Below are positions 1 to 64,000 of a DNA stretch of 64,000 nucleotides, one piece after another. A program made the translations under genes and the position numbers. How positions within the stretch are numbered: the stretch's first letter is position 1; every line of letters begins with the position of its first letter. The stretch covers positions 1-64,000 of the forward strand of contig JAQVPJ010000002.1 of assembly GCA_028702135.1 (NCBI GenBank), read 5' to 3'. The notes below the pieces were generated by a model. That model had not been told where the DNA came from. It did not search any database and saw only the letters and a list, made by a program, of their open reading frames with translations. This DNA comes from Eubacteriales bacterium. GTDB lineage: Bacteria; Bacillota; Clostridia; Oscillospirales; CAG-382.

Positions 1-303
1 GAGAACTACAGGAGAGAACTCGGAAATATTCAATTTTTGCGATTCCAAGAACCCGCATAAACACTGGGTTTTGGATGGACGAAAATACCTGCTCATGGAG
101 AAATTTCGAGTCAGCCCCGTTATGACCACTTCGATACCTCTCCGTATTTTATGAATACACAGTGTGCCGCATGTTCAGAATTATATCATGTGAGAATCTT
201 TTTTGCAACACCTTTTTTTCTAAAAGCAGATAAAGTATTTGTGTAAGTTTCACCCATCATTGGCACTTACACAAAGTTTTTTTATCAAATCACTTGAAAC
301 ACA

Positions 304-332
304 TTGACAAATTTAGATCTGATGTATATACT
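304..332 (+). promoter_or_regulatory. Sigma-A-type promoter of the arsR operon: TTGACA (304-309), 17-nt spacer, TATACT (327-332)
   Basis: Near-consensus -35/-10 boxes with 17-nt spacing just upstream of the ArsR-family ORF. Confidence 0.75.
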
Positions 333-337
333 AATAA

Positions 338-359
338 CATATCAAATAAATTTGATATG
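338..359. promoter_or_regulatory. Probable ArsR operator, perfect palindrome CATATCAAAT-AA-ATTTGATATG
   Basis: 10-bp perfect inverted repeat with 2-bp spacer between the -10 box and the arsR start; the right arm recurs at 731-740. Confidence 0.7.
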
Positions 360-369
360 AGGTGATTAC

Positions 370-681
370 TTGAAAGCAGTTTATAAAGAGCATGCAAAAG
401 TTTTTAAAGCGTTTTGCGATGAAAAACGGCTACAAATACTTGATTTGCTGTGTAGTGGTGAAAAATGCGCCTGCGTTTTACAGGAACAGTCAGACTTGGG
501 GCAGTCAGGACTTTCGTATCATATGAAGATTCTGGTCGAGTCAGGTGTAGTGGAGAGTCGACAGGAAGGCAAATGGACACATTATAAAATCAGTGAAAAA
601 GGAAACGCTTATGCCATAGCTCTCCTGAAAGAGCTAACAACACCGGACAATATTACAGTAGAAAATAATTTCTGCAAATGA
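370..681 (+). CDS. ArsR/SmtB-family metalloregulator
   Basis: 103 aa winged-helix; FCDEKRLQILDLL, GEKCACVL and LSYHMKILVESGVV are typical ArsR motifs with a metal-binding Cys pair. Confidence 0.88.
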   Translation: MKAVYKEHAKVFKAFCDEKRLQILDLLCSGEKCACVLQEQSDLGQSGLSYHMKILVESGVVESRQEGKWTHYKISEKGNAYAIALLKELTTPDNITVENNFCK

Positions 682-686
682 TACAG

Positions 687-708
687 GCCATCTGCCCGAT
701 GGCTTTTT
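687..708 (+). terminator. Hairpin GCCATC-TGCCC-GATGGC followed by TTTTT after arsR
   Basis: 6-bp stem plus T5 between arsR and the permease gene. Confidence 0.55.
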
Positions 709-769
709 ACAGGCGAAATACATCAAGAAAATTTGATATGATTGTTCTTTTTAGAAAGAGGGTTAACAT

Positions 770-1783
770 ATGCAAGTATTAAAAACGATATGGGACATTT
801 TTCAGAATCAGATTCTCCGAATGAACTGGCTCAATGACTTAATTAGTAGCGCGCTATCTGCTTTAGGGCTGGACACCACCAATCGCTGGATTGGGAGTAT
901 TCAGTTTTTCATTTATGATGTTATAAAAATTGTAATCCTATTATGCGTCTTAATATTTATTATCAGTTACATTCAAAGCTACTTCCCCCCGGAACGCAGC
1001 AAAAAGATTTTAGGACGTTTCCACGGAATCGGGGCAAATTCCGTTGCAGCCTTGCTTGGTACTGTAACACCCTTTTGCTCCTGTTCGTCTATCCCGCTGT
1101 TTATAGGCTTTACTTCAGCAGGGTTGCCGCTCGGAGTCACCTTTTCATTTTTGATTTCTTCGCCGATGGTAGACCTGGGTTCCCTTGTACTGCTTATGAG
1201 CATTTTCGGAGCGAAAGTCGCTGTTTTATATGTACTTTTCGGATTATTAATATCTATAATCGGCGGAACTCTGATTGAGAAATCTCACATGGAAAAGTAT
1301 GTCGAAAGTTTTATCCAAACAGCAGGAAGTGTTGATATTGAATCACCGGATTTGACAAAAAAAGATCGACTGGTTTATGCGAAGGAACAGATGTTTTCAA
1401 CATTTAAAAAGGTTTTCCCTTATATCCTTATCGGTGTCGGAATAGGTGCGGTTATTCACAATTGGATACCGGAAGAATGGGTAATTTCCCTGCTGGGAAG
1501 CGACAACCCCTTCGGCGTAATATTAGCGACAATAATAGGTGTGCCGATGTACGCGGATATCTTTGGAACTATTCCGATTGCCGAAGCGCTGCTAACAAAA
1601 GGAGCTCAACTGGGTACGGTTCTGTCGTTTATGATGGGTGTCACCACGTTATCCCTTCCATCCATAATAATGCTCCGAAAAGCAGTTAAACCGAAGTTGC
1701 TTGCGCTTTTCATTGCCATATGTACGATAGGAATTATTATTGTGGGGTATTTATTCAACGCTTTACAAGCATTGATAATTTAG
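770..1783 (+). CDS. Permease of the DUF318/ArsP-like family
   Basis: Multi-TM 337 aa protein with the diagnostic TPFCSCSSIPLF motif; downstream of arsR. Confidence 0.82.
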   Translation: MQVLKTIWDIFQNQILRMNWLNDLISSALSALGLDTTNRWIGSIQFFIYDVIKIVILLCVLIFIISYIQSYFPPERSKKILGRFHGIGANSVAALLGTVTPFCSCSSIPLFIGFTSAGLPLGVTFSFLISSPMVDLGSLVLLMSIFGAKVAVLYVLFGLLISIIGGTLIEKSHMEKYVESFIQTAGSVDIESPDLTKKDRLVYAKEQMFSTFKKVFPYILIGVGIGAVIHNWIPEEWVISLLGSDNPFGVILATIIGVPMYADIFGTIPIAEALLTKGAQLGTVLSFMMGVTTLSLPSIIMLRKAVKPKLLALFIAICTIGIIIVGYLFNALQALII

Positions 1784-1792
1784 GAGGAATAA

Positions 1793-2338
1793 ATGATGGA
1801 AAAATTAAACGAGGAATCCTGCAGCTCCTGCGGATATGATTGTTCTTTTGAAAAGAAGGTGGTCGTCGAGTATCTTTATCTCGATCTTAAAACCTGTGAA
1901 CGATGTATCGGGACAGATAAAGTTCTTGACGAGGTTATGCTGGTGCTTACCCCTGCTTTAGAACTTGCCGGCTTTACCGTCGAATACAAGAAAGTTGAAA
2001 TGAAGACAGCCGAAATTGCCATACAGCACCAATTCGTTTCATCGCCAACAATTCGGGTGAATGGTCAGGATATCTGTAAATCAGTTGCCGAAAACAGCTG
2101 CGGTTGTTGCAGTGAAATCAGCAGTACAGATGTAGAGTGCCGTGTTTTTGAGTATAATGGAAAGACTTACGACATTCCGCCTAAAGAAATGCTCGCAGAA
2201 TGTGTTCTTCAGCGCGTATTTAGCCTATCCGATGGAGAGAGCTCTTGCGATAGATACGAGTTGCCCGAAAACCTGAAAAACTTCTTTGATGGAAAGAAAA
2301 ACAAAGCCGGTTGTTCCTGTGGAGGTAGCTGCTGCTAA
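1793..2338 (+). CDS. Cys-rich DUF2703-like protein
   Basis: EYLYLDLKTCERCIGTDKVLDEV, PTIRVNGQDI, C-terminal CSCGGSCC; in the ars-type operon. Confidence 0.65.
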   Translation: MMEKLNEESCSSCGYDCSFEKKVVVEYLYLDLKTCERCIGTDKVLDEVMLVLTPALELAGFTVEYKKVEMKTAEIAIQHQFVSSPTIRVNGQDICKSVAENSCGCCSEISSTDVECRVFEYNGKTYDIPPKEMLAECVLQRVFSLSDGESSCDRYELPENLKNFFDGKKNKAGCSCGGSCC

Positions 2339-2415
2339 TCGGCAGGATGTCCATGACAAAGCAGGTTGTTATATGTTTATTTTATTTTAATAATTATATA
2401 AAGGAGAGAATTATT

Positions 2416-2769
2416 ATGGCATTGTTTGGTAAGAAAAACAAAAACGAAAAAACCACCACCTGTTGCTGTGGTGGTAAATGCGATACTGAAAGTATGGCAA
2501 AGGCTGAGAAAGCAAAGGGCGAGGGCGCAAGTGTTAAGGCGCTTGGAAGCGGTTGTGCAAAATGCAATCAACTCGAAGCTGCAACGAAAGCAGCGCTTGA
2601 GCAACTGGGCATGGATACAACAATCGACCATGTAACTGATTTCGCTGAAATTGCCGCTTACGGTGTGATGACTACTCCTGCTCTTGTTGTAGACGGGAAA
2701 GTAGTATCATATGGTAAGGTCCTCAAAACTGATGAGGTCGTAAAGATTTTGCAAAAAGCCAGAGGATAA
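2416..2769 (+). CDS. Thioredoxin-family small redox protein with Cys-rich N-terminus
   Basis: ATG at 2416 after AAGGAGAG; KALGSGCAKCNQLEAATKAALEQLG...TTPALVVDGKVVSYGKV; the ORF-track start at 2347 is too early. Confidence 0.8.
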   Translation: MALFGKKNKNEKTTTCCCGGKCDTESMAKAEKAKGEGASVKALGSGCAKCNQLEAATKAALEQLGMDTTIDHVTDFAEIAAYGVMTTPALVVDGKVVSYGKVLKTDEVVKILQKARG

Positions 2770-2792
2770 TCTTACAAGAACATCAAATAACT

Positions 2793-2925
2793 GATGCGAG
2801 ATCTTAAAGCCATGTATCAGGCAATTACGGAAGATGAAGCGTTAAATGTGCTATTCCTACCTTTCTTTGTGCAAGGAATCAAGAGTGCATTGACAATCAC
2901 TTGTTTGCATGTTAAAATTTTTTAG
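2793..2925 (+). pseudogene. Remnant of IS256/mutator-type transposase
   Basis: Short in-frame stretch MRDLKAMYQAITEDEALNVL resembles the (D/A)LKAIYQAPTEEEAL motif of IS256-family transposases; the rest is absent. Confidence 0.5.
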
Positions 2926-3053
2926 TAGTTATCGTTATTTCCAACTATTCGCATATGGATTTGTAGTGTTTTTGGATAAGAGCCAGTTTACCGATTGGTA
3001 TCAACCATGCTTCGTATTCATTGTGGTTCAGTTGAACAGTTGCATAAAAAAAT

Positions 3054-3088
3054 AGTCGGGTAATGAGTTCAACGCTCTTTACCCGACT
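3054..3088 (-). terminator. Terminator hairpin for the minus-strand lipoprotein gene
   Basis: AGTCGGGTAA...TTACCCGACT inverted repeat; on the minus strand followed by ATTTTTTT. Confidence 0.75.
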
Positions 3089-3177
3089 TGTGCATTTATT
3101 GATACAATTTTACTGTACTGGCTATTGATGTTTCATATGCAACTTTAACCATTGCTTATGTACTTACAAAAAATACT

Positions 3178-5592
3178 TTATTCTTCGTATTTTACATCGT
3201 TTTCATCAATGAACGCTATTACAGATTTACCGTCTTCTGTCTTAAAAGCAACGGTAGTATTATTAGAATAGTAAAATCCCGAAGCAAAATCAGCAAATTG
3301 TACATCCGTTAGGGTAAGGTTACCGGAAGGCTTATCGATTGTATCAATATCTTCTGTTAATGAATATACAAAAATGTTATCCAAGTCATACCACTTACCT
3401 CTGCTTTCCCATCCGTCTTTAAACAAGAGACTGAGTCCGCTTTCAGTAACATCCTCACCTGTTTGCAAATCGTAGATAAATACTTTTTCACCGCTTATTT
3501 GACCTTCAGAAAAACCAATTTCATCATCATATCTTGCTATAGCATAGTTCCGTACAATGACATACTTATCGCCGGCATAAGTAAGATCTGATTTCAAACT
3601 TACTTTACAGCTTTTTATATCTTCTTTTGTAAAAGAATCATTATTATATATTTCTTTATAACGTTCTGAGAGACGTTCTACAGCTTTAGACAGGCTTTCT
3701 TCTGACCAAGCGATTTCATCATAGTTGTAGTTGTTTCTAAGGTGCGCCAGTCGTGCTGCATTAATATTATCTGCACCTGAATAATTCTCAATTTTTAAAA
3801 ATACAATATCACTGTAACAAGTTTCTTTTACATCTCCTATATATTCAAAAGTATAGTTCTGGTTTAAATGTTGCCAGTAATTTTTAGACACTTTCACATT
3901 ATCTCCAAGTAAATCTTTCATGTCTCGCGCTTCGCGCATAACCATGTTATCAAAATCCAACACTGAAAAATTAATAATGTTTTTTGTGTCAAAATAACTG
4001 TTGTTATCGTAGTCAAAACATAAAGAAAACAGAGAATCTGAATAAGAGTAATTACTTAAATAAAAGTTGTTAAAATCAGATTCAATTCCCGCAAAAGGCC
4101 GGGTGGTATAATTGTAACATCCCTCAAAATCACTTGCATTGTTACATTGATAAATCCTTTCGTTTAATTGAGGAACAAATTCAGAATTCTTTGAAAACAA
4201 ATCGGATAGTTGCAAGCGTTTTCCGGAATACATATCCCAGATAGCACCGGTTGTATAACCATATGAATCATTCCTTAATATACAAACCGAGAAATATCCG
4301 TTGTACACAGCAAAGCTTGTGGTGATTTCAGTTCTATTATGAAAATGAAAATCATACGAAAAAACCATTTCGGCATATTTTTTTGCGATATCATCGATAT
4401 ATGCATTGATTTCTTTCTCAAGAGCTTTATTCGGTAAAACTATATGGGAAGCAGCCGAAAGAACAAAAGTATTTTCGCCAACAGTAACGTCTGCAAGACC
4501 GGAGGGTTCTGTTTTAACGGTTGTGGTATAATAGTAGTCTGATACTTTAAAGTCGGATTTTCCGGTTCCTTTAGAGGAGCACAAGGTCAAAGTGTTTTTA
4601 ATTTCAAACCCTTTGCAGGTTTTCAGAGGAATATAACCTGCTTGTTCTACGACATTCTGCCCCGCGTCTGTCAACAACCACTCGATTAGTTGATCGGAAG
4701 GGGAGTCCTTGACATTATTAGCAGGGCAAATTACATAATAATAGTCGAAACATGGGTAGCTTTCGTCGGATATTGTTTGTTTATTTGCATAGTTGCCGTT
4801 AATTTTAATCGCTTTTACTTTTCCGTTTGCGGTATACAGATTTTCGTTATATTCACAGTAACCGATACTACCAACAGAAAAATCATTCACCCCAGGTACA
4901 GTATCGTACATATTGCCTTGGCCAGGGACAAAAACACTCGGAGGTTCCATCAGTTTGGTCTTGCCCACAAGATTCCTTATATATTTTTGAATAGTCGATT
5001 CTCCGTGCTGGAAAGCCGTAATCGGTTGGTCGTTTCCTCCGATATCCTTCCAATTTTTAATTTCACCTGAGTAAATGGCTTTGATCTGTTCTATTGTGAG
5101 GCTGTCAACTGGATTTTGGGTATTTACTAAAAACACATAACCAATTTTGGCAATAGGTGTTTGCTTTAGTTTCGTATTATAGTTAGAATCGGCATACTCG
5201 AGCGATGACTCTGAAATTTTTTTTGATAAAAGCAAATCGCATTTATTCTCAAACAAGTTAAGCCAATTTCCATCTTCTCCTATATGGTCACCGTTTTTGA
5301 TTTGATTTTTTGCTTGTTCTAAGGTTAAATTAAACAATTCTGAACTAATTGCGACATTGAGAGCATATGTAGACGAGCAACCGTTAATAATCGGTAATTT
5401 CTCTCTTAATGAATCTTCAAGTTCTTGTGTTCTTGTATCAATGCTATTTTCGATAGATTCTGAAACTGCAGAATCAGATGAAACATCATCAGATAGTGTT
5501 GATTCGGATGATTGTGGATTATTCGTATTATTACAGGAAGCAAAAGTAAATAGCATTAATACCGATATGATGCAGGAAAAAGATTTTTTCAT
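3178..5592 (-). CDS. PstS-like substrate-binding lipoprotein with C-terminal DUF3298/RsiV-like region
   Basis: Lipobox LFTFASC; VDSLTIEQIKAIYSGEIKNWKDIGGNDQPITAFQ is PstS-like; C-terminal FHNRTEITTSFAVYNGYFSVCI...TTGAIWDMYSGKRLQLSDLF is DUF3298-like. Confidence 0.75.
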   Translation of the reverse strand: MKKSFSCIISVLMLFTFASCNNTNNPQSSESTLSDDVSSDSAVSESIENSIDTRTQELEDSLREKLPIINGCSSTYALNVAISSELFNLTLEQAKNQIKNGDHIGEDGNWLNLFENKCDLLLSKKISESSLEYADSNYNTKLKQTPIAKIGYVFLVNTQNPVDSLTIEQIKAIYSGEIKNWKDIGGNDQPITAFQHGESTIQKYIRNLVGKTKLMEPPSVFVPGQGNMYDTVPGVNDFSVGSIGYCEYNENLYTANGKVKAIKINGNYANKQTISDESYPCFDYYYVICPANNVKDSPSDQLIEWLLTDAGQNVVEQAGYIPLKTCKGFEIKNTLTLCSSKGTGKSDFKVSDYYYTTTVKTEPSGLADVTVGENTFVLSAASHIVLPNKALEKEINAYIDDIAKKYAEMVFSYDFHFHNRTEITTSFAVYNGYFSVCILRNDSYGYTTGAIWDMYSGKRLQLSDLFSKNSEFVPQLNERIYQCNNASDFEGCYNYTTRPFAGIESDFNNFYLSNYSYSDSLFSLCFDYDNNSYFDTKNIINFSVLDFDNMVMREARDMKDLLGDNVKVSKNYWQHLNQNYTFEYIGDVKETCYSDIVFLKIENYSGADNINAARLAHLRNNYNYDEIAWSEESLSKAVERLSERYKEIYNNDSFTKEDIKSCKVSLKSDLTYAGDKYVIVRNYAIARYDDEIGFSEGQISGEKVFIYDLQTGEDVTESGLSLLFKDGWESRGKWYDLDNIFVYSLTEDIDTIDKPSGNLTLTDVQFADFASGFYYSNNTTVAFKTEDGKSVIAFIDENDVKYEE

Positions 5593-6355
5593 TATTAATT
5601 TCCTTTTATAATTATTTATGTCATTATGTTATAATAGTGGTGATAAAACGTCGTTTTGTTTCATAATTATAAGAATAATTTGCTTTTTAAATAGCTTATA
5701 CTATATTATTGAATTAAGTCAGCATATAAATTCAACAATGTCAAGAAAACGATACCTTCATGAGTTAAAACCTTTGTTGGTTTGTCAATGATATGTTACA
5801 CCGAAGCGTAAAAAATCAAAGAGGGTGGACTTCAGCAACTTCCAATTAAGCGGACGCATAGTAAAATTGTTTTTACTTCTGCTGTAAACAGCAAGCAGAG
5901 CCTTAATATCACTAAATGAATAGAGTATATGAGTTGAATAGAAATATTCTGTCCGTTTTGTGATAAAAAACCGGGAGTAGAACTGGGACATTCTCTCGAC
6001 CTTCTTTGCATATCCGACCAGATTTGACGAATTATATTCACGACAGATATCATCGAAGGTTTAAACCGACAATTTCGCCCTAAATAAATATACCCTAGGC
6101 GATAACGCTTGTATTCATGCTATGCACGCATACAAACGCTACTGCTTGGGGGAACGGTTAACAAGGGTGAATCCAATCCTGTGTTTAGTCAGCGCAAAAA
6201 CTTGTTTTATTATGGATTTTTGTTTCAAGAAAAAATCGATTTAAAATGATTTCGGAGTGTCAATTTATTTAGGATTTCTTTGCCCAAAACAATGTAGAAA
6301 TAGAGCCTTTTTTTGATAAATGCTTAGGTAATAATCATCTTATTAAAATGACAAT

Positions 6356-6604
6356 TTAACTTTCTTTTTTGTAAAACCAAATCGCAAATATAAACCCAAC
6401 TAATATCAATATGGCTGCTATAATGTATGCATATGTAAAATCTACAAAATAAGAACCATTATCATGGTATTTAGAATTTGATGATAATTGATAAGCTGCT
6501 AACCCAATCTTAGGCATAATGGCACTAATAATAAATGCAATTATAATTGTAAGAAAATCTATCATCATAGCAACAAGACTAAAGGCAAATCCAATTTTCC
6601 TCAA
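6356..6604 (-). CDS. Small hypothetical membrane protein
   Basis: 82 aa, two hydrophobic segments; AGGAGCGAT RBS-like sequence upstream. Confidence 0.5.
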   Translation of the reverse strand: MRKIGFAFSLVAMMIDFLTIIIAFIISAIMPKIGLAAYQLSSNSKYHDNGSYFVDFTYAYIIAAILILVGFIFAIWFYKKES

Positions 6605-7170
6605 AATATCGCTCCTTTATAACGTTTAATTAATATTCATAAAGCATTTTCAGGTCAACTCATTAAAAACATTTTAATTGTTTATTTAAATTGTCCCGAA
6701 GAAGGGTAATATGTGTATACTGTCCAAAACTCGCTCCACTCGTGTTCGTATTCCGGATCATATACAGGAAATCGTTGTGGATAAGACGTCTGATTTGCTT
6801 CTACACCCGGTTAAAATCGAGCAGATGAACGGAAAAACCAAGAACATGACGAATAATTTTTTCAATTCCATACTTCATTTAATTTTTCGGTGTAAATAAC
6901 AGATAGATAAACAAAGACATCTATTATACAACATATGCATTGTTAATATTTATATTATTTTAAATATATATTTGTATTTAATTATATTCGTAGTGTGACA
7001 TTTTGTCAAGATTTTTATCTCATATTTAAAGATTAATTCATTTCGAGGGAAAATCAATTTACACAAAATTTAACGCTGTACCGTTTAATTCAAAATAAGT
7101 GGAGAAAACCCTCTGTTGTTTGTTTACAAAGTAATTAATAATTATATGGTTGGGCTTTTCTTCAATTTAA

Positions 7171-7815
7171 TCAGTTATACTTTATTAATTCAGACCTTAC
7201 ATATGTAGAATCAATGCTAGAAATATAATTTTTAAATACCTTAAAACTATATTGTGAGTTTCTCCATAATTGCCATGCAAGTGATAATGTAGTGATGCTA
7301 GAAAAAGATTCCGTTGCTGGATAGAATATTACATAAGCATCTGGATAATCAGGAGTTTTATAAACAATATCTCTCCTTATTTGTGCACCTAGCCTTGAAT
7401 ATAGAAACAGTCGTTTAAATGAAAACTGGTCTGTAGAATTCTCTATTTCAGCCAATCCAATAATACCTATGCACCTATGGTCTCCAACAGGCTTTTCCAT
7501 TTTGTTTTTAAGACTTGTTAATAGCATTAAACCTAGTCCGCTTTTTCTATACTGAGGCAAAACAGCAACAAAATCAAGATTTATAAAAACTTTATTGTAA
7601 TAATAAATATAATAAATTTGAATAAAGCCTGCTAATTCATTATCACAAAAACCCATAATTATTTCTGAATTCAACCTACCCTTTTCATTAAATCGGTTAT
7701 TTACCATATTAGCTGGATTCCAATGATAATCTGGTAATAATTCTTTTTGTATTAGTATGAGTTCATTTATGTACTGTGATAGTGGGTCTTCTAGTACTTC
7801 AAGGCGAATTTCCAT
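7171..7815 (-). CDS. GNAT-family N-acetyltransferase-like protein
   Basis: NLDFVAVLPQYRKSGLGLMLLTSLKNKME resembles the acetyl-CoA-binding Q/RxxGxG/A motif. Confidence 0.6.
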   Translation of the reverse strand: MEIRLEVLEDPLSQYINELILIQKELLPDYHWNPANMVNNRFNEKGRLNSEIIMGFCDNELAGFIQIYYIYYYNKVFINLDFVAVLPQYRKSGLGLMLLTSLKNKMEKPVGDHRCIGIIGLAEIENSTDQFSFKRLFLYSRLGAQIRRDIVYKTPDYPDAYVIFYPATESFSSITTLSLAWQLWRNSQYSFKVFKNYISSIDSTYVRSELIKYN

Positions 7816-8172
7816 AAATCTAATCCCCTCTCATCTACATTTAGTTATTATTAAATAATAATATCATATTTTTCCATACAATCAATTGATAGATTGTAAA
7901 ATGAAGTGCGATACAAATCAAAGGGAAAAAAAGCAGCTCAAAAGGAAGATTTCGTGTAGAATGGGGTTGCAAGACAACATTAAAACGGAGGCAAAATAAT
8001 GAGCTACCGCTATTTTTACAACATTTTAACGAGGGTATATAGAGGTTTTACATAATCAGGAACAAATTTATTCGTTTGATGAAGAAAGTGTATGGTTAAT
8101 GGAGGGACAAAAAACACCCCTCTCTCAATTTTTTGAGAATGGGGTTTATCAATTAGAACATAAACTTATTCA

Positions 8173-8550
8173 TTAATCTCCAATAAGGTCATCCATAAAC
8201 GTTGACAATCTGAATTCATGGAAATGATCCTCAGCCACTTCTGTCATAGACTCAATAAAATGAACGTGTCTGTCTCCTACTGTGATAGCACCGCCGGTTC
8301 TGCCACAAAATTCATGATAATGATCTTCATAAAAATCAGTACGAAACTTTACTTCATGAAAGTGATTATCACAGCCAAATTTCCTTGCTTCACCTGTCTC
8401 TGTTGCAAAACGATGATTATGCGGATCATCTTCCGGTTCAGCAATCTTTACGCTTCCTTGTACTTCGTGTACATGTTCTTGTTCTACTGGGTAAGGTCTA
8501 CGATTATAAAAATCGTTATCATACATAATAGATCTCCCTTTCAAAAACAT
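8173..8550 (-). CDS. YmaF-family His-rich protein
   Basis: Repeated HxHxF/E elements: HVHEVQGSVKIAE, HNHRFATETGEA, HFHEVKFRTDFYEDHYHEFCGRTG, HVHFIES. Confidence 0.7.
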   Translation of the reverse strand: MFLKGRSIMYDNDFYNRRPYPVEQEHVHEVQGSVKIAEPEDDPHNHRFATETGEARKFGCDNHFHEVKFRTDFYEDHYHEFCGRTGGAITVGDRHVHFIESMTEVAEDHFHEFRLSTFMDDLIGD

Positions 8551-8717
8551 AGTTTAAGATAAATTTTATTCAGTTTATAGCTTCGTTTCAAATAGAGGAC
8601 GGGGCTCAGATATGACAAAATATTGTAGGTAAAATCTTCGATATGGTTATTAAAAATCAATATTACTCATTTTTAAAGCGAAATATAAATTACATATACA
8701 ACAACCCATCTTAATAA

Positions 8718-8897
8718 CCCTTATTAATTTACAAGTATAATGTTGTTCCCAATATACGATATCTTGATGACGATTTCCCAAGCGCGCCTATAGATTATCG
8801 AATAAGCGAACCTGCCCCCTATGAAAGCTATGATGAATACCTGTGGTTTATTGAACAAATGATCAATGAACTGAAAAAACCGGAGGAGCAAGCATGA
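8718..8897 (+). pseudogene. 3' remnant of an unidentified gene
   Basis: Open stretch NVVPNIRYLDDDFPSAPIDYRISEPAPYESYDEYLWFIEQMINELKKPEEQA* without a start; coupled ATGA to the next fragment. Confidence 0.45.
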
Positions 8898-8950
8898 ACC
8901 AGCTTTTGCTTGAATGTAATAACTTACTAAAACACGGTGGATTTGATTAA
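8894..8950 (+). pseudogene. 5' remnant of a nucleotidyltransferase-like gene
   Basis: MNQLLLECNNLLKHGGFD* resembles the N-terminus of small nucleotidyltransferase-domain proteins, cut short by TAA. Confidence 0.4.
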
Positions 8951-9094
8951 GTGTTTAGTGGTGAACTCGCAATTGCAAGATGTATAAAGGTAAAGGCGTA
9001 ATTACTACAACAAATAAATGCATTTACCGGGTTTCAGATTGCATGACCCGGGATTTTGATGAATTTTAGTCGTATGATGTGGAGGTTTTTTAAT

Positions 9095-9553
9095 ATGGAA
9101 ATGAATAAGGTACAGCTTCTCAGAAACCCAGATATTCAGCCGTCAAGCGATGTTATTGCAAAGGCGCTTGGGGAATCGAACAACGCCTATATAAAGTTTT
9201 TAGGCGAACTTGCAGGCCACGATATTCATTTGGAATGGCGTTATTACAACGATGGAAAGGCTTGGCTGGCAAAGGGACTTTATAAGTGGAAAGGCGTTCG
9301 GGGCGGTCAGAATGAAACAACTGTTTTTTGGCTATCGATCTGGGACGGTTTTTTCAAGGTGACAATTTATATTCCCGAAAAAGCACGTGCTGAAGTATTG
9401 AATCTTCCGCTTGCTAATGAGGTTAAGCAAAAGATAGCGGCTTCGAAACAAATGGGAAAACTGAAATTTTTTCCTGTTGTTTTCGACTTGTATTCTGATG
9501 AAATGTTCGATGCGGCTTTTTTGCTCTCGGATTTCAGGAAAAGCATGAAATAG
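9095..9553 (+). CDS. DUF3788-family protein
   Basis: LEWRYYNDGKAWLAKGLYKWKGVRGGQNETTVFWLSIWDGFFKVTIYI; ATG at 9095 follows GTGGAGG. Confidence 0.65.
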   Translation: MEMNKVQLLRNPDIQPSSDVIAKALGESNNAYIKFLGELAGHDIHLEWRYYNDGKAWLAKGLYKWKGVRGGQNETTVFWLSIWDGFFKVTIYIPEKARAEVLNLPLANEVKQKIAASKQMGKLKFFPVVFDLYSDEMFDAAFLLSDFRKSMK

Positions 9554-9565
9554 GCGGTGAAATGA

Positions 9566-9949
9566 ATGGAAATCAGACGATACAGTAAAGCAGATGAGAT
9601 TTTGCTTTTTGATCTACTCATCGATGAGGGGGACAACTGGATTGATTATCATGGGCCGGTTGGTCGTAGCAAATATATAAAAGCACTCGAATCGAGCATC
9701 ACATATATCGCTTGTGATGAAAACCTTATTTGCGGTTATGCGCGTTGTCGGGAAGACGATGGTTTCGGTGTTTATATTTATGATTTGCTCGTAAGAAAAA
9801 CATATCGGGGAAAGCAGATAGGTAAAATCCTTATAGAACGGGTACTCGGGGACTTTCCGGACCAACCGGTTTATGTGATGAGCGATGTCGACCCGTATTA
9901 CGAAAAACTCGGTTATCATAGAGAGGGATCAATATTTCAGGTTAATTGA
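9566..9949 (+). CDS. GNAT-family N-acetyltransferase
   Basis: VYIYDLLVRKTYRGKQIGKILIERVL...YYEKLGYHREGSIFQV. Confidence 0.82.
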   Translation: MEIRRYSKADEILLFDLLIDEGDNWIDYHGPVGRSKYIKALESSITYIACDENLICGYARCREDDGFGVYIYDLLVRKTYRGKQIGKILIERVLGDFPDQPVYVMSDVDPYYEKLGYHREGSIFQVN

Positions 9950-10341
9950 TAGTGCTGCAGGTATTAATACGCATTTAGATTGATTTAAAACAGCAATTCC
10001 AACAGAAAGCAAATGCGTATTGGAAGCGAAAAATATACCTTTTATTATTAGATTATCGGGTTTGTGTTTTCTCGGAAAGCAAAATGAACACCAAAAGGCC
10101 TATGTCTTCACGGGGTTGTAACAAATTAAAAGAAGTATTTGCAAAAAGCAATGTCCAGCAGAGATTTTATAAGCTGCATATTATAAGCGTTTTATTAGTA
10201 TGTTTGGTCGGGTTGAATGTCAGGTAGTTATAAAACTGATATTATAGACGGAACGAAAAAAAGCATTCAATATCGGGTATAACTCTAATAAAGATATGCG
10301 ATAATAAAACGCCGGATATTTAAAATGTAAGGAGAGAAATA

Positions 10342-10806
10342 ATGAAAGACAACGATTTTGCATCTGTCGGTGCGATTGTTCTGCACAATAATAAAGTTTT
10401 ACTTGTGCGTCATACATATGGCTCGGCGGCAGGTAAGTTATTGAATCCGGGCGGCATGATTCAAGAAGGTGAATTACCTTATGATGCAGTGAAGCGTGAA
10501 GTTTTGGAAGAAACAGGTATAATGGTTGAGCCGACCGGGTTAATTGCCATCCGCTGCTCTGCAAAAAGCTGGTATATGGTTTTTTTATGCAACTATGTTG
10601 CAGGAGAACCTAAATCCGATAACACAGAGAACAGTGAGGCTATTTTTTTAGACTGCTCAGTAGTTTTGGAACATCCCGAAGTAACAAACACGGCAAAAGC
10701 ACTATTGAAAATCGCACTCGAAAACAAAGCTCTACCTATGCAGGATGTGCTTAAAGGGCGTGTCATGTTCTCAACCGGGAATATTGATGAAAAAAATGCA
10801 AACTGA
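10342..10806 (+). CDS. NUDIX hydrolase
   Basis: GGMIQEGELPYDAVKREVLEETGI matches Nudix box GX5EX7REUXEEXGU. Confidence 0.9.
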   Translation: MKDNDFASVGAIVLHNNKVLLVRHTYGSAAGKLLNPGGMIQEGELPYDAVKREVLEETGIMVEPTGLIAIRCSAKSWYMVFLCNYVAGEPKSDNTENSEAIFLDCSVVLEHPEVTNTAKALLKIALENKALPMQDVLKGRVMFSTGNIDEKNAN

Positions 10807-10814
10807 TTCTATAA

Positions 10815-10982
10815 ATCCACTTAAGCAGATATCAAAAAGAAGGCGTAGCTATCTTAGAAAACACGGGAGTTTATGTCTGTACCATTTGCGGTTTTGTTTA
10901 CATAGGTGACACCCTTCCGGAAGTATGCCCCGTTTGTAAGGTTCCGAATTGGAAATTTGAAAAGATTGAGGGGAGGGAATAA
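10815..10982 (+). pseudogene. Rubredoxin-like C-terminal remnant of a rubrerythrin-type gene
   Basis: VYVCTICGFVYIGDTLPEVCPVCKVPNWKFEKIEGRE* in frame after a TAA at 10812, without a standard start codon. Confidence 0.6.
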
Positions 10983-10984
10983 TA

Positions 10985-11965
10985 ATGGCTGATAAATATG
11001 CTGTAAGAAATATACGTCTGTGTACCAAGGATTGCTTGTGTCTCTATGTTTGCCCCTCAGGAGCAACGGATACGGAAAACAGTATTATTGATGTTTCAAA
11101 ATGTATCGGGTGCGGAGACTGTGCAGATGCCTGCCCATCCGGTGCGATTTCCATGGTTCCGAAGGAATATCCCAAACAACAGGATAAAACAGAAACAGTC
11201 ATCAATGCACTCAGAGCATTGATGAGCAGTAAATCGAAACAAGAGAACATTGCTGCCGGATTACCTGAAAGACTTGCTGCCGCAATAGAAAAATCCAATC
11301 ATATAATGGCGGAGGATATTATCCGAGAAGCCGGTTATATGCTGCCGCAAAGTGAGAACACAAAGGAATTTTTGCGTTCACTCCTTGATCAAAAGTATGC
11401 GGAAGGGTTCCCTAAAGATACTGTTGAAAAGTTGTTAGAAGCTTTAAATAAAAATGAGGAGAATAACAGTATGAGCGAAAATAAGACGCTTAAAAATTTG
11501 ATGGCAGCATTTGATGGCGAATCCAAAGCGAACAGAAAGTACACGGCATATGCCAAGAAAGCTGAAAAAGAAGGAAAAATAAATGCAGCAAAATTGTTCA
11601 GAGCTGCAGCGGACGCCGAAACTCTTCATGCACTAAAACATTTTGAAGTAGCCGGTAAAATCGGTTCTACGGCAGACAACCTAAAGGATGGTGTTGCAGG
11701 AGAAACCTACGAATATAAAGAGATGTATCCTGATTTCGTAAAAGAAGCTGAAGCAGAAGGAAACAAAGCAGCACTTATGTCTTTTACATTTGCTATGAAA
11801 GCAGAAGAGGTTCATGCCGGCCTTTATCAGGATGCTTTGGAAAACCTTGATCAGACGGAGGAAGTTTTTTATTACCTCTGTCCCGTCTGCGGGAATATCG
11901 AGAAATACCGGCCCGAAAAATGCAGTATCTGTGGTGTTCCGGGAGATAAGTTCATTAAGTATTAG
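10985..11965 (+). CDS. 2x[4Fe-4S] ferredoxin-rubrerythrin-rubredoxin fusion
   Basis: CxxCxxCxxxCP clusters (CIGCGDCADACP), then NLMAAFDGESKANRKYTAYAKKAEKEG...LCPVCGNIEKYRPEKCSICG. Confidence 0.88.
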   Translation: MADKYAVRNIRLCTKDCLCLYVCPSGATDTENSIIDVSKCIGCGDCADACPSGAISMVPKEYPKQQDKTETVINALRALMSSKSKQENIAAGLPERLAAAIEKSNHIMAEDIIREAGYMLPQSENTKEFLRSLLDQKYAEGFPKDTVEKLLEALNKNEENNSMSENKTLKNLMAAFDGESKANRKYTAYAKKAEKEGKINAAKLFRAAADAETLHALKHFEVAGKIGSTADNLKDGVAGETYEYKEMYPDFVKEAEAEGNKAALMSFTFAMKAEEVHAGLYQDALENLDQTEEVFYYLCPVCGNIEKYRPEKCSICGVPGDKFIKY

Positions 11966-12112
11966 ACACGAGTTAAATTGATTGACAAAAGATTAAAGCA
12001 TGAGATAAAACAGGCATAATAATAGCAAAATCAGTATATATCAGCATTTCCAACCCGCAAACGCGGAAATAAGCAAACTACATCTTTCTTATACTAAAGC
12101 TAAAACTAACAA

Positions 12113-12146
12113 GGCACTCTGCGGGATATCGTAGAGTGTCTTTTCT
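12113..12146 (+). terminator. Intrinsic terminator
   Basis: GGCACTCTGCG-GGATAT-CGTAGAGTGTC followed by TTTTCTTGTT. Confidence 0.75.
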
Positions 12147-12468
12147 TGTTATAAATCTTTACGGGCTGTTTTTTTTGGAATGTGCTCATATCAGCTATGT
12201 TTTTTAGTTTTTCACTGTTATTGTTTTCAAGGAGTTTTTTTTTCTCAATCGCGTTTGAAGCGGGATTTTTTCAACATTTAACTCTTGATTTTTTAGCAAT
12301 AAAAATGTTATATTAAATAATAATATATTTACCGGTTTTTTCACTCGCACTGTGGAAACAAAACCATAAAGAAAACTCCTTATATAAGCAGTTCAAAAGC
12401 TTTTATAAAAACTGAAGACGAGAGGGGCTTTATCCGGGATTAACAATATTGACAGAAAGGATATCTAT

Positions 12469-13302
12469 ATGACCGTTAATAAGAAATATATATCTGATAT
12501 TGAAGCGATACTTTCACATAGGTATGATAACGGAGCGGATCTTTGAACGACACCGGATAAACGATTAATAAAAGGAGCGCCTTTTTCAACCTTGGAAAGC
12601 GTAATTTACTTATTGGAATTAGGAATGGATCCAACCGAACCTATCTTAAAAGATGCTACAGCATTGATTTTTAGCACTTGGCAGGAGGACGGTCGATTCA
12701 GGGTGTATCCTAAAGGTTGTATTTATCCATGCCATACGATAATAGCAGCTAATACGCTTTGCCACATGGGATTTGCTTCGGATGTTAAATTGCAAAAAAC
12801 GTTCGGGCACCTTCTCAGTATCCAACATTCGGATGGCGGGTGGCGCTGTAATAAATACAGTTTTGGCAGAGGTGCGGAAACAGAATATTCAAACCCTTTT
12901 CCGACACTTATGGCTTTAGACACTTTCCGCTTTACCGATTATTGCAACAAAGAAACCGCGCTTGACAACGCAGTTGATTTTTTATTGGAACATTGGAGAA
13001 TTAGGAAACCCATAGGTCCTTGTCATTACGGAATCGGGGCGCTGTTTATGCAAATAGAATATCCATTCCGTAATTATAACCTGTTTTTATATGTATATGT
13101 TTTGTCCTTTTACAAAAAAGCAAAAAAAGACAAGCGGTTTCTTGAAGCATTTGAAGCATTGAAATCAAAAATGGCGTACGGGCAGATCGTAGTTGAACGC
13201 GTAGTTCCAAAGCTGACTGGTTTATCGTTTTGCGAAAAAGGCAAGACGAGCGAATTGGCGACAAAACGCTATTATGAAATTGTTGAAAACCTTAGTCGAT
13301 GA
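12469..13302 (+). pseudogene. Prenyltransferase/squalene-cyclase-like alpha/alpha-toroid protein interrupted by in-frame TGA (12544-12546)
   Basis: Frame from ATG 12469 (MTVNKKYISDIEAILSHRYDNGADL*TTPDKRLIKGAPFSTLESVIYLLELG) continues in the same frame into the 236-aa ORF; QHSDGGWRCNKY motif. Confidence 0.65.
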
Positions 13303-13687
13303 GCCGAAAAGACAAATCATAATCTGTTTTCGATTTTGCTATCTGAAAAATGTTGCTATAGCTGATAATAACGTAAAGTAATATGATGTAGATGAAAATC
13401 TTATAAAAAAACTAAGTTACAAGCTAAAACTTTTTCAGGTGAAGTTTACCAACAAACGAGCCATCCTCGTGATTATCACTCAAATGAGTTAAAAACGGCC
13501 ATTTACCGAGTAGGTGTTTTTTCCTCGATTATATGTAACATATTACAAAAATTACAGGAATAATTGAACTTGACAAAACTTTTGGGATGATTTATAATAA
13601 TCATGTAATAACATATTTGGAGATAGAATGCATTTTTTACTCTGTTATATCGATGACTGGATATCCCTGAAAAAAATATGAAAAAAC

Positions 13688-13726
13688 TGCTTTTTACGGC
13701 TTATAGTAAAAAAGCAGTTTTTTATT
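13688..13726. terminator. Intrinsic terminator hairpin
   Basis: AAACTGCTTTTT...AAAAAAGCAGTTTTTT inverted repeat just 3' of the minus-strand CDS. Confidence 0.6.
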
Positions 13727-14432
13727 GAGATATATCGCTTGTTTCAGAGTAGGTCTTATATTCGTCCGGAAAGTAGGGTTTTGAAATCTCTTTTGGAATC
13801 TGCACCTTCAGGGTTATATTTTCGCTTTTTTCAGGAGCGGTAACGGTGCATAGCATCTTTGTTTTATCGTAATTGACCTCAACGCCCGAAAGATACGATT
13901 CAATAAGATCGATTGGGATTTTATAATCTTCCGCTTCGAACAAAACGGGTGCGGATAACCTGACCGCATTTTCATTTATATAAACAAGAGAGGAATTGTT
14001 GATGCATTCAATAGTTCCGCCATCGGGACTCAAAAGAATTATTACCGTTCCGTCATCCCCCGCGATACCCAGCCCGCAGATCTCACTCAGAGCAGTAAAC
14101 GGCACATAAAGCCCATATGTATTATTTACTGTGTTAGAATCAAAGCTGGCCGTTCTCTTTTCTGCGTGATAAAGCCGTAATGAATAGATATTTCCACTTT
14201 TACCGGTTTTGTTGAAAGAAAAATAAATAAAACCGCCGATTAAAAGACTAATAACCAAATAAAGCGTCAACAATAAAATTAGGACAGCAGCTATACGTTG
14301 CCTTTTGGCAGGAGAAGATTTGCGTTTGGGTTTCCTTTTCACAGGCTGTTTTTTCGGTGCCGGATTGGTAGGGAGCGCGCGTCTGCTGTCTGCCGGTGTT
14401 TTATTGCTTTTATTGTATTCGTTACTACTCAC
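13722..14432 (-). CDS. Single-pass membrane protein with copper-amine-oxidase-N-like (stalk) domain
   Basis: Basic N-terminus, one TM, then YGLYVPFTALSEICGLGIAGDDGTVIILLSPDG and IPIDLIESYLSGVEVNYD. Confidence 0.55.
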   Translation of the reverse strand: MSSNEYNKSNKTPADSRRALPTNPAPKKQPVKRKPKRKSSPAKRQRIAAVLILLLTLYLVISLLIGGFIYFSFNKTGKSGNIYSLRLYHAEKRTASFDSNTVNNTYGLYVPFTALSEICGLGIAGDDGTVIILLSPDGGTIECINNSSLVYINENAVRLSAPVLFEAEDYKIPIDLIESYLSGVEVNYDKTKMLCTVTAPEKSENITLKVQIPKEISKPYFPDEYKTYSETSDISQ

Positions 14433-14568
14433 AGCGTACCCTCCTTATAATAAACATAATTTCATAACAATACTAATGCCGGCATTATTATATCATAAAG
14501 ACACCAAATATAAAAGCCCCTCATGCACAATTTTGTTAAAAAATTCATAATCTATATTCGGGAGGTGG

Positions 14569-16836
14569 ATGACAGAAGCTATGACAAAACGGTTTACGGA
14601 AAACGCGAAAAGGGTAATCAGTACCTCGCTTGCGCTTGCGAAGGAGCTTGGGCACACCTACATCGGAAGTGAGCATTTGCTTTTGGGAATTCTATCAGAC
14701 GGCACAAGCAGCGCCTCAAAGCTGCTGTACGGAAGAGGAATAACGTTTGCCGAAACGAAATCACGTGTAATAGAGCTGGTCGGTATGGGATGTAAAAGCG
14801 AGCTATCGACCGAAGACATGACACCTACCTGCAAAAAAATACTTATGAGTGCTTCGACACAGGTAAAGAGCACGCTGTATAATTTTATAGGAACCGAGCA
14901 TATCCTGATGGCTCTTTTAAAAGAAGATTGTGTCGGCGCGAGGCTTGTGGAAGCCGGCGGTGTTGATATTCCGGAGCTTTGCTCCAATTTGGACGGTATG
15001 TTTTACAGGGTGTATGAAGATGCTGCAGTGGAGGCAGATGTGATTGCGACAAAAAAAAGCACTCCGAATTTAGATAAAAACGCAGTAAACCTGACTGATA
15101 AGGCATTGTCGGGTAAGATTGATCCCGTAATCGGAAGAAAAAAAGAGGAAGAACGGCTTATAGGAATCTTGCTTCGCCGCGGTAAGAATAATCCCTGTTT
15201 AATCGGGGAGGCGGGCGTCGGCAAGACTGCGGTTGTAGAATCAATAGCAAGCCGTATCGCTTACGGGGATATACCCGAGGAGCTTGCGGACAAGAGGATT
15301 ATGGCTCTGGATATGTCTACGATTGTGGCAGGTACAAAGTACAGGGGCGAATTCGAGGAGAAAATAAAGAGCATAATAACAGAGGTGAGCGAAGCTGAGG
15401 ATGTTATTCTGTTTATCGACGAGCTGCATACCATTGTCGGAGCAGGTGCGGCAGAAGGCGCTATAGACGCTTCTAACATCCTAAAACCCGCGCTTGCAAG
15501 AGGCGAGATAAGGCTTATAGGTGCGACTACATTAAAGGAGTATAAAAAATCCATTGAAAAGGATAGTGCTCTGGAACGTAGGTTCCAGCCCGTTTATATA
15601 AAAGAGCCGACAGAGGAGGAGTGTATTTCGATTCTTGAGGGCTTAAAGCAGAGATACGAGAGCTATCATAACGTTAACATAAGCAGCGATGCGATAATAA
15701 GCGCTGTCAGGCTCTCCTCACGTTATATCGGCGACCGCTTCTTACCCGATAAAGCTATCGATCTGATCGACGAGGCAGCTGCCAAGAAAAAGCTCACCCG
15801 CGGAGCATCGAGTCATAAAATCGGAATAACCTCCGTTGACATAGCACAGGTTGCACAGGAGCAGACCGGGATTCCGCTTGCAGTTCTTACAAAAAGTGAG
15901 CGGGAGAGGTTTTTGCACCTTGAGGATGAGATGCGAAAATACATTGTAGGTCAGGAAAACGCCGTCTCTGCAATTTGTAAAGCGGTTCGCCGTACCCGTG
16001 CCGGATTGCGTGATACCAACCGACCAAGCGGCTCTTTTCTTTTCTTAGGACCAAGCGGAGTGGGAAAAACCGAAAGCGCAAAGGTATTGTCCCGGTTGAT
16101 TTATGCAAGGGAAGATGCACTCATTAAGCTCGATATGAGCGAATACATGGAAAAACACAGCGTGTCCAAGCTTATAGGCGCACCCCCCGGTTATGTGGGA
16201 TACGGAGAAGGCGGAGTACTTACAGAACGAGTACGCCGTTCGCCGTATTCGATGCTGTTGCTGGATGAAATAGAAAAAGCGCATCCCGATATACTGAACC
16301 TTCTTTTGCAGATTCTTGACGATGCGGTTCTTACGGATTCCAACGGGCTGAAAATCAGCTTCAGAAATGTATTTATTATTATGACATCGAATATAGGTTT
16401 TTCAAATACGGATACAAAGTGCATAGGATTTACGGACGGGGACGAGTCTTTTAAGGAGAGAAACCGCATTACTGACATTGCAAAAAAAATTCTTCCGAAC
16501 GAGTTCATAGACAGAATCGATGAAACCGTTGTTTTCGAACGTCTCTCGAAATCCGAGCTCAGAAAAATCGCCCGTATTCAGCTTGATGACCTGACAAAGC
16601 GTTTAATCGAAAAGGGCATTAAGGTTACGTTCGAGGACAGCTTTATCGATAATATTTTGAATTCGGAACGTTTTGCGGACAGGGGAGCGAGGACGATTCG
16701 TCAGAAACTGCTGCGAAAAGCCGAGGATTTACTCTCGAATGAGATACTACGCGGTGAATGCAAAGAGGGAGCGGAGGCTACGGTTTTATGGGAGAACGGT
16801 GAATCCAAAATAAAAATAACAGCAAAAAACTGTTGA
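14569..16836 (+). CDS. ClpC/ClpA-like AAA+ unfoldase
   Basis: Clp N-domain repeats, Walker A GEAGVGKT and GPSGVGKT, IGAPPGYVGY. Confidence 0.92.
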   Translation: MTEAMTKRFTENAKRVISTSLALAKELGHTYIGSEHLLLGILSDGTSSASKLLYGRGITFAETKSRVIELVGMGCKSELSTEDMTPTCKKILMSASTQVKSTLYNFIGTEHILMALLKEDCVGARLVEAGGVDIPELCSNLDGMFYRVYEDAAVEADVIATKKSTPNLDKNAVNLTDKALSGKIDPVIGRKKEEERLIGILLRRGKNNPCLIGEAGVGKTAVVESIASRIAYGDIPEELADKRIMALDMSTIVAGTKYRGEFEEKIKSIITEVSEAEDVILFIDELHTIVGAGAAEGAIDASNILKPALARGEIRLIGATTLKEYKKSIEKDSALERRFQPVYIKEPTEEECISILEGLKQRYESYHNVNISSDAIISAVRLSSRYIGDRFLPDKAIDLIDEAAAKKKLTRGASSHKIGITSVDIAQVAQEQTGIPLAVLTKSERERFLHLEDEMRKYIVGQENAVSAICKAVRRTRAGLRDTNRPSGSFLFLGPSGVGKTESAKVLSRLIYAREDALIKLDMSEYMEKHSVSKLIGAPPGYVGYGEGGVLTERVRRSPYSMLLLDEIEKAHPDILNLLLQILDDAVLTDSNGLKISFRNVFIIMTSNIGFSNTDTKCIGFTDGDESFKERNRITDIAKKILPNEFIDRIDETVVFERLSKSELRKIARIQLDDLTKRLIEKGIKVTFEDSFIDNILNSERFADRGARTIRQKLLRKAEDLLSNEILRGECKEGAEATVLWENGESKIKITAKNC

Positions 16837-16861
16837 CAAGCAAAAAGAAATAGTATATAAT
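16833..16861 (+). promoter_or_regulatory. Consensus promoter TTGACA-17-TATAAT overlapping the 3' end of the Clp gene
   Basis: TTGACA 16833-16838, 17-nt spacer, TATAAT 16856-16861; CCTGTAAAG-TTATTTT-CTTTACAGG hairpin near the predicted start site. Confidence 0.8.
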
Positions 16862-16924
16862 AGCGCCTGTAAAGTTATTTTCTTTACAGGTGCCTTTATA
16901 TCGGTAATAATATTGGGGGTAGCT

Positions 16925-17242
16925 ATGGAAGAAAAGCGGGCTGAAATCTGCAGGCTGATGGATTTTTATGCGGTCATTCTTTCGGCGCGTCAACGCGAGC
17001 TGCTTGAGATGTATTATTACGAGGATCTTTCCCTGTCCGAGATAGCCGAGAACTTAGGTATTACAAGGCAGGGTGTGCGGGATACTTTACAGCACGGTGC
17101 AGCCGCTCTGCTTACTTTTGAAAAAACACTCGGCTTAATAAAGAAAAGCACAGCTATCAACGAGGCGGCAGGCCAAATTATTGAATTGACCGACGATGAG
17201 CGGATAAAATCGCTCGCCGGTGAGATAATGACGATTATTTAG
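16925..17242 (+). CDS. ylxM: YlxM/p13-like SRP-operon HTH protein
   Basis: LSARQRELLEMYYYEDLSLSEIAENLGITRQGVRDTLQHG; directly upstream of ffh. Confidence 0.88.
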   Translation: MEEKRAEICRLMDFYAVILSARQRELLEMYYYEDLSLSEIAENLGITRQGVRDTLQHGAAALLTFEKTLGLIKKSTAINEAAGQIIELTDDERIKSLAGEIMTII

Positions 17243-17289
17243 CCACCCCGCATCAATAGGTAAGTTCCGTCAAGAATTTGGAGAGCGTT

Positions 17290-18624
17290 ATGTTTCAAAG
17301 TTTAGTAGAAAAAATGTCCGAGGCGTTCAAGAAGTTTAAGAACAAGGGAAAGCTGAGCGAATCCGATGTAAAAGCGGGTATGAGAGAGATAAAGCTCGCT
17401 TTGCTGGAAGCGGATGTAAACTTCAAGGTTGTCAAGGATTTTATAAATAAGGTCTCCGAAAGAGCTGTGGGCAGCGATGTGCTGGAGAGTCTTGTGCCTG
17501 CCCAGCAAATCGTAAAGATTGTCAACGAGGAGCTGACCGCTCTTATGGGCGGAACAAATTCCAAGCTGACTATATCATCCAAACCGCCGACGGTGGTACT
17601 TATGTGCGGTTTGCAGGGCTCTGGTAAAACCACCCATACCGCAAAGCTTGCAAAGCTCTATAAAAAGCAGGGTAAAAGCCCGCTGCTCGTCGCCTGCGAC
17701 ATTTACCGCCCCGCTGCGATCAAGCAGCTTCAGGTGGTTGCGGAACAGGTGGGCGTTCCCGTGTTTGAGCGCGGAACCGAAAACCCGGTCAAGACTGCGA
17801 CGGAAGCAATAAAGTACGCGGTAAAATACGGGCATGATATGGTTTTTATAGATACCGCCGGAAGGCTCCATATTGATGAGGAACTGATGCAGGAGCTTGA
17901 GGAAATAAAAAGAGCCGTAAATCCGACAGAGATACTTTTGGTAGTCGATGCGATGACAGGTCAGGACGCGGTCAATGTGGCTGAGAAATTCAACGGTCTT
18001 TTGGACATTACCGGCGTTATTCTTACAAAGATGGACGGCGATGCAAGAGGCGGCGCCGCACTTTCGGTGAGGCATGTTACCGGTAAACCCATAAAGTTTA
18101 TCGGCACGGGCGAGAAGCTGGATGCTATTGAGCCTTTTCACCCCGACAGGATGGCATCACGAATACTCGGCATGGGCGATGTGCTCTCGCTGATTGAAAA
18201 AGCAGAGCAGACATTTGATGAAAAGAAAGCTGCGGAAATGGAGCGTAAGTTCCGTGAACAGTCCTTTACCTTAGTTGATTTTTTGGATCAGCTCGGTCAG
18301 ATAAAAAACATGGGTTCGATGGAATCCCTTATAGGAATGCTACCGGGTATAAAGCCGGGACAGCTGGGGAACGCAAAAATCGACGAACGTGCCATGTCAA
18401 GGACAGAGGCGATAATACTATCGATGACTCCGCGTGAGCGTACGCACCCCGATATTCTCAACTCCTCACGCAAAAAAAGAATCGCTGCCGGCAGCGGTAC
18501 TTCGGTAGAGGAGATAAACAGACTGCTCAAGCAATATGAGCAGACAAAACTCATGATGAAGCAGTTTACAAGCGGCAGGGGAATGAAGAGCATGAAAAAG
18601 GGAAGGTTCAGACTTCCGTTTTAA
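17290..18624 (+). CDS. ffh: Signal recognition particle protein Ffh
   Basis: [25 protein letters not shown]-terminal M-domain; ATG at 17290 preferred over upstream TTG. Confidence 0.97.
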
Positions 18625-18725
18625 CAAACGCATCCGAAAAGCGTTTGGATAACGATGATATAAAAGAGAAATGCTTAATCTCTTTGATATAAAACAAATA
18701 TATATATTTTTTGGAGGACAAACTA

Positions 18726-18968
18726 ATGGCAGTAAAAATCAGGCTCAGAAGGTTGGGCGCAAAGAAAGCACCGTTTTACAGAATTGTCGTCGCTGATTCA
18801 CGTTTCCCGAGAGACGGCAGATTTATCGAGGAGCTGGGATATTACAACCCGATGACTAATCCGGCAGATATAAAAATAGACGCGGATAAGGCAAAGACCT
18901 GGATAGCAAACGGCGCGCAGCCTACCGATACGGTCAGAGCGTTGCTTAAAAAGAACGGTGTTATCTGA
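18726..18968 (+). CDS. rpsP: 30S ribosomal protein S16
   Basis: [45 protein letters not shown] 18726 after TTGGAGGA. Confidence 0.98.
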
Positions 18969-19013
18969 TTTGACAGTTGCACCTGTTTATGTTTAACGAA
19001 AAAGGAGACATAA

Positions 19014-19241
19014 ATGAAACAGATTCTTATCGATATCGCAAAATCGATTGTTGATAATCCCGATGAAGTAGTCGTTGTTGAAAAGGTCAGCGGGGATACC
19101 AGCATCCTTGAGCTCTCAGTAGCAAAGGATGATATGGGCAAGGTTATCGGCAGAGGCGGCAAGATTGCAAAAAGCATACGAACCGTTATGAAAGCAGCTG
19201 CAATAAAAGAGAATAAACGCGTAATAATTGATATTATATAA
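19014..19241 (+). CDS. khpA: KH-domain RNA-binding protein KhpA
   Basis: 75 aa; DDMGKVIGRGGKIAKSIRTVMKAAA; between rpsP and rimM. Confidence 0.93.
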   Translation: MKQILIDIAKSIVDNPDEVVVVEKVSGDTSILELSVAKDDMGKVIGRGGKIAKSIRTVMKAAAIKENKRVIIDII

Positions 19242-19250
19242 CATTTATCT

Positions 19251-19754
19251 ATGAAAAAGCGTTTTTTGGAAGCAGGCAGACTGAATTCACCGAGAGGAAT
19301 TAAGGGCGAGGTTCGCTTTGATTGCTGGTGCGAATGTCCCGAGTTCCTTCTCGGTGTGAAAAAGCTATATTTAGATGAAGATGGCACACGTTTTTTGACC
19401 GTAAGTCAATATCGTCCATCTATCCCGTCTATCATTTTCGAGGGATATGAGAGCAGGGAGCTTGCCGGCTATCTAACCGGAAGGACGGTCTATTTTGACC
19501 GTAACGATGTTCAGCTCCAACAGGGCGAATGTTTTAACGACGACCTGATATCATTGCCGGTATATAATGTTGAAACCGGTGAGATGATTGGGTTTCTTGA
19601 GCGTATAGATGAGGGAGTCGCCTGCAACTACTATTATGTCAGAGGTGAGAAAAACAGCTATCTGATTCCCGATAATGACGAGTTTATAAAGGAAGTAAAT
19701 ATTGATTCCGATATAAAGGTAAAGCTTATCGAAGGACTGGAAACAAATAATTAA
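19251..19754 (+). CDS. rimM: Ribosome maturation factor RimM
   Basis: AGRLNSPRGIKGEVRF; position upstream of trmD. Confidence 0.93.
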   Translation: MKKRFLEAGRLNSPRGIKGEVRFDCWCECPEFLLGVKKLYLDEDGTRFLTVSQYRPSIPSIIFEGYESRELAGYLTGRTVYFDRNDVQLQQGECFNDDLISLPVYNVETGEMIGFLERIDEGVACNYYYVRGEKNSYLIPDNDEFIKEVNIDSDIKVKLIEGLETNN

Positions 19755-19793
19755 ACGCTGTTTTTTAATTATTATTTAAAAGAGGTTTTTCAA

Positions 19794-20474
19794 GTGCGAT
19801 TTGAGGTTTTGACGCTTTTCCCCGATATGCTCGAAGCTGTTTTCAAAAGCAGTATATTAGGAAGAGCTGCAGATGCCGGCTTTCTTGAAATAAACTGCAC
19901 GAATATCAGGGATTATACAAAGGACAAGCATCGCCATGTCGACGATACTCCTTATGGTGGAGGGTACGGCATGATTATGGCTTGTCAGCCCGTTGTGGAT
20001 TGTATTCGGGCTGTAAGAGCAAAGCTCCCCCCTGGGAAAACACGGGTAATTTACATGTCACCTCAGGGGAAGGTTTTTAACCAGCAAAAAGCGAGGGAGC
20101 TTTTGGAGTATGACAATCTGATTTTACTGTGCGGTCATTACGAGGGAATCGACGAGCGTATCATCGAGCTTGAGATTGATGAGGAGCTTTCAGTGGGCGA
20201 TTACGTTCTGACCGGTGGTGAGATTCCCGCGGCAATTGTTGTTGACGCAGTTTCAAGAATGATAGACGGCGTCCTTCCCTCACCCGAATGCTATGAGAAC
20301 GAGAGCTTACAGAACAATCTGTTGGAGCATGGACAATACACAAGACCGCGCATTTTTGAGGGAAAGGAAGTCCCCGAGGTGTTAATCAACGGTAATCATG
20401 CAAAGCAGGCGGAGTGGAAGCGTGCCGAAATGGAGGCACGAACAAGGAAAAAAAGACCTGACTTACTTGATTAA
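19794..20474 (+). CDS. trmD: tRNA (guanine37-N1)-methyltransferase
   Basis: MRFEVLTLFPDMLEAVFKSSILGRA; HVDDTPYGGGYGMIM; GHYEGIDERI; GTG start. Confidence 0.97.
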   Translation: MRFEVLTLFPDMLEAVFKSSILGRAADAGFLEINCTNIRDYTKDKHRHVDDTPYGGGYGMIMACQPVVDCIRAVRAKLPPGKTRVIYMSPQGKVFNQQKARELLEYDNLILLCGHYEGIDERIIELEIDEELSVGDYVLTGGEIPAAIVVDAVSRMIDGVLPSPECYENESLQNNLLEHGQYTRPRIFEGKEVPEVLINGNHAKQAEWKRAEMEARTRKKRPDLLD

Positions 20475-20486
20475 GTTGTTTTTGGA

Positions 20487-22364
20487 GTGAAGATGATAGA
20501 ATCGGTAAAGACTGTAAAACAGAAGAATAGAGGCGGCTTTTTCAAGAGAATCATCAGGGAAAGCTTGATTCTTTCCTACCTGAATAAGCTGTCCGACCGT
20601 ATTTACAAGCTCTTTTCGGACGGGATACTCCATGTTGTTTTTACAGGCAGCGATGAAACGGACAAGCTGATTAAAAACGGATTAATAGGTAGTTTTCTGT
20701 CAAAGCTGAGAATAGGTGATCGATTTATCAGGCCTTTTAAGGTCTTTTTTGCGAGCAAAATTGAAAAGAGCCGCGTTACTGCAATCTATCGGCGTTTTAT
20801 AGAATCCGCATTATCGCTTTCGATACGCTCCCTGGGTATTTTTATACTCACCTTAGGCGTATACGGCAGCGGGATTTATATCGCAAAGCTGTTATCATAT
20901 ATTACCTTACCCCCGAACGAAAGTGATTTTTTCTTGTCGGCTTTTTTAATTATTACTGGAATTCCAATGCTTTTTTCGGGGAAAAGCGTAGCCGACGCTT
21001 TGAGGACAAGCACTTTTTTCAACCGTATTTTTATCGGGCTGCTTTCTGTAAACGAAATTACCGTAAAAAGCAGCGGGAAATCCTCTACTTACGGAACGGG
21101 AGCTTTTATTCTCGGAACGGTATCGGGTCTTTCTACAATTTTCATAAGTCCGTATGTAATCGTTTATGCACTGCTTATTTTTATCGGTTGCTGCCTACTC
21201 GTTTACATGCCGGAGTTCGGGCTGCTGTCGGTAATATTACTGTTTCCGCTAATTTCGGTAAGAGCCCTTTCGGTTATTCTGATAGTTACCGCTGTGAGCT
21301 TTTTATTGAAGGTAATGAGAGGCAAGCGGAATCTGGTATTCAGAGCAACAGATATTTTTATATTGATTTTTACCTTGTTCGTAATTTCAGTCGGCTTGAC
21401 AAGCACCACTCAAATACGGGCTATGTATTTAGTATGCTTTATATCAGCATATTTTATGATTTCAAACCTTATCGTGTCAAGAAGGCTTATTAAACAGTCG
21501 CTGTACTGCTTATACGCAGGCGCGGCGGCGGGTTGTATTCTATACATTTTCAGGCATATCGTCGGATTATCCGGCAACAACGCTGTAAGTGTTTTTCATG
21601 CCGCACTCGATTCATCTCTCGTCAGCAGAGAGAGCTTCGGATACTTTCTGATATTGATCCTGCCTGTCGTTATGGCTATGTTCAGAGTGAACAACGGAAG
21701 AACCGAGAAAGCTTCGATGCTTGTACTTATATCGCTTATATTTGCTTGTGTTATTATAATGGCGGATGCCAGAATACTCTACTTTGCATATGCAGTGGTT
21801 TTTGTGTATTTTTTGCTGTCCTCAAAAAAAATAATAACAACACTGCTTAACTTTTCTATTTTAACACTCATTTTATATTTTGCAGCTCCCCATTTAACCT
21901 TTATAAGCGGGATATTCACGCATTCGGGCTCCGCACTTCTGAAAAGTGAGGTAAATATACTTATAAAGAACGCTTTTTTAAACGGTGCGGGAATGGGAGA
22001 TGCAAACCTGAAATTCGCTCTCAACAGCTTGGGAGCAAGCAATTATATCGGCTCGATCAGCCTTTTCCAGCGGCTCTTGGCGGAGGGCGGAGTGTTTTTC
22101 CTGATTTCATTCCTCTTGCCGGTGTTCTTTATTCTGCAGAAAGCGTTTTACTGCATATTAAAATGCGGTAAGTTCAAGATGGACGTAGTTAGCGCAGCTT
22201 TATCTGCCGCCGTAGTTATGTTCCTGTTCTGCAGCTTATTTTACGATTTGTGGAAAGATATCAGGGTTTATATGCTCTTCTGGATTATATGTGGTATGAT
22301 ATCGGCAATCAGGAATGTTTATGGCAGGTACGTTTATCTGAAGGAGGCGACGAAAACCGAATGA
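20487..22364 (+). CDS. Polytopic membrane protein, O-antigen ligase/Wzy-like
   Basis: 625 aa, many TM segments; middle region with RESFGYFLILILPVVMAM pattern typical of O-antigen ligase-family proteins. Confidence 0.65.
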   Translation: MKMIESVKTVKQKNRGGFFKRIIRESLILSYLNKLSDRIYKLFSDGILHVVFTGSDETDKLIKNGLIGSFLSKLRIGDRFIRPFKVFFASKIEKSRVTAIYRRFIESALSLSIRSLGIFILTLGVYGSGIYIAKLLSYITLPPNESDFFLSAFLIITGIPMLFSGKSVADALRTSTFFNRIFIGLLSVNEITVKSSGKSSTYGTGAFILGTVSGLSTIFISPYVIVYALLIFIGCCLLVYMPEFGLLSVILLFPLISVRALSVILIVTAVSFLLKVMRGKRNLVFRATDIFILIFTLFVISVGLTSTTQIRAMYLVCFISAYFMISNLIVSRRLIKQSLYCLYAGAAAGCILYIFRHIVGLSGNNAVSVFHAALDSSLVSRESFGYFLILILPVVMAMFRVNNGRTEKASMLVLISLIFACVIIMADARILYFAYAVVFVYFLLSSKKIITTLLNFSILTLILYFAAPHLTFISGIFTHSGSALLKSEVNILIKNAFLNGAGMGDANLKFALNSLGASNYIGSISLFQRLLAEGGVFFLISFLLPVFFILQKAFYCILKCGKFKMDVVSAALSAAVVMFLFCSLFYDLWKDIRVYMLFWIICGMISAIRNVYGRYVYLKEATKTE

Positions 22365-22852
22365 AAACGGCAAAGGATGTTAAAACAGGACGGAATATTA
22401 TTTTTGATATAATACTGACGCTGTTTGTTTTCGGATTGATAGGCACAGGATTGTTTTTCTTCTTGAAACCTGAGAAACCGTCGACGGTTCAGGTTGAGTA
22501 CAAGCTGATTTTTGAAGCAGTAGATAAAAATATAGCTACGAACGTCACTCCAAATGATGAGTTTTTATTGGAGGATGGCGAATCCGCAGGCATAATCAAA
22601 AGCGCTTTAATCGAACGGATGACATATTATACGCTTGACCGCACCTCGGCGGACAGGGGATATATAACTAATTATTCCAACGAGTACAGTACAGTCAGAG
22701 CGACCATAGCGGCAAACGCGGAATATGACGGAGAAACCTATTATATAGGCGGACAGCCTCTTTGGGTCGGAGAGAGCATCACTGTAAGACTTACCGATTT
22801 TTACGGTACGGCTAAGATAGTAGCCGTTACCGTTATTACGGAGGGAACATAA
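22361..22852 (+). CDS. DUF4330-like single-pass membrane protein
   Basis: ATG at 22361 overlaps the upstream stop (ATGA); one TM then extracytoplasmic domain, related in layout to the next ORF. Confidence 0.55.
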   Translation: MKTAKDVKTGRNIIFDIILTLFVFGLIGTGLFFFLKPEKPSTVQVEYKLIFEAVDKNIATNVTPNDEFLLEDGESAGIIKSALIERMTYYTLDRTSADRGYITNYSNEYSTVRATIAANAEYDGETYYIGGQPLWVGESITVRLTDFYGTAKIVAVTVITEGT

Positions 22853-23326
22853 ATGTCTGTGACAGGAAAAAAAGTACGCTTCAATATAATCGATGTAATC
22901 ATTGTAATCCTGCTGCTTGCTGCGATAGCCGGAACAATCTTCAGAGATTCCATTAACGGTTTTATGAAAAACGAAAAAACAGAAGAAATCTCATATACCT
23001 TTGAGATAAAGCAGGCAGACAGCGATATGATTTCCGGACTGACACAGGGAGTGATTTTCTTTGAGAGCGAGAGCAAAAAGGAAATGGGCAGGGTCATATC
23101 GGTGCAATCAAAGCAGAGCTATGTTACGGAGTACGCTTTGGACGGAAGTATTATGACGCTCGAAAAGGCGGGATACAACGATTTAATTGTAAATGCTGTT
23201 GCAAACGGATTTAAGAGCGACACGGGTATTTTTACAGACGGAAATATCCTTATCGTACCCGGCAAATCATATCAAATAAATACTAAGACAGCTGTATTTT
23301 ACATGACAATCCTGTCGGTAAATTAG
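22853..23326 (+). CDS. DUF4330-family single-pass membrane protein
   Basis: KVRFNIIDVIIVILLLAAIAGTIF followed by a beta-rich domain. Confidence 0.65.
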   Translation: MSVTGKKVRFNIIDVIIVILLLAAIAGTIFRDSINGFMKNEKTEEISYTFEIKQADSDMISGLTQGVIFFESESKKEMGRVISVQSKQSYVTEYALDGSIMTLEKAGYNDLIVNAVANGFKSDTGIFTDGNILIVPGKSYQINTKTAVFYMTILSVN

Positions 23327-23391
23327 TATAAATTAACATAAAAAAGTTAAATAAGTATGATATTTTCGTTTATTTAGCCATATTGGTTCTA

Positions 23392-23420
23392 TTGATTTAA
23401 GTAATGGTTTTTGATATAAT
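23392..23420 (+). promoter_or_regulatory. Promoter of HPr gene: TTGATT-17-TATAAT
   Basis: TTGATT 23392-23397, TATAAT 23415-23420, about 30 bp before the ATG. Confidence 0.65.
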
Positions 23421-23450
23421 TAAAATAATATCATTGGGGGTAAACGATTA

Positions 23451-23714
23451 ATGATCACTAAAAATATAACAATACAGAACTCTGTCGGTCTGCACGCAAG
23501 ACCAGCGACTTATTTTATTCAAAAAGCAAATTGTTATAAGAGCTCTATATGGATTGAGAACAGCGACAGACGTGCAAACGCAAAGAGCTTGCTCGGCGTG
23601 CTTTCCCTCGGCATCGCAAAAGGAGACGTTGTTACAATCCTTGCTGACGGAAGCGACGAACAGGAGGCTGTGGACGGATTGGTGGATTTGGTTTTAAAAG
23701 GGTTCAACGAATAG
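23451..23714 (+). CDS. HPr family phosphocarrier protein
   Basis: NSVGLHARPATYFIQKA with active-site His; NAKSLLGVLSLGIAKGD Ser-46-type region. Confidence 0.93.
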   Translation: MITKNITIQNSVGLHARPATYFIQKANCYKSSIWIENSDRRANAKSLLGVLSLGIAKGDVVTILADGSDEQEAVDGLVDLVLKGFNE

Positions 23715-23755
23715 TGGTTCCCGCAGCTTCCATTATAGGGGAGATTTGCGTTCTT

Positions 23756-23851
23756 ATGTTATCAATGGAATTAAGCCTTGGGCTCATCTTTGTTATAGTG
23801 AGTTCAGGGCTGTTTTTAGCAGTAAACGGAAACGGTCATTCACGGGTTTAA
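23756..23851 (+). CDS. Possible 31-aa membrane peptide
   Basis: MLSMELSLGLIFVIVSSGLFLAVNGNGHSRV*, one hydrophobic helix, AGGGGAGA upstream; between HPr gene and uvrC. Confidence 0.35.
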   Translation: MLSMELSLGLIFVIVSSGLFLAVNGNGHSRV

Positions 23852-23855
23852 TTAT

Positions 23856-25682
23856 ATGAATAGAGAAGAACTTTTTGAAAAAGCAAAATTACTTCCGGCT
23901 ACACCGGGTGTATATATAATGAAAAACCGTTCCGGCAGAATTATTTATGTCGGCAAGTCAAAGGCGTTAAAAAACCGGGTTACAAGCTATTTTGCCCCCT
24001 ATCAGAATCATTTCGGGAAAACTCTGAAAATGGTCAATTCTGTGTATGATTTCGAGATTTATCATACAAAAACCGAGCTTGAGGCTCTGCTGCTTGAGAA
24101 TCAGTTCATAAAGCAGCATATGCCGCATTATAATATTAAGCAGAAGGACAGCGACTCATATCCTTATATTACCGTCACATCTGAGAGATTTCCCAAAATA
24201 GATGTCTGTTACAGACGGGATAACAACAAAGACAGATATTTCGGTCCTTTTTCGTCCTACCGGGTGGCAAAGGATATTGTGGAAACCGTGCAGAAAACAT
24301 TTAAAATACCTTCCTGTTCAAGGGAGTTTCCCAAAGAGACGGGAAGAGGTCGTCCCTGCCTGTATTATCAGATAAACCAATGCGTCGCGCCCTGTAAAAG
24401 CGGAGCTGTAACCGAAAAGGAATACAACGAACTTATTGATGAGGCGTTGCATTACCTTCGGGGTGAATACGGCTCTCTGACAAAAAGCATTAAGGAAAAA
24501 ATGGAGGAAGCGTCCGAGCAGATGCTCTTTGAAAAAGCGGCGAAACTCCGCGATAAAATCCGTTCCCTTGAGAAAATCAGCGACAAGCAGCAGATAGTGG
24601 CCTCACCGCAGACAGAGGCTGATGTTTTTGGGATTTACAGCGATGATTTGGGCAGCGCTTTTGTAGTATTTTTTGTCCGGGGCGGTGCAATAATAGACAG
24701 AGAGAGCCTTTTTTTTGGTGCGGATGAGATTGTAAACAGCGGCTCGGTAAGTTCCTTTATGCAGCGATTTTATGAATTAAGGGAGTATATACCAAAGAGA
24801 ATAGTCGTAGATTTCAGTCTGCATTCCGAGGACAGGAGTCTTTTGTCGGAGTGGCTTACCCAAAAAAACGGTTCAAAAATAAGCATCATAACTCCAAAAC
24901 GGGGAGAGAGCAGAGCGCTTGCAGACAGGGCAAGTGAGAACGCAAAACAACTTTTTATGCAAAAGCGTGCTGAGGAGGACAGGAACAATACCTTTTTAGC
25001 GTCATTTGCCAAATTCCTTAAGCTTGGTATACTTCCCGACAGGATAGAGGCATATGACATTTCCAACAACGGCAAAATGCACACAACATGCGGAATGATT
25101 GTTTTGGAAAGAGGACGCTTCGCCAAGAAAAAATATCGGTCATTCAATATAAAAACAACATCGGGACAGGATGACTGCGGTGCTCTGAGAGAGGCTCTTA
25201 CACGCCGGTTTTCTCATTCGGGCGAGGATGAGAACTGGGAATACCCCGATTTGATTTTAATGGATGGCGGTGTGGCTCAGGTTTCGGCAGCGAAAGAGGT
25301 ACTTTCCGGGTACGGGCTCGATATTTCGGTTTATGGAATGGTTAAGGATGAGCATCATAAAACGAGGACTTTAACCAACGGTGAGGGTGAGCTATCGCTG
25401 AATAAGCGTCAGGATATTTATGTATTCATCTATAAAATTCAGGAGGAAGTACACAGATATTCTCTGTTGAAAATGGATCATCAGCGCAGGAAAACGGTAA
25501 AGACGAGCTCGCTGACAAGCATAAAGGGAATCGGGGAGGTAAAGTCAAACGCTCTGCTTTCAAACTTCGGAAGCTATAAAGCGCTCAAAAACGCAACTGT
25601 AGAGCAGCTGACTGAAGTTAAGGGCATCGACGAAAGGCTTGCTAATGAGATTTACAAAGAATTGAGAAAGAAATCCGATTAG
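23856..25682 (+). CDS. uvrC: Excinuclease ABC subunit C
   Basis: LPATPGVYIMKNRSGRIIYVGKSKALKNRV GIY-YIG domain; C-terminal HhH. Confidence 0.97.
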   Translation: MNREELFEKAKLLPATPGVYIMKNRSGRIIYVGKSKALKNRVTSYFAPYQNHFGKTLKMVNSVYDFEIYHTKTELEALLLENQFIKQHMPHYNIKQKDSDSYPYITVTSERFPKIDVCYRRDNNKDRYFGPFSSYRVAKDIVETVQKTFKIPSCSREFPKETGRGRPCLYYQINQCVAPCKSGAVTEKEYNELIDEALHYLRGEYGSLTKSIKEKMEEASEQMLFEKAAKLRDKIRSLEKISDKQQIVASPQTEADVFGIYSDDLGSAFVVFFVRGGAIIDRESLFFGADEIVNSGSVSSFMQRFYELREYIPKRIVVDFSLHSEDRSLLSEWLTQKNGSKISIITPKRGESRALADRASENAKQLFMQKRAEEDRNNTFLASFAKFLKLGILPDRIEAYDISNNGKMHTTCGMIVLERGRFAKKKYRSFNIKTTSGQDDCGALREALTRRFSHSGEDENWEYPDLILMDGGVAQVSAAKEVLSGYGLDISVYGMVKDEHHKTRTLTNGEGELSLNKRQDIYVFIYKIQEEVHRYSLLKMDHQRRKTVKTSSLTSIKGIGEVKSNALLSNFGSYKALKNATVEQLTEVKGIDERLANEIYKELRKKSD

Positions 25683-25707
25683 AGTAAGGATTATAGGTAA
25701 AAAAAGC

Positions 25708-26265
25708 ATGAGGGTTATTACAGGTTTCGCCAAAGGAATGAAGCTTGCCGCACTTGAAGGTGAGGATACAAGACCGACATCCGACCGCGTAAAGGAGGGT
25801 ATGTTTTCTGCAATCCAGTTCGATGTGCATGACAAAAGCATACTCGATCTGTTCGGGGGTAGCGGTCAGCTTTCTATTGAGGCGCTCTCAAGAGGCGCGG
25901 AAAAAGCGGTGATTGTGGATATCTCCCGCACGGCAACCGAGGTCATAAAACAGAATGCGGTAAAAACAAGGCTTATGGATAAGTGCCGTATCATTACAGC
26001 AGACTGGAAGGAATATTTAAAGGGAGCAAGGGGAAAAGAGGAGTTCGGGCTTGTGTTTCTTGACCCTCCGTATAAAAAGGGCTTTATAGATGAGATTTTA
26101 AAACGATTGTATGCTTCCGATGTTTTAGCAAAAGAAGCTCTTATTATATGCGAGAGCGATAAGGACGGAATCCCCGAACCTTCAGACGGAAATGAACAGA
26201 AGCTGTACCGCTACGGAAGAACCTATGTTTCCGTAATAAAAGCAATAAAAAAGCAGCAAAACTGA
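25708..26265 (+). CDS. rsmD: 16S rRNA (guanine966-N2)-methyltransferase
   Basis: MRVITGFAKGMKL; VKEGMFSAIQF; LDLFGGSGQLSIEALSRGA; VFLDPPY. Confidence 0.95.
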   Translation: MRVITGFAKGMKLAALEGEDTRPTSDRVKEGMFSAIQFDVHDKSILDLFGGSGQLSIEALSRGAEKAVIVDISRTATEVIKQNAVKTRLMDKCRIITADWKEYLKGARGKEEFGLVFLDPPYKKGFIDEILKRLYASDVLAKEALIICESDKDGIPEPSDGNEQKLYRYGRTYVSVIKAIKKQQN

Positions 26266-26292
26266 AAAGCTCGTCAGAACGGAGAGTGTTAT

Positions 26293-26760
26293 ATGAAAAC
26301 TGCAATTGTAATGGGCAGCTTTGACCCTGTAACAATCGGTCATTATGATATTATCAAACGCGCAAAAGCGCTTTTTCCGAAAGTGATCGTCGTCGTTTTG
26401 GATAACAGCGAAAAAAACTTTCTATTTTCATCCGAAAAGCGGTTTATGTCTGTAAAGGCATGCTTTTCTGATGATAAGGATGTGAGCGTGATATTATGGA
26501 ACGGTCTGTTTGCCGATCTGGTTTTACAAACGGAAAACCCCGTTATCGTCAGGGGCGCAAGAACTGCGGTGGATTTTGAATATGAGCGTATGCTGCATGA
26601 GATAAACAGAGAGTTATCTGGAGCAGAAACCGTCATATTACCCTCAAAAAGGGAAAATGAGTATATAAGTTCTACCTTTGTAAGGGAGCTTATAAAATAT
26701 AACAAACCGCTTGCCGGATATGTTCCCGACAAGGCGATTGAAGTATTAGGGAAGAATTAA
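26293..26760 (+). CDS. coaD: Phosphopantetheine adenylyltransferase
   Basis: AIVMGSFDPVTIGHYDIIKRA; EYISSTFVREL; adjacent to rsmD. Confidence 0.96.
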   Translation: MKTAIVMGSFDPVTIGHYDIIKRAKALFPKVIVVVLDNSEKNFLFSSEKRFMSVKACFSDDKDVSVILWNGLFADLVLQTENPVIVRGARTAVDFEYERMLHEINRELSGAETVILPSKRENEYISSTFVRELIKYNKPLAGYVPDKAIEVLGKN

Positions 26761-28061
26761 TGAGCGTGAAAATCAGAATAAAGAGTTGTGAGCTCAATTT
26801 TGTACGTGAAAAACTTGTCGCTCCGTTCGGGTTTAAGGGCAGATATTTAAACGAGCTTTGGCAGACTGTAGTTCGTATAGGCAGCCAGAACTTTTACGCT
26901 GCATGCCCCGCGGTCGAGAGCGTTTTATGGTCGGATGCCGCTGTTTTCGCAGAGAATTCACCCGCAGCATCAAGCGCGATGATGATGATGGTAACTAACA
27001 GAGCTCTTAAGATGCTCGAGGGCACCGAAATAACAAGTCCGGATAAAACCATAACCGAATTACTGCCCGAATTATGCAAATATGCGGAGTCGGTATGCAG
27101 CAGAAAGGTTGCTGAGACCTTTGTTTTAAATTCCTTGGTCGGAATAGACTACGCCCTATGGTCGCTGTATGCAAAGGAAAATTCGATAACCTCCTTTGAC
27201 GGGATTATTCCCGATTATTGCAAAGCGGCATTATCGGCACATCATAAAAAGCTTGCGCATATACCGCTCATAAGCTATACGGTTACAAGAGAACAGCTCA
27301 AAGCCTTATTGGACCGCGGAACGGCGATTTTAAAAATAAAAATCGGGAAATCCATGGGTGACTCATTATCAAAAGAAGAAGATATGCGCTCGATGCTTGA
27401 ATGGGATAAGGCAAGGCTTTCCGAGATACACTCCTTAGCGAAGGAATATTCAACTGATCTTACGAAAAGTGGGAATATCCTTTATTATCTCGATGCGAAC
27501 GGGAGATACGACACTAAAGAAAGATTATGCAGCCTGCTGGAGCACGCTTTGAAAATCGGTGCACTTGATAGGATAGCCCTGCTTGAAGAGCCTTTTGCGG
27601 AAGACAACAAGGTGTATGTAGGCGACTTGAACATAACTGTAAATGCGGATGAATCCGCTCACAGTCTTGCCGATGTAAAGGAAAGGATTCATCTCGGCTA
27701 TAATGCGGTTGCACTAAAACCTATAGCAAAGACAATGTCGGTCTCTTTCAGGATGGCGGAGGCGATCCATGAATCAGGCGGTCAATGTCTCTGCGCCGAT
27801 TTGACGGTAAATCCGTTGTTGGTAGAGTGGAACAAGCAATTTGCAGCAAGAACCGCTGTGTTGTCGGATATGAAAACCGGCTGTCTTGAAGTCAACGGAC
27901 ATCAAAATTACATAAACTGGGAGAGTATGAAGAGTTTACTTCCGGAAGGACTCTCCTGTCCTCCGGAGGAGAACGGTGTATTTACTCTGAACGATGATTT
28001 TTACAGCAATAGCGGGCTTCTTTTTGAAAAAAACGGTTATGATAATATTTTTATAAAATAA
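26760..28061 (+). CDS. Enolase-superfamily protein, mandelate racemase/muconate-lactonizing-like
   Basis: ILKIKIGKSMGD (KxK), YYLDANGRY, LLEEPF, VNADESAHS and ALKPIAKT match the catalytic ladder of the superfamily. Confidence 0.82.
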   Translation: MSVKIRIKSCELNFVREKLVAPFGFKGRYLNELWQTVVRIGSQNFYAACPAVESVLWSDAAVFAENSPAASSAMMMMVTNRALKMLEGTEITSPDKTITELLPELCKYAESVCSRKVAETFVLNSLVGIDYALWSLYAKENSITSFDGIIPDYCKAALSAHHKKLAHIPLISYTVTREQLKALLDRGTAILKIKIGKSMGDSLSKEEDMRSMLEWDKARLSEIHSLAKEYSTDLTKSGNILYYLDANGRYDTKERLCSLLEHALKIGALDRIALLEEPFAEDNKVYVGDLNITVNADESAHSLADVKERIHLGYNAVALKPIAKTMSVSFRMAEAIHESGGQCLCADLTVNPLLVEWNKQFAARTAVLSDMKTGCLEVNGHQNYINWESMKSLLPEGLSCPPEENGVFTLNDDFYSNSGLLFEKNGYDNIFIK

Positions 28062-28078
28062 AAGAAGGGCATCAAAAA

Positions 28079-29068
28079 ATGGAAAAAATCGCTTTGATTA
28101 TGAACAGCGGCTCCAGAAAAATGGTAATAAACGAAAAGTCGATAAAAAGGCTTGAGAGAATCGGTGAGGTAGTTTTCGGAAACGGAAACACCGACAGGGA
28201 GAGCGTAAAAAAGGCACTTGCGGGTGCTACAATCGCAATAACATCATGGGGGAACGAACCCTTTGATGAGGACATATTGTCGGTATGCCCCGGCTTAAAG
28301 CTGATTGTACACGCAGCAGGCAGCGTCAAGCCGATCGTCTCGGATGCAGTTTGGGAAAAACACATTCGGGTATGCAGCTCCGCAAACATACTCAGCACAG
28401 GAGTTTCCGAGACAGCGCTCGGTTTTACCATAGCCGCATCAAAGAATTTCTTTTTCCATAACGAAAACATTCACACCGGAGGTTGGGCAGAGGGTAAGCA
28501 GAATATAAAGGAGCTGTACGACCTTACAATCGGAGTTGTCAGCGGAGGCTGGGCAGGACGGCATTATATAGAGCTTATGCGCGCTTTTGATGTGGATATA
28601 GTGCTTTATGATCCGTTTATTGATGATAAGAAGGCTGCGGAAATGGGCGTGAAAAAAGTGAGTATTGAGGAGCTTTGCAGAATAAGCGACATCATCTCCA
28701 TTCATGCACCCTCCATACCCGAAACCTTCCATATGTTTAATAAAGACACCTTAGCGCTTATGAAGAAGGACGCTGTGCTTATAAACACCTCGAGAGGCTC
28801 TCTGATCGATGAGAATGCCCTTTACGAGCATATGAAGGCGGGTAACCTCAAATATGCCTGCCTGGATGTTTTCGACCCTGAGCCACCGGCTGCGGATAAT
28901 CCTCTTCGCAGTCTGAAGAACTGCATTATGACACCGCATCTTGCCGGTCAGGCGAACAACGGGCTGAAAAAGATAGGACAGCATGTCTGCGAGGAGATAG
29001 AAAGAGTGCTTGCTGATAAGCAAACCGTATGTGAGGTAACAAAAGAAATGATCGCCAAAATGGCATAA
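28079..29068 (+). CDS. D-isomer-specific 2-hydroxyacid dehydrogenase
   Basis: IGVVSGGWAGRHYIELM; NTSRGSLIDENAL; CLDVFDPEPP; MTPHLAG. Confidence 0.9.
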   Translation: MEKIALIMNSGSRKMVINEKSIKRLERIGEVVFGNGNTDRESVKKALAGATIAITSWGNEPFDEDILSVCPGLKLIVHAAGSVKPIVSDAVWEKHIRVCSSANILSTGVSETALGFTIAASKNFFFHNENIHTGGWAEGKQNIKELYDLTIGVVSGGWAGRHYIELMRAFDVDIVLYDPFIDDKKAAEMGVKKVSIEELCRISDIISIHAPSIPETFHMFNKDTLALMKKDAVLINTSRGSLIDENALYEHMKAGNLKYACLDVFDPEPPAADNPLRSLKNCIMTPHLAGQANNGLKKIGQHVCEEIERVLADKQTVCEVTKEMIAKMA

Positions 29069-29114
29069 ATCGATAAAACAGTTTGGCAAATAAAATGAGA
29101 AGGGACTTGTTGTT

Positions 29115-30161
29115 TTGAAGAAACTGCTTTGTTTGCTATTTGCGTTTACCGTTATTTTTAGCTTTATTGCCTGTAAACAAGCGCGACTTGAATACTGGGA
29201 AATATCGGAGAGTTCCGATAGCTATTCAGAGAATAGCGCAGATATTTCCTATGAATCTTCAGGTGATGTGTCGGAAAATACGCTCAAGTATACATCGACA
29301 CCCCTTATGTGGAAGGTGACCGGAGGTGACAGCGATGGAACAATATGGCTTTTCGGTTCAATGCATATTGCCGATAAGACTACATATCCGCTTCCGAACG
29401 CGATACTTGAAGCATTTAACTCCTGTGATAACCTTGCGGTTGAATGCGACATCACCAAAAATGTTATCATTCCGGCAGACTTCTATGAATCTATAACATA
29501 TCCCGATGACACGACCATAGATCAGTATATTTCACCCGATATCTACGAAGCTGCGTCAGCTCTGGTCAGCGAATATTACGGTGAAGATAGTATTGAAGTT
29601 CTCGCCAGATACAAGCCTGTCTACTGGTATTTGCTCACAGACGGGATAATTGCGGAAAAAAGCAAGCTTTCACAGGAATACGGGCTGGACATTTATTTCC
29701 TTGAGCTTGCAAATGATGAGGATAAAGAAATTCTTGAAATCGAATCCGTAAATTTACAATACAAAATGCTGAGCGGTTTTTCCGACGAGCTGCAGGAATT
29801 TTTGCTTGCCGGAACCGTATTCGCCGACGAAGAGATGTATTTGGATGGACTGGACTACCAGTATGAAGCGTGGAAAAACGGAGATGTCGACGAGCTTGAG
29901 GAGCTCATTTTTCCTGAACCTCCAAAGGGGTACTATACACAAAAAGAGATTGAGTTGATAGACGAATACAATAAAGAAATGATTTATGACAGAAATGAAG
30001 GAATGGTTGACGTGGCGATAGAATATCTTGACGAGGATATGGAGGTATTCTATGTTGTAGGTCTGGCACACATGCTGGGAGAACAGGGTATAGTCCAGAT
30101 GCTTGCCGACGCGGGCTATACTGTCGAGCAGATAACATCCTATTCGTATGACGAGGTATAA
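29115..30161 (+). CDS. TraB/GumN-family lipoprotein
   Basis: Lipobox FSFIAC; GTIWLFGSMHIAD; DEDMEVFYVVGLAHMLGEQGIVQML; TTG start. Confidence 0.85.
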   Translation: MKKLLCLLFAFTVIFSFIACKQARLEYWEISESSDSYSENSADISYESSGDVSENTLKYTSTPLMWKVTGGDSDGTIWLFGSMHIADKTTYPLPNAILEAFNSCDNLAVECDITKNVIIPADFYESITYPDDTTIDQYISPDIYEAASALVSEYYGEDSIEVLARYKPVYWYLLTDGIIAEKSKLSQEYGLDIYFLELANDEDKEILEIESVNLQYKMLSGFSDELQEFLLAGTVFADEEMYLDGLDYQYEAWKNGDVDELEELIFPEPPKGYYTQKEIELIDEYNKEMIYDRNEGMVDVAIEYLDEDMEVFYVVGLAHMLGEQGIVQMLADAGYTVEQITSYSYDEV

Positions 30162-30165
30162 AAAG

Positions 30166-30191
30166 AGGACACCGTTTTCGATGTCCTTTTT
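30166..30191 (+). terminator. Intrinsic terminator after the TraB-family gene
   Basis: AGGACACCG-TTTT-CGATGTCCTTTTTG. Confidence 0.75.
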
Positions 30192-30206
30192 GTCTTATAA
30201 GTGTTA

Positions 30207-30401
30207 TTATCTGTGAGGATTGAAAAAACGGTCGCGTGGTTTTGGTATCTTATTCAAATCGGAAAAAGCCTCCGATTCCTCCTCGTTTGACGGCGGAGTC
30301 TGTATCAGTCCAGTACAGTCGGTACTTGATGCGACATTCTTCGGGTTTTCAAGGGAATCCTCAAACGAAACATTGTATTTGTCTTTTTTGTATTTCTTCA
30401 T
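30207..30401 (-). CDS. Small hypothetical protein
   Basis: 64 aa MKKYKKDKYNVSFEDSLENPKNVASSTDCTGLIQTPPSNEEESEAFSDLNKIPKPR..; AAGGAGAAC RBS on the minus strand. Confidence 0.6.
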   Translation of the reverse strand: MKKYKKDKYNVSFEDSLENPKNVASSTDCTGLIQTPPSNEEESEAFSDLNKIPKPRDRFFNPHR

Positions 30402-30586
30402 AACAGTTCTCCTTGTTAATAGAGTAACCCGAATAAAATATTATTATTCGTATTAGAACACGAGCATTGTTTTTTGAATTTTTTTATGATATAGTATATC
30501 CGGTATTAAAACAAATCGCATATTTACAATTTTCTTAATGCGATTGTATTATTTATAAAAACATATATAGGTTAACAGGTGGAAAA

Positions 30587-31486
30587 ATGTCTAATATCTA
30601 CACAACAAATGATCTTGACAACAGCATGGACGATATTATTACAGGACCTTATCACGCCATCGACAAGGTGGGCGGCTATATCTACCGCTCCCGTGAGAGT
30701 ATTTACGGATATGATGTACCGCTTAAGGACCACATCAAGTGTATGCTGGAGCTATGCGCGGGAGCTCATTATTACGCTCAGAGCGTTTATTCCGACCTCT
30801 ATTCCGAGTCCTCGACTTTAATAGACCTTCGGGAATTGAAGATAAGGCGCAGAAACGAAAGAAATCAACCCTGCCGCAACGCATATTTATGCCTCGGTTA
30901 TGTTTCGGGAGGTAAGTATTGGCATATGGATACGGGACTTGCAAACAATTCAGAGGAGGATTACTGGAGCGCATTTGCATGGGGCTCCCATTACGGGCAG
31001 CCTGACAATTACAGTAACGAGGATTTGAATGCGTTTAATACAAAAAACTATCCAAATGCACGTTATTTCAGGAACACCTTTCGTGTCGGCGGAACCGATG
31101 AGTCGGATAGCGTTACCTGCATTTATGAATTTTTGGATGAGAATAAAAACGTAATTGCCTTTATCGCACCGGAATTCAAGCGCGGTCATGGCGAGATTTT
31201 CACTCGCGGCGAAAACAGCAGACCGATGCTTCGTTTTACCCGTTTTATGTCGATGGTTCCTCGTTCCGGCAAACTGTCGGACGACGACGCTGACGAGACT
31301 TATCTTTTCGGTGTAATGCGTGACCTGCGCCTTGACGGCACAAACTGGACTGAAGACAGATTGGATTATGCCTGGTCGGTGCAGGGAGCAAATATTCTCG
31401 ATTTGCAGATTTCCGGTTTAGGCGGCAATCCCCTGGGCGATGATGTCGATTATATAAATTTAGTACATAGATACCAGCTCAATTAA
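30587..31486 (+). CDS. Hypothetical protein
   Basis: 299 aa continuous ORF with RBS; family not recognised. Confidence 0.75.
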   Translation: MSNIYTTNDLDNSMDDIITGPYHAIDKVGGYIYRSRESIYGYDVPLKDHIKCMLELCAGAHYYAQSVYSDLYSESSTLIDLRELKIRRRNERNQPCRNAYLCLGYVSGGKYWHMDTGLANNSEEDYWSAFAWGSHYGQPDNYSNEDLNAFNTKNYPNARYFRNTFRVGGTDESDSVTCIYEFLDENKNVIAFIAPEFKRGHGEIFTRGENSRPMLRFTRFMSMVPRSGKLSDDDADETYLFGVMRDLRLDGTNWTEDRLDYAWSVQGANILDLQISGLGGNPLGDDVDYINLVHRYQLN

Positions 31487-31516
31487 TGTTTATATGAAAG
31501 AAACGAGTGTGGCTAC

Positions 31517-32233
31517 ATGAGAAACAACAAAAACATTGTTAAAATACTCCTGCTTATATCGCTCTCTGTTTTGATTCCCTTTGCGTTCGTTGTCAGCGCC
31601 ATGGCGTTGTTCGGGAGCAAAGAAGAATCCGATAATCCCGAGGCAAACTCCGGCGGTAAATATTTAGCGCAGTTATTCGGCGAAGTTTTCGATAGCAGTG
31701 ATTACGCAAACGGCGAGTTCGCGGAGATTTCTTCTTATGATAAAAGTATATATGAAGAATCGTCTGACGATATGCCGCAGACCGAAATCAGCATATATGC
31801 AGAATCGTCTGACGATATGCCGCAGACCGACATCAGCACATATGACGAAAAGAGTTCTGCGTACGGCTGCGACGGATTTATCTGGATGAGTATCGAGCAG
31901 ATGCGTGATGAGATAGAATTTTTCCGTCTGCAAAGGCATGACGGCGATACGAGCTATCCTGCCCGTGAAATCGAGCTGGACGAGTTTTTCAGAATCATTG
32001 AAACAATAAAAAAATACGAATGGAAGACACATAAGCAATACATGAACTCCTTTTCTCTTGGAGCGTCAAACATAACCGTGGTCGGTCACAATACCGTTTA
32101 CACTTATCTTATTATCGGCAGGGATGAGAGCGATCGCTGCTTTGTCTGGTCATTTTACGATTATAAAATCGCATACATTACCGAGGAGGACCTGGAGTTT
32201 ATAGAGGATATTTTATTCCGGGGCGATTACTAA
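31517..32233 (+). CDS. Hypothetical membrane-anchored protein with internal tandem duplication
   Basis: N-terminal TM helix, then repeated SIYxESSDDMPQTxI. Confidence 0.75.
   Translation: MRNNKNIVKILLLISLSVLIPFAFVVSAMALFGSKEESDNPEANSGGKYLAQLFGEVFDSSDYANGEFAEISSYDKSIYEESSDDMPQTEISIYAESSDDMPQTDISTYDEKSSAYGCDGFIWMSIEQMRDEIEFFRLQRHDGDTSYPAREIELDEFFRIIETIKKYEWKTHKQYMNSFSLGASNITVVGHNTVYTYLIIGRDESDRCFVWSFYDYKIAYITEEDLEFIEDILFRGDY
31748..31837 (+). repeat. Two tandem copies of a 45-bp unit
   Basis: tatatgAagaatcgtctgacgatatgccgcagaccgAaatcagca followed by a near-identical copy; encodes SIYEESSDDMPQTEI/SIYAESSDDMPQTDI. Confidence 0.9.
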
Positions 32234-32252
32234 AATAATAAGCTCAATACAG

Positions 32253-32290
32253 AGCGCGGATTTGAAAAAATCAAATCCGCGCTGTTTTGT
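32253..32290 (+). terminator. Intrinsic terminator, 13-bp perfect stem
   Basis: AGCGCGGATTTGA-AAAAA-TCAAATCCGCGCT followed by GTTTTGTGTTTT. Confidence 0.85.
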
Positions 32291-32305
32291 GTTTTACAAG
32301 GTACA

Positions 32306-32476
32306 CTACTTGTGTTTTTTGTTATTCTTTTTTGCGTTCTCACCGCTGGGACCATCTCGGCGCTCACGGTTATCGGGCTGTTTTCCTAATCCCGTCGTTG
32401 TCCACTGGTTGTTTCCCTCGCTCTTTTTTGCGCCTGTTACTTTGTTTTCCACCCGCGGTTTGTTATTGTCCCGCAT
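32306..32476 (-). CDS. Small basic protein, 56 aa, not in the ORF track
   Basis: Minus-strand translation MRDNNKPRVENKVTGAKKSEGNNQWTTTGLGKQPDNRERRDGPSGENAKKNNKKHK*; AAAGGGGTGG upstream of its ATG. Confidence 0.6.
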   Translation of the reverse strand: MRDNNKPRVENKVTGAKKSEGNNQWTTTGLGKQPDNRERRDGPSGENAKKNNKKHK

Positions 32477-32616
32477 ATGATTACCACCCCTTTTTAAGTA
32501 GTATTATTATTTCTGTGTATCGATATAAAATACATAACCGAACGATTAATTTTATAAAGCACACAGTATATTTTATACTTGTTGAATATTATCGCAGATA
32601 ATTATACAGAATAACA

Positions 32617-33540
32617 TTGGGAGTGATGTCGATGACAATAGGTCTGCCGAGAGCATTGCTTTATTACAGATACGGCGTGATATGGGAAGCATTTTTTAAA
32701 ATAATAGGTTGTAAAACAATAACCAGTCCGGAAACCAACAAACAAATTTTGAATGATGGAATCCGTTTTTCAATAGACGAGTGCTGTCTGCCTTCAAAAA
32801 TATACATGGGTCATGTGTACTACCTGATAGGAAAATGCGATTATATACTGATTCCGAGGATAGCGAGCTGTAAAAAAAGGAACGATGTGTGCGTAAAACT
32901 CAATGCAATGTACGATATAGTAAAAAACACTTTCGGAGATATAAGCATCCTCGATTATAACGTGGATAACCATAACGGTTTAAACGAGAGAAGAGCTTTT
33001 ATTAATATGGGCAGAGCGTTGGGCTGCTCTTATGCAAAAGCTCTCTCGGCATATAAAAACGCAAAAAAAGCCGATAAACTGCTATACGAAAAGAAAGTTG
33101 AGAATCAAAACCGCCTTTTGGAAAACAACGACAAACTGAAGATTCTTATAGTTTCTCATTCATATAACTGCCATGACAAATTTCTTGGTTATCCGATATC
33201 CGATTATATAAAAAAATTAAACTGTGTTTCCGTTTTCGCAGATGCGGCGGATCGGGAAAAAAGCGTTGTTATGTCAAGAAAAATATCGGATTCTCTGTAC
33301 TGGATATATAACAAGGAGTCGATCGGTTCAATAAAAGTACTGGAGGATAAGGTAAACGGGATAATTCTGCTTACCGCGTTTCCCTGCGGTCCCGATTCGC
33401 TTGTCAACGAGCTAATAATGCGAAAGGTAAGAGATATCCCCGTGATAAATATAATATTGGATGAGCTACAGGGGGAGGCCGGAATTCAGACAAGGATTGA
33501 GAGCTTTCTCGATGTGATTAAAGACAGGGCACGTCTGTAA
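32617..33540 (+). CDS. Acyl-CoA dehydratase/activase-related protein (2-hydroxyglutaryl-CoA dehydratase D-component-like/DUF2229-like)
   Basis: IGLPRALLYYRYGVIWEAFFKIIGCKTITSPETNKQILNDGIRFSIDECCLPSKIYMGHV; FPCGPDSLVNELI. Confidence 0.72.
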   Translation: MGVMSMTIGLPRALLYYRYGVIWEAFFKIIGCKTITSPETNKQILNDGIRFSIDECCLPSKIYMGHVYYLIGKCDYILIPRIASCKKRNDVCVKLNAMYDIVKNTFGDISILDYNVDNHNGLNERRAFINMGRALGCSYAKALSAYKNAKKADKLLYEKKVENQNRLLENNDKLKILIVSHSYNCHDKFLGYPISDYIKKLNCVSVFADAADREKSVVMSRKISDSLYWIYNKESIGSIKVLEDKVNGIILLTAFPCGPDSLVNELIMRKVRDIPVINIILDELQGEAGIQTRIESFLDVIKDRARL

Positions 33541-33568
33541 AAACAATCTTTTATATAGAGGGAAAAAA

Positions 33569-34675
33569 GTGAAAAAAATTATCAGTTTTCCGCACATTGG
33601 CAACTATCATATTCCGATAGAAATACTGCTCAAGCTGATTTTTAAAGATTCTGTTATAATGCCGGCACCAAAGACAACAAAACGCACGCTGGAACTCGGT
33701 AGCAGATACAGTCCCGATTTTGTTTGCGTCCCTTTTAAATATAACCTTGGGAATTATATAGAAGCTCTCGAAAACGGAGCAAATGTGCTGATACAGGCGG
33801 GAGGCGGCTGCAGATACGGATATTATGCGGAAATTCAGGAACTTATATTAAGAGATCTCGGATATGAATTTAAATTCGTAAAGCTGATAGGTCATGATTT
33901 ACACCCTCTGAACATGTTCAGAGTATGCAAAAGCATCGGAACGAATATATCATTTTTCAGATTTCTATATTATCTTCTGCTTGTTATAAAAATGGTCGGG
34001 TTTATCGACAGAACCGAAGCTTATATAAGGGAGAACATAGGCTTTGAGGTTATGGAAAACAGTTTTGATAAACTGCACGCCGAGTTTTTCGGAAAACTTA
34101 GAGATATAAGTAATTTTACCTCCTTGGCGCATGTTACAAAAGAATATGAAAAAGCATTCCGTAAAATAAAAATCGACAAACCCGAAAACTGCCTTAAAGT
34201 CGGGGTTGTCGGAGAGCTTTATACGGCGATGGAGCCTTTCAGCAATTATTTTTTGGAGAGGGAACTGGCAAAAAACAAGGTTCAGGTAAGCAGGTTTATA
34301 ACGGTCACTTTTTTATTTTTCCAAAAACCCCGAGATATTAAAAAAATACTGAAGTCGGCGGGCAAATACCTTAAATATACGATCGGCGCGGACGGTACGG
34401 ACAGCGTAGAGAGGAGCAAGACATTAGCGGAGCTTGGTTATGACGGAATTATCCATGTAAAGCCCTTCGGTTGTATGCCTGAGGTAAATGCTATGCCCAT
34501 GCTGAATAATATCGGCAGAGATTATAAAATACCTGTACTTTACTTCAGCTTCGATTCACAGACCTCGGAAACAGGTGTAAAAACAAGACTCGAGGCTTTT
34601 TACGATATGTTAGAGATGCGAAGAAAATCGAGGGAGGATATAACAAAATTTGAAAACCGGGTATCTTGGAGTTGA
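33569..34675 (+). CDS. Acyl-CoA dehydratase/activase-related protein, second paralogous subunit
   Basis: KIISFPHIGNYHIPIEILLKLIF; SRYSPDFVCVPFKYNLGNYIEAL; KPFGCMPEVNAMPML; GTG start. Confidence 0.7.
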   Translation: MKKIISFPHIGNYHIPIEILLKLIFKDSVIMPAPKTTKRTLELGSRYSPDFVCVPFKYNLGNYIEALENGANVLIQAGGGCRYGYYAEIQELILRDLGYEFKFVKLIGHDLHPLNMFRVCKSIGTNISFFRFLYYLLLVIKMVGFIDRTEAYIRENIGFEVMENSFDKLHAEFFGKLRDISNFTSLAHVTKEYEKAFRKIKIDKPENCLKVGVVGELYTAMEPFSNYFLERELAKNKVQVSRFITVTFLFFQKPRDIKKILKSAGKYLKYTIGADGTDSVERSKTLAELGYDGIIHVKPFGCMPEVNAMPMLNNIGRDYKIPVLYFSFDSQTSETGVKTRLEAFYDMLEMRRKSREDITKFENRVSWS

Positions 34676-35615
34676 CACGGGTTCAATATCCACAAAGGGC
34701 GTTATCATAGACGATGAAAACAATATAATCGCAAACGAGTACCTTTGGACAGAGGGAAACCCGGTCAACGCCGTCAAGAGCGTTTTGAGAGCTATTGAAA
34801 AACAATCGGGGGATATAGCGGTTGCTTCAGTCGGCACGACAGGCTCTGCCCGTAAGCTCATCGGAGCGATGCTCGAAGCCGATGTCGTAAAAAACGAAAT
34901 AACAGCTCACGCAGTCGGCACGCTCGTCGTATTCCCGGATGTCCGGACTATTTTGGAAATCGGGGGACAGGATTCCAAAATAATACTGATTGACAACGGA
35001 ATTGTTGTCGATTACGCGATGAACACCTTGTGCGCTGCGGGTACAGGTTCTTTTCTTTCATCACAGGCTAAAAGATTGGGTATTGATGTAGAGGATTTCG
35101 GGAATATAGCTCTGACTTCAAATAACCCGACAAAAATAGCCGCAAGATGTACCGTTTTCGCAGAGTCCGATTTGGTTCACAAAGCGCAAATCGGTCATAA
35201 AAGAGAGGATATTATCGCCGGTCTTTGTTTGGCGGTCGTAAACAATTATCTCAACAATGTGGGAAAGGGAAAAGCAATAAAACCGCCGATTGTGTTCCAG
35301 GGCGGTGTAAGTAAAAATTCAGGTGTTGTCAGGGCGTTTGAGCAGGTCATCGGAGAGGAAATTCTGGTTGATAAGAACTCTCACCTTATGGGAGCATACG
35401 GAGCTGCGATATTGGCAAAAAACAATAAAAAAGGCAGGGTTTTCGGATTTGATGTTGCGAAAATGGAATTTGTCACAAAGGGATACGAATGTAAGAAATG
35501 CCCGAACAACTGCGAAATAATCTGTTTTTATAAAAACAATATCCTTATAGATTCATGGGGCAACAGGTGTATGAATGGCAGCGTCGCGGAGATTATGTCC
35601 GTAAAAAGTCAATAA
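34650..35615 (+). CDS. BadF/BadG/BcrA/HgdC-type ATPase (CoA-dehydratase activator)
   Basis: GYLGVDTGSISTKGVIIDDENNIIA; EIGGQDSKIILIDNGIVVDYAMNTLCAAGTGSFLSSQAKRLGI; TTG start overlapping the upstream gene. Confidence 0.88.
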   Translation: MKTGYLGVDTGSISTKGVIIDDENNIIANEYLWTEGNPVNAVKSVLRAIEKQSGDIAVASVGTTGSARKLIGAMLEADVVKNEITAHAVGTLVVFPDVRTILEIGGQDSKIILIDNGIVVDYAMNTLCAAGTGSFLSSQAKRLGIDVEDFGNIALTSNNPTKIAARCTVFAESDLVHKAQIGHKREDIIAGLCLAVVNNYLNNVGKGKAIKPPIVFQGGVSKNSGVVRAFEQVIGEEILVDKNSHLMGAYGAAILAKNNKKGRVFGFDVAKMEFVTKGYECKKCPNNCEIICFYKNNILIDSWGNRCMNGSVAEIMSVKSQ

Positions 35616-35642
35616 TAGCAGGCAATTCGGCGGTTATAGCAA

Positions 35643-35680
35643 AAAATCCCGTTTTATAAACAGCGGGGTTTTATATTTTT
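35643..35680. terminator. Bidirectional terminator between convergent genes
   Basis: AAAATCCCG...CGGGGTTTT followed by ATATTTTTATTG. Confidence 0.55.
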
Positions 35681-35696
35681 ATTGTTTTTCAGCTTT

Positions 35697-36938
35697 TTAC
35701 CGCATAAAAGCGACGGGATGGATAATATTATCCTCCTTTGGATTAAGGTCTGAGAGCGATTTATCCTTGAGCATAAGCCCCCTCTGTATCGCAAAATGAC
35801 CGAATTTGCGGCGTATGGAATCAACCGCGTATTCCAAGTCCTCAAGCCGACTGATACGAACGCTCTCGGGCAGTAATCCTATCTGTCTGTTAATATCCGG
35901 CATGAGGTCGCATGTCCTTACTCCGAGACTTCTTATCGCATATGAGCCTGTGACGTTTTCTTTAAATAAAGCAAAAGCCGCTCCTGCAATTATATCGGAA
36001 ACACAGGTGGGTTCCGACAGCTTTAGCTGCCGTTCAAAGGAGAATAGTTTATTGTCCCGAACCGAAATCTGTACTGTTCTGCAAATCATTCCGGCATCTC
36101 TAAGCCGAGACGCAACGCTCTCTGCAAGCATAAAAAACGTAATTTTAGCATCGTCGTCATCGACTAAATCCTTAGGTGTTGTGGTAGAGTTTCCTATGGA
36201 TTTTATCTGCGCTTTCGCATTCATAATGCTCACGGGGGAATCGTCCAGCCCGTTGGCAAACCTCCAGAGCAGTAAGCCGTTGACACCAAACCATGTCTGT
36301 AAATAGCGTATTTCCGTTTTAGCCAAATCGCCGATTGTGTATATTCCGCATTGCTTTAGCTTTTTTTGGGTAGCGGGTCCTACAAATAACAAATCGGAGG
36401 CGGGAAGGTTCCATATTTTATCCCTGAAGTTATCGGGATATATTTCCGTGGTGGCATCCGGCTTTTTCATGTCCGAGCCGAGCTTTGCAAAAATTTTATT
36501 ATAGCTTACGCCGATGGAAACCGTAATCCCAAGCTCTGATTTTATACGTTCGCGAATCATATCCGCAATTTTTTTACCGCTGCCGAACAGCTTCTGACTG
36601 CCGGTAACATCAAGCCAGGATTCGTCCAATCCGAACGGTTCTATCAAATCGGTATAATCAGAATAGATTTTGCTTGCCAACTTTGAAAAATGCAGGTATC
36701 TTTCAAAATGAGGCGGTACAAAAATAATATCCGGGCATTTCTGCCTTGCCTGCCAAAGCACCTCTCCTGTTTTAACTCCGTAATTTTTTGCTATATAGTT
36801 TTTTGCGAGAACAATTCCGTGACGACTCTCCGGGTCTCCGCCCACCGCAACCGGTTTATCGCGCAGAGAGGGGTCATAAAGACATTCTACGCTTGCATAA
36901 AAATTATTCATATCGGAGTGCAATATCACCCGTTCCAT
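35697..36938 (-). CDS. dinB: Y-family DNA polymerase IV
   Basis: MERVILHSDMNNFYASVECLYDPSLRDKPVAVGG; FGLDESWLDVTGS; SIGVSYNKIFAKLGSDMKKPD; start at 36938 after GGGGAGG. Confidence 0.93.
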   Translation of the reverse strand: MERVILHSDMNNFYASVECLYDPSLRDKPVAVGGDPESRHGIVLAKNYIAKNYGVKTGEVLWQARQKCPDIIFVPPHFERYLHFSKLASKIYSDYTDLIEPFGLDESWLDVTGSQKLFGSGKKIADMIRERIKSELGITVSIGVSYNKIFAKLGSDMKKPDATTEIYPDNFRDKIWNLPASDLLFVGPATQKKLKQCGIYTIGDLAKTEIRYLQTWFGVNGLLLWRFANGLDDSPVSIMNAKAQIKSIGNSTTTPKDLVDDDDAKITFFMLAESVASRLRDAGMICRTVQISVRDNKLFSFERQLKLSEPTCVSDIIAGAAFALFKENVTGSYAIRSLGVRTCDLMPDINRQIGLLPESVRISRLEDLEYAVDSIRRKFGHFAIQRGLMLKDKSLSDLNPKEDNIIHPVAFMR

Positions 36939-36958
36939 TTTCTGTAACAACGCCTCCC

Positions 36959-36972
36959 CGAACAAATGTTCT
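36959..36972. promoter_or_regulatory. LexA/DinR SOS box CGAACAAATGTTCT
   Basis: Matches Gram-positive SOS box GAAC-N4-GTTC, about 20 bp upstream of the dinB start. Confidence 0.82.
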
Positions 36973-37286
36973 TATCATAGAATAATACATTCCGCAAGAA
37001 AATGCAAGAGGTAAATTAAAAAAACGGTTTGTTAAGCAGCGGAAAACCGGGTTTTTCGATAAGATTCCGCCGTTTTCGGCAAAAATTAATAAATGTAACG
37101 TAAAAATTCCTAAAATTTTAATGAAACAGGAAATATTTTTCTTTTTTCGCATATATAATTAAAATGACTGAAACCTTCGATTAATATTGAAGATTTTTTT
37201 TGGCTGTATAATAACGATTATTGCTGTAAATAATATTTAAATATTAAATTTATAAGAGCAAAAATAAGAAGAGCAGGTGACTTACT

Positions 37287-38051
37287 CTGTATAAAAAGAT
37301 TACCGGGAAAATTGTAATCTTATTAGCGTTTTTTATGACCGGATTAAGCGTTATACCGGTACTGAGCAACACTTTAGATTCAAAGATTGAATATTCCCAG
37401 ACAAGCTGTTCCGAAATAACCGAAACTTCAGATTCAGCGATAATATATGAAATTAAAAAAACGGATGCCGAAATAACCGAATTCATAAACAGCATCGCAA
37501 CTAAAGAAAACGAAAGCACGGATGAGGTTTTCCGCAGTGTGCAGAATTTTTCCGAGGAGTTTTATTATTATACCGACTTCCAATACAAGGATATCACGCA
37601 TACTGTAAGGCTCAATGAGGAATTGCAGCGATTCCTGTACAATAAATGTCAGGCTTACGGTGTTGAATATGAGCTGATTTTAGCTATCATAGGCTGTGAG
37701 AGCGGTTGGGATGTAAACGTTACAAGCGACGGACAATATTACGGGCTGGGTATGATCTCCGCAGTCGCGCTGCCCCAGCTCAGTTCCGAATTGGGGATTA
37801 CGGACCTGACAGACCCGAAACAAAATATTGAAGCGATTTGTTTCCTGATGGCGGAAAAAATCGCCCTTAACGAAAACCATATCCCTTCAGCGCTTATGAG
37901 CTACAATAAAGGTCAGTCCGGCGCGGAGGTGTATTTCGAAAAAGGTATTTACGAGACCGGATATACGATCAAGGTGCTCGGCTTCAGGGATGCGATGAAG
38001 GAAAGGAAGCAAAGCGATACAGCGGGTATAAAGGACGCCTCTGAGGGCTGA
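37287..38051 (+). CDS. Lytic transglycosylase (SLT domain) with signal peptide; possible CTG start
   Basis: YNKCQAYGVEYELILAIIGCESGWDVNVTSDGQYYGLGMI; frame open upstream to CTG 37287 with AGGTGA 6 nt before it; the track start is ATG 37335. Confidence 0.75.
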   Translation: MYKKITGKIVILLAFFMTGLSVIPVLSNTLDSKIEYSQTSCSEITETSDSAIIYEIKKTDAEITEFINSIATKENESTDEVFRSVQNFSEEFYYYTDFQYKDITHTVRLNEELQRFLYNKCQAYGVEYELILAIIGCESGWDVNVTSDGQYYGLGMISAVALPQLSSELGITDLTDPKQNIEAICFLMAEKIALNENHIPSALMSYNKGQSGAEVYFEKGIYETGYTIKVLGFRDAMKERKQSDTAGIKDASEG

Positions 38052-38277
38052 TATCCTGCAAGAAAAGAATAACACCGCGTTTGTGCACTTTCGGAAAAGG
38101 AAAGCGTGCAATCGCGGATTTTTTATTTTTAGGAGTGTACAATATATACAAATTTCACCTTACAAAAGTAACCAATGTATAAAATTAAACAAATTACAAA
38201 AATATATGTATAAATACTTGACAAACAACAGTTTAAGTGTAAAATTATACTATAATTAGATCGGGAGGGATAAAAAA

Positions 38278-39222
38278 TTGACTTGCGTATATATTGACGG
38301 CTCCGCCGGAACGACCGGCCTGCGGATTTATGAAAGATTATCGCCGAGAAACGACATAAGCCTCATAACGCTGCCGGAGGACAAACGCAGGGATGTAGAC
38401 GCAAGGCGGGAAAAGATAAATTCCTCCGACATAACCTTTTTATGCCTGCCGGACGATGCCGCGGCGGAAGCTGTATCGCTCTGTGAGAACAGCAGCACAA
38501 GGATTATAGACGCCTCAAGCGCTCACAGAACGAATCCCGGGTGGAGCTACGGCTTCCCCGAGCTGTCCGAATCGCACAGGGAAGCCGTCATGAAAAGCCG
38601 GCGCGTTTCGGTACCCGGCTGTCATGCGAGCGGATTCTGCGCCGTTGTATATCCGGTCGTAAAAGCAGAAATCCTTCCCGCGGATTATCCGGTCGTATCC
38701 CATTCCATAACCGGCTACAGCGGAGGCGGAAAAAACATGATATCGGCATATATGGATAAAACCAGGAATGAAAATTTATCCTCGCCCGGTCAGTACGCTC
38801 TCGGTGCCTGCCACAAACACCAACCGGAGATGAAAGCAGTCTGCGGTTTGGCGGCCACCCCGGTTTTCAACCCGATCGTAGCCGATTTTTACAGCGGTAT
38901 GGTTGTCAGCGTGCCAGTATATGCCTCATACCTTAACGGTATAAAAAACGCAAAAGAGCTGCATTCGTTTTTTTGCGATTATTATAAGAATGAAAAACTC
39001 ATAAAAATTCTTCCCTACTGCGAGAAAGGCACGGAAAACGGTTTTCTGTATGCCGGTGAATTATCGGGCAGGGACGATATGCGCATCCTGATAAGCGGAA
39101 ACGGTGAGCGTATCCTGATGGCGGCGCAGTTCTGCAATCTCGGAAAAGGCGCTTCGGGAGCGGCTGTTCAATGTATGAACCTTATGCTCGGAATCGATGA
39201 AACAACAGGGCTTGTAATATAA
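38278..39222 (+). CDS. argC: N-acetyl-gamma-glutamyl-phosphate reductase
   Basis: VYIDGSAGTTGLRIYERL; VPGCHASGFCAVVYP; TTG start after GGGAGGG. Confidence 0.95.
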   Translation: MTCVYIDGSAGTTGLRIYERLSPRNDISLITLPEDKRRDVDARREKINSSDITFLCLPDDAAAEAVSLCENSSTRIIDASSAHRTNPGWSYGFPELSESHREAVMKSRRVSVPGCHASGFCAVVYPVVKAEILPADYPVVSHSITGYSGGGKNMISAYMDKTRNENLSSPGQYALGACHKHQPEMKAVCGLAATPVFNPIVADFYSGMVVSVPVYASYLNGIKNAKELHSFFCDYYKNEKLIKILPYCEKGTENGFLYAGELSGRDDMRILISGNGERILMAAQFCNLGKGASGAAVQCMNLMLGIDETTGLVI

Positions 39223-39239
39223 TAAGGAGAAGGATATAA

Positions 39240-40454
39240 ATGAATTTTATTGACGGAGGAGTATGTGCTCCAAAGGGATATAAAGCAAACGGGGTACATT
39301 GCGGAATACGCAAAAATAAGCAAAAAAAAGACCTCGCTCTGATTTTCAGCGAGAAAAAAGCAGCGGCTGCTGCAATTTATACTCAGAATTCCGTAAAAGG
39401 CGCACCGATAATAGTAACACAGAAAAACCTGTTGATACCGTATGCAAATGCGATAATATGCAACAGCGGAAACGCCAATACCTGCAATGCAAACGGCATT
39501 GAGATTGCCGGAGGTATTTGCGCCCTCACCGCAAAAGAATTGGGAATCCTTCCGTCGGATGTGATAATTGCGTCAACCGGAGTTATAGGACAGCCGCTGT
39601 ATATAGAGCCTTTCGAGAGCGGGATCCCCGCTCTTGCAGAGGGTTTGAGCGAAACCGGCAGCGATGCCGCCGCCGAGGCGATTATGACTACCGACACGGT
39701 AAAAAAGGAGCTTGCAGTCAGCTTTACGATAGGCGGAAAAGTTTGTAAAATAGGCGGAATCGCAAAGGGTTCGGGAATGATCCATCCTAACATGGCGACA
39801 ATGCTTGTTTTTCTTACCACGGATACCGCCATAAGTCCGATAATGCTCCAAAAAGCGTTAAAAGAGGATGCCGACGGCAGCTTTAACATGATAAGCATCG
39901 ACAAAGACACCTCCACAAACGATATGGTGTGTATTTTAGCCAACGGTCTTGCGGGCAACCCCGCAATAGAAACCGAGGGTACGGAATATATCGAATTTAA
40001 AAAAGCGTTATGCGCCGTAACTCAGAAGCTCTGCAAGTCAATCGCCAAGGACGGCGAGGGAGCTGCAAAGCTGATCGAATGCGAGGTAACCAACGCTGGC
40101 AGTCTGAAAGATGCAAGAGCAGTAGCTAAAAGCGTTATATCGTCAAATCTTGTGAAATCGGCTATGTTCGGCTCAGATGCAAACTGGGGAAGGGTATTAT
40201 GCGCTGTCGGATATTCGGGTGTAAATGTTGACACCGAAAAAATAGATGTCTCGTTCTGTTCCTCCAAGGGTGAGATTATGGTATGCAATAATGGTTTCGG
40301 CATAGAATTTTCAGAGCAGAGGGCAAAGGAGATCCTTTTATGCGACGAGATAAAAATAATGATAAATCTCAATGCGGGTAGCGATAAAGCGACCGCATGG
40401 GGCTGCGACCTCACCTATGATTACGTCAAAATAAACGGCGACTACAGAACGTAA
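39240..40454 (+). CDS. argJ: Bifunctional ornithine acetyltransferase/N-acetylglutamate synthase
   Basis: AIICNSGNANTCNA; KGSGMIHPNMATMLVFLTTD (autocleavage site). Confidence 0.96.
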   Translation: MNFIDGGVCAPKGYKANGVHCGIRKNKQKKDLALIFSEKKAAAAAIYTQNSVKGAPIIVTQKNLLIPYANAIICNSGNANTCNANGIEIAGGICALTAKELGILPSDVIIASTGVIGQPLYIEPFESGIPALAEGLSETGSDAAAEAIMTTDTVKKELAVSFTIGGKVCKIGGIAKGSGMIHPNMATMLVFLTTDTAISPIMLQKALKEDADGSFNMISIDKDTSTNDMVCILANGLAGNPAIETEGTEYIEFKKALCAVTQKLCKSIAKDGEGAAKLIECEVTNAGSLKDARAVAKSVISSNLVKSAMFGSDANWGRVLCAVGYSGVNVDTEKIDVSFCSSKGEIMVCNNGFGIEFSEQRAKEILLCDEIKIMINLNAGSDKATAWGCDLTYDYVKINGDYRT

Positions 40455-40493
40455 GAATTTACTTCCACACAAAAGATGAAAGGAAATTTCTAA

Positions 40494-41345
40494 ATGAGCA
40501 CAACAAACTCACAGCGTGCGGAGGTTCTTATAAGAGCTCTGCCGTATATACAAAAATATAACAATAAAATCGTCGTCGTAAAATACGGCGGCAACGCCAT
40601 GATAAATGAAGAACTGAAAAAAGCCGTCATGGGGGATGTGGTTTTGCTATCGCTAATAGGCGTAAAAGTGGTTCTCGTACACGGAGGCGGGCCTGAGATA
40701 ACCGAAACCCTTGCCAAAATGAATAAGGAATCGGTTTTCATAGACGGCCTTCGGGTAACAGACAGGGAGACGGCTCAGGTCGTTCAGATGGTGCTTGCGG
40801 GCAGGATAAACAAGAATCTTGTCGGGCTTATTGAGAACACCGGCGGAAAAGCGATCGGGCTTTCCGGAATAGACGGTCATATGATAAAAGCGAAAATCGC
40901 AAACGAAAAGCTAGGATATGTAGGTGAGATTACCGAGATTAACGAACAGCCCATATTGGATATACTCGACAAGGGGTATATACCGGTAATATCGTCAATA
41001 GGTTATGACTCCGAAAATAACGTGTATAACATTAACGCCGACACCGCAGCATCGGCAATAGCGGCGGCGCTGAAAGCGGAGAGCCTTATATCTATGACCG
41101 ATATATGCGGAATCCTGCGTGACAAGGACGATGTAAACACCCTGATACGCCGTATAAATGTGAGCGAGGTTCCTCAGCTTATTCGAAGCGGTGTTATTTC
41201 AGGCGGCATGATACCTAAGGTGGAGTGCTGTATCGAGGCTGTACGCAGAGGTGTAAAGAGAGTATTTATTATCGACGGCAGGGTTTTGCATTCTATCATA
41301 ATCGAAATGCTGACCGATGAGGGAATCGGAACTATGTTCCTGTAA
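40494..41345 (+). CDS. argB: Acetylglutamate kinase
   Basis: VVKYGGNAM; VLVHGGGPEI; GLRVTDRETAQVVQMVLAG. Confidence 0.97.
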   Translation: MSTTNSQRAEVLIRALPYIQKYNNKIVVVKYGGNAMINEELKKAVMGDVVLLSLIGVKVVLVHGGGPEITETLAKMNKESVFIDGLRVTDRETAQVVQMVLAGRINKNLVGLIENTGGKAIGLSGIDGHMIKAKIANEKLGYVGEITEINEQPILDILDKGYIPVISSIGYDSENNVYNINADTAASAIAAALKAESLISMTDICGILRDKDDVNTLIRRINVSEVPQLIRSGVISGGMIPKVECCIEAVRRGVKRVFIIDGRVLHSIIIEMLTDEGIGTMFL

Positions 41346-41366
41346 TCTGAAAGGAATGATTTTATT

Positions 41367-42527
41367 TTGAGTATTATCAGCGACACAGATAAATATATAG
41401 CCCACTCCTACAAAAGATTGCCTGTCGCAATAACAAGCGGAAAGGGAAGCCTTCTGTATGACGATGGCGGAAGCGAATACATCGACTTTGGCAGCGGCAT
41501 CGCCGTTAACGTATTCGGTGCTTCGGACACGGAATGGATAAGCGCGGTAACCGGGCAGCTCGGTAAAATATCACATACAAGCAATTATTATTACAGCGGG
41601 CCGCAGTCGTCCTTAGCCGCCATGCTCTGCTCAAGAACGCACTTTACCAATATGTTTTTCTGCAATTCGGGAGCGGAGGCAAATGAGAGTGCGATAAAAG
41701 CGGCAAGGAAATATTCCGCCGATAAATACGGGAGCGGCAGAAGCAAAATCGTAACGCTTAAAAACAGCTTCCACGGCAGAACGATAACAACGCTCTCAGC
41801 CACCGGACAGGACAGATTTCATAATCACTTTTTTCCGTTCACGCAGGGCTTTGAATTCGCAAAACCCAATGATTTTGCCGACACCGCAGAGAAGCTCGGC
41901 GACGACAGTGCGGCTCTGATGATAGAGCTTATACAGGGCGAGGGCGGCGTCAACACGCTTACAAGCGAGTATGTAAAAGCAGTCAGTGATTTATGCAAAA
42001 AAAAGGATATTCTTTTGATTGTAGACGAGGTGCAGACCGGACTCGGCAGGACCGGCAGATTGTTCTGCTATGAGAACTACGGAATATATCCCGATATTAT
42101 TACAACGGCAAAGGGGCTTGGCGGGGGACTTCCCATCGGGGCGGCAATGTTTGCGGAAAAAGTCGCCGGAACGCTCACACCCGGAACCCACGGCTCTACT
42201 TTCGGTGGAAACCCCGTATGTGCGGCAGGCGCGTTAAGCGTAATAAAAAGGTTGGATAATGCGCTGTTTGAGCAAGTAAATAAAAAAAGCAAGTATATAA
42301 TCGAACGCCTTTCGGCTTTAAAAAATGTAAGCGGGATTACGGGTATGGGACTGATGATTGGTATAAAGACAGTCAAAGATCCGGCGATGGTAATGGATTC
42401 CTGCTTAAAAAAAGGACTCTTAGTGCTTAATGCAAACGATAAGGTCCGCCTTCTGCCGGCACTGAACATACCCTTTGATATTCTGGAAAAAGGTATTGAT
42501 ATTTTATCGGAGGTAATTGAGGAATGA
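41367..42527 (+). CDS. argD: Acetylornithine aminotransferase
   Basis: FFCNSGAEANESAIKAARKY; LIVDEVQTGLGRTG; TTAKGLGGGLPIGA; TTG start. Confidence 0.96.
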   Translation: MSIISDTDKYIAHSYKRLPVAITSGKGSLLYDDGGSEYIDFGSGIAVNVFGASDTEWISAVTGQLGKISHTSNYYYSGPQSSLAAMLCSRTHFTNMFFCNSGAEANESAIKAARKYSADKYGSGRSKIVTLKNSFHGRTITTLSATGQDRFHNHFFPFTQGFEFAKPNDFADTAEKLGDDSAALMIELIQGEGGVNTLTSEYVKAVSDLCKKKDILLIVDEVQTGLGRTGRLFCYENYGIYPDIITTAKGLGGGLPIGAAMFAEKVAGTLTPGTHGSTFGGNPVCAAGALSVIKRLDNALFEQVNKKSKYIIERLSALKNVSGITGMGLMIGIKTVKDPAMVMDSCLKKGLLVLNANDKVRLLPALNIPFDILEKGIDILSEVIEE

Positions 42528-43426
42528 AGCATTTGCTGAAGTTGGAAGACCTGTCATGCAAAGAAATAACGGGATTGCTTAATCTTGCTGACCAGCTTAA
42601 ATATGAACAGAAGAACGGTATTGAACACAAGGTTCTTGCAGGGAAAACCTTAGGTATGATTTTCAGAAAATCTTCTACCCGTACAAGGGTTTCCTTTGAG
42701 GTGGGAATGTATCAGTTAGGCGGTCATGCGCTGTTTTTGTCCTCAAACGATCTGCAGATTGGAAGAGGCGAGGAGACTGCGGACACCATCCGCGTTTTAT
42801 CACGCTACCTTGACGGAATAATGATACGCACCTTTGAGCAGAGCGAGGTCGAGGAGATGGCTGAAAAGGGAACAATACCTATCATAAACGGACTTACGGA
42901 TTATGCTCATCCCTGTCAGGTGCTTGCGGATTTGATGACCATCAGAGAGCATAAAGGAGCGCTTGAGGGCGTTAAGCTCTGTTATATAGGTGACGGGAAC
43001 AATATGGCAAATTCGCTCATTGCAGGCGGTATCAAGGCAGGAATGAGCGTTTCCGTCGCTTGTCCCGGCTCATACCGCCCCGATGCGGAAATTATGAAGT
43101 GGGCGTCGGAAAACGGCAAATTTCTATGCACCGGGGATATTTATGCCGCAGCGGAGAACGCCGACGTTATCTATACCGATGTATGGGCTTCAATGGGGCA
43201 GGAGAGCGAAGCGGCTACACGCCGCAAGGCATTCAAGGGCTATTGCGTTGATAACAGCGTTATGAACGCCGCTAAAAAGGACGCAATCGTGCTTCATTGT
43301 CTGCCCGCACACAAGGGAGAGGAGATAACACAAGAGGTGTTTGACACCCATGCAGACGTGATATTTGACCAGGCGGAAAACAGGCTTCACGCACAGAAGG
43401 CGGTACTTGTCACTTTGCTCAAATGA
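42524..43426 (+). CDS. argF: Ornithine carbamoyltransferase
   Basis: FRKSSTRTRVSFEVGMYQLGG; HPCQVLADLMTI; VLHCLPAHKGEEI. Confidence 0.96.
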   Translation: MKHLLKLEDLSCKEITGLLNLADQLKYEQKNGIEHKVLAGKTLGMIFRKSSTRTRVSFEVGMYQLGGHALFLSSNDLQIGRGEETADTIRVLSRYLDGIMIRTFEQSEVEEMAEKGTIPIINGLTDYAHPCQVLADLMTIREHKGALEGVKLCYIGDGNNMANSLIAGGIKAGMSVSVACPGSYRPDAEIMKWASENGKFLCTGDIYAAAENADVIYTDVWASMGQESEAATRRKAFKGYCVDNSVMNAAKKDAIVLHCLPAHKGEEITQEVFDTHADVIFDQAENRLHAQKAVLVTLLK

Positions 43427-43458
43427 TTTTTCAGCTTTAGATGAGAGGCGGAGTCGCT

Positions 43459-44562
43459 ATGAAAAACAATAAAAAGGCTTATATAGTGCTTGAGGACGGT
43501 CAGGTTTTCGAGGGCAGGCTTTTCGGTTCCGAGAGGGATGTAATCGGCGAGATGGTGTTTACCACCGGTATGACCGGATATATAGAAACGCTGACAGACC
43601 CGGGCTTTTACGGTCAGATAATAATACAGACCTTTCCTTTAATCGGAAATTACGGTGTTATGCCTTCCGATTCCGAGAGTACAGACGACAGCATCAGTGC
43701 GGCAGGATATGTCGTCAGGGAAAAATGCGACCTGCCCTCAAACTTCCGCAGTGAGGAGGATATAGATTCCTTTTTAAAAAGAAAGGGAATCGTGGGCGTA
43801 TACGGCGTGGACACACGTCTGCTTACAGGCATTATCAGGGAGAAGGGCGTTCTCAACGCAATGATATGCACCGACAAGACAAAAGCGGACTTAAATACGA
43901 TAGCCGGCTTCACCGTCAGGGATGCGATAAAGAATACGAGCCACAGTGAAAAAAAGGTTTACGGAATATCCCGGCGCTTATACAGGGTTGCACTAATAGA
44001 TTACGGCGTAAAGCGTAGTATAATCCGCATGCTCAATGAGCACGGCTGTGAGGTGACGATTTTTCCGTATGATGTAAAAGCAGAGGAGATTTCGGGCGGG
44101 TGCTTTGACGGTCTTATGCTGTCCAACGGTCCGGGTGACCCCAAACAGAACGGGTATTGTATAGAACAACTGCGGCTTCTTATCGGCGTTCTGCCCATAT
44201 TCGGTATTTGTATCGGACACCAGCTGTTAGCTCTTGCTTTCGGCGGCGACACAAAAAAACTAAAATACGGTCACAGAGGCGAAAACCAGCCGGTAACAAA
44301 CCTTGAGACGGGCAGGACCTATATAACCTCACAGAACCACGGTTATGTCGTCGACAGCGACAGCATAAATAAAGACGTGGGCAGGCTTTCTTATATAAAC
44401 GCAAACGACAGCACTTGCGAGGGGATGGAATATCCCGGACATAAGGCTTTTTCGGTGCAGTTTCATCCCGAAGCGTGCGGCGGCCCGCTCGACACGGAGT
44501 TTTTGTTCGATGATTTTATTGAGCTTATAAAAAAGGAGGCTTCCGTTAATGCCGAGGAATAA
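43459..44562 (+). CDS. carA: Carbamoyl-phosphate synthase small subunit
   Basis: FTTGMTGYIETLTDPGFYGQII; GICIGHQLLALAFGG; VQFHPEACGGP. Confidence 0.96.
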   Translation: MKNNKKAYIVLEDGQVFEGRLFGSERDVIGEMVFTTGMTGYIETLTDPGFYGQIIIQTFPLIGNYGVMPSDSESTDDSISAAGYVVREKCDLPSNFRSEEDIDSFLKRKGIVGVYGVDTRLLTGIIREKGVLNAMICTDKTKADLNTIAGFTVRDAIKNTSHSEKKVYGISRRLYRVALIDYGVKRSIIRMLNEHGCEVTIFPYDVKAEEISGGCFDGLMLSNGPGDPKQNGYCIEQLRLLIGVLPIFGICIGHQLLALAFGGDTKKLKYGHRGENQPVTNLETGRTYITSQNHGYVVDSDSINKDVGRLSYINANDSTCEGMEYPGHKAFSVQFHPEACGGPLDTEFLFDDFIELIKKEASVNAEE

Positions 44563-47500
44563 TGCGATAAAAAAAGTGCTTGTAATCGGCAGCGGACCTA
44601 TTGTAATCGGTCAGGCGGCGGAGTTCGATTATGCCGGAACGCAGGCATGCCGCGTTCTTAAAAACGAGGGAATAAAAGTCGTGCTCGTCAACTCCAATCC
44701 GGCGACTATAATGACCGACAGGAAGTTTGCCGATTTTATTTATCTCGAGCCGCTTAACGGTGAAACCGTTAAAAGAATAATCCAAAAGGAAAAACCAGAC
44801 AGTCTGCTTGCCGGATTCGGCGGCCAGACAGGGCTTACGATTGCAATGCAGCTGACAAAGGAGGGCTTTCTTGAAAAAAACGGAGTAAGGCTTATTGGCA
44901 CAAATGCCGGGGCGATAGCCAAAGCCGAGGACAGGCAGCTATTTAAGGATACTATGAATTCGATAGGTCAGCCGACCATACCCTCCGCAACGGTATACAC
45001 GTCCGAGGAGGCGAGCTTGGCGGCAGAGAGCATCGGTTATCCTGTTATCGTCCGTCCGGCGTATACGCTCGGAGGTGCGGGCGGTGGTGTTGCGTATGAC
45101 AAGTCCCAGCTCATGGCGATTACAGGCAACGGTCTGCAGATGTCCCCTATCCATCAGGTTTTGATAGAAAAATATATATATGGCTGGAAAGAAATAGAGT
45201 TTGAGGTCATTCGCGACAGCAGAGGGAATGCGGTAACGGTGTGCAGTATGGAAAATATAGATCCGGTCGGAATCCATACCGGCGACAGTATCGTCGTCGC
45301 CCCTGCGCTGACATTGTCGGACAAGGAATACCAGATGCTCCGGAGCGCGTCTTTGAAGATAATCTCAGAGCTGGGCATCGAGGGCGGCTGCAACTGCCAG
45401 TTCGCTTTAGATCCCGACAGCTTTGATTACGCCGTTATCGAGGTAAACCCCCGTGTCTCCCGTTCCTCTGCTCTTGCAAGCAAAGCATCGGGTTATCCGA
45501 TAGCAAAGGTTGCCGCAAAAATCGCTCTCGGCTACACGCTCGATGAGATTAAAAACGATATAACGGGAAAAACTTGTGCCTGCTTTGAACCCGCTATGGA
45601 TTATGTCGTGCTCAAAATGCCCAAATGGCCTTTTGACAAATTTGTTTCAGCAAACCGCAAGTTAGGCACACAGATGAAAGCTACCGGCGAAACGATGGCG
45701 ATAGCAACCAACCTCGAATCCGCCTTCCTAAAATCCCTCCGAGGGAGTGAGATTTCGTTGGACACTCCAAATCATCCGTATTTTAAGGGTATCGCAGATT
45801 TCGACATAATAAAAAGCATAGAAAACAGCGAGGATTTGCGTGTTTTTGCCCTTTTTGAGGCAATTAAGAGGGGCATTTCGGTTGACATAATGCACGAAAT
45901 CACTAAAATCGACAGATTTTTCTTATATAAATTGAAGAATATTGCGGACTATGAGAATGAAATTTCCTCTTTTGTACTCACGCAGGAGATGTATGAGAGG
46001 GGAAAAAAGCTGGGTTATACGGACAGGGCTATTTTTGAGATAAGTGGTCAGGGAATAAAGAATCCATCATTAAATGGTGAGGGAATAAAGGATCCGTCGT
46101 TAACCTTGTCGGGGAGTGGTGGGGAGGGAATGAATCCTTCATCAACTTCATCGGTAAGCTGTAAGGTGGGAATTAATCCATCGTTAACCGTGTCGGGGAG
46201 CGGTGAGGAAGGAACAAGCCCATCATCAATATCATCGGTAAGCTGTAAGGTGGGAATGAATCCGTCGTTAACCTCGTTGGGGAGTGGTCAGGAGGGAATG
46301 AATCCGTCATCAATTTCATCGGTAAGCTGTAATGTGGGAATGAATCCGTCGTTAACCTCATCGGGGAGTGGTGAGGAGGGAACTATTTCGTCATCAACTT
46401 CATCGGTAAGCTGTAAGGAGGGGATGAATCCATCGTTAACCTTGTCGGGGAGCGGAGATAGAGTAACTAATCCGTCATTGACTTCTTCGGGGAGTGGTGG
46501 GGAGGGAATGAATCCGTCATTAGCTTCTTTGGGGAGCGGTGAGGAAGGAACGAATCTGACATCAACCTCATCGGTAAGCTGTAATGTGGGAATGAATCCG
46601 TCATCAGACTTGTCGGGGAGCGGCGAGGAGGTAACGAATACGTCATCAACCTCATTGGTAAGCTGTAAGGTGGGAATGAATCCGTCATTAGTTTCTTCGG
46701 TGAGTGGTGAGGGGAAAATACATCGGTTATTTCCCTCATATAAAATGGTTGACACCTGCGCGGCGGAATTTATGGCAGAGACACCCTACTTTTACTCATG
46801 CTATGACAGCTACTGCGAAGCGGCCTCAACAGTAAACCTGCAAAAAGACAGGATTATTGTGCTCGGCTCCGGGCCTATACGTATAGGGCAGGGGATTGAA
46901 TTCGATTACTCCTGCGTCCATTGTGCCGAAACGCTCAGGGAGTTGAGATACGAGGTTATTATAATCAATAACAATCCCGAAACCGTTTCCACCGATTTCG
47001 ACATATCCGACAGATTGTATTTTGAGCCGCTTACCGAGGAGGACGTGCTCGGGGTTATAAGAACAGAAAAACCTGTGGGTGTTGTCGTCGCTTTTGGCGG
47101 TCAGACTGCGATAAAGCTCGCAAAACCTCTTGAAAAAGCGGGTATAAGGATTTTCGGCACAAGTGCAGAGGGGATAGACATAGCCGAGGACAGAGAGCGT
47201 TTTGACGACCTTTTATCACGTTTTGGTATAAAACGCCCTGTCGGGCACAGTGTTTTGACTACGGAAGAAGCTGTAGATGCCGCCGAGGATATAGGCTATC
47301 CGGTCCTGCTGCGTCCGTCCTATGTCATAGGCGGTCAGAATATGACCATCGCTTATACAAGGGAGGATGTTGTGCGCTATATGCATATTATCCTCTTGCA
47401 GGGGATAACGAATCCCGTACTCGTTGACAAATACATGAGCGGAACAGAGCTTGAGGTAGACGTTATTTCCGATGGCGAAGAGGTGCTCATTCCCGGAATT

Positions 47501-49252
47501 ATGGAGCATATCGAGAGGGCGGGGGTTCACAGCGGGGATTCTATCGCCATTTATCCGCCCGTTTCCATAAACGATAAAATGCTTACGCATATAACGGATT
47601 GCTCAATTAAGCTCGCAAAAGCACTCGGTACAAAGGGTCTTGTAAATATCCAGTATCTCATCTCTCATAACGAGCTTTATGTTATAGAGGTCAATCCGCG
47701 TGCATCGAGAACCGTACCCTATATAAGCAAGGTCACCGGGGTTCCCATGGTGGAGATTGCGACAAAGGTTATGGTCGGTCATATGCTTTCGGAACTGGGC
47801 TATACCGGCGGATTATATAAAATACCGCCCTATATGGCGGTAAAGGTGCCTGTATTTTCGTTTGAAAAGCTATCGGATGTAAACTCGGCTCTCGGACCGG
47901 AAATGAAGTCGACCGGAGAGGTGCTGGGTATCGGAAGAACACTTAACGAAGCGTTATTCAAGGGGCTTGTATCGGCAGGGTTCGATTTAGACTTTTCCGC
48001 ACGTGAAGAAAGAAAGGGAGTAATCCTTTCGGTCTCGGACAAGGATAAGTTTGAAATAGTCGGACTTGCCAAGAAATTGGACGACCTCGGAATGAGGATA
48101 TACGCAACAAAAGGAACAGCGAGTGCGATTTCATCGCTGGGTATTGATGTAACGGTGCTGAACAAGTTCGGCGAGGACAACAGCATTATAAAGACTCTTG
48201 AGAGCGGAAGTATTCGTTTTGTAGTAATCACGGGCAGGGGCGAACGGGACTCTGTAAGGGATTATATAGAGATTCACCGCAAATGCATATTACAGTCAGT
48301 TGCTTGTCTGACCTCTCTGGATACCGCAAATGCTCTTGCGGATATAATCGCATCGCGGTTCAATATTCGAAACACCGAGCTTGTGGACATAAACAACCTG
48401 CGCACAGAAAAGAGCCACCTTAATTTTGTAAAGATGCAGGGAACCGGTAACGATTATATATATTTTGAGAATTTCGGCGGTGAGATAACCTGCCCCGAAT
48501 CGCTTTCGATAACGGTTTGCGACCGAAATTACGGTATAGGCGGCGACGGCATCGTGCTTATAGAAAAAAGCGATGCTGCCGACGCTAAAATGCGTATTTT
48601 CAATAAGGACGGCAGCGAGGGAAAGATGGCGGGTAACAGCATACGCTGTGTGGGCAAGTATCTTTATGATAATAAGCATGTTGATAAGGAGAATCTGACG
48701 ATAGAGACGGCAAGCGGGATAAAAAAGCTGAAGCTGTATATCTTCGGCGGTCAGGTGCGTTTTGTCAGCGTCGATATGGGCAAAGCAGAGCTTGATCCGA
48801 AAAAGATTCCCGTTATGCTTGAAGGCGAATCGGTCATAGACAGAGAAGCGGATATTGAGGGGAAGACTTACAGAATTACCTGCGTTTCGGTGGGAAACCC
48901 TCATTGCGTGGTTTTTTGCGACAGGGTTGATGCTGTTGTTCTGCCGAAAGTCGGCCCTCAGTTTGAGAAAAATCCGCTTTTTCCCGAACGCATAAACACC
49001 GAATTTGTAAGGGTGGTTAATAAAAGCACCTTGAAAATGCGTGTATGGGAGCGCGGAAACGGAGAGACCTTTGCCTGCGGAACCGGCGCATGTGCCGCTG
49101 TTGTTGCTGCTGTGGAAAATGGCTACTGTAAAAAAAATGAGGACATTACGGTAAAGCTCAAGGGCGGCGATTTGATTGTAAACTACTCCGACGAGGCGGT
49201 TACCCTTACGGGCAACGCCGACTTTATCTGCGAGGGCAGAACGGTTTATTAA
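44549..49252 (+). CDS. carB: Carbamoyl-phosphate synthase large subunit with internal repeat insert and C-terminal DapF fusion
   Basis: Two ATP-grasp halves (GSGPIVIGQAAEFDYAGTQA; GSGPIRIGQGIEFDYSCVH), MGS domain, then a full DapF from LNFVKMQGTGNDY to the C-terminus; 1567 aa without a stop. Confidence 0.95.
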   Translation: MPRNNAIKKVLVIGSGPIVIGQAAEFDYAGTQACRVLKNEGIKVVLVNSNPATIMTDRKFADFIYLEPLNGETVKRIIQKEKPDSLLAGFGGQTGLTIAMQLTKEGFLEKNGVRLIGTNAGAIAKAEDRQLFKDTMNSIGQPTIPSATVYTSEEASLAAESIGYPVIVRPAYTLGGAGGGVAYDKSQLMAITGNGLQMSPIHQVLIEKYIYGWKEIEFEVIRDSRGNAVTVCSMENIDPVGIHTGDSIVVAPALTLSDKEYQMLRSASLKIISELGIEGGCNCQFALDPDSFDYAVIEVNPRVSRSSALASKASGYPIAKVAAKIALGYTLDEIKNDITGKTCACFEPAMDYVVLKMPKWPFDKFVSANRKLGTQMKATGETMAIATNLESAFLKSLRGSEISLDTPNHPYFKGIADFDIIKSIENSEDLRVFALFEAIKRGISVDIMHEITKIDRFFLYKLKNIADYENEISSFVLTQEMYERGKKLGYTDRAIFEISGQGIKNPSLNGEGIKDPSLTLSGSGGEGMNPSSTSSVSCKVGINPSLTVSGSGEEGTSPSSISSVSCKVGMNPSLTSLGSGQEGMNPSSISSVSCNVGMNPSLTSSGSGEEGTISSSTSSVSCKEGMNPSLTLSGSGDRVTNPSLTSSGSGGEGMNPSLASLGSGEEGTNLTSTSSVSCNVGMNPSSDLSGSGEEVTNTSSTSLVSCKVGMNPSLVSSVSGEGKIHRLFPSYKMVDTCAAEFMAETPYFYSCYDSYCEAASTVNLQKDRIIVLGSGPIRIGQGIEFDYSCVHCAETLRELRYEVIIINNNPETVSTDFDISDRLYFEPLTEEDVLGVIRTEKPVGVVVAFGGQTAIKLAKPLEKAGIRIFGTSAEGIDIAEDRERFDDLLSRFGIKRPVGHSVLTTEEAVDAAEDIGYPVLLRPSYVIGGQNMTIAYTREDVVRYMHIILLQGITNPVLVDKYMSGTELEVDVISDGEEVLIPGIMEHIERAGVHSGDSIAIYPPVSINDKMLTHITDCSIKLAKALGTKGLVNIQYLISHNELYVIEVNPRASRTVPYISKVTGVPMVEIATKVMVGHMLSELGYTGGLYKIPPYMAVKVPVFSFEKLSDVNSALGPEMKSTGEVLGIGRTLNEALFKGLVSAGFDLDFSAREERKGVILSVSDKDKFEIVGLAKKLDDLGMRIYATKGTASAISSLGIDVTVLNKFGEDNSIIKTLESGSIRFVVITGRGERDSVRDYIEIHRKCILQSVACLTSLDTANALADIIASRFNIRNTELVDINNLRTEKSHLNFVKMQGTGNDYIYFENFGGEITCPESLSITVCDRNYGIGGDGIVLIEKSDAADAKMRIFNKDGSEGKMAGNSIRCVGKYLYDNKHVDKENLTIETASGIKKLKLYIFGGQVRFVSVDMGKAELDPKKIPVMLEGESVIDREADIEGKTYRITCVSVGNPHCVVFCDRVDAVVLPKVGPQFEKNPLFPERINTEFVRVVNKSTLKMRVWERGNGETFACGTGACAAVVAAVENGYCKKNEDITVKLKGGDLIVNYSDEAVTLTGNADFICEGRTVY
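46052..46714. repeat. About 15-unit, 42-bp-period repeat array inside carB, alternating two unit types
   Basis: 14-aa units of type GMNPSSxSSVSCKV and GMNPSLTSSGSGEE; DNA consensus GGAATGAATCCGTC...GGTAAGCTGTAAGGTG / ...GGGGAGTGGTGAGGAG. Confidence 0.95.
48419..49252 (+). other. dapF: DapF (diaminopimelate epimerase) domain of the CarB fusion
   Basis: GIGGDGIVLIE, MAGNSIRCVGKYLYD and RGNGETFACGTGACAA: both catalytic Cys motifs present. Confidence 0.92.
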
Positions 49253-49273
49253 AACAAATCCGTAAAAAGGTTA

Positions 49274-49312
49274 GGGGAGTTGTTGTTTTTGCGGCACTTC
49301 CCTTTTTCTTTA
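49274..49312 (+). terminator. Probable terminator after carB-dapF
   Basis: GGGGAGT...ACTTCCC followed by TTTTTC. Confidence 0.55.
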
Positions 49313-49485
49313 TTTATATACCGAGTTCATTTTTTATAGTTGCTTTTTAGGTCCGGATATGTTAATATTTGATTTGGTATGTGGTACTGTTTTGATCGGT
49401 AAAATAAACATAATATGGAACGATTTGTAACAGCGAATTCAACATACCGGTGGTATTGACTTCACGGAAAGGTATAATAAGAATT

Positions 49486-49971
49486 ATGAAGAGAACGGAT
49501 TATATCTCATGGGATGAGTATTTTATGGGTATATCGCTGCTTGCAGCGATGAGGAGCAAGGATCCGAATACGCAGGTAGGCGCATGTATCGTAAACAGCG
49601 ATAACATTATTATTTCGACGGGCTATAACGGTTTTCCGAAGGGCTGCAGCGACGATGTTTTTCCCTGGGAGAGGGAGAGCAGCGAGGTAAACAAAACAAA
49701 ATACCCGTATGTTGTGCACGCAGAGCTTAATGCCATTCTCAACTCGGGAGGACGTTCTTTAAAGGGAGCGAGGGTATATGTCGCTCTTTTTCCTTGTAAC
49801 GAGTGCGCAAAGGCGATAATTCAATCGGGAATACATGAGGTAGTGTATTTATCCGATAAGTATGCAGATACCGAGAGCACACGTGCTTCAAAGTATATGC
49901 TTAACGCAGCGGGAGTCATCTTCCGCCAGCTTGATACCGAACGTGAGGAGCTCAGACTGATTTTCAAATAA
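49486..49971 (+). CDS. Deoxycytidylate (dCMP) deaminase-like protein
   Basis: ISLLAAMRSKDPNTQVGACIVN; VVHAELNAILN; ALFPCNECAKAIIQSGI. Confidence 0.9.
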   Translation: MKRTDYISWDEYFMGISLLAAMRSKDPNTQVGACIVNSDNIIISTGYNGFPKGCSDDVFPWERESSEVNKTKYPYVVHAELNAILNSGGRSLKGARVYVALFPCNECAKAIIQSGIHEVVYLSDKYADTESTRASKYMLNAAGVIFRQLDTEREELRLIFK

Positions 49972-50021
49972 ACCGAAAAACTGAGTTTCTGCACAGGATG
50001 AAGAAAGGCGGAGAAATTGTT

Positions 50022-50975
50022 ATGACATTAGTTATTATGGCTGCAGGTATGGGCAACCGTTACGGCGGATTGAAACAGATAGATCCCTTAGGGCCGAATG
50101 GCGAGTTTATTATAGACTATTCGATATATGATGCGGTTATGGCAGGATGCGATCGGGTGGTTTTTATCATCAAGGAGGAAAACTACGATATTTTCAGGGA
50201 AACGGTCGGAAAACGAGTAGAGAGCAGGATAAAGGTCGAATACGCTTTTCAGCGTATGGACGACTTACCGACAGGAACGCCCCCCGACGGGAGAGTAAAG
50301 CCGTGGGGTACGACACAGGCGGTTCTCGCATGCCGGGATATTGTTAAAGACAGCTTTATGGTCATCAACGCAGACGATTTTTACGGCAGGGAAGCTTTCG
50401 CGGTGATATACGATTATCTTTCGGAACTCGAAAAAACGAAAAACACTTCCGGCGCTAAGCGAATATACTGTATGCCGGGGTATATACTTAAAAATACTCT
50501 ATCGGATAACGGCCATGTTTCGAGGGGAATCTGCCGTGTCGATAAAAACGGCTCTCTTACGAGTATCGTGGAACGGAAAAAAATAATGCGAAACAACGGT
50601 TTTACGCAGTATTGCGATAAAAACGGGTCGTGGCACGATATAGATGAGGAATCTGTTGCCTCGATGAACTTTTTCGGTTTTGATCCCTCTGTTTTCGGGC
50701 TGCTTGAAGCAGGCTTCAAAAATTTCCTGAACAGTGAGGATACTGATCTTGTTACCGGGGAATATCTCCTTGCTCCGGCACTGGGAGAGGCCATCGCAGC
50801 GGGTGAATGTGAAGTAAGGGTTATCCCGACAGACGCAAAATGGTTCGGCGTTACCTATCAGGCGGATAGGGCTTTGGCAAAAGAATTTATAAATAATTTG
50901 ATAAAGAGGGGCGTTTATCCCGAAAAGCTGTGGGGGAAAACAGCGACGGACAGGGCGGGAGCGTACACGGTTTAA
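50022..50975 (+). CDS. Nucleotidyltransferase-family (sugar-nucleotide-type) protein
   Basis: LVIMAAGMGNRYGGLKQIDPLGPNGEFIIDYSIYDA; INADDFYGREAF. Confidence 0.85.
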   Translation: MTLVIMAAGMGNRYGGLKQIDPLGPNGEFIIDYSIYDAVMAGCDRVVFIIKEENYDIFRETVGKRVESRIKVEYAFQRMDDLPTGTPPDGRVKPWGTTQAVLACRDIVKDSFMVINADDFYGREAFAVIYDYLSELEKTKNTSGAKRIYCMPGYILKNTLSDNGHVSRGICRVDKNGSLTSIVERKKIMRNNGFTQYCDKNGSWHDIDEESVASMNFFGFDPSVFGLLEAGFKNFLNSEDTDLVTGEYLLAPALGEAIAAGECEVRVIPTDAKWFGVTYQADRALAKEFINNLIKRGVYPEKLWGKTATDRAGAYTV

Positions 50976-51015
50976 CAATACCACGCCCTTTTGTCAGAAA
51001 GGAGAAGCACCTTAT

Positions 51016-52425
51016 ATGAAATATGATGTCGTTATTGTAGGCGCAGGTCCCGCCGGGATTTTTACAGCGCTGGAGCTTATACGCAAGAACAGCGGTAAAA
51101 AAATAGTTATTATTGAAAAGGGCCAGCCGCTCGGCAAGCGGAGCTGTCCCAAAACCAAAACCGGAAAATGCATGAACTGCAAGCCGTATTGCCATATCAC
51201 GACCGGCTTTTCGGGTGCGGGCGCATTCTCCGACGGCAAATTATCGCTGTCATACGAGGTAGGCGGGGAACTGCCGGAGCTTTTAGGCGAAAAATACACA
51301 CAGGAGCTTATAGATTACACGGATAGGATTTACCTTGAATTCGGGGCGGACGAACATGTGGAGGGCGTTGAAAACCAGGATAAGGTAAGGGAGATACGCT
51401 CCCTTGCGATACAGGCGGGTCTGAAGCTGGTCGATTGCCCGATAAGGCATCTCGGCACGGAGAAGGCTCATGAGCTGTACTTGTCCATACAAACTTTCCT
51501 TGCGGAGAACGGCGTTGAAATGATTTTCGGACGCGAGTGCAGCAATCTGATTATAGAGAACGATGTGTGTACGGGCGTAATCACAAACGATGTAATGAAT
51601 CCGGGTTTGGAAATACCGGTATCGGGCGATACAATCGTGCTTGCGACAGGCAGACGCGGTGCGGAATGGCTTGAGCAGATATGCAGTTTACATAATATCT
51701 TCCATCAACCGGGAACGGTAGATATCGGTGTACGCGTTGAGGTACGCAACGAGATTATGGAGCATGTAAACAACGTGCTGTACGAATCCAAGCTGGTAGG
51801 GTATCCCAAGCCCTTCAAGAACAAGGTTCGAACCTTCTGCCAGAATCCGGGCGGATTTGTATCGCAGGAGAATTATGATAACGATCTTGCGGTTGTGAAC
51901 GGGCATTCATATAAGGAGAAAAAATCGAAAAACACCAATCTTGCTATTTTATGCTCACATAATTTCAGCGTGCCCTTCAATCAGCCGATTAAATATGCTC
52001 AGAAGGTAGGCGAGCTTACCAATATGCTGGGCGACGGTCATATCCTTGTGCAGAGGTTCGGCGATATTCTTGACGGAAAGCGCACCTGGCAGAAGGAGCT
52101 TGCGTTATCCAATGTCAAGCCGACGCTCCCCGATGCCGTAGCCGGTGACATAACCGCGGCTATGCCTTACAGGGCGATGATCAATATTATCAACTTTATA
52201 AAAGCGGTGGATATTGTAGTGCCCGGGTTTGCGAGCTACGAAACGCTTTTGTATTCGCCGGAGCTTAAATTTTACAGCAACCGTGTCAGGATGGACAAAG
52301 ACCTCAATACCAGCGTAAAGGGCCTGTTTTGCCTTGGCGATTCGAGCGGATGGACAAGAGGGCTGATGATGTCTTCTGTTATGGGAGTCCATATGGCAAA
52401 CCGGCTTATCAATGGGAATTCATAA
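51016..52425 (+). CDS. FAD-dependent dehydrogenase (COG2509-like)
   Basis: YDVVIVGAGPAGIFTALEL; CPKTKTGKCMNCKPYCHITTGFSGAGAFSDGKL; C-terminal FCLGDSSGWTRGLMMSSVMG. Confidence 0.85.
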   Translation: MKYDVVIVGAGPAGIFTALELIRKNSGKKIVIIEKGQPLGKRSCPKTKTGKCMNCKPYCHITTGFSGAGAFSDGKLSLSYEVGGELPELLGEKYTQELIDYTDRIYLEFGADEHVEGVENQDKVREIRSLAIQAGLKLVDCPIRHLGTEKAHELYLSIQTFLAENGVEMIFGRECSNLIIENDVCTGVITNDVMNPGLEIPVSGDTIVLATGRRGAEWLEQICSLHNIFHQPGTVDIGVRVEVRNEIMEHVNNVLYESKLVGYPKPFKNKVRTFCQNPGGFVSQENYDNDLAVVNGHSYKEKKSKNTNLAILCSHNFSVPFNQPIKYAQKVGELTNMLGDGHILVQRFGDILDGKRTWQKELALSNVKPTLPDAVAGDITAAMPYRAMINIINFIKAVDIVVPGFASYETLLYSPELKFYSNRVRMDKDLNTSVKGLFCLGDSSGWTRGLMMSSVMGVHMANRLINGNS

Positions 52426-52495
52426 TCGGTGTTAGCCGTTCCGTATTGACTTTTTACCGGAACGATTGTAACATAAAAGTAAAGGACGGCCACGG

Positions 52496-53629
52496 ATGTT
52501 TTTTCTTACAACAGGAACGGTGCCGCTGTTTTTAGGGGCGTTCGTTTATTCGGGTATCCGCTTATTTAGATTTTTAAAGCAGTTTTTTCCGGGTATAAAA
52601 AAGCTTGTTTTCTGGCTATTGTATTCGCTGCTGCCAGCTTTGTTTTTAGCAGGAATATGGCTTCCTGTTTCGGTGTTCGATAAGATTATTACGAATATCG
52701 GATTTGCGTATATGGGATTCCTTATTATTGCGATTATGCTACTTGCCGCAGCGGAGCTTGTCAGGGCTTTTTTGCATATTATCCGTAAGTTGCCCGAAAA
52801 AGGTGCAAAAAGGCGCAGGGCGCATATTATATCGGGCTTTTCGATAATCATTATATCAATCATCGTCTTTACAGCGGGTATTATAAACGCTTCCGAAGTG
52901 GATACGACGGAATACAGCGTCGAGATTAAAAAAAGCTGTTCGGCAGGGGATTTAAGAGTGGTTCAGCTCGCCGATATCCATATCGGTTACCAGCAGAGCA
53001 CTGATAAAATAAAGAGAGTCGTTGAAGCTGTCAACGCACAGAATCCCGATGTTGTGGTTATTTCTGGGGATGTATTCGACGGAGGGCTTGACGAGGTGTT
53101 CGATCTTACGAGGATAAAATCGGAGATCTCGAAAATCAATACGAAATACGGTGTTTTTGCCTGCCTTGGTAATCATGATATGTTCACTCCTGCGCTTGAG
53201 ACTTTTTTCTCGGAATGCGGGATAACACTTCTGACCGACGAGGCAGTGCTGGTGGCGGACAGCTTTTATGTAGTCGGCAGGAACGATAGAAATCTTGAGA
53301 CGTTCCGCAGGGAGGACCGCGAAGAGCTATCGGAAATTATTCGCGGGATTGATAAGACAAAGCCGATAATCGTACTCGACCACAGACCTCAGTCAATTGA
53401 GGAATCGGCTGAAAATGGAGTGGATTTGCTGCTTTGCGGACATTCCCATGCCGGGCAGACTTTTCCGATTACGCTTATTACGCATAGCATATACGAGGTT
53501 AATTACGGGCTTGCGGTTTTCGGGGATATGAGCATGGTTGTAACAAGCGGAACCGGTCTTTGGGGGCCGCCGACGCGTATAGGAACAGATTCCGAGATTG
53601 TGGTTATTGACGTAAGATTTTCAGTATGA
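52496..53629 (+). CDS. Membrane-associated metallophosphoesterase
   Basis: VQLADIHIGY; VVISGDVFDGG; CLGNHD; LLCGHSHAGQTFP; N-terminal TM segments. Confidence 0.92.
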   Translation: MFFLTTGTVPLFLGAFVYSGIRLFRFLKQFFPGIKKLVFWLLYSLLPALFLAGIWLPVSVFDKIITNIGFAYMGFLIIAIMLLAAAELVRAFLHIIRKLPEKGAKRRRAHIISGFSIIIISIIVFTAGIINASEVDTTEYSVEIKKSCSAGDLRVVQLADIHIGYQQSTDKIKRVVEAVNAQNPDVVVISGDVFDGGLDEVFDLTRIKSEISKINTKYGVFACLGNHDMFTPALETFFSECGITLLTDEAVLVADSFYVVGRNDRNLETFRREDREELSEIIRGIDKTKPIIVLDHRPQSIEESAENGVDLLLCGHSHAGQTFPITLITHSIYEVNYGLAVFGDMSMVVTSGTGLWGPPTRIGTDSEIVVIDVRFSV

Positions 53630-54321
53630 TTATGGATGATATTCGCAAGCGGCTTATGACTCTTTCGGAGCCGGAGTACAAAGCCTTCGCTTTGAAACTG
53701 TTACCTAAGGGTACGGTTATGTACGGTGTAAGGCTTCCATTGATAAAAAAAATAGCAAAAAACGCCGCAAAGGAGCAGAGTCTGGATTTTCTTGACGAAG
53801 CCGACAGCGGAATTTTCGAGGAAAAAATGTTCTGCGCTTTTGTGATAGGGTATGCAAAGCTGCCGATTCAAGAGAAGCTCGTTCTAATAAGCCGATTTAT
53901 ACCGAGAATTGACAACTGGAGTATATGCGACAGTTTCTGTGCGGCGTTGCATATAAAAAACAGCGAAGAGGAAGCGGTTTTTGAATTCCTGCAGCCCTTT
54001 TTGAAATCGAGTGAGGAATTTCCCGCACGGTTCGGCATCGTTATGCTACTGGATTATTTCGTAAAAGACGAGTACATCGACAGAGTTTTAAAGTTGATTA
54101 AGGATGTGAAGTGCGGGGATTATTATGCACAAATGGCGGCTGCCTGGGCGATTTCTGTTTGTATGGCGTGCTTTCCCGAAAAAACTATAAGGCTTTTTGA
54201 GGAAAGAGCTCTTTGCACTTTTGTACATAACAAGGCTATTCAGAAAACATGTGAATCCCGCAGAATCAACATCGGGACAAAGAAATATATAAAAACATTA
54301 AAAATCGGAGGAAAAAAATGA
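53626..54321 (+). CDS. DNA alkylation repair (AlkD-like) protein
   Basis: [59 protein letters not shown]. Confidence 0.88.
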
Positions 54322-55559
54322 GGGCTATCGAAGAGCTGAAAAAGTACGATAAAGAGGTTGGCGACGCTTGTGATTTGGAGCTTATCCGTCAGCGAGATAA
54401 TATCGAGCTGATTGCGAGTGAAAATATTGTTTCTGAGGCGGTGCTCCTTGCAGCGGGAACCATTCTTACGAATAAATACGCGGAAGGGTATCCGTCAAAG
54501 CGTTATTACGGCGGCTGCCAATATGTTGATATAGTCGAGAACATTGCACGGGAGAGAGCAAAAAAGCTGTTTGGTGCGGAGCACGCGAATGTTCAGCCTC
54601 ACAGCGGTGCATCCGCAAATCTTGCGGTCTTTTTCGCACTTCTCGAACCCGGAGACACTGTAATGGGGATGAATCTTGCACACGGCGGACATCTTTCGCA
54701 CGGCTCTCCCGTAAATATATCAGGTAAGTATTTCAATATAGTTCCGTATGGTGTTGACGATGACACTCAGCGGATAAATTATGATAAGATGGAACAGACT
54801 GCCCTTGAATGCAGACCAAAGCTGATTGTTGTCGGGGCAAGTGCATATCCGAGAATCATAGATTTTGAACGCTGCCGTGAGATAGCCGACAAAGCCGGTG
54901 CATATTTGATGGTGGATATGGCGCATATCGCGGGGCTTGTAGCAGCAGGACTGCATCCGAGTCCGATTCCGTATGCCCATGTCGTTACTTCGACCACCCA
55001 CAAGACGCTCAGAGGCCCGAGAGGCGGACTTATTCTATGCAAGCAGGAGTTGGCGGCAAAAATAGATAAAGCTATATTCCCGGGCACACAGGGCGGCCCA
55101 TTGATGCATATAATCGCCGCAAAAGCCGTCGCTTTCGGTGAGGCGCTTAAAGATGAGTTCAGGAACTATCAAAAGCAGATAATAAATAATGCACAGGCGT
55201 TGTCAAAAGCTCTCACCGACGAGGGGATCAAGCTCGTTTCGGGAGGTACCGACAACCATCTTATGCTGCTTGATCTGAGTGATATGGGAATTACGGGAAA
55301 GGAACTTGAGCACAGGTTGGATGAGGTTCACATTACCGCGAACAAGAATACGATTCCGAACGACCCGCAGAGTCCGTTTGTGACAAGCGGATTGAGAGTA
55401 GGCACTCCGGCGGTTACTTCAAGAGGCTTTGATGAGGAGGATATGAGAGTTATCGCACATCTCCTTAAGGTAGCAATCACGGATTTTGACAGTAGCAGGG
55501 ATTATATTCTTGCAGAGGTTAAAAGGCTCTGTGAGAGTCATCCGATTTATCGTGATTAA
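54318..55559 (+). CDS. glyA: Serine hydroxymethyltransferase
   Basis: [54 protein letters not shown]. Confidence 0.97.
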
Positions 55560-55572
55560 ACGACTCAAGTAA

Positions 55573-55601
55573 TTGACAAACAAGCCGGATAAGGGTATAA
55601 T
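55573..55601 (+). promoter_or_regulatory. Consensus promoter TTGACA-17-TATAAT upstream of purA
   Basis: TTGACA 55573-55578; TATAAT 55596-55601; exact consensus, 17-nt spacer. Confidence 0.88.
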
Positions 55602-55624
55602 ATATTGTTTTTATTCGTGAATAG

Positions 55625-55660
55625 AGCCGCATTACCGGCGAAAGGCGGCTTTATGTTTTT
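55625..55660 (+). terminator. Terminator-like hairpin in the purA leader
   Basis: AGCCGC (55625-55630)/GCGGCT (55645-55650) followed by TTATGTTTTT, downstream of the promoter and before the purA start. Confidence 0.55.
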
Positions 55661-55701
55661 AGCACGATAATATTTGTTTCGCCGGAGAATAAGGATACAT
55701 A

Positions 55702-56976
55702 ATGCTTACTGCTATAACTGGAATTAACTGGGGTGACGAGGGAAAGGGCAGAATGGTCGATCTTTTATCAGAAGATTATGACATTGTTGTCCGTTATCAG
55801 GGCGGAAACAACGCCGGACACACGGTTGTAAATAAGAAAGGAAAGTTTATTCTTAATCTCTTACCCTCCGGAATTTTAAGGGATAATGTCGTCAATATAC
55901 TCGGAACCGGAATGGTTATTGATATTAAGCATCTTTGCGAGGAAATGGATAGGCTGATAGCCGGCGGTATAAAAATCACTCCCGAAAATCTGAAGATAAG
56001 CGACAGAGCGATTATATGCATGCCCTATCATGTTTCGCAGGACATACTTGAAGAGGATAGGCTTGGCGATAAAAAATTCGGTTCTACACGCCGCGGAATC
56101 GCTCCCGTATACGCCGATAAGTATTTTAAAAAGGGAATCAGGGCCGGTGAGCTTTTGGAAATCGGCGACTTGAAACAGAGAGTGGCCGATATAGTCGAGT
56201 GGAAGAACCTTACAATCAACGGAGGTTACGGAGCAAAAGAGATTTCCTCTGACGAGATGTATAATCATCTCGTGGAATATGGCAATAGACTGCTCTCGTT
56301 TATCTGCGACACCGGATTATACCTTGACAGGGCGGCAAAAGCAGGTAAACGCATAATGTTTGAAGCACAGCTCGGAGCTCTGCGTGATGTGGATTTCGGA
56401 ATTTATCCGTTTACATCGTCCTCAAATACAATCGCAGCTTACGCCCCTATCGGCGCAGGAATTCCGAATCATAAGTTAGACAACTGCATCGGTATTATGA
56501 AAGCATACTCCTCATGCGTGGGTGAGGGTCCGTTTACCTGCGAGCTTTTCGGTCAAAAGGGCAACGAGCTAAGAGAAGCGGGCGGCGAATACGGTGCGGC
56601 TACAGGCAGACCGAGGCGAGTGGGCGGTTTTGACGTCGTCGCATCAAGGTATGGTATAAGAGTTCAGGGCGCTGACATACTCGCACTTACAAAGCTCGAT
56701 GTTCTCTCATATCTGAAGAAGATGCCTGTTTGCATAGCATATGAAATCGACGGAGCTCAGACAGAAGATTTTCCAATAGGCGGAAGGCTTGACAGGGCAA
56801 AGCCGGTATATATATATATGGATGGTTGGAACAGCGACATTTCCGGCTGCCGTAAAATGAACGAACTTCCCGTAAAGGCGCAGGAATATGTACGTTTTAT
56901 CGAAGATGCAGTCGGGTGTCCGATACGGTACATCTCCGTAGGAGCGGAGCGCGAGCAGTATATCACTGTTTATTGA
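55702..56976 (+). CDS. purA: Adenylosuccinate synthetase
   Basis: ITGINWGDEGKGRMVDLL; YQGGNNAGHTVV; GSTRRGIAPVYADK. Confidence 0.96.
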   Translation: MLTAITGINWGDEGKGRMVDLLSEDYDIVVRYQGGNNAGHTVVNKKGKFILNLLPSGILRDNVVNILGTGMVIDIKHLCEEMDRLIAGGIKITPENLKISDRAIICMPYHVSQDILEEDRLGDKKFGSTRRGIAPVYADKYFKKGIRAGELLEIGDLKQRVADIVEWKNLTINGGYGAKEISSDEMYNHLVEYGNRLLSFICDTGLYLDRAAKAGKRIMFEAQLGALRDVDFGIYPFTSSSNTIAAYAPIGAGIPNHKLDNCIGIMKAYSSCVGEGPFTCELFGQKGNELREAGGEYGAATGRPRRVGGFDVVASRYGIRVQGADILALTKLDVLSYLKKMPVCIAYEIDGAQTEDFPIGGRLDRAKPVYIYMDGWNSDISGCRKMNELPVKAQEYVRFIEDAVGCPIRYISVGAEREQYITVY

Positions 56977-57025
56977 TAACACCGCCGATGAAAGGAATAT
57001 TCAAAAGTCAGATGAACAGTAAAAG

Positions 57026-57063
57026 AAGAGCTGTAATCTCATGTATTCATGATGCTCTTTTAT
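57026..57063 (+). terminator. Hairpin between purA and purB
   Basis: AAGAGC...TCATG-TATT-CATGA...GCTCTT followed by TTAT. Confidence 0.4.
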
Positions 57064-57097
57064 CGTCATCTGCAACTGAAAAGGAGCGGAGAATAGA

Positions 57098-58522
57098 TTG
57101 AGCAATAATTACGAAAGCCCTTTTTCGGGCAGATACGCATCAAAAGAGATGCAGGATTTATTTTCGCCGCAGAAGCGTGCTATTACATGGCGCAGGCTTT
57201 GGATTGCGCTTGCGAGCGCTGAAATGAAGTCGGGTCTGCCCGTAACCCGGGAGCAGATAGACGAGATGACTGCTAATGCCGATAAAATCGATTTTGTACG
57301 GATTGCGGAGATTGAAAAGCAGACGAGACATGACGTGATGGCGCATATACGCGCCTACGGAGAGGTATGTCCTAAAGCCGCCGGGATTATCCATCTCGGA
57401 GCGACGAGCTGCTATGTTACGGATAATGCCGATATTATCATCATGCGGGAAGCGTTGGAAATCGTTTCGGCAAAGCTCCTGACGGTAATAAAAAATTTGT
57501 GCGATTTTGCGCTTATGTATAAGGATTTACCTACACTTGCGTATACGCATCTGCAGGCAGCACAGCCTACAACGGTAGGTAAACGCACCTCGCTGTGGTT
57601 GCAGGATTTTTATATTGATTATGGAGATATAGAATACATCCGTAAAGGTCTTCGACTTCTCGGAAACAAGGGTGCGACCGGTACTCAGGCATCTTTTCTG
57701 AGACTTTTCGACGGCGATGCGGGGATGGTCATAGAGCTTGAGAATATGATTGCGGAGTATTTCGGATTTTCAAGCGTTTTTGATGTTTCGGGGCAGACAT
57801 ATACAAGAAAAGAGGATATGCGAATACAGAGCGTTCTTAGCGGTGTCGCACAGAGCGCATATAAGTTTTGTCAGGACCTGAGGCTGCTACAGAGCTTCGG
57901 TGAGCTTGAGGAGCCGTTTGGGAAGAATCAGGTCGGTTCCTCCGCAATGGCTTATAAGCGTAATCCTATCCGCAGTGAGAGGGTATGCTCTATCGCAAGA
58001 TTTGTGCTTGCTAACTCCGCAAACGCCGATATGACGGCCTCGGTGCAGTGGTTAGAGCGTTCGCTTGATGATTCCGCAAACAGACGTATTTCTCTTGCAG
58101 AGGGTTTTCTTGCCGTTGACAGCATTTTAAATCTGCTGATAGATATAACGAGCGGAATAACCGTTTATCCGAAAGTAGTGGAGAAAAGACTGCTTGAACA
58201 TCTGCCGTTTATCGCAACGGAAAACATTCTTATGGAGGCTGTTAAAAAGGGCGGTGACCGCCAGATGCTCCATGAGCGTATACGCACCTATTCTATAGAT
58301 ACAGAGCTTGCTAAAAAGCAGGGCGAGGAGATATCCCTGATAGATAAGATAAAAAGCGATCCCGACTTCGGACTTTGCGAGGAGGAGCTTGTAGCGATAT
58401 TGAATCCGAGGGATTTTATCGGAATGGCTCCGCTGCAGACCGAAAGGTTTATAAAAGAGAGGATTTTACCGATTTTAAAGGACTACGACGGAAAATATTC
58501 GGATTCCATAATAAGGGTATAG
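57098..58522 (+). CDS. purB: Adenylosuccinate lyase
   Basis: SPFSGRYASKEMQDLFSPQKRAITWRRLW; GSSAMAYKRNPIRSERVCSIAR; TTG start. Confidence 0.96.
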   Translation: MSNNYESPFSGRYASKEMQDLFSPQKRAITWRRLWIALASAEMKSGLPVTREQIDEMTANADKIDFVRIAEIEKQTRHDVMAHIRAYGEVCPKAAGIIHLGATSCYVTDNADIIIMREALEIVSAKLLTVIKNLCDFALMYKDLPTLAYTHLQAAQPTTVGKRTSLWLQDFYIDYGDIEYIRKGLRLLGNKGATGTQASFLRLFDGDAGMVIELENMIAEYFGFSSVFDVSGQTYTRKEDMRIQSVLSGVAQSAYKFCQDLRLLQSFGELEEPFGKNQVGSSAMAYKRNPIRSERVCSIARFVLANSANADMTASVQWLERSLDDSANRRISLAEGFLAVDSILNLLIDITSGITVYPKVVEKRLLEHLPFIATENILMEAVKKGGDRQMLHERIRTYSIDTELAKKQGEEISLIDKIKSDPDFGLCEEELVAILNPRDFIGMAPLQTERFIKERILPILKDYDGKYSDSIIRV

Positions 58523-58548
58523 ATTTTAAAAATGAAGAGGTATCGCGT

Positions 58549-60030
58549 ATGAGACAGGGCTTTGATTGTAGTAAGTATGTAAAGATGCAGTCAGAACAGA
58601 TTAAGAAGAGAATCTCGGAATTCGGAGGCAAACTGTACCTTGAATTCGGAGGTAAGCTCTTCGACGATTACCACGCGTCAAGAGTACTTCCCGGCTTTAA
58701 GCCTGACATTAAGATTAATATGCTGGAGGAGCTAAAGGACGAGGCGGAAATCGTTATCGCGATTAACTCAAACGACATCGAGAAGAATAAGGTCAGGGGA
58801 GATATTGGAATTACATATGATCTGGATGTACTGCGGTTAATAGACGCTTTCCGCGCCTACGGATTATATGTAGGGAGCGTCGTACTTACTCATTTTTCCG
58901 AACAGCCCGCCGCAATCGCTTTTCGTAAAAGGCTCGAGAATCTCGGTGTAAAGACCTATAAGCACTATAAAATAGAGAATTATCCCGCTAATATTCAGCT
59001 CATTATGAGCGACGATGGTTTCGGAAGGAATGAATATGTCGAAACCACCCGCTCTCTTGTCGTGGTGACTGCACCCGGTCCGGGCAGCGGTAAAATGGCA
59101 ACCTGTCTGTCACAGATATATCATGAATATAAGCGCGGAGTAAAAGCAGGTTATGCGAAGTTCGAGACATTCCCGGTATGGAATTTACCCTTGAAACATC
59201 CTTTAAATGTGGCATATGAAGCAGCGACCGCCGATTTGCAGGATACGATTATGATCGATCCCTTCCATCTTGAGGCGTATGGAACCACTGCCATTAATTA
59301 CAACAGGGATATAGAGGTTTTTCCTATTTTATGTGCTATGTTCGAGCGTATTAACGGCGGTTCTCCGTATAGATCTCCTACCGATATGGGAGTAAACATG
59401 CTCGGCTACTGTATAAGCGATGACGAGGTTTGCCGCGAGGCGTCGAAAGCGGAGATAATACGTAGATATTATGCGGCATTGTGTCAGGAGCGCAGAGGAC
59501 TTTCAGGTAAGGAAGCTATATATAAGATTGAGCTGCTTATGAAGCAGTGCGGTATCTCGACGAGCGACCGCAAGGTTGCGCAAGCTGCCATAAAAAAAGC
59601 CGGGGAGAGCCATGCTCCCGCTGCGGCGATAGAGCTTTCGGACGGCAGGATCATAACAGGAAAAACCTCGGCTCTATTGGGGGCATCCTCCGCAATGCTT
59701 ATCAACGCATTAAAGGCATTAGCGGGGATAGACGACTCGGTAATGCTGATGTCCCCGACGATAATAGAACCTATACAGAACCTTAAGGTAAATCATCTCG
59801 GCAATCATAATCCGAGGCTTCATATTGACGAGCTTTTAATCGCTCTGTCGATTTGCGCTTTGAACGATAAAAACGCAAAGGCGTCTCTTGAGCAGCTGAA
59901 AAACCTTAAGGACTGTCAGATGCATTCCTCGGTAATACTGTCTGAGGTGGATGTAAATATTCTTGGGAAGTTCGGAATAAACCTTACCTGCGAGCCGGTA
60001 TTCGAGTCGCATCGTCTGTATCAGAAATAA
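58549..60030 (+). CDS. DUF1846-family protein
   Basis: GFDCSKYVKMQSEQIKKRISEFGGKLYLEFGGKLFDDYHASRVLPGF; ATG 58549; the track start at 58375 lies inside purB. Confidence 0.93.
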   Translation: MRQGFDCSKYVKMQSEQIKKRISEFGGKLYLEFGGKLFDDYHASRVLPGFKPDIKINMLEELKDEAEIVIAINSNDIEKNKVRGDIGITYDLDVLRLIDAFRAYGLYVGSVVLTHFSEQPAAIAFRKRLENLGVKTYKHYKIENYPANIQLIMSDDGFGRNEYVETTRSLVVVTAPGPGSGKMATCLSQIYHEYKRGVKAGYAKFETFPVWNLPLKHPLNVAYEAATADLQDTIMIDPFHLEAYGTTAINYNRDIEVFPILCAMFERINGGSPYRSPTDMGVNMLGYCISDDEVCREASKAEIIRRYYAALCQERRGLSGKEAIYKIELLMKQCGISTSDRKVAQAAIKKAGESHAPAAAIELSDGRIITGKTSALLGASSAMLINALKALAGIDDSVMLMSPTIIEPIQNLKVNHLGNHNPRLHIDELLIALSICALNDKNAKASLEQLKNLKDCQMHSSVILSEVDVNILGKFGINLTCEPVFESHRLYQK

Positions 60031-60067
60031 ATATCCAGAAAGTTATTATTTTAGGGAATGAAAAAAT

Positions 60068-61489
60068 ATGTTTACCGCTATTAAGGACTTTTTCACCGTA
60101 CGGGGTATGGTGGGGAAGCAGGCTGTACTCGGTGACCTGCCAAAAACAAAGGAACTGTATTTAAGCTACCTTAAGGTAGCGTGGCCTGCGATAGCCGAAT
60201 CCGTATTGGTCGGATTGGTATCGTTTATAGATACTATGATGGTTTCGGTGCTCGGAACCGCAGCGGTCGCTGCCGTAGGTCTTACCGGTCAACCGAAGTT
60301 AATAATATTTGCCGTTTTTTTTGCCCTCAATATCAGTGTAACCGCGATCGTAAGCCGCAGAAAGGGACAGGAGGACAGGGAAGGCGCGAATAAAACGCTT
60401 GCGCAGGCTTTGTCCCTGTGCTTTGTTTTGGCGGTCGTACTTTGCGGTGTAGGAATTATCGTGGCGGAGCCGTTTATGAGACTTGCGGGCGCAAACGAAG
60501 ATACTCTTGCTGATTCGGTGGTATATTTCCGAATTGTAGTCGTGGGGTTGCTGTTTACAGCAATCAGCGGTGTGATTAATTCGGCGCAGCGTGCTATAGG
60601 GAATACAAAGATAGCGATGACATCCAACCTTACTGCGAATCTTGTGAACATCTGTCTGAATTATGTACTTATCGGAGGGAATCTCGGTTTTCCGATGTTG
60701 GGTGTCAAGGGCGCTGCGATAGCTACAATGATAGGAAACATTACCGCCTGTTTTATGTCGATAATTTCCGTCTCACATAAGAATGGGTATCTGAAGCTGA
60801 AACTCAATGAATGTTTCCGCTGGAACAGAGAGGTAATCAAACCGATTATTCTGATCGGTTCCGGCGCAGGTACGGAGCAGATAGCTATACGGATCGGGTT
60901 TTTCCTATACGCAACGGCAGTTGCGAACCTGGGAACCGTTGCCTTTGCAACACATCAGATTTGTATGAATATACTCAGTCTCTCATTCACCTTCGGAGAT
61001 GGGTTAGGTGTCGCAGCATCCTCGCTTGTCGGTCAGAATTTAGGGAAAAGGAGATCGGACCTTTCATATCTGTATGGAAAAACGGGGCAACGTGTGGGAT
61101 TTTTCGTCTCGATGCTATTGGTGATACTTTTCGTTTTCGGTGGAAAGTCGCTGATGCTGCTGTTTACAGGTCCTGATGAGGTCGGATATGAATCAATTAT
61201 TAAAAACGGCGTTATCATAATGTATTTTATCGCGATATGCTCACCGGCGCAGATTTCACAGGTTATTTTTTCCGGATGTCTGAGAGGAGCGGGGGACACG
61301 AAATTCGTTGCTTTTGTATCATTGATTTCGATCGGAATCGGGAGACCGATATTAACCTACCTCTTTTGCTACCCGTTGGGATGGGGGCTTATCGGCGCTT
61401 GGATTTCGTTGATCGTCGACCAGTATACAAGGTTTGCCTTCTCCGCTGCCAGGTTTACAAGCGGAAAATGGAGCGGGATAAAGGTATAA
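60068..61489 (+). CDS. MATE-family efflux transporter
   Basis: Polytopic 473 aa; LAWPAIAE-like start, IDTMMVSVLGTAAVAAVGLTGQP. Confidence 0.92.
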   Translation: MFTAIKDFFTVRGMVGKQAVLGDLPKTKELYLSYLKVAWPAIAESVLVGLVSFIDTMMVSVLGTAAVAAVGLTGQPKLIIFAVFFALNISVTAIVSRRKGQEDREGANKTLAQALSLCFVLAVVLCGVGIIVAEPFMRLAGANEDTLADSVVYFRIVVVGLLFTAISGVINSAQRAIGNTKIAMTSNLTANLVNICLNYVLIGGNLGFPMLGVKGAAIATMIGNITACFMSIISVSHKNGYLKLKLNECFRWNREVIKPIILIGSGAGTEQIAIRIGFFLYATAVANLGTVAFATHQICMNILSLSFTFGDGLGVAASSLVGQNLGKRRSDLSYLYGKTGQRVGFFVSMLLVILFVFGGKSLMLLFTGPDEVGYESIIKNGVIIMYFIAICSPAQISQVIFSGCLRGAGDTKFVAFVSLISIGIGRPILTYLFCYPLGWGLIGAWISLIVDQYTRFAFSAARFTSGKWSGIKV

Positions 61490-61507
61490 AGAATAAGGTA
61501 TAAAAGA

Positions 61508-61542
61508 TACGGCACTTATCGCAAATCACGATAAGTGCCGTA
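61508..61542. terminator. Bidirectional terminator-like hairpin, perfect 14-bp stem
   Basis: TACGGCACTTATCG-CAAATCA-CGATAAGTGCCGTA between convergent genes. Confidence 0.75.
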
Positions 61543-61553
61543 ATTGATATCAG

Positions 61554-62411
61554 TTAGTTTTCACTGAAAAAAACTTCAAGTTCGTAATCGAAAAAGCTCG
61601 TGCGGATTTTTTCTATGAGCTTTGAGATGCCTTCATCGACCGAATCGAATTCGTCGGGATAGCTGACAAAGGTTACAACCATCTCGCAGTCGGAGGGGAT
61701 AATGTTTGTTGCTTTAAGTTCCTCGAAGCTCTGCGCGCTTTTTTTGTAAATTACATTGGCATTACGGGTGTCGCAGAAAGGAAAAATGCCGAGGTAGTAC
61801 TTGGAGTTGAATTTTATAAACAAATCGGTATCCCAGAACAAACTGTCAAGGCGGTTGAAATATGTATCCATAAAGAAAATTTTTTCTTTTTGCGAAAAGT
61901 TGTCCTCGTTCGCAAATTTAAGAGAGGTGAGCATAATCGTCAGCGAGAAGTTGCCCTTTTTTGCTTTTAGAAACTCTCCTTTTATATACTTGTAAAGTCC
62001 TATAGAGATTATCTCCACATTTTTGCCGCGGCTGTTATTGATGAGCTTTATAACCCTCTCCCTCAAAAAGCTATCTGTAAACGGCTTAATAATGATATCG
62101 TCTACACCCAATTTTACAGCACTTGCAAAGAAGCTGTTGTTATTACCTGACGAGATCATCAATATGGGAATATGCTTCACCAGTGCTCCCCGGATTGCTA
62201 TAATGTCACTTGAGACATCCTTTTCGTCGGCGCTATCGTCAATGATTACGCAGGAAATGTTGCTTCCTAAATTCTCGATCCTTGTTACGAATTCATTAAT
62301 GTAGCTGCTTTCTAACAGACGGACTCCGGCATCGTTTGAGAAAATACTCTCTATCCTTTTATATAGGAACTTGCTCTTAAAGTAAGTAAGAATATTAGCA
62401 TCCAAAAACAT
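61554..62411 (-). CDS. CheY-like receiver protein with degenerate GGDEF-like C-terminal region
   Basis: CVIIDDSADEKD, HIPILMISSG, GVDDIIIKPFTD match receiver layout; C-terminal half reminiscent of a GGDEF fold without the motif. Confidence 0.6.
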   Translation of the reverse strand: MFLDANILTYFKSKFLYKRIESIFSNDAGVRLLESSYINEFVTRIENLGSNISCVIIDDSADEKDVSSDIIAIRGALVKHIPILMISSGNNNSFFASAVKLGVDDIIIKPFTDSFLRERVIKLINNSRGKNVEIISIGLYKYIKGEFLKAKKGNFSLTIMLTSLKFANEDNFSQKEKIFFMDTYFNRLDSLFWDTDLFIKFNSKYYLGIFPFCDTRNANVIYKKSAQSFEELKATNIIPSDCEMVVTFVSYPDEFDSVDEGISKLIEKIRTSFFDYELEVFFSEN

Positions 62412-62448
62412 TATAGATTCACCTCCTTCTTCTTATCTATCATCTAAA

Positions 62449-63672
62449 CTATTTTGTCATAAATTCCGCAGCTGTCAGAATTCCGTATTTGCCGCTTTCA
62501 TAGGTAAGCCCGCCTTGTATATAAACCGTAAAAGGTTCGCGTATCGGAGCATCGGCAGAAAGCTCTATCGAAGAACCCTGTGTAAAAGCACCTGCCGCCA
62601 TTACTACCTCGCTGTCATAGCCCGGCATCGCCCAGCCCTCGGGCTTTACAAACGAATCGACCGGGGAACCCGCCTGTATCCCGTGACAGAACTTCAATAG
62701 AGTATCGGCATCTTTCAGATTTATTGTCTGTATTATGTCAACCCTTTTCTCAAAGGCGTCGGGATACACTTCATAACCGAGTTTTTTAAAGAGCAGGGCG
62801 GCGAATGCGGCGGTTTTCAACGCCTGAGCCGTTGTATGCGGAGCATAAAACAAGCCTTTTATCATGCTCTTTGTCTGGCCGAGAGATGCGCCGGCTTCAA
62901 GGCCGATTCCCGGTACTGACAGTCGGTAGGCAGCAAGCTCTACAGCACGCTCTGTACCCACGATGTAACCGCCGGTCTCTGCAATTCCGCCGCCGGGGTT
63001 TTTTATAAGGGAGCCGACAATTAAATCCGCCTTGGGTTCACTCTCCTCACAGAATTCACCGTAACAGTTATCGACTACAAGATATGCACTGCTATTCTGC
63101 TTTACAATCTCGTAAAGCCGGTTGATTTCATCACAGGGAAGACTGCGACGGGAGGCATATCCTTTGGAACGCTGTACGAACACAACCTTAATGCTCTTAT
63201 CAAAAAGCAGTGCGTTTCTTATAGCTTCATAGTCCAATGTACCCGTTTTTACAAGCTCACACTGTCGGTATAAAACTCCGAAATCGGAAAGAGAGCCGTT
63301 GTCCTTTTCTCCTGATCCTCCGATTACTCCGTCAAGCGTGTCATAGGGTTTGCCGGTTACCGAATAAAGAGTATCTCCCGGACGAAGCAACCCGAACAGG
63401 GCGACATTCAGCGCATGTGTACCCGATATCAGTGTATGCCTTGCAAAACCGTGTTCGTAACCGAACACATTGGCAAAAAGCTTATCACATAAATCTCTGC
63501 CATCGTCGTTATATCCGTAGCCGCTTGAAGGGTTGAAATGCCTTTCGGAAAGCCTGTTATTTGAGAAAACCCTCATCACTTTTTCGGTATTTTTATACGA
63601 AATTCGGTCTATTCTTGCAAAAATCTCCCCAAGCTCAGACTCGCATTCCGCGGTTAATTGTACAAAATCCAT
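62449..63672 (-). CDS. PLP-dependent YnbB-like (aluminium-resistance/methionine gamma-lyase family) protein
   Basis: MDFVQLTAECESELGEIFARIDRISYKNTEKVMRVFSNNRLSERHFNPSSGYGYNDDGRD; LIKNPGGGIAETGGYIVG; start at 63672. Confidence 0.9.
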   Translation of the reverse strand: MDFVQLTAECESELGEIFARIDRISYKNTEKVMRVFSNNRLSERHFNPSSGYGYNDDGRDLCDKLFANVFGYEHGFARHTLISGTHALNVALFGLLRPGDTLYSVTGKPYDTLDGVIGGSGEKDNGSLSDFGVLYRQCELVKTGTLDYEAIRNALLFDKSIKVVFVQRSKGYASRRSLPCDEINRLYEIVKQNSSAYLVVDNCYGEFCEESEPKADLIVGSLIKNPGGGIAETGGYIVGTERAVELAAYRLSVPGIGLEAGASLGQTKSMIKGLFYAPHTTAQALKTAAFAALLFKKLGYEVYPDAFEKRVDIIQTINLKDADTLLKFCHGIQAGSPVDSFVKPEGWAMPGYDSEVVMAAGAFTQGSSIELSADAPIREPFTVYIQGGLTYESGKYGILTAAEFMTK

Positions 63673-63692
63673 TTTTTCGTTTTCCTGTTCCT

Positions 63693-64000
63693 TTACTCCA
63701 TTCCTTCTTCCGTCAGGGCGGTCAGCAGCGACGAGCAAGCCTTTACATCGGAGAAGTCGATAGTCTCCATAGGTGTATGGATATAACGTGTCGGGATGGA
63801 AATACAACCGGCATCACAGCCAGCACCCGCAAGCTGCATTGAGGAGGTATCGGTTCCGCCTGCGGTGAGGATTTCATACTGATACTTTATCTTATGCTTT
63901 TCTGCAAGTGCCGTAAGGCGGTCGACAATAACTTTTGAGCAAATAACAGAGTTGTCCTTTATCTTTATTGCTGCACCTTTACCAAGGCTTACCGGCTGAT
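63693..64000 (-). CDS. M42-family metallopeptidase, C-terminal part (continues beyond the window)
   Basis: Minus-strand translation SLGKGAAIKIKDNSVICSKVIVDRLTALAEKHKIKYQYEILTAGGTDTSSMQLAGAGCDAGCISIPTRYIHTPMETIDFSDVKACSSLLTALTEEGME*. Confidence 0.85.
   Translation of the reverse strand, partial: QPVSLGKGAAIKIKDNSVICSKVIVDRLTALAEKHKIKYQYEILTAGGTDTSSMQLAGAGCDAGCISIPTRYIHTPMETIDFSDVKACSSLLTALTEEGME

Follow-up and report, generated by a model that had tools for sequence, protein, structure and literature searches.

The 663-bp tandem array at 46052-46714 of the window (the whole stretch of 64,000 nucleotides that was analyzed) is probably an intragenic tandem-repeat expansion, specific to its lineage, that was born in situ from a native linker of the enzyme CarB; the enzyme would have tolerated it, and its units would later have diverged under mild constraint. 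The case for birth in place, built from sequence comparisons, is strong but short of proof. The array is known from one genome.

Tandem Repeats Finder (TRF), autocorrelation and the open frame confirmed the 663-bp (221 codons) in-frame array reported in a preliminary description. The array consisted of one 30-bp unit, one 45-bp unit and fourteen 42-bp units, i.e., 16 units in all rather than the 15 or so first counted. The constant unit length of 42 bp given in that description did not extend to the two edge units, while the preservation of the frame was upheld: the array frame contained no stop, compared with 29 and 14 in the other two forward frames. All units were multiples of 3 bp, in frame within the intact 1567-aa ORF, and the array started straight after the native ISGQ. 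With head-to-tail units inside an ORF and a length that is a multiple of 3, it is an intragenic tandem repeat. The core units were of two types, A and B, arranged as ABABABABBBABAB, and the six Cys noticed earlier were found one in each A-type unit. The coordinates of the array and of its surroundings are listed in Table 1.

Table 1. Features of the array, its host gene and the upstream operon genes in the window.
Feature	Position	Strand	Evidence and remarks
argC, argJ, argB, argD, argF	38278..43426	+	Arginine operon upstream of carAB; ORFs, Pfam families
carA, partner glutaminase subunit	43441..44562	+	Pfam CPSase_sm_chain and GATase
carB-dapF fusion ORF, 1567 aa, array inside	44549..49252	+	ORF; Pfam CPSase_L_D1/D2/D3, MGS, DAP_epimerase; E. 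coli CarB (1bxr) and DapF structures matched
Native ISGQ codons (ATA AGT GGT CAG), left flank	46040..46051	+	Conserved in same-genus relatives
Edge unit 1	46052..46081	+	30 bp, GIKNPSLNGE; resembles native KIENP; TRF 30-bp repeat
Edge unit 2	46082..46126	+	45 bp, GIKDPSLTLSGSGGE; transitional in sequence from native segment to core units
Fourteen 42-bp core units	46127..46714	+	A = GMNPSSTSSVSCKV type (six), B = GMNPSLTSSGSGEE type (eight)
Right flank KIHRLFPSYKMVD	46715..46753	+	Matches native KIENPLYPSYKMVD

TRF analysis revealed a period of 84 bp with 7.1 copies (46092-46690, score 727), which is due to the alternation of A and B units; a period of 42 bp with 13.8 copies; and a 30-bp edge repeat at 46041-46103. 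Positional autocorrelation within the array was 0.64 at 42 bp and 0.77 at 84 bp, and at most 0.36 at shifts that were not multiples of 42; in the carB sequence upstream of the array it was no higher than 0.29 at any shift between 5 and 199 bp. With at most 2 mismatches allowed, the motif GGAATGAATCCGTC occurred 10 times in the window vs. 0.45 expected, and nine of the 10 occurrences were inside the array. The repeat signal is far above chance. Units of type A shared a mean identity of 84% and those of type B 78%, compared with 66% for A-B pairs; the longest exact repeat inside the array was 35 bp, and no two units were identical. The insert product of about 220 aa was rich in Ser, Gly, Thr, and Asn, and had no Pfam domain match. 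An RNA element was considered and rejected, with no Rfam match and an ordinary RNA fold (z = -1.16). A 155-aa minus-strand ORF (46288-46755), a candidate antisense gene, was the mirror of the repeat.

The array-bearing enzyme is a CarB-DapF fusion, which the preliminary description did not mention. Its CarB part contained two CPSase halves, the oligomerisation domain and MGS (Pfam D1, D2, D3, and MGS), and E. coli CarB aligned along both halves. Pfam CPSase_L_D3 covered residues 423-497 of the fusion protein. The alignment with E. coli CarB reached query residue 500 at E. coli residue 507 and resumed at 521; the insert therefore lies close to where the oligomerisation domain ends (E. coli CarB residues 401-552; PMC6245113), before the second CPSase half. 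CarB tetramers form across this domain, and oligomerisation as such has no effect on regulation (reviewed in PMC6245113), so that tolerance of the insert is plausible. Judging from its position between the CPSase halves, with conserved motifs spared, the enzyme most likely stays functional with the array. The earlier proposal of a repeat tolerated at a surface loop held for the loop, which is at the end of the oligomerisation region, and, with the rest of the enzyme intact, tolerance is likely; the surface exposure of the linker carrying the insert is what we infer. A single-sequence AlphaFold model, made without an alignment, had a mean pLDDT of 43 with no residue above 70 and is too poor for use.

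Both same-genus relatives also had CarB and DapF in a single ORF, with the DapF motif GTGND directly visible in each. A CarB ORF of this same length, about 1340-1357 aa, occurred in many order relatives. This shared ORF length suggests an old fusion joining an arginine enzyme and a lysine/peptidoglycan enzyme.

The array-bearing CarB is the last gene of an argCJBDF-carAB operon. A second carAB was found on contig C26 (L145, G000:C26:8000-24000) in a pyr operon, and its CarB had no array; the cluster read pyrC, carA, carB, pyrK, pyrD, pyrF, pyrE, and pyrB, as recognised by sequence reading with no family search. Two dedicated CPSases are known in Bacillus and others (PMC6245113), and the present arrangement resembles that of Bacillus subtilis, where the arg and pyr contexts each have a separate carAB set (PMC6245113). 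What differs from the B. subtilis pairing is that the arginine-type CarB carries the array and is a fusion with DapF, as ORF length suggests for many order relatives too. Because a second carAB exists and the array is in the arginine-associated enzyme, calling the array-bearing CarB essential, as was done at first, is unjustified from sequence. The second carAB may further buffer the impact of the array.

At the array site, the same-genus relatives had the native linker alone, ISG[QH]KIENP[LI]YPSYKMVDTC; two same-genus genomes read ISGHKIENPLYPSYKMVDTC and ISGQKIENPIYPSYKMVDTC. This agrees with the earlier statement that ordinary CarB has a short segment here, and where a fixed, non-repetitive domain was looked for, every relative inspected had the native linker only. 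About 150 order-level ORF lengths, part of the rows of the order survey, were listed, among which nine long or slightly long CarB ORFs (1373-1638 aa) were opened; none had an insert at the array site, and their extra length sat away from it. Several order relatives (L148-L156) had CarB ORFs of 1426-1638 aa, with the extra length mostly upstream of the end of the first CPSase half. The post-oligomerisation linker was variable in sequence across the order, and that of E. coli was about 8 residues longer.

The array segment SGQEGMNP aligned ungapped to the native SGQKIENP. The consensus of B was slid along the proteins of the relatives for ungapped 8-residue matches (about 1000 8-mers per protein). 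In L035 and L037, two of the three closest relatives, the best 8-mer was the linker itself (SGQKIENP and SGQKIRNP vs. SGQEGMNP/SGEEGMNP in the array), the fraction of positions scoring as high being 0.001; in the third, L034, the linker match was within the top 1% of 8-mers. Most relatives more distant than these three gave no clear linker-unit signal. The native AGTGGTCAGG (ISGQ codons) recurred exactly in a B unit at 46283, in the same register and immediately before the unit start; an exact match to any unit end was found for 7 of the 63,306 other 9-mers of the window. The edge units GIKNPSLNGE and GIKDPSLTLSGSGGE were intermediate between the native linker and the core units, and the right border SGEG-KIHRLFPSYK resembled SGQ-KIENPLYPSYK of the same-genus linker (ISGQ-KIENPLYPSYK-MVDTC). 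In DNA-level alignment of a core unit with the linker of the relatives, similarity was not above that of shuffles; the in situ case thus depends on the 8 residues, the 10-bp match and the edge units, and some of the linker resemblance could also be produced by microhomology at a site of insertion.

In the course of events proposed here, the native linker that follows the oligomerisation domain of CarB (ISGQ-KI.NP-) would have been duplicated in frame, first as a unit of about 30 bp (10 aa), then as a 42-bp unit, and then as an 84-bp A-B dimer. The dimer may have been amplified through replication slippage or unequal recombination, which would occur at a short direct repeat in the permissive linker, and the reading frame would have been kept because all units are multiples of 3 bp. 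After this burst, point mutations would have driven the units apart while coding constraint stayed mild, and the outcome would be an insert of about 220 aa in a length-variable linker of the arginine-operon CarB-DapF.

Units lying further apart were no less similar than closer ones (0.79 at both 84 and 252 bp, and 0.78 at 336 bp). An array that is currently expanding normally has similar neighbouring units. Since similarity was flat and no units were identical, an old burst followed by divergence fits better, and the earlier suggestion of an expanding array is weakened; the divergence of the units suggests that the array is not active now. Parsimony steps by codon position were 10/23/29 (p = 0.01), pN/pS against the own consensus was 0.29 for B and 0.69 for A, and the array had no stop, though 5-7% of single changes would create one. 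The third-position bias, the pN/pS below 1 and the lack of stops suggest that the array is translated and mildly constrained, the codon-position signal being modest and the units not independent. The CarB halves showed no marked acceleration relative to the same-genus species; the approximately 100 residues before the array were somewhat more diverged (0.60-0.63 vs. 0.70 between the two relatives), in a region that was variable in all comparisons.

It is unlikely that the array is a selected functional module, i.e., a repeat arm of acidic (B) and basic, Cys-containing (A) units altering CarB oligomerisation, tethering arginine-pathway enzymes or protecting carbamoyl phosphate. Such a module would fit the coding-type constraint, the regular A-B alternation and the regular strands that the AlphaFold model predicted about every 28 residues in the array (pLDDT 50-60). 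However, weak constraint is also expected just to keep a translated insert soluble, the A units are loosely constrained, and the same-genus relatives manage without the array. Single-sequence structure models are known to err towards regular strands when given repeats, and the low pLDDT of this alignment-free model also speaks against the module. There is only a slim chance that a linker of 8-10 residues was amplified into a repeat domain of about 220 aa that acquired a selected role, e.g., as an arm altering CPSase oligomerisation or holding arginine enzymes together. A selected role, possible but unsupported, is probably absent.

Insertion of a ready-made repeat or mobile element into carB, in the manner of the Rickettsia palindromic elements, is improbable and already largely refuted. 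The array is in frame in a metabolic gene, as such an insertion would be, and its codon usage is atypical for the operon (CAI of 0.59 in the array vs. 0.76 in the operon; AAT 16 and AAC 0; AAG 6 and AAA 0; no TCC). Amplification of a few codons would give such atypical usage, but so would a foreign origin of the DNA. Against an insertion, both edges and the unit resemble the native linker, and no inverted repeats were found in the array (0 pairs). The preliminary description had supposed an interspersed repeat, and a search for copies elsewhere in the genome and in wider collections found none: there was no second copy in the 1.97-Mb genome, none in 62 other genomes of the family or, with a protein query, among the remaining ones of the 394 order genomes, and none in the phages or plasmids searched. 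A genome contig collection gave 30 single pattern matches, approximately the number expected by chance, and a viral contig collection gave isolated single matches, also at about the chance number; neither contained an array. Weak matches in relatives were, on inspection, isolated chance stretches. A scan of viral contigs for relatives of CarB found none.

An error of assembly, in which the length or the existence of the array is wrong, is very improbable: the genome is a 38-contig draft and tandem repeats are described as error-prone in assembly (PMC6868369), but no units are identical, ordinary assembly can cope with exact internal repeats of 35 bp at most, the frame is intact and the substitution bias is of the coding type.

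The array was the largest in the sampled 858 kb of the genome, window included; the other coding arrays were at most 102 bp, and large arrays are therefore no general habit of this genome. At 31748-31849 of the window, a 45-bp in-frame tandem repeat (2.3 copies) was found in a 248-aa ORF whose start resembles a signal peptide. In L180 (17968-18335), a 142-bp tandem repeat (2.6 copies, 98% matches) had no single open frame and has the look of a recent duplication in non-coding DNA.

Neither this array nor the CarB-DapF fusion was described in the partial library searched. The array is like intragenic tandem repeats (VNTRs) such as that of tolA (PMC3477136) in its head-to-tail in-frame units, in which a change of copy number keeps the frame. 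In E. coli, contraction of the tolA repeat depends on RecA, and copy numbers between 2 and 39 gave at least partial function (PMC3477136). Unlike TolA, an envelope protein, the host of this array is a two-subunit metabolic enzyme, with the array in its middle; unlike tolA-type VNTRs, the array is in one species as far as found, and its unit divergence suggests no present activity. Like the Rickettsia palindromic elements (PMC10969869), it adds an in-frame peptide to a metabolic gene, presumed compatible with fold and function; those elements, however, are about 150 bp and dispersed in many genes, whereas the array is tandem, at one locus, and resembles its own host sequence. Assignment to that class was rejected, with neither dispersed copies nor a palindrome found. 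PARCEL (PMC2996958) is likewise a tandem in-frame repeat peptide in bacteria, but its units are of 25 residues, amphipathic, with dyad symmetry, horizontally spread and often membrane-targeted (PMC2996958), in contrast to the 14-residue, Ser/Gly-rich units without dyad symmetry at a single locus seen here; this assignment was rejected as well.

As an expansion of the native linker, the array illustrates a known type of event clearly and on an unusually large scale, with no new mechanism. The seed sequence, the intermediate edge units and the expanded array are all readable in one gene, which makes it a fairly clean case; the same-genus relatives supply the empty site, and the same cell has a repeat-free CarB paralog. 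The array bears on the birth of repeat domains inside enzymes and on the insertion tolerance of the CarB oligomerisation linker. If a selected role were true, it would be the birth of a domain caught in progress inside a metabolic enzyme.
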